Shown piece by piece: positions 1 through 33,672 of a stretch of 33,672 nucleotides of DNA. The position numbers and the translations under genes are program-made. Each line of letters opens with the position of its first letter. Position 1 is the first letter of the stretch. The DNA is taken from the NCBI GenBank assembly GCA_937961665.1, contig CALGMO010000071.1, positions 1-33,672 of the forward strand, read 5' to 3'. The notes under the pieces are model-generated. The model made no database searches. It saw only the letters and a program-made list of their open reading frames with translations, and was not told the origin of the DNA. The DNA is from an uncultured Fimbriimonadaceae bacterium. Lineage in GTDB: Bacteria > Armatimonadota > Fimbriimonadia > Fimbriimonadales > Fimbriimonadaceae.

Positions 1-41
1 GCCCGCAGCGGGCAACTTGGGCCCCTCGGCCGGGCCTCCAC

Positions 42-47
42 CATAAT
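42..47 (+). promoter_or_regulatory. Candidate -10 box (CATAAT) of the first membrane-protein gene
   Basis: CATAAT ends 7 bases before the ATG at 55, and there is no purine-rich ribosome-binding site between them. A transcript starting the usual distance from this box would begin at or next to the start codon, so the mRNA may be leaderless. A loose -35 (TTGGGC, 17-22) lies 19 bases upstream. This is inference from spacing only. Confidence 0.35.
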
Positions 48-54
48 CTGGGCG

Positions 55-1410
55 ATGGCTCGTTCCGGCTGGCTGGTCTGGGTCCTGGCGCTGGCGTCCG
101 TCGTCGTTCTCTGGAACAGGGGGACCTCGCCGGCGCTGTTGCGGGACACCGACACGGCGGTGCTCCTCGACACCCTGCGGCGAACCGACGACCCTTGGCG
201 ATGGTTCGCTTCCGACTGGCCCCTCGGCAACCACTTCTACCGCCCCGTCTCCACGCTGACGTTCGAGCTGGACCGCGCCCTCTGGGACGGCAACGCCGCG
301 GGCTTCGCCCTCACGAACGCGGCGCTGGCGTTCCTCAGCATCGTCCTGCTCTACGCCGCGCTTCGACAACTGTCGGAGAGTCGGCCTTTCGCCGCCGCCG
401 GAGCGACTCTGTTCGCCCTCTGGCACACGGCCGCCATCCCCGCGGCCGTGCCCGAGGCGCTGCGGCTCGCAGTGCTGGCTGCGGCGGCGCTGGCCCTGTG
501 GCGGAGGCGTTGGATCGACGCCTTGGTTGGGCTAGGCGTCGGTCTCTGGGCCGTGGAGGCCCTTGTGCCTCTGGCTTCGGCGCGCTCTTCGGTGCTGCAG
601 TGGATTCCGGGTCGCACCGCCAGCTCGATGGCTGTGTTCTGCCTCGCGGCGATGGCCTGCCACGGAGCCTTCGTTCGGCGCTTCGGCCATCGGGAGCGAC
701 GCGCGCCCGGACCGTTCGACCCTCCCGCGACGCGCAACACCGAACCCGATCCCGGGCGAGACGGGTGGACCTGGCCGGCCTACGCCGGTTCGCTCGCGTG
801 CCTGGCCCTCGCGCTGGGCTGCTATGAGCAGGCCGTGATGCTGCCCGCGGTGTTGGCAGGCTGCACGCTGGCGCTTCGCTGGCGGGGCTGGCGCGTGGCG
901 TGGTGGACGCACCTGGCTCACTGGGCGATTCTCGCCGCCTACCTCGTCGTGCGGGCCCGCTTCGTTCCCATGGAGGCTTCGGGGTACCAGGAGCAGCAGT
1001 TCCGCTCGGGGCCGGGAGTGTGGATCGCGCTCTTCGACTACGCCCTGCCAACCGCCACGCTGCTGTGGCAGGGTCTGCGGTCGCTGGACCTCGGATGGAT
1101 GGTGATCCTCGGCGGAATCCTGCCGTCGGCCATCGTCCAGTTCGGACTGCAAACCGCCGCTCTGGCCCGCGCCTGGACGGACCGCGGTCCGGCGGCCTGG
1201 GGATGGGCGCTGTCCTTGCTGGCGTTCCTGCCCATGGCTTGGCTCAAGCCGTTTGGCCACTACCACTACTGGCCGATGGCCATCCGGGCCGCGTTCGCGC
1301 TCGGCCTCTGGGGGTTGTGGTGGTCCTTCGCGGTCAGCGCAACGTCGCGCCCAGCCGTGCAAGCGCCTCCACGACGCGATCCCGCACCTGGTTCGCTTCC
1401 TCGTCCGTGA
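55..1410 (+). CDS. Polytopic membrane protein, GT-C glycosyltransferase-like
   Basis: A 451-residue protein with many hydrophobic segments. After the first membrane helix there is an acidic RDTD stretch (about residues 30-33). It is followed by a YRPVSTL...LW...FALTN block (about 62-87), the pattern seen after the first luminal/periplasmic loop of GT-C mannosyltransferase-like proteins such as TMTC and PMT relatives. I infer transfer of a sugar from a polyprenyl-phosphate donor on the outer face of the membrane, but the exact reaction cannot be read from the sequence. The last 25 residues (Pro/Arg-rich, after the final helix) overlap the end of pheT on the other strand by 77 bp. No operon partner lies inside the window upstream. 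No Shine-Dalgarno sequence is visible. The family call is moderate, and the gene being real is likely because nothing else fills this stretch. Confidence 0.65.
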   Translation: MARSGWLVWVLALASVVVLWNRGTSPALLRDTDTAVLLDTLRRTDDPWRWFASDWPLGNHFYRPVSTLTFELDRALWDGNAAGFALTNAALAFLSIVLLYAALRQLSESRPFAAAGATLFALWHTAAIPAAVPEALRLAVLAAAALALWRRRWIDALVGLGVGLWAVEALVPLASARSSVLQWIPGRTASSMAVFCLAAMACHGAFVRRFGHRERRAPGPFDPPATRNTEPDPGRDGWTWPAYAGSLACLALALGCYEQAVMLPAVLAGCTLALRWRGWRVAWWTHLAHWAILAAYLVVRARFVPMEASGYQEQQFRSGPGVWIALFDYALPTATLLWQGLRSLDLGWMVILGGILPSAIVQFGLQTAALARAWTDRGPAAWGWALSLLAFLPMAWLKPFGHYHYWPMAIRAAFALGLWGLWWSFAVSATSRPAVQAPPRRDPAPGSLPRP

Positions 1411-3382
1411 AGTTCCCGCCGAACTTCCGCAGCTGCAGAGCGATCGCCAGACTGTGCTTGCCCTCGGGGATGCCCTGACCCTCGAACACGTCGAAGAGCC
1501 ACTGCCTCTCCAGCACGTCGCCGGCCGCCTCGGCGACGACGCGCTCGATCACGGCATACGGAACGTCCTTGCCGATCAGAATCGCGACGTCGCGGCGCAC
1601 GGCGGGGTTGCGGCTGACCGCCCGGAACCTGCGCGGCTCCACGGGCGTTCGAACGATCCGATCCGCGTCCAGCTCGGCCAGCACGCAGTCGTCCGGGAGG
1701 CCGGCATCCTGCGCCACGTCGGGGTGGATCGCACCGACGACCCCCGCGAGCTCGCCGCCAACGAGGACCGACGCCTGACGCGTCGGATGCAGCCTCGGGT
1801 CGGATCCAGCCGACCACTCCGCCTCCAGCCCGAGGAACGAGAGCGTCTCCTCCACGATGCCCTTGACGGCGAAGAAGTCCGCGCGGCCGGGATCGCTCTT
1901 GCGCCAGTGGTCCGGCAGCAGCGTCCCTTGGGCATAGATCCCAACGCGCCGGCGCTCCTCCGGTCCGCTCGGACCCATGGCGAAGGTGCGTCCCTCCTCG
2001 AACAGCCACAGGTCCTTCGCGCCGTTCCGCCGCGCCGCATCGGCCAAGCACGGCAGCAGCGAAGACCTCAGCCAAGCCGCGTCGGCCGACACCGGGTTCT
2101 TGGGGCCGATCCGCTCGGCGGAGGGGTCGTCGAGGGGGCTGGTGCCGACCAGAGAGTGGGAGACGACCTGCGTGCAACCCGCCCGCAGGAGCGCGTCCTT
2201 CAGCAGGTCGATCCGCGCATAGACGCCCGAGACCCCTCCTTGCGGCGTGCTCCCCTGCGGCAGGACCTCGGGAATGCGCTCGTAGCCGTGGACCCGACCG
2301 ACCTCCTCAATCAAGTCGTCCTCGCGAACGATGTCCGGGCGCCACGACGGCGGCACCACCAGCAAGCCGCCTTCCGCCTCGGTGACTTCCATTCCGAGCC
2401 TCGACAGGTAGCTTCGGCACTGGTCCAGCGTCACATCAAGGCCGAGCAACCGGCACGTGCGGGCTAGGGTGAGACGAACGGGCTGGCGATCCGATCGGCC
2501 TGGATAGCGGTCAATGACGCCGAACACTCTGGAAGCCCCGCCGTCGACGGCCTCGAGAAGCTCCGCGAAGCGGTTGAGCGCGGCCACGACCCCGTCCGGG
2601 TCGACGCTCCGCTCGAACCGGTAGCTGGCCTCGGTGCTGAGGCCGAGCTGCTTCCTGGTTCGGCGCACCGTCGTGTTCCGGAAGTTCGCCGACTCCAGCA
2701 GAACGTTCATCGTCGCCGGAGTCACTTCGGTCTCCAGACCGCCCATCACGCCCGCCACGGCGACTGGCTTCTCGGCGTCGCAGATCATCATCTGGCCCGG
2801 AGCGAGCTCATGCTCGGTGCCGTCCAGAGTGGTCAGCCTCTCGCCGGGCCTGGCGTGGCGCACCACGATCTCGGGCCCCGCCAGCGTGTCCAGGTCGAAG
2901 GCGTGCAGCGGCTGGCCCAGCTCCAGCATCACGTAGTTCGTGAGGTCCACCAGAAGGCTGATCGGCCGCATCCCGGCTTGGCGCAGGCGACGCTGAATCC
3001 ACTCGGGCGAATCGCCCTGCGGAACGTTGCGGAACATGCGGCAGGCATAGCGGGGGCAGTCCTCGGTCTCGATCGTCACGCTGGCGAACGCCCCGGTCTC
3101 CCCCTCGTCGCCGTCGTCCGGCATCGGAAACCTGCGGCACGCCCGCTCGTAGAGCTCCGTGGGCCTAGCCTCCGCGTCCTTGGCCAGAACCTCCCGGGAG
3201 AGCCCGAAAACCGACAGCCCGTCGCCCCGGTTCGGGGTCACCTTGATGTCCAGCACGGTGTCCCCTTCGACCTGCTCGATGCCCTCCAGCTCGAAGCCCG
3301 CCATGGTCAGGAGGTCACCGACCTCGGCCGGGCCGAGGCGGGTCTCGACGAAGTCGCGCAGCATGGCGAACGGGAACTTCAT
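1334..3382 (-). CDS. pheT: Phenylalanyl-tRNA synthetase beta subunit lacking the OB-fold domain
   Basis: This is the large subunit of the (alpha-beta)2 enzyme that charges tRNA-Phe; it carries the editing site. Visible blocks in its 682 residues: N-terminal B1 strand (1-38), VTPNR motif (48-52), the B3/B4 editing region with VDLTNYVMLELGQPLHAFD, the B5 region with AVAGVMGG and FRNTTVRRTRKQLGLSTEAS, a synthetase-like core, and a C-terminal FDX-ACB anticodon-binding domain (about the last 95 residues, from FRAVSRNP). Family members are usually near 800 residues. In E. coli PheT about 110 residues of EMAP/OB-fold tRNA-binding domain sit between the N-terminal strand and VTPNR; here that domain is absent. 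The ATG overlaps the pheS stop as ATGA, so translation is probably coupled. Identification is firm. Confidence 0.96.
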   Translation of the reverse strand: MKFPFAMLRDFVETRLGPAEVGDLLTMAGFELEGIEQVEGDTVLDIKVTPNRGDGLSVFGLSREVLAKDAEARPTELYERACRRFPMPDDGDEGETGAFASVTIETEDCPRYACRMFRNVPQGDSPEWIQRRLRQAGMRPISLLVDLTNYVMLELGQPLHAFDLDTLAGPEIVVRHARPGERLTTLDGTEHELAPGQMMICDAEKPVAVAGVMGGLETEVTPATMNVLLESANFRNTTVRRTRKQLGLSTEASYRFERSVDPDGVVAALNRFAELLEAVDGGASRVFGVIDRYPGRSDRQPVRLTLARTCRLLGLDVTLDQCRSYLSRLGMEVTEAEGGLLVVPPSWRPDIVREDDLIEEVGRVHGYERIPEVLPQGSTPQGGVSGVYARIDLLKDALLRAGCTQVVSHSLVGTSPLDDPSAERIGPKNPVSADAAWLRSSLLPCLADAARRNGAKDLWLFEEGRTFAMGPSGPEERRRVGIYAQGTLLPDHWRKSDPGRADFFAVKGIVEETLSFLGLEAEWSAGSDPRLHPTRQASVLVGGELAGVVGAIHPDVAQDAGLPDDCVLAELDADRIVRTPVEPRRFRAVSRNPAVRRDVAILIGKDVPYAVIERVVAEAAGDVLERQWLFDVFEGQGIPEGKHSLAIALQLRKFGGNFTDEEANQVRDRVVEALARLGATLR

Positions 3383-4401
3383 GACGGGAACTGCTCCAAG
3401 AATCGAAGGTCGTTCTCAAGGAAGTGGCGGAGATCGTCGATGCCGTGGGACATCATCGGAATCCGCTCTACGCCGAGGCCGAAGGCGAAGCCCGAGTAGC
3501 GGTCGGTGTCGATGCCGTAGGCCTCCAGGATGTTCGGATGCACCAAGCCCGCTCCGCCCAGCTCGATCCAGCCGGAGCCCTTGCACACGGCGCACCCGGA
3601 TCCGCCGCAGAACGGACAGCTGATCGCGTAGTCCACCCCCGGCTCGACGAACGGAAAGAAGTCCGGGCGGAACCGCACCCGCACGTCCGACCCGAACATC
3701 GACCGGGCGAACTGCCCGAGCGTGCCCTTGAGGTGGGCCATGCTCACGCCCTCGTCCACCATGAAGCAGTCAACCTGGTGGAACGTGTGGCCGTGGGTGC
3801 GGTCCACGTTCTCGTTCCGATAGGTCCGGCCGATGGTGAACACGCGCAAAGGTGGCTTCCGCCTCTCGAACACCCGACCTTGGATGGCTGTGCACTGCGT
3901 GCGGAGCAGGTGCTGGTCGTCGATGTAGAACGTGTCCTGCTCGTCCATCGCGGGATGGTCGGGCGGATAGTTCAGCGCCTCGAAGTTGTATCGGAACAGC
4001 TCCAGCTCCGGCGACTCCAGGTACTCGAACCCCAGCCCGCCGAGCACGGCCTTGATGCGGTCCGCCGTGGCCTGAAGCACGTGCCGGCGGCCGACCCGCC
4101 ATCGGCGCCCTGGCATCGTGGGGTCGATGCGTTCCCGCTCGAACCTCGCGGCGTTCTCCAGCCGTTTCAGTTCGCGCTCCCGCTCGTCGATCGCGGCCTG
4201 CACGCGGGCTTTGGCGGCGTTCACCTGCTGGCCGAAGCGGGGCTTCTCCTCGGGCGGCAGCTGGCCGATGGCTCGAAGCAGCCCGGTCAGCACCCCCTGC
4301 TTGCCGAGGAAGCGGATCTCCAGCTCCCTGAGTTCTTGGGTGGACGACGCCGCGGCGACGGCCTCCATCGCCTCTCGCTCGACGGTTTCGATGCTGGGCA
4401 T
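3379..4401 (-). CDS. pheS: Phenylalanyl-tRNA synthetase alpha subunit
   Basis: This is the catalytic subunit, 340 residues from the ATG at 4401. That start gives the normal coiled-coil N-terminus (about 1-90) seen in the family. Class II motif 2 is at RTYRNENVD...THGHTFHQ (192-208) and motif 3 at GFAFGLGVERI (304-314). A C-x2-C-x4-C-x2-C knuckle (Cys262, 265, 270, 273) sits just before the motif 3 region, as in many PheS proteins. One odd point: the conserved LRTHTS-x2-Q motif that helps bind phenylalanine and ATP reads LRTQCTAIQ here (Gln169, Cys170, Thr171). The stop overlaps the pheT start by 4 bases. The gene diverges from the deaminase operon across 95 bp. Confidence 0.96.
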   Translation of the reverse strand: MPSIETVEREAMEAVAAASSTQELRELEIRFLGKQGVLTGLLRAIGQLPPEEKPRFGQQVNAAKARVQAAIDERERELKRLENAARFERERIDPTMPGRRWRVGRRHVLQATADRIKAVLGGLGFEYLESPELELFRYNFEALNYPPDHPAMDEQDTFYIDDQHLLRTQCTAIQGRVFERRKPPLRVFTIGRTYRNENVDRTHGHTFHQVDCFMVDEGVSMAHLKGTLGQFARSMFGSDVRVRFRPDFFPFVEPGVDYAISCPFCGGSGCAVCKGSGWIELGGAGLVHPNILEAYGIDTDRYSGFAFGLGVERIPMMSHGIDDLRHFLENDLRFLEQFPS

Positions 4402-4496
4402 GCGGGTTAGGTATGGCGCAGACGGCGCTCCGAATGCAACCCAAGTTCGGTCCGAACCTCTGGCGACCCCGATCGGGCACAATGGAGGATATTCCG

Positions 4497-4967
4497 ATGG
4501 ACCGGCCGAGCTGGGACGCCTATTTCATGCAGATCGCGCACTTGGTGAGCACGCGGGCCACGTGCCCCCGCCGCAGCGTGGGGGCCGTCGTCGTGCGCGA
4601 CCGCCAGATCGTGGCGACCGGGTACAACGGCGCCCCCCGAGGCCTTCCCCACTGCCCCGAGGGCGGCCCGGAGCGCGACTGGCCCGAAGGCTGCATGATG
4701 AACGGCCACTGCATCCGCTCGCTGCACGCCGAGCAGAACGCCCTGCTGCAGGCGGCTCGCATCGGCGTGTCGTGTGAGGGCGCGACCATGTACGTCACGT
4801 GCCAGCCGTGCAACACGTGCGCGAAGATGATCATCAACGCCGGTGTTCGACGGGTGATCTACGAGGGAGACTATCCCGACCCGTTCTCGCTCGAGCTGTT
4901 CCGGCTTTCCGCGATGGAGGTGTTCCGATACCGCGAGGGATCCCTCGAGCAGGTGGATCTCGGTTGA
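4497..4967 (+). CDS. dCMP deaminase, ComEB/zinc-dependent family
   Basis: A cytidine/deoxycytidylate deaminase of 156 residues. The zinc site is complete: His77 and Glu79 in HAEQNA, and Cys105 and Cys108 in CQPCNTC. Further conserved Cys/His (Cys23, His52, Cys53, Cys66, Cys72) resemble the second structural zinc site of dCMP deaminases. By family it converts dCMP to dUMP for dTTP synthesis in the cytoplasm. The start at 4497 is chosen because GGAGG (4484-4488) lies 8 bases upstream; an in-frame ATG at 4482 is possible but has no such site. Its TGA overlaps the TTG start of the next gene, making it the first gene of a coupled run. The ComEB annotation in Bacillus reflects homology, not evidence of competence here. 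Confidence 0.9.
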   Translation: MDRPSWDAYFMQIAHLVSTRATCPRRSVGAVVVRDRQIVATGYNGAPRGLPHCPEGGPERDWPEGCMMNGHCIRSLHAEQNALLQAARIGVSCEGATMYVTCQPCNTCAKMIINAGVRRVIYEGDYPDPFSLELFRLSAMEVFRYREGSLEQVDLG

Positions 4968-6286
4968 GCGCCCCTGTCCGGGTTCTGTGGGCGTTGGCGG
5001 CGCTCTTGGCGCTGGCCGGGTGCGGTCCGGTCGCCAACGAGGTCGCCGGCCGGTGGGAGGGCTTCACCGACGGCGGCTACCGCTACGTTCTGGTGCTCGA
5101 TGCGGGCGGCGTCGGCAAGATGAGCAAGCTGGGCGGGCCGGCGGGGTTCCGCGAAACCAAGATCCGCTGGGCGCTCGATTCCGGCTCCGTGGTGGTGCGG
5201 TCGGAAGCCGGCTCGGAGTTCCGGTGGGTGCCGTCGGGGAACCGGCTCGTGGCGAGGGACTCCGGCTTCGAGCTGCATCGGAGCGGCCCCCTCGCGGGCT
5301 ACCGCTACCCCTTGGCCGCGGCGGTCGTGGCGCTCCTCGCCACCCTGGCGCTCACCCCGTTCGTCAAGCGGCTCGCCGAGCGGTTCGGCGCGATCGACGA
5401 CCCCAAGGGCGACGAGCGGAGGGTTCACCGAACGCCGATCCCCCGCTGGGGCGGCATCGCGATCTTCGGCGGCATCCTCCTGGCGCTCTTCGCCGTGCTT
5501 CCCGCGGCGTTCCCCGCCGCCCGGCCTTTCCCACCCTATCTGGTGGCGATGCTCGCGATCGGCGCGGCCATCATGGTGTTCGGCGCCCTCGACGACCTGT
5601 ACCAGTTCCGCGCCCTGTGGCAGATGCTGTTTCTCCTGGCGGCGGGAGTCGCCGTCCAGTTCTTCTACTCCGGCGGGGACCGAGTCCAGATCAGCGGGAT
5701 CGTCGCGCCGTTCTCCGGCCAGCCGGGCCGTTGGGTGCCGTTCGGGTGGGCGGCCGTGCCGATCACCGCGCTGTACATCTTCGTCGTGACGAAGACGATG
5801 GACACGATCGACGGCCTGGACGGCCTCGCAGCCGGAATCGCCGCCATCGCGGCCAGCACGCTCGCCGTCATCGCCGTGTACGAGGGTCAGCCTCGGGTCG
5901 CGATCGTCGTGGCGGCCATCGCGGGCGCCTCACTCGGCTTCCTGCGCCACAACTTCAACCCGGCGAAGATCTTCATGGGCACCGGAGGCGCGCAGGTCCT
6001 GGGCTTCCTTCTGGCCTGCGTGAGCATCGTCGGGGCGTTCAAAACGGCGGCCGCCGTGGCGATGCTCGTTCCGATGCTGGTGTTCAGCGTGCAGCTTTTC
6101 GACGCGGCGTTCGTGGTCGTGCGCCGGATCCGCAGCCGGCAGCCGATCACCAAGGCCGACAAGAGCCACATCCACCACACGCTGCTCGGCATGGGGCTGA
6201 CCCAGAGGCAGGTGGTGGGCATCCTCTACCTCGTGGACGCGATCCTCTGCGCGCTCCTCCTCATCGGAATCCGACTCTATGGCTAA
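4964..6286 (+). CDS. WecA/TagO-like phosphoglycosyltransferase fused to an N-terminal lipoprotein domain
   Basis: A 440-residue protein starting at TTG, which overlaps the deaminase stop as TTGA. Residues 1-20 are a lipoprotein signal with lipobox LAGC (Cys20). Residues 21-108 form a Gly-rich beta-type domain (GRWEG, YVLVLDAGG), presumably periplasmic. From about 115 on it is an MraY/WecA-family enzyme with about ten membrane helices: RRVHRTPIPRWGG (152-164), LDDLYQFR with Asp210/Asp211, MDTIDGLDGLAAG (279-291) and the C-terminal HIHH motif (402-405). By family it moves a HexNAc-1-phosphate onto undecaprenyl phosphate. The family's MGD-x-GS motif reads MGTGGA (338-343), so an Asp that binds Mg2+ in MraY is Thr340. 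Neighbours WecB and UppP fit the role. Topology (N-terminus outside) agrees with MraY. Confidence 0.85.
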   Translation: MSAPVRVLWALAALLALAGCGPVANEVAGRWEGFTDGGYRYVLVLDAGGVGKMSKLGGPAGFRETKIRWALDSGSVVVRSEAGSEFRWVPSGNRLVARDSGFELHRSGPLAGYRYPLAAAVVALLATLALTPFVKRLAERFGAIDDPKGDERRVHRTPIPRWGGIAIFGGILLALFAVLPAAFPAARPFPPYLVAMLAIGAAIMVFGALDDLYQFRALWQMLFLLAAGVAVQFFYSGGDRVQISGIVAPFSGQPGRWVPFGWAAVPITALYIFVVTKTMDTIDGLDGLAAGIAAIAASTLAVIAVYEGQPRVAIVVAAIAGASLGFLRHNFNPAKIFMGTGGAQVLGFLLACVSIVGAFKTAAAVAMLVPMLVFSVQLFDAAFVVVRRIRSRQPITKADKSHIHHTLLGMGLTQRQVVGILYLVDAILCALLLIGIRLYG

Positions 6287-7415
6287 GCCCCGCATCGCCC
6301 TCGTCGTCGGCACCCGGCCGGATGCGATCAAGTCCGCCCCGGTCGTGCTCGCCCTGCGCCGCTTCCCCGAGCTCTGCGAAACGCTGCTGGTCTCCACCGG
6401 GCAGCATCGGGAGATGCTCGACCAGGCGCTGGGCGCCTTCGGGTTGGACCCCGACCTCGACCTCGGCATCATGAAGCCGGGCCAGTCGCTCGCCAGAATC
6501 TCCTGCGCCGCGCTGGAGGGCCTCGACCGAGCGATGGAGGACCTGCGGCCGGACTACGTGATGGCCCAAGGCGACACCACCACGACGTTCATCGCGAGCC
6601 TCGCGGCCTTCTACCGCAAGATTCCGTTCGGGCACATCGAAGCCGGCCTTCGGACGGGCGACCTGATGAACCCGTTCCCCGAGGAGTTCAACCGCCGCGC
6701 CGCGGCCATCGTCGCCGCCCAGCACTTCGCCCCAACCCGGTGGGCCAAGGAGAACCTTCTGGCCGAGCGGTGCGACCCGTCCCGCATCCTGGTGACGGGC
6801 AACACCGGCATCGACGCCGTGCTTGCGGTCGCCGAGCGGGAGCCGCAGAACTGGTTCCCAGAGCACCAAGGCCGCGTGCTGCTGGTCACGACCCACCGAA
6901 GGGAGAACTGGGGCGAGCCCCAGGCGGCGATCGCCAGGGCGCTCCGAAGGCTGGCCGAACGGTACGACGACCTGCTGGTCGCCGTCGCGATGCACCGCAA
7001 CCCGATCGTCCGCGAGACGCTCCTCCCGATCCTCGGCGATGCCCCGCGCACCGTGCTGATGGAACCGCCGGAGTACGCGCGCTTCGTGAAGCTCATGCAG
7101 CGTGCCACGCTCATCCTCACCGATTCGGGAGGCGTTCAGGAGGAGGCGCCGGCGTTCGGCGTTCCCGTGCTCGTGCTGCGGGAGACCACGGAGCGGCCCG
7201 AGGGCGTGGAGGCGGGCACGGCCAGACTGGTCGGCACGGACGAGGAGCGGGTCTTCCTCGAGGCCGCGCGGCTCCTCGACGACCCCTCCGCCTACGCCGA
7301 GATGGCCCAGGCCGTCAGCCCCTACGGCGACGGAAGAGCCGCCGAGCGAACGGCGAGCGCCGTGCTGAGGTTCCTTGGGCAGGACGCTCTCGAGGTGGAG
7401 GAATGGGCACACTAG
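6279..7415 (+). CDS. wecB: UDP-N-acetylglucosamine 2-epimerase, non-hydrolysing
   Basis: A 378-residue GT-B-fold enzyme that interconverts UDP-GlcNAc and UDP-ManNAc in the cytoplasm. Visible signatures are the N-terminal GTRPDAIKSAPV (11-22; the family usually has Glu in place of the Asp), QGDTTTTFIASLAAFY, HIEAGLRTGD, PEEFNRR, VTTHRRENWG and the C-terminal TDSGGVQEEA with RETTERPEG. The ATG lies inside the end of the WecA-like gene (8-base overlap) and the 3' end overlaps uppP by 13 bases, so the three are surely co-transcribed. The product UDP-ManNAc is the donor for the TagA/WecG-type transferase encoded at 22290-23039, which is the likely consumer. Confidence 0.94.
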   Translation: MAKPRIALVVGTRPDAIKSAPVVLALRRFPELCETLLVSTGQHREMLDQALGAFGLDPDLDLGIMKPGQSLARISCAALEGLDRAMEDLRPDYVMAQGDTTTTFIASLAAFYRKIPFGHIEAGLRTGDLMNPFPEEFNRRAAAIVAAQHFAPTRWAKENLLAERCDPSRILVTGNTGIDAVLAVAEREPQNWFPEHQGRVLLVTTHRRENWGEPQAAIARALRRLAERYDDLLVAVAMHRNPIVRETLLPILGDAPRTVLMEPPEYARFVKLMQRATLILTDSGGVQEEAPAFGVPVLVLRETTERPEGVEAGTARLVGTDEERVFLEAARLLDDPSAYAEMAQAVSPYGDGRAAERTASAVLRFLGQDALEVEEWAH

Positions 7416-8272
7416 AAGCGATCGTCATCGGCATCGTGCAGGGGCTGACCGAGTTCCTGCCGATCAGCAGCACCGCGCACATCCGCGTGCTGCCGGCGCT
7501 CCTCTCCTGGCCCGACCCCGGAGCGGCGTACACCGCGGTGATCCAGCTCGGCACGCTGTTGGCCGTCCTGATCTACTTCCGCCGAGAGCTGGCCCACGCG
7601 TTCGGCGCCTGGCTCCGCAGCCTCTACGACAAGGAGGCCCGGCAGACCACCGACGCCCGCATCGGGTGGGGCATCTTCCTCGGCACGATTCCGATCGTGG
7701 TGCTGGGCGTCGCCTTCAAGCGACAGATCGAGTCCGACCTGCGGTCGCTGTACGTAGTGGCCGGCGCGCTGATCCTGATGGGCATTGTCCTGGCGCTCGC
7801 GGACCGTTGGGGCAGACGCCGCCGCAGCGAGGCGGACGCCAAGCCGATCGACGGGCTCTGGGTCGGGTTGTTCCAAGCGATCGCCCTGATCCCGGGGGCT
7901 AGCCGGAGCGGCAGCACGATCGCCGGAGCGATGCTGTGCGGGTTCGATCGGGCCGCCGCCGCCCGCTACTCCTTCCTGCTCTCGGTGCCGAGCGTGTTCG
8001 CCGCGGCGGTGCTCGAGGTCTGGAGCGAGAGGGCGCACCTCGCCGACCTCGGCTGGTCCGCCGTCCTCTGGGCGAACGTGGCGGCGTTCGTCGTAGGCTA
8101 CGCCTCCATCGCGTTCCTCATCCGCTGGCTGCAGACCCGCAGCCTCGCTCCGTTCGTCGTGTACCGCATCCTGCTTGGTCTGGCGCTGCTCGGGCTGATG
8201 GCCCAGGGCACCCTCGCTCCCGACGCCGGCCTGGCGACGGAGCAGCCCACCGTCTCCTCCGACTCCCGATGA
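7403..8272 (+). CDS. uppP: Undecaprenyl pyrophosphate phosphatase
   Basis: An integral membrane protein of 289 residues of the BacA/UppP family, which converts undecaprenyl pyrophosphate back to the monophosphate carrier used for cell-wall and surface glycans. The two signature regions are present: QGLTEFLPISSTAH (13-26; Gln13 and Glu17 of the E/Q-xxx-E motif, His26) and PGASRSGSTI (164-173; Arg168). The ATG is inside the end of wecB, with a purine-rich GGTGGAGG directly upstream. The stop overlaps the pth start as ATGA. Its place beside a WecA-like enzyme suggests that this operon both charges and recycles the lipid carrier. Overproduction of this family gives bacitracin resistance in other bacteria; nothing here shows a resistance role. 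Confidence 0.94.
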   Translation: MGTLEAIVIGIVQGLTEFLPISSTAHIRVLPALLSWPDPGAAYTAVIQLGTLLAVLIYFRRELAHAFGAWLRSLYDKEARQTTDARIGWGIFLGTIPIVVLGVAFKRQIESDLRSLYVVAGALILMGIVLALADRWGRRRRSEADAKPIDGLWVGLFQAIALIPGASRSGSTIAGAMLCGFDRAAAARYSFLLSVPSVFAAAVLEVWSERAHLADLGWSAVLWANVAAFVVGYASIAFLIRWLQTRSLAPFVVYRILLGLALLGLMAQGTLAPDAGLATEQPTVSSDSR

Positions 8273-8895
8273 GGTGGTTCCGCAAGCCCCGCGACCCGGT
8301 CCTGCCGCCAGAGTGGATGATCGTCGGTCTCGGCAACCCGGGTCCGGAGTACGCGAACACACGCCACAACGTGGGTTTCCTCGTCGTCGAGGAGCTCGCC
8401 CGGAGACACGGTCTGAAGCTGGCCAAGGCCAAGCACCAAGCGATGTTCGCGCTGGGGCAGATCGAAGGCGTCTCCACGCTGCTGGTCAAACCTCTGACCT
8501 TCATGAACCGCAGCGGCGAGGCCGTCCGGGGGTTCGTCCGCGAGCACGGGCTGCCGCCCGAGCGTGTGCTGGTGGTGGCGGACGACATGGCCCTGCAGCT
8601 CGGCCGGGTCAGGTTGAGGCCCAAGGGCGGCGCCGGCGGGCACAACGGCCACAAGTCGGTCATCCAAGCCCTGGGCAGCCAGAACTACCCTCGGCTCAAG
8701 GTGGGCATCGGATCCGCGGATCCGGGAGCCGCCGTGGACCACGTCCTAGGCAAGTTCACCCCGGACGAGGCGCCTGAGGTGCGAAGGGCGATCGAGCTCG
8801 CGGCCCAAGGATGCGAGTGGGTGCTGACGGAAGGAGTAGAGCGGGCGATGAACCGCATCAACCCCGCGGGCAACCCGCCTCAGACCAGCGCGTAG
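8269..8895 (+). CDS. pth: Peptidyl-tRNA hydrolase
   Basis: A cytoplasmic enzyme of 208 residues that releases peptides from peptidyl-tRNA dropped by the ribosome. Signatures are GLGNPG (20-25; Asn23), NTRHNVGF (30-37; catalytic His33), KPLTFMNRSGE, a DDMAL stretch at the catalytic Asp position, and GGAGGHNGHKS. The chosen ATG overlaps the uppP stop as ATGA and adds about 16 residues before the usual first strand. Met17 (ATG at 8317) would give the classic N-terminus and is the alternative start. The 3' end overlaps a small convergent gene by 16 bp. It is the last gene of the rightward operon. Confidence 0.95.
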   Translation: MRWFRKPRDPVLPPEWMIVGLGNPGPEYANTRHNVGFLVVEELARRHGLKLAKAKHQAMFALGQIEGVSTLLVKPLTFMNRSGEAVRGFVREHGLPPERVLVVADDMALQLGRVRLRPKGGAGGHNGHKSVIQALGSQNYPRLKVGIGSADPGAAVDHVLGKFTPDEAPEVRRAIELAAQGCEWVLTEGVERAMNRINPAGNPPQTSA

Positions 8896-9245
8896 GTGTC
8901 CCGTTCGACGAACGTGTGCTGCGTGGCGAGCACGTGCACCGGCCCGCGAACGTTCCGCCAAACCGGCTGCGCGCGGTTCATGTGGCAGAAGTAAGCATGG
9001 GACCCGTCCTTGGTTCGGCCCCAACGGTTCTGCCCGAAGCCGGTCTTGAGCACCACGAACATCCCGGGAGGGATCAGCACGTCGTCCTGCAGGAAGAACA
9101 CGGCCTCGAACCCGCCCGTGTCGATCGCCTGCTCCGCTGCCACGCCGTGTCCCCGCAGGGTCAGGCGCCGCGATCCTTGGTTCTGAAGCAGAACGAACTC
9201 CCGATTCGGATCCTCCGACCTCTGGATGCCCACGATCCGGATCAC
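8880..9245 (-). CDS. Small lamin-tail-domain-like protein
   Basis: A 121-residue protein of uncertain function, starting at GTG with a GGTGGAT-like site just upstream. Its sequence follows the plan of a lamin-tail (LTD) immunoglobulin-like domain: REFVLLQNQGSRRLTLRG at the start, VLIPPGMFVVLKTG in the middle, and AQPVWRNVRGPVHVLATQ near the end. LTD domains are usually found in secreted bacterial proteins, yet no signal peptide is visible and the domain makes up almost the whole protein. It ends inside the end of pth (16-bp convergent overlap) and diverges from the GH10 gene. The family call is by eye and moderate; an unrelated beta-sandwich is possible. Confidence 0.55.
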   Translation of the reverse strand: MIRIVGIQRSEDPNREFVLLQNQGSRRLTLRGHGVAAEQAIDTGGFEAVFFLQDDVLIPPGMFVVLKTGFGQNRWGRTKDGSHAYFCHMNRAQPVWRNVRGPVHVLATQHTFVERDTYALV

Positions 9246-9283
9246 CCCGATCCACCCCCGTCAGAACTAGGATACGTCCCAGA

Positions 9284-9298
9284 GGTGCGCAACGCACC
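9284..9298. promoter_or_regulatory. Perfect inverted repeat between divergent genes
   Basis: GGTGCG and CGCACC flank a CAA spacer in the 111-bp region between the lamin-tail-like gene and the GH10 gene. It could be an operator for either gene, a 5' leader hairpin, or chance in GC-rich DNA. The only other thing seen in this stretch is a loose TATCCT near 9270 on the minus strand that could be a -10 box. Confidence 0.25.
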
Positions 9299-9356
9299 GC
9301 CCAATTGTGGCGTTAATGCATGAACGAGCCGGGTAGGATGGCTCCGAGGTGCAACG

Positions 9357-11093
9357 ATGCTGACATCCCTCGTAGTGGCCGCGGTCTGGGCGGCGCCCGT
9401 CAACTGGATCGACGGAGATCGGGACCTCGACGCCGCGGCTTGGACCGGAGTAGGCCTGCAGTCGGCCGCCAACTTCGACGTCTCCGGACTGCCCTTCCGA
9501 AAGGGCCTCCGCGTGTCCTTCCGCTCCGAGCCCGGCGCCGCGCCGTGGAGCATCCAGCTCGGCCGGCTCGTCCAGCACCCCGTCCGGAGGGGCGACACCG
9601 TCTACTTCCGAGCATGGCTCCGCAGCCAGCAGCGGTGCCCCACGACGTTCATCTTCGAACAGGCGTCGGAGCCGCACGCGAAATACCTCTCGGCGGTCGC
9701 GAGCCCCGGTCCCGAGTGGCGCGAGTTCCGGTTCGCCGGACGGGCCGGCCGGGACTTCGAGCCTGGCCAGACGCAGCTGAAGTTCTTCTTCGGTGGCTCG
9801 TCGGGAACCGTGGAGATCGCAGGCGTGCGCGTGACCAACCTGGGTCCGAACCCGCCGGCGGGCGCGATCCAGGAGACCCTGGTGCTGTACCCCGCGGGAG
9901 ACCCTCCGGCCTCATGGTACCGCGAGGCAGACAGGCGCATCGACCGCATCCGGAAGGGCGACCTCCTGGTGCGCGTCGTGGACGACCGTGGACGGCCGGT
10001 GGCGGACGCAGAGGTACGCGTGACGCAGCGTCGGCACGCATTCCGCTTCGGCACCGCCGTCCCGGCCGCCCGCATCGTGGAGCGCTCGCCGGACGGGGAC
10101 CGGTTCCGCGCGGTCGTGGAGAGGCTGTTCAACACGGTGACGTTCGAGAACGACCTCAAGTGGCAGGCTGTGGACTGGGGGATCAACCAGCAGGCCATCG
10201 ACGAAGCCATCCGCTGGCTGAGCGCCCGCGGAATCGAGATCCGTGGCCACTGCCTCGTTTGGGGAGACTACAGCAACCTCCCCCGGTTCGTGCGGGACTT
10301 GGACAAGGACGGCAAGATCGAGGCCCTCAAGCAGAGAATCGCCCAGCAGACCGCCCGCTACAAGGGCAAGGTCTACGTCTGGGACGTCGTGAACGAGGCC
10401 GTCACGAACACGCGGTTCTGGGACGACATCGGCTGGGAGTGGTTCGAGCGATCGTTCCAGCTGACGAAGGAAGCCGACCCGGATGTCCTACTCGCCTACA
10501 ACGACTTCTCCATCACTACCGAGGCGGCCACGGGACCGGCGCACCGGAAGAAGGCCATCGAGCTGGCCAAGAGGGTCCGCCAGTCGGGCAATCCGATTGA
10601 CATCTTCGGCGACCAGGCGCACCTCGGGCTGCCCGCCACCAGGCCGGACCGCTGCATGGAGATCTGGGACGAGATCGTCCGCGAGACCGGTTGCGACATC
10701 GAGATCACCGAGTTCGACTTCACGACGTTCAACGACGAGATCCAAGCGCGCTTCGTGCGCGACTACCTCACCGCCGCCTTCAGCCACCCCAAGGTGGTGG
10801 GCTTCATGATGTGGGGCTTCTGGGAGGGCTCCCACTGGCTGGCCGACCGCGGGGGCGCGATGATCCGGCGCGACTGGACCTGGAGGCCGGGCATGAGGGT
10901 GTTCGAGGACCTCGTCAAGAAGCGCTGGTGGACGAACGAGACGCGGAGGACCTCCAACAACGGGCGGGCCAACGTGCGGGCGTTCTACGGCACCCACGTG
11001 GTCACGGTGACGAAGGGCGGGTCCACAGCCGAGGCCACCATCGAGCTCAGGCCGGGATCCAAGGGAGAGGTCGTCGTCCGCCTCAGCCGCTGA
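9357..11093 (+). CDS. GH10 endo-beta-1,4-xylanase with N-terminal carbohydrate-binding-like domain
   Basis: A 578-residue glycoside hydrolase family 10 enzyme. The catalytic acid/base is Glu347 in WDVVNEAV and the nucleophile Glu452 in IEITEFDF. Other GH10 marks are FNTVTFENDLKW, GIEIRGHCLVWG and the late MMWGFWEGSHW. Residues about 20-165 look like a beta-sandwich binding module (CBM4/9-like), followed by a short beta-rich linker domain (LLVRVVDDRGRPVADAEV, about 200-220). About 75 residues follow the barrel. By family it cleaves xylan backbones outside the cell, but the N-terminal hydrophobic segment (MLTSLVVAAVWA) has no positive charge, so the export signal is weak. GAGGTG lies 5 bases before the ATG. 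A hairpin terminator follows. The convergent neighbour is a secreted serine hydrolase. Confidence 0.93.
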   Translation: MLTSLVVAAVWAAPVNWIDGDRDLDAAAWTGVGLQSAANFDVSGLPFRKGLRVSFRSEPGAAPWSIQLGRLVQHPVRRGDTVYFRAWLRSQQRCPTTFIFEQASEPHAKYLSAVASPGPEWREFRFAGRAGRDFEPGQTQLKFFFGGSSGTVEIAGVRVTNLGPNPPAGAIQETLVLYPAGDPPASWYREADRRIDRIRKGDLLVRVVDDRGRPVADAEVRVTQRRHAFRFGTAVPAARIVERSPDGDRFRAVVERLFNTVTFENDLKWQAVDWGINQQAIDEAIRWLSARGIEIRGHCLVWGDYSNLPRFVRDLDKDGKIEALKQRIAQQTARYKGKVYVWDVVNEAVTNTRFWDDIGWEWFERSFQLTKEADPDVLLAYNDFSITTEAATGPAHRKKAIELAKRVRQSGNPIDIFGDQAHLGLPATRPDRCMEIWDEIVRETGCDIEITEFDFTTFNDEIQARFVRDYLTAAFSHPKVVGFMMWGFWEGSHWLADRGGAMIRRDWTWRPGMRVFEDLVKKRWWTNETRRTSNNGRANVRAFYGTHVVTVTKGGSTAEATIELRPGSKGEVVVRLSR

Positions 11094-11111
11094 TCGCTCT
11101 TCAGGGCAGCA

Positions 11112-11137
11112 GAGGGGCGGCCTCGCGGCCGCCCCTC
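11112..11137. terminator. Hairpin terminator between convergent genes
   Basis: GAGGGGCGGCC pairs perfectly with GGCCGCCCCTC around a TCGC loop (11-bp stem), 18 bases after the GH10 stop and 56 bases before the end of the convergent hydrolase gene. Only a short T-run (CTTTG) follows on the plus strand, so it probably works as a bidirectional, weakly U-tracted terminator. Confidence 0.65.
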
Positions 11138-11192
11138 CGCCTTTGCGCCCGCGCGCCCCTGGCTTGCGCCGCGGGCCGCAGGACCGTCCTCC

Positions 11193-13601
11193 TCAGCGCC
11201 AGGCCGACTGGTCCGGGTCCAGACTCCAGTCGTTTCCGAAGAACCCGGTGGCGAGAATCGCGGACACTCCCTCGCGCCAGTACCCCGGCCCGAAGACCGT
11301 CCAGTCCGGATAGGCGATGCCCGGAGACAGGTAAGGCAACCGATCCGTCTGACGCATGCCCACGATGTCGGTGCCGCCGACCACCGCCGCCATGCCCTCG
11401 ACCTCGCCCGCCTTGGGGTAGGCGAACAGCACCGAATACCCGGCTCCCCGCCAGGCCCGATCCCCTACGGCCAGAATTCCTCGGTCCACGCGGACCGGGC
11501 ACCTCGGGTCGACGAGGCGACGGATCGCCGCGTTCGTGCGCTGGTTGCCGTACAGGATCACGTTCCGACCCTTCAGCCGCTCCGGGGTCGCCTCAACGTC
11601 CGGCAGCAGGTCGACGGCTCCGTTCCCTCGGTACTGCCACTGCTCCGAGTCGTAGCGCGCCTTGGCGAACGACCAGGCGTTCTCCTCGGGCGTGCCCGAA
11701 GTGCCGTACACGAAGGCCATGTTCCTCTGGAAGGCCAGCTTCAGCGGGCCTCCGCGGTGCGGACCCTTCTCCCATCGCGAGGGTTGGCGTGCCACCCGCC
11801 AACCACCCCCGGTCTTGAGCAGAACGGCCCGCACGCCCTTCTCCGGCAGCTGAAGGGTCTGGCCGTCGAGGATCAAGGTCGTCGGTCGCTGGTCCATCCG
11901 GCCGAGGTCGAGGGCCAGCTCGGCGACGTTGGACGTGCTGCCCTGGATGCGATCCTCAGCCCGCTCGAGCGTCACCGAGGAGAACTCGAGGCAGCGCTCC
12001 TGCTGGAGCACCTCCACCCAGTTGCTCCGTGAGCTCACGGCGGGGTTCGCGGTCACGAACTCGACGCGGCGAACCTTGGCGGGGTCGGGGATGCGCTTCT
12101 GCTGGAAGAAGGCGAACATCTCCGGCCAATCCACCGAGTCGTCGCCCCACCAGTGGGAGCCGCCGGGCTTCTCGTAGTAGCGGAGATCCGGGTGGAACGC
12201 GGACAGCACCTCCCGCATGCGCCGAGCCTCCGTCACCGGAACAGACTCGTCGGCGTCTCCGTGCAGGATGTACACGCCGTAGTGCAGCGCGTTGCGCACC
12301 AAGCCGAGCGTGTCGCTCGGAGTTCCCGCCCGCCTCAACAGCGAGGCGACGGGGTCTTCCGGCTTGCCGGGGTCGACCAAGCCGGCATAGGTTCGAAAGC
12401 TGATCCAGCCGGCGGCCGGACCGATCGCCGCGAACAGGTCCGGGTGAGTCAGGCCGATGTGCCACGTGCCGTGGCCGCCCATGCTGTGCCCGGTCAGGAT
12501 CACCCGGCTCGGATCGTGCGGGTAGGCCCGCTTGGCGATCTCCAGAACCTCCAAGCCGTCCATCCGCCCCCAATCCTCCCAGTCGAAGCCGTAAGGCCGC
12601 CGGTTGGTGGCCGCGACGAGCGTCAGCCAGTCCTTCGGGCGGTACGCCCGCGCCTGATTGATGGCCTCGACGCTCGCGCCGTGAACCGAGAGCACCAGCG
12701 CATTGTCCGGCCCGGGCTTCTGCGACGGGGTGACGGCGTAGTACTGCAGGCTCCCGTCGATGCGGCTGAAGAACGTCCGGCGGTGAACCTGGTTGGGCTG
12801 AACGACCTGCAGGTGCAAGCTCCCAGCCTCAGACTTCCCGCCGCCCCATTGCACGGAGAGCCGCGCCTCGACCGCACCCGGCTTCGCATCCTTCGGCACA
12901 GGAACCCGGAACGGCACCTTCCGCGCGGCGATCGGCGGGATTGCGGGGAGCTTCGTTCGCAGCGTCCGACCACCGAGCGCACACTCCAGAACGGCGTCCC
13001 GCACGGCCCTCCCGCCCGTGTTCTGCACCACGACGGCGGCCCAGACGCTGCCCCCGGCCTCGGTTGTCAGCAGGTCCGGCACCGTCGGGTCGGAAACGTC
13101 GAGCCACAGGCCTGCGGGCGCGGGAACCAGCCTGGCGGCGAGCCGCCCCCGACCCGCCGAGAACAGGAACGTGTTGGGGCCCTGGCGCAGAGCCACCGGC
13201 AGGTTGAGGTAGCCGTCACCGTAGACGTCCCCTCCACGCGGCTCGCCGTTCACGTAGACCATCCCATGCCCGGAAGCCCGCAGAAGATACGTGCCCGCGG
13301 ATGGAAGATCGACCGTGCACAGGAGATATCCGCTTTGGAACGCACGCTGGTCGAACCCCTGCTCGCCGGCGGAAACCTCCCGCCACTCGGCCTCCCCCCG
13401 ATCCGATGCCAGCCGCTGTCCAGCCTGGGGCGTGCCGAGACGGTTCCGAACGAGCAGATCCACGATCAGGTCCGTGGGGGCGGCGTTCCGACCTGCCACC
13501 GTCACGCGCGGAATCGCCAGACCGCGGTCGATCACGATCGGCTCCGCCTGCCCGACGAGGGTTGATCCTAGCGCCATCGTCGCCAAACTCCAAACCACCA
13601 T
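11193..13601 (-). CDS. Large secreted alpha/beta-hydrolase (prolyl-oligopeptidase/esterase type)
   Basis: An 802-residue exported protein. Residues 1-19 form a hydrophobic signal (cleavage probably after GQA). A beta-rich region (about 20-280) precedes an alpha/beta-hydrolase domain with Ser373 in GHSMGGHG, Asp451 in HGDADESVPV and His483 in GGSHWWG: a complete catalytic triad in the usual order. The C-terminal 310 residues have no obvious family; they include FVYGTSGTPEENAWS and a stretch ending NVILYGNQRTN, a pattern seen in the tail of some large secreted S9-like hydrolases. Substrate cannot be told: peptide, polysaccharide ester or feruloyl ester are all possible. Convergence with a GH10 xylanase favours a carbohydrate esterase. 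There is no Shine-Dalgarno sequence; a TACAAT box sits 8 bases upstream. Confidence 0.8.
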   Translation of the reverse strand: MVVWSLATMALGSTLVGQAEPIVIDRGLAIPRVTVAGRNAAPTDLIVDLLVRNRLGTPQAGQRLASDRGEAEWREVSAGEQGFDQRAFQSGYLLCTVDLPSAGTYLLRASGHGMVYVNGEPRGGDVYGDGYLNLPVALRQGPNTFLFSAGRGRLAARLVPAPAGLWLDVSDPTVPDLLTTEAGGSVWAAVVVQNTGGRAVRDAVLECALGGRTLRTKLPAIPPIAARKVPFRVPVPKDAKPGAVEARLSVQWGGGKSEAGSLHLQVVQPNQVHRRTFFSRIDGSLQYYAVTPSQKPGPDNALVLSVHGASVEAINQARAYRPKDWLTLVAATNRRPYGFDWEDWGRMDGLEVLEIAKRAYPHDPSRVILTGHSMGGHGTWHIGLTHPDLFAAIGPAAGWISFRTYAGLVDPGKPEDPVASLLRRAGTPSDTLGLVRNALHYGVYILHGDADESVPVTEARRMREVLSAFHPDLRYYEKPGGSHWWGDDSVDWPEMFAFFQQKRIPDPAKVRRVEFVTANPAVSSRSNWVEVLQQERCLEFSSVTLERAEDRIQGSTSNVAELALDLGRMDQRPTTLILDGQTLQLPEKGVRAVLLKTGGGWRVARQPSRWEKGPHRGGPLKLAFQRNMAFVYGTSGTPEENAWSFAKARYDSEQWQYRGNGAVDLLPDVEATPERLKGRNVILYGNQRTNAAIRRLVDPRCPVRVDRGILAVGDRAWRGAGYSVLFAYPKAGEVEGMAAVVGGTDIVGMRQTDRLPYLSPGIAYPDWTVFGPGYWREGVSAILATGFFGNDWSLDPDQSAWR

Positions 13602-13609
13602 GGGGGGTC

Positions 13610-13615
13610 ATTGTA
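13610..13615 (-). promoter_or_regulatory. Candidate -10 box (TACAAT) of the large hydrolase gene
   Basis: TACAAT on the minus strand ends 8 bases before the ATG at 13601, with only GACCCCCC between them and no ribosome-binding site. The expected transcription start would fall at the start codon, so the message may be leaderless. No good -35 is seen. Confidence 0.4.
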
Positions 13616-13620
13616 CGCCA

Positions 13621-13650
13621 TGGTGCGAACGTCCCCCCGCTTGGTGCGAA
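13621..13650 (+). repeat. In-phase direct repeat TGGTGCGAA upstream of the aminotransferase gene
   Basis: TGGTGCGAA occurs at 13621 and again at 13642, each followed by an AC (directly in the second copy, as C in the first). The two copies are exactly 21 bp apart, two helical turns, just upstream of the ATG at 13660. The spacing suits a regulator binding one face of the DNA, but no regulator is known and chance is possible. Confidence 0.3.
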
Positions 13651-13659
13651 ACTACAGGT

Positions 13660-14763
13660 ATGGACCCTGCCAAGCACGCCGTTCACGGCGGCGACTTCTT
13701 CCGTGCGATCGGCGAGGAGTTCGAGGACCTGAGCCGGAGCGGGGCCGTGGTCTCAGCCGACGTGCTGGACGCCTGGTACGACCCGAGTCCACAGGCGGTC
13801 GAGAAGGTCCGTCTCTGGCTGCCCTGGCTGATGCGGACCAGTCCGCCCACTCACGGCGAGGGGCTCCGCAGGGTGATCGCGAGATCCCGCGGCATCCCCG
13901 AGGAGTCCATCCTCCTCGGTTCCGGCACCTCCAGCCTCATGTACCTTGCGTTTCCGACGCTGGCGGACAGAGGCAGCTTGGCCGTGCTCCTGGATCCGAT
14001 GTACGGGGAGTACTCGCACATTCTGGAGCGCGTGGTCGGTTGCCGCGTCGTGCGGCACGAACTCTCCGCCGCCGAGGGCTTCCGGCCCGACCCAGACCGC
14101 CAGGCCGCCGACTGCCGGGACGCCAGCCTCTTGGTGATGGTCAACCCGAACAGCCCGACGGGGAGCGGCCTCGACGCCGAGGGTATGGAGCGCCTGCTGA
14201 GCCTCCTGCCCAGCGGGTGCAGGGTCTGGATCGACGAGACGTACGTGGACTTTGCTCCCGAGGGCTGGTGCTGCGAGCGGATCGCGGCGCGCGACCGTCG
14301 CGTCATCGTGGCCAAGTCGATGTCGAAGTTCTACGCCCTCAGCGGTCTGCGGGTCGGCTACCTGGTCGGTGACCCCGAGTGGATCGCCAGGCTCGAGCCG
14401 ATGAGTCCGCCCTGGTCCGTCGGGCTGATCGCCCAGGTCGCGGCCGTGGAGGCGCTGCGCGACCCGGACTACTATGCGGAGGCCCGTCGGATCACCGAGG
14501 AGAAGAGGGTCGGGCTAGCCCGAGAGCTGGCCTCCCTGCCCGGCGTCGAGGCCGTCTACCCGTCGGTCACGAACTTCCTGCTGTTCCGGGTCGGCCGGCC
14601 GGGCGCCGCCGAGATCGTCCGCCGTTGCCGGGAGCTGGGCGTCTTTCTGCGCAACTGCGACTCGCTCAGCCCTCGGTTCCGAGACGACCACCTCCGCACC
14701 GCCGTGAAAGACGACGAGGCGAACCGCAGGATCCTGGAGGCCCTGCGGCTGGCCCTCGGATAG
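13660..14763 (+). CDS. PLP-dependent aminotransferase, HisC/CobD-like (class I/II)
   Basis: A cytoplasmic fold-type I enzyme of 367 residues. Cofactor residues are visible: Asn164 in NPNSPTG, Asp192 and Tyr195 in IDETYVDF, and the Schiff-base Lys223 in KSMSKFYALSGLRVGY. GSGTSSLMY (88-95) forms the phosphate-cradle turn. The overall pattern is that of histidinol-phosphate aminotransferases and the related CobD threonine-phosphate decarboxylases. No his or cob genes are adjacent, so substrate is unknown. The start is the first ATG that gives a normal N-terminus; the site before it (CAGG) is weak. A tandem repeat of TGGTGCGAA lies upstream. It converges with the pseudoprotease gene with only 7 bases between the stops, so no separate terminator is seen. 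Confidence 0.85.
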   Translation: MDPAKHAVHGGDFFRAIGEEFEDLSRSGAVVSADVLDAWYDPSPQAVEKVRLWLPWLMRTSPPTHGEGLRRVIARSRGIPEESILLGSGTSSLMYLAFPTLADRGSLAVLLDPMYGEYSHILERVVGCRVVRHELSAAEGFRPDPDRQAADCRDASLLVMVNPNSPTGSGLDAEGMERLLSLLPSGCRVWIDETYVDFAPEGWCCERIAARDRRVIVAKSMSKFYALSGLRVGYLVGDPEWIARLEPMSPPWSVGLIAQVAAVEALRDPDYYAEARRITEEKRVGLARELASLPGVEAVYPSVTNFLLFRVGRPGAAEIVRRCRELGVFLRNCDSLSPRFRDDHLRTAVKDDEANRRILEALRLALG

Positions 14764-14770
14764 CTCGCTC

Positions 14771-15556
14771 TCACTTGGCGGCGGTCGCGGCCGAGGAGAC
14801 GAACTTCAGAAGGTCGGAGGCGGGCACCACCATCGGCAGGACGGAGTTGCGGCCCCCCATGTCGCCTGCGTCGGCCGCTCCACCGGTGGCTGCGCGCAGC
14901 GTGATCAGCCCCAGGAGCTTCCCCGTGCGGTCGAAAACCGGCGAGCCGACCTCGCTGGACAGCTGGCCCATCTCCACCACGTAGCGCTTTCGCGGCCGCT
15001 CGATCACCGACCCGATGAACGTCACCCGATGGTACAGCGATCGGTTGGCCACGCGCCCGAGCCTGCTGAACACGAAAACGGGGTCAAGGGCCTCCGCCGA
15101 GCCAGATTCGGCGAGGTTCACGAACGCCAGCGGCGCCGCCGGCTCCTTCGTCGGCACCAGGAGGGCGAGGTCGAGGTCCTTGTCCCGCAGCACGATCTTG
15201 GCGTCGATCTCCGTCCCGTCGGACCGAACGAGCTTGACGTCCGTGACGTCGGTCTTCATCGACATCCCCTCGCCGCCGATCGCCGCGAACAAGGCCGACG
15301 GATCGAGGTTCGAGAGCGGGACGATGGTCGATCCCTTGGCGTCCACGACCAATCCTTGGGACTCCGACTTGCGCTCCTGGTTGCTCGACTCTCCCTCGAA
15401 CGTCATGGTCATCTTGGTGGCCACGCGAACCGTGACGATGGCGTCCGCGACCTTCTTGGCGAGCTGCCGCCCTGCCTCCGAGGTGGCCGCGTCCTGGGCC
15501 CAGGCGTACGACGAGAGCGCCCAACCGAGCGCGGCTGCGGTGAAGATGGTTCTCAT
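14771..15556 (-). CDS. Secreted trypsin-like pseudoprotease (HtrA relative without catalytic residues)
   Basis: A 261-residue protein with a clear signal peptide (MRTIFTAAALGWALSSYAWA, cut before QDA). The rest follows the chymotrypsin-like fold of HtrA proteases: SQGLVVDAKGSTIVPLSNLD corresponds to the usual strand ending TNHHV, DLDLALL to the Asp strand, and SSEVGSPVFD to GNSGGPLVN. The Asp is kept (Asp129), but the His position is occupied by Ser82/Asn83 and the nucleophile position by Val203. It should therefore be unable to cleave peptides. It has no PDZ domain. AGGAG sits 5 bases before the ATG. It lies 7 bases after the active HtrA gene, so it is probably co-transcribed and may act as a partner, inhibitor or substrate-binding subunit. 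Confidence 0.75.
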   Translation of the reverse strand: MRTIFTAAALGWALSSYAWAQDAATSEAGRQLAKKVADAIVTVRVATKMTMTFEGESSNQERKSESQGLVVDAKGSTIVPLSNLDPSALFAAIGGEGMSMKTDVTDVKLVRSDGTEIDAKIVLRDKDLDLALLVPTKEPAAPLAFVNLAESGSAEALDPVFVFSRLGRVANRSLYHRVTFIGSVIERPRKRYVVEMGQLSSEVGSPVFDRTGKLLGLITLRAATGGAADAGDMGGRNSVLPMVVPASDLLKFVSSAATAAK

Positions 15557-15563
15557 GGTTCTC

Positions 15564-17579
15564 CTATTGGGACGCGGACCAGTCCGCCTCCATTTCGATG
15601 AACAGCTCGTCCGTGCCCCGAAGCACACGAAGGACGACGAACTTGGCCTTTCGGGCCTTCTGGTCGGCCATGGCTTGGCGGAAGCCGTCGATGTCCGCCA
15701 CGCCCTGTCCGTTGACGCTCAGGATCACGTCGCCGGAGGACAGCCTGCCCAGGGCGGCCCAGCCTCCCGAGGCCACATCCTCGACGAGCACGCCCTGGAT
15801 CCCTCCCAGCCGCCTCCCGTCCCGGTCCTGCACCGTGAGGTCGCGGACCGTGAACTCGAAGTCCTCGTCGCGGTGCCGGCGCAGCTCGCGCGGAGACGTC
15901 GGCGAGGAACCTAGCGTCGCCTTCAGCGTCTGGGGCCCTTGGCGCCAGATCCTCAGCTCCACTTCGGCGCCGATGTCGTACTGACGGATCGTCTCGGTCA
16001 GCTCCTCGGCGTCCTCGGGGCGCGAGGCCTCCATCGGCTGGTCGTCGACGGCGAGAATCAGGTCGCCGACCTTCAACCCGGCCTTCTCCGCCGGCGAGCC
16101 GCTCGCCACGGCCGTCACGCGGAACCCCTTGCGGCCCTCCACGCCCAACACCGCCGCGAGCTCCGGAACCAGCACCTGGGTGCTTACCCCCAGATACGCC
16201 TTGCGAGCCTCCAGGCTGGTGTCCCGTCCGTCCAGCCGCTCGACCTTCGCCACGGAGACGATCTGCTCGTTGCCACGCTCGAACGTCAGCGCGAGAACGA
16301 GGGGCATCCTCTCCGGCTGCACCGTCGCCTCCAAGATCTCCCGGAGTTCCTTGGAGCTCCGCACCGCCTGGCTGCCGACGGCCACGACCACGTCCCCCTC
16401 GCGGAGCTGGGGCTTCAGGCTTCCCGCCACACCGCCGGGGCTCACGCTCTGCACCTTGGCGCCATCGGTGCTTGGGCGACCCATGGCCTGCGCCTCGCTG
16501 CGGGTGAGGTCCTGAACCACCAGGCCGACCCGCTTGATCGCCACTGGCCGCACCAGGCGGCTCTCCCGCTCGATCGGGGCGATCTGCACGCGCCTCACCT
16601 CTCCGCCTCGCTCGAACGCGACCTCCACCGGCTGACCGAGGGGGAGCGACGCCACGAGGCCGTTGAACGGAGGAACCTGCTCCGGAAACCGGACGTTCGT
16701 CTCGGTTCCGCCGAGGCTCAACAGGATGTCTCCGGGCAGGAGCCCGGCCTGCGCCGCGGGCGAGCCCTTCACGACCCGGCTCACCAGCGCGCCCTTCTCG
16801 CGCCCAAGACTCTTGAGCAGCGGCTGGACGCGCAACCCGAGATCCGCCCTCACCACCTTGCCGCCGGCGATCAGGCTCTCGGCCACCTTCCGTGCGAGGT
16901 TGCTGGGTATGGCGCCGCTGAGCCCGTACTCCAGCTCGTTGATGCCCACCACCTCGCCCGCCAGGTTCACGAGCGGCCCTCCCGAGTTCCCCGGCTGGAT
17001 CTTGGCGTCGTGCCCGAGCCACAGCACCATGCTCCCGACGTCCTCTCCGTCCAAGGACAGGTCCACCTGGCCCAGGAGGTCCGGCATCACCATCGCCGTG
17101 TTGCTGACGATGCCCTGCGTGACCGACTGCGTGAGGGCCAGCGGGCTGCCCATGGCCAGCACAGGGTCGCCGACGCGGAGCTTCGAGGAGTCGCCCCACC
17201 GAGCGAAGGGATAAGGGCCCTGGGGCCTGGGGCGCAGCTTGAGCACGGAGATGTCCGTCAGCGGATCGGTGCCGACGAGGTCCGCCTCCACCTCGGTGCG
17301 GTCGGCCAAGGTCACCACAAGACGCTTGGCCCAGCCAGCCACGTGGTGGTTCGTCACAACGTACCCCTCTGGACGAACGATCACGCCGCTGCCGGCGCTC
17401 TCCGACTTCTCCTCCCGGCCTTGCTGGTACTCGACGCCTGCGACGAGGATTCGCACCAGAGCCGGTTTGACCGCTCCGATCGCCCGCTCGATCTCCCGAC
17501 GGCTCTGCGCCAACGCGACGACCGACCCGCAAGCGAGGAGGAGCGGAACAGCGAGGAACCGGAGGAGCTGACTGCGCAT
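15564..17579 (-). CDS. HtrA/DegP-type periplasmic serine protease with four PDZ-like domains
   Basis: A 671-residue exported protease. The catalytic triad is His79 (TNHHVAG), Asp109 (TDISVL) and Ser199 (PGNSGGPLVN). After the protease domain (about 28-240) come four PDZ-like repeats: about 245-335, 345-450, 460-560 and 575-665, each with a G-D-x-(I/V) strand (GDILLSLGG, GDVVVAVGS, GDLILAVDD, GDVILSVNG). Typical DegP/DegQ proteins have one or two, at 450-500 residues. By family it degrades or refolds misfolded envelope proteins. The N-terminus can be a signal peptide cut after VALA, or a lipoprotein signal with Cys17 (LLAC); I cannot decide. The gene diverges from the cysteine desulfurase over 69 bp and is followed 7 bases later by a dead protease homologue. 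Confidence 0.92.
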   Translation of the reverse strand: MRSQLLRFLAVPLLLACGSVVALAQSRREIERAIGAVKPALVRILVAGVEYQQGREEKSESAGSGVIVRPEGYVVTNHHVAGWAKRLVVTLADRTEVEADLVGTDPLTDISVLKLRPRPQGPYPFARWGDSSKLRVGDPVLAMGSPLALTQSVTQGIVSNTAMVMPDLLGQVDLSLDGEDVGSMVLWLGHDAKIQPGNSGGPLVNLAGEVVGINELEYGLSGAIPSNLARKVAESLIAGGKVVRADLGLRVQPLLKSLGREKGALVSRVVKGSPAAQAGLLPGDILLSLGGTETNVRFPEQVPPFNGLVASLPLGQPVEVAFERGGEVRRVQIAPIERESRLVRPVAIKRVGLVVQDLTRSEAQAMGRPSTDGAKVQSVSPGGVAGSLKPQLREGDVVVAVGSQAVRSSKELREILEATVQPERMPLVLALTFERGNEQIVSVAKVERLDGRDTSLEARKAYLGVSTQVLVPELAAVLGVEGRKGFRVTAVASGSPAEKAGLKVGDLILAVDDQPMEASRPEDAEELTETIRQYDIGAEVELRIWRQGPQTLKATLGSSPTSPRELRRHRDEDFEFTVRDLTVQDRDGRRLGGIQGVLVEDVASGGWAALGRLSSGDVILSVNGQGVADIDGFRQAMADQKARKAKFVVLRVLRGTDELFIEMEADWSASQ

Positions 17580-17617
17580 GGGGCTTCCCTGGCCCGAACG
17601 GCTGCCGGGCCTTCTCG

Positions 17618-17626
17618 TACATTATG
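17618..17626. promoter_or_regulatory. Overlapping divergent -10 boxes of the HtrA and desulfurase genes
   Basis: CATAAT on the minus strand (17621-17626) fits the HtrA gene with a leader of about 35 bases. TACATT on the plus strand (17618-17623) fits the cysteine desulfurase gene with a leader of about 20 bases. The boxes overlap, so the two promoters could exclude each other. No clear -35 is visible for either. Confidence 0.35.
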
Positions 17627-17648
17627 GCGAGGGAGCGACACGCCCGCC

Positions 17649-18719
17649 ATGCTCGCACGGTACTTCGACCACGCCGCCACATCCCCTCTGGACCCGAGGG
17701 TTCTTCAGGCGATGCTTCCGTGGCTCGGCGAGCGGTTCGGAAACGCGCACTCCATCCACTCGTGGGGACGGGAGGCTCGGGCGGCGGTCGAGCGCGCCAG
17801 AGAGACCGTCGCGGAGGCGCTGGGCGCAGAGGCCCCGGAGCAGGTCGTGTTCGTCTCCGGCTCCACCGAGGCTTGCGCGACGGCCCTGCTGCAGGCGCCT
17901 CCCGGCTGGGTCTCGCCGTTCGAGCACAGCGCGGTGCGCGAGCCTGCCGCCCGACTCGGGTTCCGGGTGCTTCCCTGTTCGGGGGTCCGCTGCATTCCGC
18001 CCGAGGAGGAGCCGGGCGGGGGAATGTTCGCCCACCTGTCGGTGAGCAACGAAACCGGGACCATCTTCCACCCCAGAGCCGTCGCGCCGGAGCCCTGCAG
18101 GCTGCTGGTGGACGCCACCCAGGCCCTCGGCAAGCTGGATGCGCCCGCCGCCGACGCCGATTGGGCGGCGTTCTCCGCGCACAAGATCGGCGGCCCCAAG
18201 GGCATCGGCGCTCTGTTCTCCCGCTATCCTCTGGAGCGACCCATGATCCTGGGCGGAGGGCAGGAGTCGGGCCAGCGCGGCGGCACCTTGAACGTGGCCG
18301 GAATCGTCGGCTTCGCCGAGGCGTGCCGAATCGCGATGCTGGAGAGAGCCGAGGCGTGGGAGAGGGCGGCGAGGCTCAGGGCGGTCGTGCTGGAGGAGCT
18401 GGGGGGCGTCGCCGACCTTCGCGTCAACGGCGGAGATGCCGTCGTGCCGCACATCCTGAGCGTGAGCTTCTTGGGTTTGGAGGGCGAGGCCCTTGTGATC
18501 GAGCTGGACTCCGACGGCTACGCGGTGAGCGCCGGGCCGGCCTGCTCGTCCGGATCCACGGAGCCGAGCCCTGTGCTGCTCGCGATGGGCGTTCCGGCCG
18601 AGTGGGCCCGAGGAACGGTGAGGATCAGCTTCGGCCCCGGCAACACGCCCGAGTCCGCCCGCGATCTGGGCAGATCCCTCCGCAGGGCGGTGGAGCGGCT
18701 GCGAGCCATGCGGTCCTGA
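17649..18719 (+). CDS. Cysteine desulfurase, NifS/IscS-like
   Basis: A PLP enzyme of 356 residues that takes sulfur from cysteine for Fe-S clusters or tRNA/cofactor thiolation. Key positions are present: His93, Asn134 (VSNETGTI), Asp155 and Gln158 in DATQALG, the Schiff-base Lys179 in SAHKIGGPKG, GGGQESGQRGGT (202-213), and the active-site Cys299 in AGPACSSGST. It is a little short for the family (about 380-400), mainly through compact loops. No scaffold (iscU), mnmA or regulator gene is adjacent, so the sulfur acceptor is unknown. The ATG at 17649 has no close ribosome-binding site; GAGGGAG lies about 17 bases upstream. It ends against feoB with a small hairpin between them. Confidence 0.92.
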   Translation: MLARYFDHAATSPLDPRVLQAMLPWLGERFGNAHSIHSWGREARAAVERARETVAEALGAEAPEQVVFVSGSTEACATALLQAPPGWVSPFEHSAVREPAARLGFRVLPCSGVRCIPPEEEPGGGMFAHLSVSNETGTIFHPRAVAPEPCRLLVDATQALGKLDAPAADADWAAFSAHKIGGPKGIGALFSRYPLERPMILGGGQESGQRGGTLNVAGIVGFAEACRIAMLERAEAWERAARLRAVVLEELGGVADLRVNGGDAVVPHILSVSFLGLEGEALVIELDSDGYAVSAGPACSSGSTEPSPVLLAMGVPAEWARGTVRISFGPGNTPESARDLGRSLRRAVERLRAMRS

Positions 18720-18725
18720 ACCGAC

Positions 18726-18740
18726 GAGGGGACGCCCCTC
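18726..18740. terminator. Small hairpin between convergent desulfurase and feoB genes
   Basis: GAGGGG and CCCCTC pair around ACG, 6 bases after the desulfurase stop and overlapping the feoB stop codon. It is short (6 bp) and has no U-tract; a shared bidirectional terminator is plausible but not certain. Confidence 0.4.
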
Positions 18741-20691
18741 AGCCCACCAAGCGCGACAGCACCTGGTAGGTGGCCACCGACGCCAGATAGGCCAGCAGAG
18801 TCATGTAGGAGAAGAGGAACGCGGGCCACCGCCAGGAACCGGTCTCCTTGCGCACCGTGGCGAGCGTGGCCATGCACTGGCAGCAGAGCGCCATGAACAC
18901 CATGAACGCCGCCGCCACCGCCGGAGTCACCAACGGAGAGCCGTCCGGCCTCTTGGCTTCCACCAACGCCATCCTCAGGTCCTTCGACTCTCCGTCCACG
19001 CCATCCCCGAGGTTGAAGATGACTCCGAGCGTGGACACGGCGACCTCTCTCGCCGGGAACGAAGCCAGCAGAGCCGTGGAGAGGCGCCAATCGAAACCCG
19101 CCAGACCGAACACCGACTCGAGCCCCGCCCCCATCCGGCCGAGGTAGGACTGCTCGATCAGCCCGCGCTGCACGTAGGCCTCGACCGAGGCCGCCCCCTG
19201 GGCCTGAGACGCGAACTCCGCCTCCAGGCGCCGGACCGTCTCCTCGCTCCGCGGGAAGTACAGCAGAGCCCACACGGCGACCGACATCACCACGATGATC
19301 GTCCCCGCGGAACGCACGAACGACCGGGCCTTGAGGTACATCCCCAGGCCCACGTCGCGCCACTTCGGCATCTGATACGGCGGGAGCTCCATCAAGAACG
19401 GCAGGCTCCGCCCTCGCAGAACCTTGCGGTTCAGCAGCCAGCCGATCGGCACGGCGAACGCCAGCCCCACCAAGTGCATGGCGAAGAGCGCCACCCCCGC
19501 CCAGACCGGCCCGAAGCGCGGCTCGACCACGGCGCCGATCAGCAGCATGTACGTCGGGAGGCGGGCGCTGCAGCTCATCAGCGGCGCGATCAGCATCGTG
19601 GCCAGGCGGCTCTTGCGGTCCGGCATCACGCGGGTCGCCATGATCCCCGGCACGGCGCAGGCGAAGCTGCTCAGCAGGGGGATGAAAGCCCGACCGTTCA
19701 GGCCGCACCAACTCAGCAGGCGGTCCATCATGAAGGCCGCGCGCGCCAGGTAGCCCGTGCCCTCGAGCACCCCGATGAAGAAGAACAGGATGAGGATCTG
19801 CGGAAGGAACGTCAGCACCGTTCCCACGCCCGCGAGCACCCCATCGACCACGAGGGATCGGAGGACCGGCACGGGTTCGAGCAGGCTCCCGACCCAGCCG
19901 GACAGCGAGTCGAACGCCCCGCCGATCAGATCCATCAGGGGCTGCGAGAGCGTGTAGATCGCCTGGAAGACGCCGTAGAAGATTGCGAAGAAAACCACCA
20001 ACCCGACCGCACGGTGCGTGAGCCAACGGTCGAGGCGATCGGTGGTCTTCCGTCGCAGGCCGTGATGCGTCTCGCCCAGGGCCTGCCTGGCCACCCGGTG
20101 CGCCCACTCGTAGCGGGCGGCGATCGTGCTCCAACCCTCCTTCGGAATCGGGTAGCCGCCCCCGGGTGCCTCGAGGATGGCCCGCACCAAGCGCCGAATG
20201 CCGATCCTTCGGTGGGCCACCACGGGCACCACCGGCACGCCGAGCTCGCGGCTCAGCCTCTGCACGCTCAGCCGGTGGCCCTCCTTCCTCACGAGGTCGG
20301 TCATCGTCAGGGCGACCACCATCGGCTTGCCGAGATGCACGATCTCCGAGAAGAGGTAGAGGTTGCGCTCCAAGTTGGAGCCGTCCATGACGAACACGAG
20401 GACGTCCGGTTCCGGCTCGCCCCGGACTTCGCCGCGGATCGCCCGAACGGCCACCTCCTCGTCCTCGGACTCGGGGTTCATGCTGTAGAGTCCGGGCACG
20501 TCCACCAGCCGGATCCGCCGGCCGTCCGCCTCCAGCTCGCCCCAGCATCGCTCCACCGTCACGCCCGGGTAGTTGCCCACCTTCTGGCGCGCGCCTGTCA
20601 GGGCGTTGAAGACCGAGGTCTTGCCCGCGTTCGGGTTGCCGACCAGAGCGACGTGCATCGTTCGAACGGGGACCGGCCCACCCTCAAACAC
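18739..20691 (-). CDS. feoB: Ferrous iron transporter FeoB
   Basis: A GTPase fused to a membrane transporter, 650 residues, that imports Fe2+. G1 is GNPNAGKTS (18-26), G2 VGNYPGVT (38-45) and G3 DVPG (64-67). The membrane core carries the conserved SFACAVPGIMATR and PLMSCSARLPTY motifs (Gate domains) and the late CCQCMATLATVRKETGSW. G4 reads LTMTD rather than LNMVD (Thr129 for the guanine-reading Asn) and G5 VVAHRR rather than VSA. The start shown is GTG at 20691, overlapping the feoA stop by 8 bases. ATG at 20658 (MHVALVGNPNAG) gives the classic N-terminus and may be the true start; it carries a sequence also found at the feoA start. It is the last gene of its operon. Confidence 0.95.
   Translation of the reverse strand: MFEGGPVPVRTMHVALVGNPNAGKTSVFNALTGARQKVGNYPGVTVERCWGELEADGRRIRLVDVPGLYSMNPESEDEEVAVRAIRGEVRGEPEPDVLVFVMDGSNLERNLYLFSEIVHLGKPMVVALTMTDLVRKEGHRLSVQRLSRELGVPVVPVVAHRRIGIRRLVRAILEAPGGGYPIPKEGWSTIAARYEWAHRVARQALGETHHGLRRKTTDRLDRWLTHRAVGLVVFFAIFYGVFQAIYTLSQPLMDLIGGAFDSLSGWVGSLLEPVPVLRSLVVDGVLAGVGTVLTFLPQILILFFFIGVLEGTGYLARAAFMMDRLLSWCGLNGRAFIPLLSSFACAVPGIMATRVMPDRKSRLATMLIAPLMSCSARLPTYMLLIGAVVEPRFGPVWAGVALFAMHLVGLAFAVPIGWLLNRKVLRGRSLPFLMELPPYQMPKWRDVGLGMYLKARSFVRSAGTIIVVMSVAVWALLYFPRSEETVRRLEAEFASQAQGAASVEAYVQRGLIEQSYLGRMGAGLESVFGLAGFDWRLSTALLASFPAREVAVSTLGVIFNLGDGVDGESKDLRMALVEAKRPDGSPLVTPAVAAAFMVFMALCCQCMATLATVRKETGSWRWPAFLFSYMTLLAYLASVATYQVLSRLVG
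20657..20670. promoter_or_regulatory. Second copy of the feoA start-site palindrome, at the internal feoB ATG
   Basis: This copy matches 12 of 14 positions of the perfect palindrome at the feoA start. The 13 bases CATCGTTCGAACG, which include the complement of the ATG, are identical in both. If feoB starts at 20658 the motif covers its start codon; if it starts at 20691 the motif lies inside codons 8-12. Confidence 0.4.
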
Positions 20692-20917
20692 GGGCAGCCT
20701 CCTCGGGCTCGATCCGGATGAACCCCGCCTCGCCCTTGCGGAGAACCAGCCGGAACCCGCGCAGCTCGATCTCGATCGGATCGCCCAACGGAGCGACCTT
20801 GAGCACGCGGAACCGCGTGCCGGGCGTCAGCCCCATCTCTTGGAAGCGGCGAGACTCGGGCGCTTCCTCGTCGACCGAAACCACCCGCGCCACCAAGCCT
20901 TGGCGCACGTCGGCCAT
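20684..20917 (-). CDS. feoA: FeoA, SH3-like partner of FeoB
   Basis: A 77-residue cytoplasmic protein with the FeoA SH3-like fold: an early RRFQEMGLTPGTRFRVLKVAPLGDP... block and a C-terminal strand pair ending in GEAGFIRIE, both family marks. By family it is needed for FeoB-driven ferrous iron uptake. Its TGA overlaps the GTG start of feoB. The ATG sits in a perfect 14-bp palindrome that could form a hairpin in the mRNA. The LolA-like gene ends 92 bp upstream, leaving room for an internal promoter; a weak TTGTGT (-35) and TATCCC (-10) pair, 18 bp apart, is visible there. Confidence 0.94.
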   Translation of the reverse strand: MADVRQGLVARVVSVDEEAPESRRFQEMGLTPGTRFRVLKVAPLGDPIEIELRGFRLVLRKGEAGFIRIEPEEAARV

Positions 20918-20929
20918 CGTTCGAACGAT
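20916..20929. promoter_or_regulatory. Perfect 14-bp palindrome at the feoA start codon
   Basis: ATCGTTCGAACGAT is its own reverse complement and includes the first two bases of the feoA ATG. As DNA it could be an operator; as RNA it could fold into a 5-bp stem with a UCGA loop that hides the start codon. It does not match the Fur, DtxR/IdeR or MntR consensus that I know. A near copy lies at 20657-20670. Confidence 0.45.
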
Positions 20930-21009
20930 CGGAGGCCTTGAGTCCACACGGACGGGATACCCGGATTCGGGGTTCCGACACAACCCTAGTTGAACCGTCT
21001 CTGCCGGCG

Positions 21010-21741
21010 TTACCGCACGAGCCGGAAGAGGGCGGGGTCCACGTCGGCGTCCAGCTTCAGGTCCACGTCCCAGACGCTGACCACTTGGAGCGGCGGCTGG
21101 TTGGGCTGCACCTGGATCGCCTGCTCGATGGCGTACCGCCGGATGAGGCTCTGATCGTCCAGGAACAGCTCGAACCGACCGACGATCGGCCCGCCGGGAA
21201 ACTCGCGCCAGAGTCCTTTGATCTTGTGGCACGCCACTCCCTTCCACTCCGAGTGCCCTGCGTAGGACAGCGAGGCCCATTGGCCGGCGATGAAGCGCAG
21301 ATCCTCCTTGTGCCCAACGGCGATGTCCAAGGGAACGCTGCGGTCGCCGATGCTCGCCACGGTGGCCCTGTAGACGTCCTGCACCGTGAGCTTGCCGGTC
21401 TCCCGAACCATCGGCTCGTAGAGCCTGGCCGGCTTTCGGCCCTCGGTCTCGACCGGCAGGTCGTAGGTGAATCCCGTGCCGTCGCAGGTCACGAGCCACA
21501 CCTTCGGCGGAACCTTCTCCTGGACCTGGCGGATGTAGAGCTTGTCCGGCCTCTGCAGCTGCAGCGAGGTGGTGATGGTCCCCGACTGCCCCGCGGCGGC
21601 CTGCGTCAGCCTGATGGTGCCGACGACCGTCTTGGCCGCGGCGTAGCGCGCCAGCGACTTTGAGATCAGCTCGGAGGGTTTGGGAGCGGCCTGCGTGTTC
21701 TCAAACAGGAGCAAGCCGGCGATCGCGACTGTGATGCTCAT
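21010..21741 (-). CDS. Exported LolA-like lipoprotein-carrier/DUF2092-type protein
   Basis: A 243-residue protein with a short signal-like N-terminus (MSITVAIAGLLLFENTQA, cut before APKPSE). The body alternates strands in the LolA/LppX manner: an opening helix ending SLARYAAAKTVVGTIRL, then TTSLQLQRPDKLYIRQ and WLVTCDGTGFTYDLP, and later FELFLDDQSLIRRYAIEQ with VSVWDVDLKLDADVDPALFRL. Relatives bind lipids or lipoproteins in the periplasm; some are annotated only as DUF2092. The gene begins 6 bases after the cobalamin adenosyltransferase stop, so it belongs to the same leftward operon that continues into feoAB. Its link with iron uptake is unclear. Confidence 0.6.
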   Translation of the reverse strand: MSITVAIAGLLLFENTQAAPKPSELISKSLARYAAAKTVVGTIRLTQAAAGQSGTITTSLQLQRPDKLYIRQVQEKVPPKVWLVTCDGTGFTYDLPVETEGRKPARLYEPMVRETGKLTVQDVYRATVASIGDRSVPLDIAVGHKEDLRFIAGQWASLSYAGHSEWKGVACHKIKGLWREFPGGPIVGRFELFLDDQSLIRRYAIEQAIQVQPNQPPLQVVSVWDVDLKLDADVDPALFRLVR

Positions 21742-21747
21742 CCTCGC

Positions 21748-22293
21748 TCAGCTCCTCGGTTCCTTCCAGACGACCTCGGGCGTCTCCGACTGGGCGTTCT
21801 CTGCGCGTGCGGCCATGAACAGCCAGTCGGCCAGGCGGTTGACGAACACAGCCGGCTCCTTTCGCCGGCCCGTCTCCTCCACCCAGGCCCAGACGTCCCG
21901 CTCCGCTCGGCGGCACACCGCGCGCGCCAAGTGCAGACGACTCGCCGACTCGCACCCGCCCGGCAGGATGAAGTTGCGGAGAGGCTCCACCACGGCCTCC
22001 AGCTCGTCCATCGACTGCTCCAGACGACGCACGTCCTCCTCGGAGATCGGGTTCGGGCTCTTCCGGTCGGGCGGCGAGGCCAGCTCCGCCCCCAGGCAGA
22101 ACAGGCGCTGCTGCACCCACTCGATCGTCCTCGACACCGCCGGGTCGCTGGCCACCACGCGAGCCCAACCGAGGAAAGCGTTGACCTCGTCGATCCCGCC
22201 GATCGCCCGCATCGTCGCGCCGGACTTGGGAACGCGACCGCCCCCGATCAGGCCGGTCTCGCCGTCGTCGCCGGTGCCCGTGTAGATCCTCAT
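21748..22293 (-). CDS. PduO-type cob(I)alamin adenosyltransferase
   Basis: A 181-residue cytoplasmic enzyme that makes adenosylcobalamin from cob(I)alamin and ATP. The N-terminal ATP-binding motif TGTGDDGETGLIGGGRVPK (5-23) is present. Other marks are GGIDEVNAFLGWA, the QQRLFCLGAELASP block and the C-terminal CRRAERDVWAW...NRLADWLFMAAR helices of the PduO family. The ATG overlaps the stop of the TagA/WecG gene (ATGA) and the 3' end is 6 bases from the LolA-like gene. No cobalamin-dependent enzyme is encoded in the window, so the use of the cofactor is not shown. Confidence 0.9.
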   Translation of the reverse strand: MRIYTGTGDDGETGLIGGGRVPKSGATMRAIGGIDEVNAFLGWARVVASDPAVSRTIEWVQQRLFCLGAELASPPDRKSPNPISEEDVRRLEQSMDELEAVVEPLRNFILPGGCESASRLHLARAVCRRAERDVWAWVEETGRRKEPAVFVNRLADWLFMAARAENAQSETPEVVWKEPRS

Positions 22294-23039
22294 GGCCTGT
22301 ACCTCAGAACGCGCCACAGGAAGACAGGGAGCTGCCTCGCCTTCGACAGCTTCTTCGGGTTCAGCAGCGAGCGCCACAGCCATTCCAAGCACAGTCGCTG
22401 CACCCACCTCGGAGCCCGACGGACCCGCCCACTGTGAACGTCCAGGCTGCCACCGACGCCCATCGCGACCTTCGCCCGGATGATGGAGCGCGTGGCCCAG
22501 ATGAACTTCTCCTGCCGCGGCATACCCATGGCTACGAACAGAACGTCGGGCCTGGTCTCGGCGATCTCCCGGGCGACCACCTCGTCGCTCTCCGCAGGAA
22601 AGTAGCCGTGTCGGCTGCCGACGATGTTGCACCCTGGGTGCCGTAGCCGCAGGCGCTCGGCGGCCATCTCGGCCACACCGGGCGCGGAACCCAGGAGAAA
22701 CACCCGCCAACCCTCCTCGGAACTCCGCTGGCAGACCAGGTCGACGAGGTCCACACCGCTGACCCTCTGCCCGATCGGCTTGCCGGCCCTCCGGGCTGCC
22801 CAAAGAACCCCCACGCTGTCGGGCGTCACCAAGTCCGCCTGCCGGACGATGCTCGCGAACTCCGGGTCCTCCTGGGCCAACACGAGCCCGGCCGCGTCGG
22901 CCGTCACCACGACGCGAGGCTCGCCCTCCCGAACGAAGCGGGCGATCCGCTCCATCGCCTCGCCGACTCCGACCCGGTCGACGGGAAACCCCAGGATCTC
23001 CACGCAGTCCCGCGTTCCAAGGTCCACGGCGGTCTCCAT
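22290..23039 (-). CDS. TagA/WecG-family N-acetylmannosamine transferase (GT26)
   Basis: A 249-residue cytoplasmic, membrane-associated glycosyltransferase. Family marks: a VVVTADAAGLVLA strand (43-55), LVTPDSVGV with the conserved Asp74, GSAPGVAEMAAERL, the MGMPRQEKFI motif and VGGSLDVHSGRVRRAP. The basic/aromatic C-terminus (LEWLWRSLLNPKKL) fits the membrane-binding tail of TagA. By family it adds ManNAc (or ManNAcA) from UDP to an undecaprenyl-PP-GlcNAc acceptor. The WecA-like and WecB proteins at 4964-7415 could supply acceptor and donor. It is the first gene of the operon running on to feoB and overlaps the next gene as ATGA. A TACACT box lies 9 bases before the ATG. Confidence 0.9.
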   Translation of the reverse strand: METAVDLGTRDCVEILGFPVDRVGVGEAMERIARFVREGEPRVVVTADAAGLVLAQEDPEFASIVRQADLVTPDSVGVLWAARRAGKPIGQRVSGVDLVDLVCQRSSEEGWRVFLLGSAPGVAEMAAERLRLRHPGCNIVGSRHGYFPAESDEVVAREIAETRPDVLFVAMGMPRQEKFIWATRSIIRAKVAMGVGGSLDVHSGRVRRAPRWVQRLCLEWLWRSLLNPKKLSKARQLPVFLWRVLRYRP

Positions 23040-23048
23040 ACCCCCGTG

Positions 23049-23054
23049 AGTGTA
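23049..23054 (-). promoter_or_regulatory. Candidate -10 box (TACACT) of the tagA/wecG-like gene
   Basis: TACACT on the minus strand ends 9 bases before the ATG at 23039. The spacer contains GGGGG but no true ribosome-binding site at a proper distance from a normal start, so a very short or absent leader is possible. Confidence 0.3.
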
Positions 23055-23119
23055 CCAGCGGGGCTCGCCGACGAGCGGACCGCCCCGCCTGTAGGATATG
23101 ATCAGGAGCAGCGAGAGCC

Positions 23120-23893
23120 ATGGCGAAGACCATCCGACTCAAGATTCAGCGCCAGGAGGGCCGCGACGGGGCGAAGACCTGGCAGACGTTCGAGATTCCG
23201 TACAAGGCGAACCTGAACGTCATCTCCGCGCTTCAGGAGGTCCAGAGGAACCCGACAACGGCCGACGGGCAGACGGTGCCGCCCCCGGCCTGGGAGTGCG
23301 CCTGCCTGGAGGAGGTCTGCGGCGCCTGCACGATGGTGATCAACGGCGGCGTCCGGCAGGCGTGCACGGCTCTCATCGACGAAGTTGCCGTCGCCAACGG
23401 CGACGTCTTGGAGGTCACGCTGCAGCCGATGAGCAAGTTCCCGGTGGTGCGGGACCTCATCGTGGACCGCAGCAAGATGTTCGAAAGCCTGAAGAAGGTG
23501 CGGGCTTGGGTGCCGATCGACGGGAGCTACGACCGCGGCATGGCGCCTCCGCAGGACGACCGCGTCCGGCAGCTTCGCTACGCGCTGAGCCGGTGCATGA
23601 CGTGCGGCTGCTGCGTCGAGGCCTGCCCGCAGTTCAACGACAAGTCGAAGTTCGTCGGGCCCGCCGCCCTGGGCCAGGCGCTGCTGTTCAATCTGCACCC
23701 GGTCGGCGCCGCGCTGTCGCACGAGAGGCTCGAGTTCCTGACCACCGAGGAGGGCATCTCCGGATGCGGGAACGCCCAGAACTGTGTGAAGGTGTGCCCG
23801 AAGGAGGTGCCCCTCACCAAGGCGATCGCGATGCTGAACCGAGACACCACCTTCTACAAGGTGAAGAAGTGGCTGGGTCTCGTTCCGGTCTAG
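23120..23893 (+). CDS. sdhB: Succinate dehydrogenase/fumarate reductase iron-sulfur subunit
   Basis: A 257-residue electron-transfer subunit. The [2Fe-2S] ligands are Cys62, Cys67, Cys70 and Cys82. The [4Fe-4S]/[3Fe-4S] ligands lie in CMTCGCCVEACP (159-170) and CGNAQNCVKVCPKEVP (216-231). The opening IRLKIQRQEG and NPTTADGQTVPPPAWEC resemble the Bacillus-type SdhB that works with a single di-haem membrane anchor. No sdhA or sdhC is in the window, at least not directly beside it. AGGAG (23104-23108) precedes the ATG. The next gene, encoding a DsbD-alpha-like protein, starts 7 bases after the stop, so the gene is probably part of a short operon with it and kdsA. Confidence 0.93.
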   Translation: MAKTIRLKIQRQEGRDGAKTWQTFEIPYKANLNVISALQEVQRNPTTADGQTVPPPAWECACLEEVCGACTMVINGGVRQACTALIDEVAVANGDVLEVTLQPMSKFPVVRDLIVDRSKMFESLKKVRAWVPIDGSYDRGMAPPQDDRVRQLRYALSRCMTCGCCVEACPQFNDKSKFVGPAALGQALLFNLHPVGAALSHERLEFLTTEEGISGCGNAQNCVKVCPKEVPLTKAIAMLNRDTTFYKVKKWLGLVPV

Positions 23894-23900
23894 AGCACCG

Positions 23901-24383
23901 ATGTCCAGTCTCTGCGCCCTCGCGGCCCTGATCGCCCTGGCGTCTCCCCCGGCGCCGAAGGTCTCCATCTCGTGGTCCGCGCCGACGGTGGCGCCCCGAT
24001 CCGTGGCCCGGGCGACGGTCTCCGTAGAGCTGCCGGACGGGTTCCACGCGTACGCGAACCCACCTTCGCGCCCCGAGCTCATCCCCCTGGAGGTCAGACT
24101 CGTGGACGCGCCGAAGGGCGTGAGGGCTTCCTTCCGGTATCCGGAGGGGCAGTTGCGCACGCTGGGCGTCGATCCGCAGCCGGTCTCGGTGTACGAGGGA
24201 ACGGTCCGCATCGCCGCCACGGTCGTCGCACCCTCCAACCCCGGCAGGCACACCCTGCGATTCAAGGTTTCCCTCCAACAGTGCGACGACGCTCAGTGCT
24301 TCATGCCGCAGGAGGTGGAGGTCCGCACGGTGCTCGTCGTCGCCGGGCAGCCCCCCAAGGCGCCGAGGGGGACGAGGCGATGA
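23901..24383 (+). CDS. Stand-alone DsbD N-terminal (alpha)-domain-like protein
   Basis: A 160-residue exported protein, with a short signal peptide (MSSLCALAALIALAS). The remainder matches the immunoglobulin-like alpha domain of the thiol-disulfide reductase DsbD: LPDGFHAYANPP, IPLEV, FRYPEG, VSVYEGTVRI and VSLQQCDDAQCFMPQEV. Cys128 and Cys133 stand where the DsbD alpha domain has its redox pair. The membrane core and the C-terminal thioredoxin domain of DsbD are absent and not encoded nearby, so it would need a separate electron donor. It sits 7 bases after sdhB and overlaps kdsA as ATGA. A role in keeping a periplasmic partner reduced is inference. Confidence 0.78.
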   Translation: MSSLCALAALIALASPPAPKVSISWSAPTVAPRSVARATVSVELPDGFHAYANPPSRPELIPLEVRLVDAPKGVRASFRYPEGQLRTLGVDPQPVSVYEGTVRIAATVVAPSNPGRHTLRFKVSLQQCDDAQCFMPQEVEVRTVLVVAGQPPKAPRGTRR

Positions 24384-25192
24384 CACCTTGCCGAGTAGGG
24401 GCAGTGGAGATCGGCGGAGAGCGGCCGACGCTGATCGCCGGCCCCTGCCTCGCCGAGTCGCGGCAGCTCTGCCAAGACGTCGCCGGCGCGGTGGCGGAGA
24501 TCTGCCGAGACCTGAAGATCGGATACGTCTTCAAGGCCAGCTTCGACAAGGCGAACCGCACCAGCGCAGCATCGGCTCGGGGATTCGGCCTGCAGGCCCT
24601 CGAGTGGATCGCCGAAGCCGGCCGTGCAGCGGGGGCGCCGACGACCACCGACGTTCACCTCCCCGAGCAGTGCCGTGAAGCCGCCGAGGCCGTGGACCTG
24701 CTCCAGATTCCGGCCTTTCTGTGCCGCCAGACCGACCTACTCGAGGCCGCGGCGGCAACCGGCCGACCGGTGAACGTGAAGAAGGGCCAGTTCCTCGCGC
24801 CTTGGGATGCCCGCAACATCGTGGAGAAGCTGCACAGGGCGGGCGCGGCGGGCATCGTGCTGACGGAGAGGGGCACCACGTTCGGCTACAACACGCTGAT
24901 CGTGGACATGTACGGCCTCGAGGTCATGCGCGGATTCGGCGTTCCCGTCTGCTTCGACGGCACCCACTCCACCCAGCGGCCGGGTGGCGCCGGCTCGGCA
25001 AGCGGCGGCGTGCGCGAGGCCGTGCCGGCCCTCTGCCGGGCGGCGGCTGCCGTCGGCATCGACGCGCTCTTTCTCGAGGTGCACCCCAACCCGGAGAAGG
25101 CCCTGTCGGACGCGGCCACGCAGTGGCCTCTGGACGGCCTCCGGAGCCTGCTGGAGCGCGTTCTGCGGGTGTGGGAGGCCGCTCGCCCCTAG
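24380..25192 (+). CDS. kdsA: 3-deoxy-D-manno-octulosonate 8-phosphate synthase
   Basis: A 270-residue TIM-barrel enzyme joining arabinose 5-phosphate and phosphoenolpyruvate to make Kdo 8-phosphate, the first step of Kdo for lipopolysaccharide. Marks include IAGPCLAES (19-27), KASFDKANRTS, TDVHLPEQ, PAFLCRQTDLL, NVKKGQFLAPWD, TERGTTFGYNTLIVDM and DGTHSTQRPGG. Cys23 in the GPC motif is typical of the metal-dependent class (as in Aquifex), whereas the E. coli type has Asn there; this class call is inference. The ATG overlaps the previous stop (ATGA). The TAG stop shares CTAG with the stop of the convergent GT4 gene. Its presence supports a diderm host. Confidence 0.93.
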   Translation: MTPCRVGAVEIGGERPTLIAGPCLAESRQLCQDVAGAVAEICRDLKIGYVFKASFDKANRTSAASARGFGLQALEWIAEAGRAAGAPTTTDVHLPEQCREAAEAVDLLQIPAFLCRQTDLLEAAAATGRPVNVKKGQFLAPWDARNIVEKLHRAGAAGIVLTERGTTFGYNTLIVDMYGLEVMRGFGVPVCFDGTHSTQRPGGAGSASGGVREAVPALCRAAAAVGIDALFLEVHPNPEKALSDAATQWPLDGLRSLLERVLRVWEAARP

Positions 25193-26253
25193 GCACGCCC
25201 GACCCAACTCCCGAAGAGAGAGTCGTACCGGCCAATCATCGCCTCGAGGGTGAACCCCTCGCGGTACCTCGTCAGAGCGGCCGCCCCCATCTCCGACCTG
25301 CGTTCGGGGTCGCGGGCCAACGCGTCCAGCGCCTCGCCGAGGGCCTCCGGACTCGCCTTGGGGACGAGCAGGCCGGTCCGCGCGTCGTCGACCGCTTCCG
25401 GTATCCCCCCGACCCTCGACGCGACAATGGGCTTGCCCAGCGACATCGCCTCCAGCGCCGAGAACGGAAACGCCTCCTCCCACACGCTGGGAATCACGAC
25501 CGCGTCCACGGCCAGTACGGCGTCGGCGACGGCCTCCGTGCGACCGTGGAGCACGACGGGACGACCCTGGGCTTCCGCCTCCAGACGCCTGCGCAAGGGT
25601 CCGTCCCCAAACGCGTGCAGGGTCCAAGGGGCTCCCGGCCGCGCCGCCCGAATCGCGTGAACGAGCCCCTTCTCCTCCACCAGCCGCCCGAAGAACCCCA
25701 CCGCGCAATCGGAGTCGGAAATCCCGAGGCGGCGCCGAGCCTCGGCGCGCGAGACGGTCGGTTCGAGGGCGGGAACGCCGGACAGCACGGTGTGGACCCT
25801 GTCCTCTGGAAAGCCGCTCTCCACCAGCGACCTCCGCACGGCCTCGGACACGCCGATCCACCGATCGATCCTCCGGCAGAGGGCCAGCGCCTTGCGGCGC
25901 GCATAGGGAAGCGCGAGGTGCCTGGTGGCCACGACCCGGCAGCCCTCGGCGCTCGCCGCCAAGGCCGGCACCAGGAAGTCCGGGCTGAAGTGCACGTGCA
26001 CGAGGTCCGGTCGAGCGGCGCGGAAGAGCCTTCGAAAGGCCGGATAGGCCAGCCAGTCGTTGCGACCCCTCAGCCGCCTCTCCACGACCGGGACGGTGGC
26101 ACGGGACGCCACGGGAGTGCCCGGAGCGGCGACCAAGGAAGCCTGCCACCCGCGGCTCCGCAGCCCCTCGGCGAGCCACACCACGTACCGCTCGATGCTT
26201 CCCCACTCGCGGAGACTGGTGGCGACCTCGAGGAGCCTCGGACCGTCAGCCAA
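25189..26253 (-). CDS. GT4-family glycosyltransferase
   Basis: A 354-residue GT-B enzyme. The N-terminal opening RLLEVATSLREWGSIERYV is the usual GT4 acceptor-domain start. The C-terminal domain shows VGFFGRLVEEKGL (185-197), FGDGPLRRRLEAEA, and the E-x7-E donor motif with Glu260 and Glu268 in WEEAFPFSALEAMSLGKP, then SRVGGIPEAV. The sugar and acceptor cannot be told; envelope polysaccharide is likely. The start is TTG at 26253, overlapping the esterase stop by 8 bases; this start gives the normal N-terminus. It is the last gene of a leftward NIL, esterase, GT4 run and shares its CTAG end with kdsA. Confidence 0.85.
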   Translation of the reverse strand: MADGPRLLEVATSLREWGSIERYVVWLAEGLRSRGWQASLVAAPGTPVASRATVPVVERRLRGRNDWLAYPAFRRLFRAARPDLVHVHFSPDFLVPALAASAEGCRVVATRHLALPYARRKALALCRRIDRWIGVSEAVRRSLVESGFPEDRVHTVLSGVPALEPTVSRAEARRRLGISDSDCAVGFFGRLVEEKGLVHAIRAARPGAPWTLHAFGDGPLRRRLEAEAQGRPVVLHGRTEAVADAVLAVDAVVIPSVWEEAFPFSALEAMSLGKPIVASRVGGIPEAVDDARTGLLVPKASPEALGEALDALARDPERRSEMGAAALTRYREGFTLEAMIGRYDSLFGSWVGRA

Positions 26254-27142
26254 GGTGAACCCGCATCCAGTCGAGGTTGTTGGGGACCATGTCGGGCGTC
26301 CACTCGTGGCCGACGGGGTACCGGATCAGCCGCTTCGGGCCTGGCAGCGCCTCGTAGAGGGCCTCCACCCGCTCGGGCCTCGACGCCGGGTCCCGCTCGC
26401 CCAGGCTCGCTTGCGTCGGGACCCTGCACAGCGGAGCCAAGTGGGTTGTGTCGAAGTAGCTCAGCGTGTGGGAGACTCTCTCATAGCCCAGCGGCACCGA
26501 ATCCGCGTAGTCCTGGAGCTCCTTGAGCGGATACCTCAGCAGGTCGCGGACGGCGATCTCCCTCGTTCGGCAGAGGAACGGCATGTCGGCGCAGACTGCC
26601 TTCACGACCGGGCAGATCGCGCCGAGCCACACCGCCATCCCGCCCCCTTGGCTCATGCCGGCTGCGGCGATGCGACCCTCGTCCACCTCGACCAGGGCCT
26701 GGAGAACCCGGGCCGCGAGGTAGGCGTTCTGCGTCATCCGCCGAAAGATCCAGGTCTCCGGAGTATCGATGCCCTCGGCGAAGTAGCCCTGCGAGGGTTT
26801 GTACCGCTCTTCATGAAAAGCGGGAAGCCCAAAGTGGTTGAAGCTGAGGCTGGCGAATCCCTCGCGCACGCCGTACTCGTTGGGTGGCACGGAAGAGCGC
26901 CCGTAAGGCGGAAGCCAGAGGAAAGCTGGGACGCGGCGGGCGCCGGGCGGATAGGCGTACCAGCCGTGCAGCTCCTCCCCGCCGATCCCCTCGAACCGGA
27001 TCTCCTCGCACAGGTGTCCGGATGCCAGCGGCCTAGGGTTCAGATCCCGCTTGTACCAGAGCCGGGCCGATGCGGCCTCCTCGGCCACTCGGGCCCAGAA
27101 CTCCTCCAGGTCCTCCGGCCGCTCGACGAGCTCGAAGATCAT
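26246..27142 (-). CDS. Acetyl xylan esterase-like hydrolase (AXE1/CE7 type)
   Basis: A 298-residue alpha/beta-hydrolase without a signal peptide, so probably cytoplasmic. The CE7 pattern is visible: the LPPYGR oxyanion strand (77-82), a GYF...IDTPETWIFRRM block, AAGMSQGGGMA with Ser164, VCADMPFLC, Asp251 in LGERDPASRPE and His279 in GHEWTPD. CE7 enzymes remove acetyl groups from short xylo-oligosaccharides and cephalosporins. Here it could deacetylate sugars after uptake or act on a glycan precursor. The ATG overlaps the stop of the NIL-domain gene (ATGA) and the 3' end overlaps the GT4 gene, so the three are translated as a set. Confidence 0.87.
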   Translation of the reverse strand: MIFELVERPEDLEEFWARVAEEAASARLWYKRDLNPRPLASGHLCEEIRFEGIGGEELHGWYAYPPGARRVPAFLWLPPYGRSSVPPNEYGVREGFASLSFNHFGLPAFHEERYKPSQGYFAEGIDTPETWIFRRMTQNAYLAARVLQALVEVDEGRIAAAGMSQGGGMAVWLGAICPVVKAVCADMPFLCRTREIAVRDLLRYPLKELQDYADSVPLGYERVSHTLSYFDTTHLAPLCRVPTQASLGERDPASRPERVEALYEALPGPKRLIRYPVGHEWTPDMVPNNLDWMRVHLG

Positions 27143-27378
27143 GCCCCGAGGGCGCGTTCCTGTGCCTCGACGTGCAGTCCGGTGGTCATCAGCCAGGCCG
27201 TGGCCCTCTGGATCTCCTCGACGGGCCCCTCCAGCACGATCTGCACCCAGCCGAAGTCCGTGTCCACGTTCGCCTTGACAAGGTTCACTTGGACCTCGAA
27301 GTCCCTCGCGAGCCGCCAGAGCCACGGCTCCTTCACCGCTTCCTTCCCCGCCGTCAGATTGAGAGTCGCCTTCGCCAC
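27139..27378 (-). CDS. Small stand-alone NIL-domain protein
   Basis: A 79-residue protein beginning at GTG, with GGAGG 4 bases upstream; no ATG gives a sensible start. The sequence follows the NIL domain found at the end of methionine ABC transporter ATPases (MetN) and beside some ferredoxins: a first strand (ATLNLTA), a long helix with WLWRLARDFEVQVNLVKANV, then FGWVQIVLEGPVEEIQRATAWL. In MetN this domain binds methionine and gates transport; in short proteins its role is not known. Here it is the first gene of the CE7 and GT4 run, an unusual context. Assignment is by pattern only. The gene is easy to miss because of its size and GTG start. Confidence 0.7.
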   Translation of the reverse strand: MAKATLNLTAGKEAVKEPWLWRLARDFEVQVNLVKANVDTDFGWVQIVLEGPVEEIQRATAWLMTTGLHVEAQERALGA

Positions 27379-27425
27379 CTTTCCTCCGATCCGTTGCGGC
27401 CCCTCCCGGGACCCTCCGCAGGCTG

Positions 27426-27431
27426 GATTGT
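27426..27431 (-). promoter_or_regulatory. Candidate -10 box (TACAAT) of the NIL-esterase-GT4 operon
   Basis: TACAAT on the minus strand lies about 48 bases before the GTG at 27378, in the 148-bp region shared with leuA. No convincing -35 is visible. Confidence 0.35.
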
Positions 27432-27470
27432 ACCTGTCCGGGGCCTCAGGGCAGAGCCCGGGCCCTTGCC

Positions 27471-27476
27471 GTATAA
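27471..27476 (+). promoter_or_regulatory. Consensus -10 box (TATAAT) of leuA
   Basis: A perfect TATAAT stands out in very GC-rich DNA, 50 bases before the leuA ATG. No matching TTGACA is seen 16-18 bases upstream. The leader of about 45 bases holds GAGGAG (27507-27512), rather far from the ATG for a ribosome-binding site. No leader peptide rich in Leu codons was seen. Confidence 0.55.
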
Positions 27477-27526
27477 TGTTCGGTATCCCCACGGCCCTTC
27501 GCGGGAAGAGGAGTCTCCGAACAGCG

Positions 27527-29026
27527 ATGCGAAAGATCCACATTCTCGACACGACTCTGCGCGACGGCGAGCAGTCACCGGGCGCCAGCCTCACCACGCA
27601 CGAGAAGCTGGAGATCGCCCACCAACTGGCCAGGCTCAACGTCGACGTGATCGAGGCCGGCTTCCCGTGTTCCTCCCCCGGCGACTTCGAGGCGGTCCGG
27701 CTGGTGGCCAAGGAAGTCAAGGGACCGACGATCACGGCCCTCGCGCGGGCCGTGAAGGCGGACATCGACGCCGTGTGGGAGGCGATTCGGGTGGCCGAGA
27801 AGCCGCGGATCCACGTGGTCCTCGGAAGCTCCGACATCCACTTGGCGCACAAGTTCCGGCGCAGCCGCGAGGAGGTGCTTCAGATCGGCGTCGAGGCGGT
27901 GAAGTACGCCAAATCGCTCTGCCCCGAGGTCCAGTACTCCACCGAGGACGCGTCCCGGAGCGACCGCCGCTACCTGTTCCAAGTCATCGAGGCCGTGATC
28001 GACGCCGGGGCCACCGTGGTGAACATCCCCGACACCGTCGGGTGGGCCGTCCCCGCGCAGTGGGGGCGCCTGATCGCGGACATCCGCAAGAACGTTCCGA
28101 ACATCGATCGCGCAATCCTCAGCGTGCACTGCCACAACGACCTCGGAATGGCCGTGGCCAACTCCCTAGCCGCCGTGAAGGCCGGGGCGCAGCAGGTCGA
28201 GTGCACCGTCAACGGCATCGGCGAGCGGGCAGGCAACGCCTCGCTCGAGGAGATCGTGATGGCCCTGAAGGTGCGGCGGGACTATTTCCGCGCGGAGACG
28301 GACATCGTCACGCGCGAGCTCACCCGCACCAGCAAGATGGTGAGCCGTCTGACGGGCCTGCTGGTCGCTCGCAACAAGGCGGTCGTCGGGGCCAACGCCT
28401 TCGCCCATTCGTCGGGCATCCACCAGGACGGCGTGCTGAAGCACCGCAAGAACTACGAGATCATCCAGCCCGAGGAGGTCGGAGCGGACGAGACGCAGAT
28501 CGTGCTGACCGCCCGATCCGGCAGACACGCCTTGAAGCACAGGCTCGAGACCCTCGGCTTCGTGGTGACCCAGCAGGAGCTGGAGAACATCCACCCGCGC
28601 TTCCTCGCGCTGGCGGACGCCAAGAAGGAGGTCTACGACGACGACCTCTACGCCCTGATGGCGGACGAGAGGGGCAGCGACCACCAAAAGGTCAAGCTCC
28701 TGTCGTTCCACGCCTCGACCGGCTCCGACGAGGCCCCGAGAGCAAAGGTTCGGCTGTCCATCCGCGGGCAGGAGATGGAGCGGGAGGCGTCCGGCGACGG
28801 CCCCGTGGACGCGGCCTTCCGCGCGATCGACGAGATGACCCGCGAGCAGGTCGTGCTGAAGGAGTACCGGATGCAGGCCGCGACCGCCGAGAAGGCCGCC
28901 TTGGGCCAGGCTACGGTGGTGCTGGAGCTGAATGGGCGAACGGCCACCTCGCAGGGCGCCTCGACGGACATCGTTGAGGCCAGTCTGCGGGCGTACGTCA
29001 ACGCTCTCAACCGCCTCCTTCCGTAG
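27527..29026 (+). CDS. leuA: 2-isopropylmalate synthase
   Basis: A 499-residue enzyme joining acetyl-CoA and 2-oxoisovalerate, the first committed step of leucine synthesis. The catalytic barrel shows TTLRDGEQSPGASL (about 9-22), HCHNDLGMAVANSLAA with the metal-binding histidines, and GIGERAGNASLEE. AHSSGIHQDGVLKH and the DDDLYALM linker follow. The C-terminal LeuA regulatory domain (about 370-499; VRLSIRGQEMER, ending SLRAYVNALNRLL) is complete, so feedback by leucine is likely. The ATG is chosen because the family begins KIHILDTTLRDG; a much longer reading frame upstream overlaps genes on the other strand and was rejected. It stands alone here, without leuBCD or ilv genes. Confidence 0.96.
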   Translation: MRKIHILDTTLRDGEQSPGASLTTHEKLEIAHQLARLNVDVIEAGFPCSSPGDFEAVRLVAKEVKGPTITALARAVKADIDAVWEAIRVAEKPRIHVVLGSSDIHLAHKFRRSREEVLQIGVEAVKYAKSLCPEVQYSTEDASRSDRRYLFQVIEAVIDAGATVVNIPDTVGWAVPAQWGRLIADIRKNVPNIDRAILSVHCHNDLGMAVANSLAAVKAGAQQVECTVNGIGERAGNASLEEIVMALKVRRDYFRAETDIVTRELTRTSKMVSRLTGLLVARNKAVVGANAFAHSSGIHQDGVLKHRKNYEIIQPEEVGADETQIVLTARSGRHALKHRLETLGFVVTQQELENIHPRFLALADAKKEVYDDDLYALMADERGSDHQKVKLLSFHASTGSDEAPRAKVRLSIRGQEMEREASGDGPVDAAFRAIDEMTREQVVLKEYRMQAATAEKAALGQATVVLELNGRTATSQGASTDIVEASLRAYVNALNRLLP

Positions 29027-29036
29027 GCGGAAACGA

Positions 29037-29065
29037 GGCGGCCCCGCCGGACCGGCGGGGCCGCC
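29037..29065. terminator. Strong GC hairpin between leuA and pdhB
   Basis: GGCGGCCCCGCC pairs perfectly with GGCGGGGCCGCC around GGACC (12-bp stem), 10 bases after the leuA stop and 24 bases before the convergent pdhB stop. No long U-tract is seen on the plus strand; a TTTCC follows on the minus strand. Probably a shared bidirectional terminator. Confidence 0.7.
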
Positions 29066-29089
29066 TGCTCGCACCGCCTTCCGGCCTCG

Positions 29090-30073
29090 CTAGAGACCGG
29101 CCTTGCGCACCGCGGCGATCACGTCGTCCGCGTTGGGGATGCACTGCAGCTCCAGCACCCTCGCGTACGGCATCGGCACGTTCAGTCCTCCGACCCGCCC
29201 CACCGGCGCGTCCAGATCGTCGAAGCAGTCCTCCCCGATGCGCGCCGCGATCTCGGCGCCGAAGCCGCCGCTGCGCCAATCCTCGTACACCACCACCGCC
29301 CGGTGGGTTCGGCGGACCGACGCGTAGATCGTCTCCACGTCCAGCGGAAGCAGCGAGCGAACGTCCACCACCTCGGCCTGGATCCCCTCCCCAGCCAGCT
29401 TCTCGGCGGCCTCGAGGCACACGTGCACCATCTTGCTGTAGGCGATGAGGCTGATGTCGGAGCCCTGGCGAACGATGTTCGCCTTGCCGAACGGCACGAG
29501 GTAGTCCATGTCAACCGGAACCTCGCCCTTCACTCCGTACAGCGTCGGGTGCTCCGTGAAGATCACCGGGTTGTCATCCCGCACCGCGGTCTTCAGCATG
29601 CCGTAGGCGTCCGCCGGGAACGCCGGCGCGACCACCTTCAACCCGGGGACGTGCGCGTACCATCCCTCCATCGAGTGGCTGTGCTGGGCGCTGAGCTGGT
29701 TGGCCGCGCCGCCCGGGCCTCGGATCACGAGCGGAACGCACGCCTGTCCCGCCGTCATGTAGTGGACCTTCGCGGAGTGGTTGATGATCTGGTCCAGCGC
29801 CAGGATGGAGAACGACATCGTCATCATCTCGACGATCGGCCTCAGACCGACCATCGCCGCGCCGGTGGCCAGGCCCACGATGCCCGGCTCCGTGATCGGG
29901 GTGTCCAGAACGCGGACCTGCTTGAACTGGTTGAACAGCCCCTGCGTCACGCGGAAGGTGCCCTGGTAGCGGCCGATGTCCTCGCCCATCAGGAACACGT
30001 TGGGGTCGCGCTCCATCTCGTCCACCATCGCCTGGCGGACGGCCTCGCGATAGGTCATCTCCTTGATCGCCAT
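29090..30073 (-). CDS. pdhB: 2-oxoacid dehydrogenase E1 beta subunit (pyruvate/acetoin type)
   Basis: A 327-residue subunit of the E1 heterotetramer that decarboxylates pyruvate (or a related 2-oxoacid or acetoin) with thiamine diphosphate. Visible blocks: VFLMGEDIGRYQGTFRVTQG near the start, RVLDTPITEPGIVGLATGAAM, GLRPIVEMM, SILALDQIINHSAK, VIRGPGGAANQLSAQHS and a C-terminal VVYEDWRSGGFGAEIAARI. These are typical of PdhB/AcoB. The ATG overlaps the pdhA stop by one base (TGATG). The E2 and E3 genes are not in the window, so pyruvate versus acetoin cannot be settled. Confidence 0.9.
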   Translation of the reverse strand: MAIKEMTYREAVRQAMVDEMERDPNVFLMGEDIGRYQGTFRVTQGLFNQFKQVRVLDTPITEPGIVGLATGAAMVGLRPIVEMMTMSFSILALDQIINHSAKVHYMTAGQACVPLVIRGPGGAANQLSAQHSHSMEGWYAHVPGLKVVAPAFPADAYGMLKTAVRDDNPVIFTEHPTLYGVKGEVPVDMDYLVPFGKANIVRQGSDISLIAYSKMVHVCLEAAEKLAGEGIQAEVVDVRSLLPLDVETIYASVRRTHRAVVVYEDWRSGGFGAEIAARIGEDCFDDLDAPVGRVGGLNVPMPYARVLELQCIPNADDVIAAVRKAGL

Positions 30074-31086
30074 CAGTGCCCCTTCTCCACTTCCATGTCG
30101 GTGTACACGTTGTCGTAGACCTCCTCGGGATCGGGGAACGGCATCGCGTCCGCCTTCTCGTAGATGTCTTGGACCTGATCCTCGATCTCGGCGTGGATGG
30201 CCTCGATCTGTTCCTGCGTGAGCACGCCCTGATCCAGGATGACCCGCTCCAGGAGCCGGATCGGGTCCCTGGCCTTGGCCGCCTCCACCTCGTCCGGGGT
30301 TCGGTAGAGGCTCTGATCGTTGTCGGCCGCGCCGTGCCCGGCGAAACGGTAGTTCATCACCTCCACGAGGTACGGCCGCTGCTCGGTGCGCACGTAGTCG
30401 ATGATGCGTCGGGCGGCCTTGCGGACGGCCAGCACGTCCATGCCGTCCATCCGCTCGTGGCGGATGCCGAACGGATACCCCTTGCGGTGGAGCTCCACGT
30501 TGGCGGCGTGGTACTCCAGCCTCGTGCCCATCGCGAACTCGTTGTTCTCGATGAGGAAGATGCAGGGCAGGTCCCAGAGGCCGGCCATGTTCAGCGTCTC
30601 GTAGAACACGCCGGCGTTCGAGGCCCCGTCGCCCAGGAAGTTGAGGGTCACCCGGTCCTCGCCCTTGTACTTGGAGCCGAACGCCAGCCCGGCGCCCAGC
30701 GGAATGTGCCCTCCGACGATCCCCCAACCTCCGAAGAAGTTGTTCTTGATGTCGTACAGGTGCATCGAGCCGCCCTTGCCTCTGCTGGTCCCGCCGCGAC
30801 GGCCCATGATCTCAGCCATGACGGCCACCGGGTCGTCGCCCATCAGAAGGGCCTGCGCGTGGTCGCGGTAGGCGGTGATCACGTAGTCGTCCTTGCGCAG
30901 CATGCTGAGCCAGCCGACCGCCGTGGCCTCCATACCGATGTAGACGTGGAGGTATCCCCCCGCCTTGCCCATCCGGTACACCTGGTTGCACTTCTCCTCG
31001 AAGTGCCGGATGAACAGCATCTGACGGTAAAGCTCTTCGAGCACCGCCGGGGATTCTTCGATGGTCAGTTCTGCGGGTTGGGCCAT
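30073..31086 (-). CDS. pdhA: 2-oxoacid dehydrogenase E1 alpha subunit (pyruvate/acetoin type)
   Basis: A 337-residue partner of the beta subunit, holding most of the thiamine-diphosphate site: GDGASNAGVFYETLNMA (152-168) with Asn181 in IENNEF. Other marks are FEEKCNQVYRMGKAGGYLH at the start, GGTSRGKGGSMHL and GIVGGHIPLGAGLAF. In the loop usually reading YRYHGHSMSD, this protein has YRFAGHGAADN, so the Ser phosphorylated in mitochondrial E1 is Gly. The ATG at 31086 is preceded by GGGGAG; longer in-frame starts reach into the divergent gene and give no family match. It is the first gene of the pdhA-pdhB pair, diverging from the aldo/keto reductase. Confidence 0.92.
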   Translation of the reverse strand: MAQPAELTIEESPAVLEELYRQMLFIRHFEEKCNQVYRMGKAGGYLHVYIGMEATAVGWLSMLRKDDYVITAYRDHAQALLMGDDPVAVMAEIMGRRGGTSRGKGGSMHLYDIKNNFFGGWGIVGGHIPLGAGLAFGSKYKGEDRVTLNFLGDGASNAGVFYETLNMAGLWDLPCIFLIENNEFAMGTRLEYHAANVELHRKGYPFGIRHERMDGMDVLAVRKAARRIIDYVRTEQRPYLVEVMNYRFAGHGAADNDQSLYRTPDEVEAAKARDPIRLLERVILDQGVLTQEQIEAIHAEIEDQVQDIYEKADAMPFPDPEEVYDNVYTDMEVEKGH

Positions 31087-31131
31087 ATCTCCCCTGAAAC
31101 CGCGCGACGGAGTTCCGTCCGCGCCGATGGA

Positions 31132-31137
31132 TTTATA
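31132..31137 (-). promoter_or_regulatory. Candidate -10 box (TATAAA) of pdhAB
   Basis: TATAAA on the minus strand lies 45 bases before the pdhA ATG, the only AT-rich spot in the 127-bp gap shared with the aldo/keto reductase gene. No clear -35. Confidence 0.4.
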
Positions 31138-31213
31138 CCTTCCGAGCGGCAGATCGTCCGATCCGGTCCCAAACGTTGCGCTCCCCCGGAGAGCAGGTGG
31201 TAAACCCGCGAAC

Positions 31214-32182
31214 ATGCAGTACGCCAATCTTGGACGAACCGCTCTGAAAGTCAGCCGGCTCTGCCTCGGCACGATGAACTTCGGCCCCGTGACCTCGAAG
31301 GAAGACTCCTTCGCGATCATGGACCGGGCCCTGGAGCACGGCATCAACTTCTTCGACACGGCGGACGTCTACGGCTGGAAGAAGGGCGAAGGCGTCACCG
31401 AGCGAATCATCGGCGACTGGTTCGCGCAGGGCGGCAACCGGCGGGAGAAGGTCGTCCTCGCCACCAAGTTCTACGGCGACATGGGCGACTGGCCCAACAC
31501 CAGCCGCATCAACAAGCTCCACATCCGGAACGCGTGCGAGGCCAGCCTCAAGCGGCTGAAGACGGACTACATCGACCTGTACCAGATGCACCACGTGTAC
31601 CGCGAGGCCACCTGGGACGAGATCTGGGAGGGCTTGGAGCTCCTGGTCCAGCAGGGCAAGGTGCTCTACGTCGGGTCTTCCAACTTCGCCGGGTGGCACA
31701 TCGTGCAGGCCAACGAAGCCGCCAAGCGCCGCAACTTCCTGGGGCTGGTCTCCGAGCAGAGCCTGTACAACCTGAACGCGCGCCACGTGGAGCGGGACCT
31801 GCTGCCCGCTTGCGAGGCGTACGGTGTCGGCGTGATCCCTTGGAGCCCGTTGGCAGGCGGTCTGCTGGGGGGCGTCCTCCAGAAGATCGAGGAGGGACGC
31901 CGCGCCTCGGAGGGGATGCAGAAGGCCATCGCCGAGAACAGGAAGAAGCTCGAGAAGTGGGAGAAGCTGTGCCGATCGATCGGAGAAGAGCCGGCGAACG
32001 TCGCGCTGGCGTGGCTCCTGACGCGCCCGGCGGTGACCGCGCCGATCATCGGTCCGCGCACCATGGAGCAGCTCGACGGGTCTCTGCGCGCGCTCGAGAT
32101 CGAGCTCTCGCCGAAGGTTCTGCAGAAGCTGGACGAGATCTTCCCGGGCTACAAGCCGTCCCCTGAAGGCTACGCCTGGTAA
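31214..32182 (+). CDS. Aldo/keto reductase
   Basis: A 322-residue NADPH-dependent TIM-barrel oxidoreductase. The catalytic tetrad is Asp48 and Tyr53 (FFDTADVYG), Lys85 (LATKF) and His126 (LYQMHH). Further marks are KVLYVGSSNFAGW, the SPLAGGLL loop and the C-terminal PIIGPRTMEQL nucleotide-phosphate site. It resembles the YajO/tas-like and potassium-channel-beta-like AKR group that reduces aldehydes or sugars; the substrate is not evident. The ATG has no close ribosome-binding site (AGGTGG is about 14 bases away). It lies between pdhAB (divergent) and a hydrolase gene on the same strand. Confidence 0.9.
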   Translation: MQYANLGRTALKVSRLCLGTMNFGPVTSKEDSFAIMDRALEHGINFFDTADVYGWKKGEGVTERIIGDWFAQGGNRREKVVLATKFYGDMGDWPNTSRINKLHIRNACEASLKRLKTDYIDLYQMHHVYREATWDEIWEGLELLVQQGKVLYVGSSNFAGWHIVQANEAAKRRNFLGLVSEQSLYNLNARHVERDLLPACEAYGVGVIPWSPLAGGLLGGVLQKIEEGRRASEGMQKAIAENRKKLEKWEKLCRSIGEEPANVALAWLLTRPAVTAPIIGPRTMEQLDGSLRALEIELSPKVLQKLDEIFPGYKPSPEGYAW

Positions 32183-32194
32183 GAAGCGATCCTC

Positions 32195-32224
32195 GGTCCG
32201 GGGACGCTCCCCCGCTCCCGGACC
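32195..32224 (+). terminator. Hairpin after the aldo/keto reductase gene
   Basis: GGTCCGGG pairs with CCCGGACC across a 14-base loop; inside it GGGGA and TCCCC can form an alternative 5-bp stem. It lies 12 bases after the reductase stop and 10 before the next ATG, with no U-tract, so it may be an attenuating hairpin rather than a full terminator. Confidence 0.45.
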
Positions 32225-32233
32225 CTCCCTCCG

Positions 32234-33672
32234 ATGGACGCCGCCCGGTTGGACCGCTGGCTTCGAGAAGCCGTCCGAAAGGCGGCGTCCAAGCCTCTGC
32301 CGGATACCCGAGAGGAGCTCGCTGACTTCCAAACCTCCGGGAGCGTTCTGCTGAGGCGGTCGCTCGGCGTGGACGCGTTGTGGTCCGACTCCCGACAGCC
32401 CCCAAAGGCCGTTCGGACGGGCTCGACCGACTATGGCGGCTTCGCCCTGGAGCGATGGGTGGTGGAGACGCAGCCCGGCGTGCGGGCGACCGTTCTGCTG
32501 TACCGACCTAAGGACGGTGGCCCCCACCCGGTGATCCTGAACCCCCACGGGCACTGGCCACGGAAGAAGGCCGAGCCGGTCGTTCAAGCCCGGGCGATCG
32601 AACAGGCGCTCTGCGGCTACCTCTCCGTCGTGGTCGACTCGCCCGGCTTCAGCTGGGAGGGCGAGCAGCCCGTGGAGCGGCGGGCGATGGGCACCCACTG
32701 GGACTTCGTGCCGACCTGCGCAGGCGTCACCGCGACCGGAGTGTACGTCTGGGACCTCGTCCGGGTCTTGGACTTCCTCGAGCGGCTCCCCTGCGCGGAC
32801 TGCACCAGGGTGGGCATCACCGGCGAATCCGGCGGCGGGACGGCGTCCCTCTACGCCTTCGCTCTGGACCGGCGGATTCGATGCGCCGTGCCCGTGGTGT
32901 ACGCGGCGAGCCTCGAAGTGCAGCCGGACAACGGCTGTCCCTGCAACCACCTGCCCGACATTCTGAGCCTAGGGGACCGCGCCCACGCGCTGGCCCTGCG
33001 CGCGCCCGCACCGGTGTTTCTGATCGGCGCGACAGAGGACGAGGAGTTTCCTCCCGAGGCGGTGCGTCGAACGGGCGAAAAGCTGGACGACATGGGAAGG
33101 CGCCTCGGGTTCGAGGACTGGTGCCAGACGGCGCTGTTCGAGGGTCCCCACACCTATTCCGAACCGATGCGGCTGGCCGCGCTGCGGTTCTTCGACCGTC
33201 ACCTGAGGGGTCCCAGCGATCCGCCGCCGATCCCCGCGGCGGGGTCCCTGCCGATCGAGCCGCCCGGCAGCCCCAGCCTTCTCTGCGACCCGCATCCGGA
33301 GCCCTCGGCGACGTTCCGATCCATCGCGAGGGGGCGGCTCGAGTCGGCGGAGGCCACCACGATGGGGGCAGAGGCACACCTCGGAGTGCTCGGTCGGTCC
33401 GGCTTGGAGTCCCTCGTTGACGCCGCGCCGAGCGCAGAGGGCTGCGCCACCCTGGTGCTCTGCGACCAAGATAGGAGCGACCTCCCGAGCGACTGGACGC
33501 CGGTTCGAGCGCCCGGGCTTTGGGGCGAACGAGGTCCGAGCGCCCGCTACTGCACGATCCTCGGCGTTCCCACCGCGCTCGCGGCGGCCGCGGCCCTGGC
33601 CGCGGCCGCACGGAGACAGCCTCCGCAGGCTGTCGTGGCGATCGGTCCCCTCCCCTGCGTCGCCGCCCTGCT
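32234..33672 (+). CDS. Alpha/beta-hydrolase (acetyl xylan esterase-like), 3' end cut by the window
   Basis: An open frame from the ATG at 32234 to the right edge: 479 complete codons with no stop. Residues about 80-330 form an alpha/beta-hydrolase: NPHGHW (103-108), VVDSPGFSWEG (133-143), the nucleophile elbow GITGESGGGTASL with Ser199, LIGATEDEEFP with Asp269 and EGPHTYSEP with His306, the order expected of a Ser-Asp-His triad. No signal peptide is visible. The 150 residues after it (from about 330) have no family I recognise and end in an Ala-rich stretch. A role as a sugar or xylan esterase is plausible beside the GH10 and CE7 genes, but other esterases look the same. No ribosome-binding site is clear; the start is the first ATG after the hairpin. 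Confidence 0.75.
   Translation, partial: MDAARLDRWLREAVRKAASKPLPDTREELADFQTSGSVLLRRSLGVDALWSDSRQPPKAVRTGSTDYGGFALERWVVETQPGVRATVLLYRPKDGGPHPVILNPHGHWPRKKAEPVVQARAIEQALCGYLSVVVDSPGFSWEGEQPVERRAMGTHWDFVPTCAGVTATGVYVWDLVRVLDFLERLPCADCTRVGITGESGGGTASLYAFALDRRIRCAVPVVYAASLEVQPDNGCPCNHLPDILSLGDRAHALALRAPAPVFLIGATEDEEFPPEAVRRTGEKLDDMGRRLGFEDWCQTALFEGPHTYSEPMRLAALRFFDRHLRGPSDPPPIPAAGSLPIEPPGSPSLLCDPHPEPSATFRSIARGRLESAEATTMGAEAHLGVLGRSGLESLVDAAPSAEGCATLVLCDQDRSDLPSDWTPVRAPGLWGERGPSARYCTILGVPTALAAAAALAAAARRQPPQAVVAIGPLPCVAAL

Follow-up and report, generated by a model that had tools for sequence, protein, structure and literature searches.

The open frame at 4964-6286 (+) of the DNA stretch analysed here (the window, 33,672 nucleotides from the 2.88 Mb draft genome of an uncultured Fimbriimonadaceae bacterium) raises the question of how an enzyme of the MraY/WecA family could work when the aspartate expected to hold its metal ion has been replaced. 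Single mutants supply most of the argument over what the conserved Lys, Asn and Asp residues do in MraY, WecA and DPAGT1, enzymes that are antibiotic and disease targets.

As the first-pass annotation had read from the letters alone, the frame (440 aa in translation) starts at a TTG codon overlapping the stop of an upstream ComEB-like deaminase gene, and joins a lipoprotein signal, a beta-type domain and a membrane enzyme. The signal peptide covers residues 1–19 (4964-5020, +; in the related genome G002 a GTG start lies in the same place) and is followed by the lipobox cysteine Cys20 (5021-5023, +), which stands in LAGC here and in IAGC in G002. An AlphaFold model based on a 92-sequence alignment (pLDDT 87) contains a signal helix, an eight-strand barrel (residues 29–107, 5048-5284, +) and then the helices of the PNPT (MraY/WecA/TagO) fold (residues 110–440, 5291-6283, +). 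Membership of the PNPT superfamily is supported by the PF00953 score (106.9 bits against a gathering threshold of 27, E 1e-30) and by Foldseek, in which the model matched MraY and DPAGT1 with E values from 5e-12, for MraY, to 2e-7 and TM scores by target length of 0.65–0.82. The protein falls below the cut-offs of both equivalog families, with 95.8 against 326 for WecA (TIGR02380), a cut-off that a canonical Bacillota relative also misses with 149, and 75.1 against 192 for MraY (TIGR00445).

Several hallmarks of the superfamily are unchanged and form invariant columns of the 92-sequence alignment. These are the DD pair Asp210-Asp211 (5591-5596, +), the uridine-site motif D283-G-L-D286 (5810-5821, +), of which D283, G284, D286 and G287 are invariant, and the HIHH loop H402-H405 (6167-6178, +), with H402 and H404 invariant and H405 nearly so. 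The retention of Asp210, Asp211 and Asp283 that had been noted earlier thus holds, but Asp280, counted among the retained residues, is itself a change, as canonical enzymes have Asn at this position.

Alignment to MraY and DPAGT1 places Thr340 (ACC, 5981-5983, +), within the motif MGTGGA, where the Mg-ligand Asp is found (DPAGT1 Asp252, AaMraY Asp265), as the first-pass annotation had stated. It is one of four substitutions. Gln220 (CAG, 5621-5623, +) stands where canonical enzymes have Lys (by register, Lys125 of DPAGT1), Lys277 (AAG, 5792-5794, +) replaces a canonical Asn (DPAGT1 Asn182), and Asp280 (GAC, 5801-5803, +) replaces the Mg-ligand Asn (DPAGT1 Asn185, AaMraY Asn190). The Gln220 and Lys277 changes had been overlooked, so that what was taken for a single lost Asp is a metal site rewritten by four coupled substitutions. 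Instead of the Asn and Asp that form the Mg-ligand pair of the PNPT superfamily, the enzyme has Asp280 and Thr340, and Gln220 stands in place of the conserved acceptor-side Lys or Arg. In the model Lys277 and Asp280 are both helical; they share one helix, at a spacing of three residues.

Our motif alignment took in 245 loci. Position 220 is Q in 132/132 variant sequences versus K or R in 99/99 canonical ones, position 277 is K in 132/132 versus N in 98/99 (one His), position 280 is D in 132/132 versus N in 99/99, and position 340 is, by grouping, T in 132/132 versus D in 99/99. These are the only columns of 335 in which the two groups share no residue, and no sequence mixes the pairs by combining D280 with D340 or N280 with T340. 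A sequencing or assembly error at MGD, which would have explained the changed motif trivially, is excluded by the 132 aligned sequences with Thr. The variant group does not keep strictly to Thr at 340: beyond the 132, five further variants have a one-residue deletion, one has Ala and one has Ser. Position 224, one turn from 220, also changes, from Gln to Leu, Ile or Met. Register with DPAGT1 was counted from the pairwise alignment, and the context at position 220 is free of gaps. A shifted register, suggested by a pairwise HMMER alignment that pairs Gln220 with an MraY Gln four residues past the Lys, was rejected because both Gln220 and Gln224 are present in L156, L161, L217, L218, L221 and L224, which align without gaps to canonical sequences.

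Three of the four changed sites correspond to residues of DPAGT1 with a measured role in catalysis or Mg binding, namely K125, N185 and D252. The Mg2+ ion of human DPAGT1 is coordinated by the Asn185 and Asp252 side chains, by two oxygens of the phosphates and by two water molecules; Lys125 guides the acceptor phosphate, and both Lys125 and Asn185 lie next to that phosphate (PMC6218659). Less than 2.2% activity remained in K125A, K125E and K125Q, 0.7% in N185D and 1.2% in N185A; D252A retained 7%, and D252N was five times more active (PMC6218659). The catalytic residues listed for B. subtilis MraY likewise include K116, N171 and D231 (PMC5039524), and D265 of A. aeolicus MraY binds Mg (PMC6606608).

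The divergent subfamily that had been suspected from this one sequence is real and of phylum scale. Of 43 Armatimonadota families read, 19 have the variant (QKD) type, 22 the canonical one and 3 a third type, QNN, and two types coexist in one family; since other phyla entered through Bacillota and Actinomycetota matches only, the count of 19 families is no evidence of phylum specificity. The 59 Bacillota sequences and one Actinomycetota sequence were canonical, except for one Bacillota sequence with Glu for Asp. The QNN type comprises four sequences from three other families and lacks both the Lys and the Asp: L218, L221, L224 and L220 (genomes G210, G209, G211 and G208) have Gln for Lys, a deletion or Ser for the Mg-Asp, and both Asn. 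They may be steps, side branches or a third active-site state of the rewrite. The few relatives on plasmids and phages came mostly from Bacillota or from phages recorded with Bacillota hosts, and viral contigs yielded no relative. Armatimonadota also contain long PNPT paralogues (L268, L270, L273, L246 and L216) with DNMDG for DGxDG, canonical NxxN and MGD, and a C-terminal extension; their open frames span 534–624 residues where read whole, and L216 and L246 have HTSHRL in place of the HxHH loop. No description of the variant enzyme was found among the matches listed in the open-access literature on WecA, MraY and Armatimonad.

On a tree of 99 rows from which the trait columns were left out, the Lys at 220 and the Asp at 340 are each lost in a single change, and all rows with Q220 group together (support 97/81). 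Three changes are needed for the K277 state and three for D280, always jointly, but the data do not reject a single KD clade (p-AU 0.39). An independent-pairs test on this tree found too few independent changes for significance. As the four changes map to approximately one event, their coupling mainly reflects retained common descent and not repeated covariation.

The reading that we favour over its rivals, at about even odds, is that this protein acts as a HexNAc-1-phosphate transferase from UDP-HexNAc, probably UDP-GlcNAc, to undecaprenyl phosphate, with a rewritten four-residue charge set in which Asp280 would serve as Mg ligand. Such an enzyme would start a surface glycan on undecaprenyl phosphate. 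In the canonical state, a Lys on the helix that follows the DD pair guides the acceptor phosphate, and Asn and Asp hold Mg2+. Here the Lys site has become Gln and the Asp site Thr, and both charges reappear on one helix as Lys277 and Asp280, so that one Lys and one Asp are present in the four-residue set of canonical and variant versions alike. Asp280 would then be the anionic Mg2+ ligand, Thr340 would be neutral and Lys277 would guide the phosphate of Und-P. The uridine-site aspartates, the DD pair and the HxH loop stay as in canonical enzymes. Because K125Q and N185D each nearly abolish DPAGT1, their equivalents having become fixed jointly with N277K and D340T points to compensation. Several observations count against this reading: N185D alone inactivates DPAGT1, so an Asp at 280 is not automatically a good ligand, the four changes trace to about one event on the tree, a few variants have Ala, Ser or a deletion at 340, and the QNN relatives persist although they lack both charges.

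The QNN sequences, which lack the Asp and gained neither new charge, favour the main rival to charge relocation, in which catalysis is free of metal or nearly so: Lys277 would replace the electrostatics of Mg2+ at the pyrophosphate and pair with Asp280, and no divalent ion would be needed. The strongest Mg ligand is gone in all variants with no other acid at its site, and the added Lys sits one turn away from the second ligand. However, an acid appears simultaneously at that second Mg-ligand position, the remaining site residues are invariant, and the compatibility of D252N with activity in DPAGT1 means that loss of the Asp does not by itself imply loss of Mg. We consider this reading unlikely. 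A wider proposition, that a phylum-scale branch of the MraY/WecA family works either without Mg2+ or with another metal geometry because the family's Lys, Mg-Asn and Mg-Asp have given way to a Lys-Asp pair on a single helix, seems to us doubtful; if it were true, the living Q-N-N relatives would represent a stage of the rewrite or a branch to its side.

That the protein is catalytically dead, or repurposed for lipid binding, flipping or regulation, is suggested by the replacement of three measured catalytic or Mg residues, including the K125Q and N185D equivalents that nearly inactivate DPAGT1. We regard this as quite unlikely, given that its genome has no other PF00953 gene outside MraY, that enzymes of this type have been kept in 19 families, all with invariant DD, DGxDGL and HxH, and that it is retained in an operon with wecB and uppP. 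The same considerations support, from sequence and gene context, an active enzyme. In DPAGT1, tunicamycin makes contacts to Asp252, Asn185 and Arg301, with its amide near Lys125 (PMC6218659). Three of the four changed sites are thus ones that the inhibitor contacts or approaches, and the rewrite might have been fixed by tunicamycin-like nucleoside antibiotics, with catalysis otherwise ordinary. Such an escape is very unlikely in our view, as the MraY-like paralogue keeps canonical NxxN and MGD and would leave the cells sensitive there, and as the contact residues are also catalytic, so that overlap is expected under any catalytic change. The position of Lys125 and Asn185 beside the acceptor phosphate in DPAGT1, and the accompanying change at position 224, would fit a relocation that suits another lipid phosphate or nucleotide sugar instead of a changed metal site; with the uridine-site residues unchanged and neighbours that act on UDP-GlcNAc (wecB) and the undecaprenyl carrier (uppP), we find a different acceptor or donor highly improbable.

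The genes that follow the transferase are wecB, a UDP-GlcNAc 2-epimerase of the same operon (6279-7415, +; TIGR00236 441.9 bits, over cut-off), and uppP, an undecaprenyl-diphosphatase (7403-8272, +; TIGR00753 255.6 bits against a cut-off of 217.5), and this order is kept in most sister genera and loci. Besides the transferase gene, the genome has a single PF00953 gene, the MraY-like one, which scores below the TIGR00445 cut-off, yet has TIGR00445 as its best family. The context fits initiation of a surface glycan of ManNAc-GlcNAc type, a substrate and activity that we infer. A WecG/TagA/CpsF-family glycosyltransferase is encoded in the same window (22290-23039, −; PF03808 211 bits), and two further copies lie elsewhere in the genome. 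Genes for a GH10-family glycosyl hydrolase (9357-11093, +) and a large S9-peptidase/esterase-type protein (11193-13601, −) adjoin on opposite strands, and a role of this pair in polysaccharide degradation is possible. The frame at 26060-29026 (+) has 988 residues, of which LeuA-type HMGL-like and LeuA_dimer domains begin only near residue 490; its first half had no Pfam match.

The lipobox-barrel fusion is found in all three genomes of the genus (G000, G001 and G002). Relative to G000, the barrel is 83% identical in G001 and 70% in G002, and the enzyme 97% and 77%. In the barrel, pN is 0.09 versus a pS of 0.41 (G000-G001) and 0.19 versus 0.47 (G000-G002), which indicates a real, constrained protein domain under purifying selection. 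This, together with the Cys and barrel being kept in three species, rules out a gene-calling artefact. The lipobox Cys is retained in G002 despite a diverged signal sequence, and the genome has one copy each of lspA and lgt; with a signal peptide and the Cys in 3/3 species, lipidation of Cys20 is plausible.

In 58 other genomes of the family and order, the enzyme begins near residue 105, and a search of these with the barrel alone gave no convincing match (best E 0.004, scattered). A lipoprotein encoded by a separate upstream gene in sister genera was considered and rejected, as in the sister loci read the deaminase and PNPT genes adjoin, with no lipoprotein gene and no room for one between them. 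Homologues that all start near residue 110, which the first-pass annotation had named as refuting its reading, are thus seen outside the genus but not inside it, and the existence of sister genera without the barrel implies that it is dispensable for this enzyme type. By sequence, the barrel matched no Pfam family and no solved chain; its predicted fold is nearest YedD, TP0435, NlpE and SP_0198 (TM 0.65–0.74), with weak E values (Foldseek E 0.007–0.024, with a model from a three-sequence alignment). We propose that this genus alone acquired, at the periplasmic N-terminus of the enzyme, a lipobox and a barrel of NlpE/YedD-like type. That this domain may sense or bind the lipid-linked product, as the first-pass annotation suggested, is a hypothesis about its function. 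Fusion and motif change had been presented as one subfamily trait; both are real, but the fusion was found in one genus only and the motif in 19 Armatimonadota families, so they are independent of each other.

A natural and widespread enzyme group bears two substitutions that nearly inactivate DPAGT1, plus new charges nearby in sequence, which makes the roles of the metal and the Lys testable by charge-swap mutants. Complete single-contig genomes exist for several relatives with the signature (e.g. L121 and L188), which makes it likely that the enzyme can be had from a cultured organism.

Compared with known systems, a catalytic Lys and a metal Asp have apparently moved to neighbouring positions within the PNPT fold. 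TagO/WecA-type enzymes (PF00953; e.g. Bacillota L050-L112) share with this protein 40–45% identity, the fold, DD, DGxDGL, the NPAKIFMG context and HxHH, and differ at the four active-site positions by K/R to Q, N to K, N to D and D to T; in this genus a lipobox and barrel are added at the N-terminus. Barrels of small envelope lipoproteins (YedD/LptY, the NlpE N-domain, TP0435 and SP_0198) resemble that addition in their lipobox and, going by its predicted fold, in their eight strands, but no sequence family links them, and here the barrel is fused by a short linker before the first membrane helix of the transferase. MraY (4J72, 5JNQ) is alike in its fold, its outside N-terminus and the equivalents of D117/D118, D193 and D196, whereas the present enzyme has Thr for Asp265, Asp for Asn190 and Gln for the conserved Lys. 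DPAGT1 (5LEV, 6BW5, 6FWZ) has the same fold with K125, N182, N185 and D252 in register, and all four are replaced here, by Q, K, D and T.
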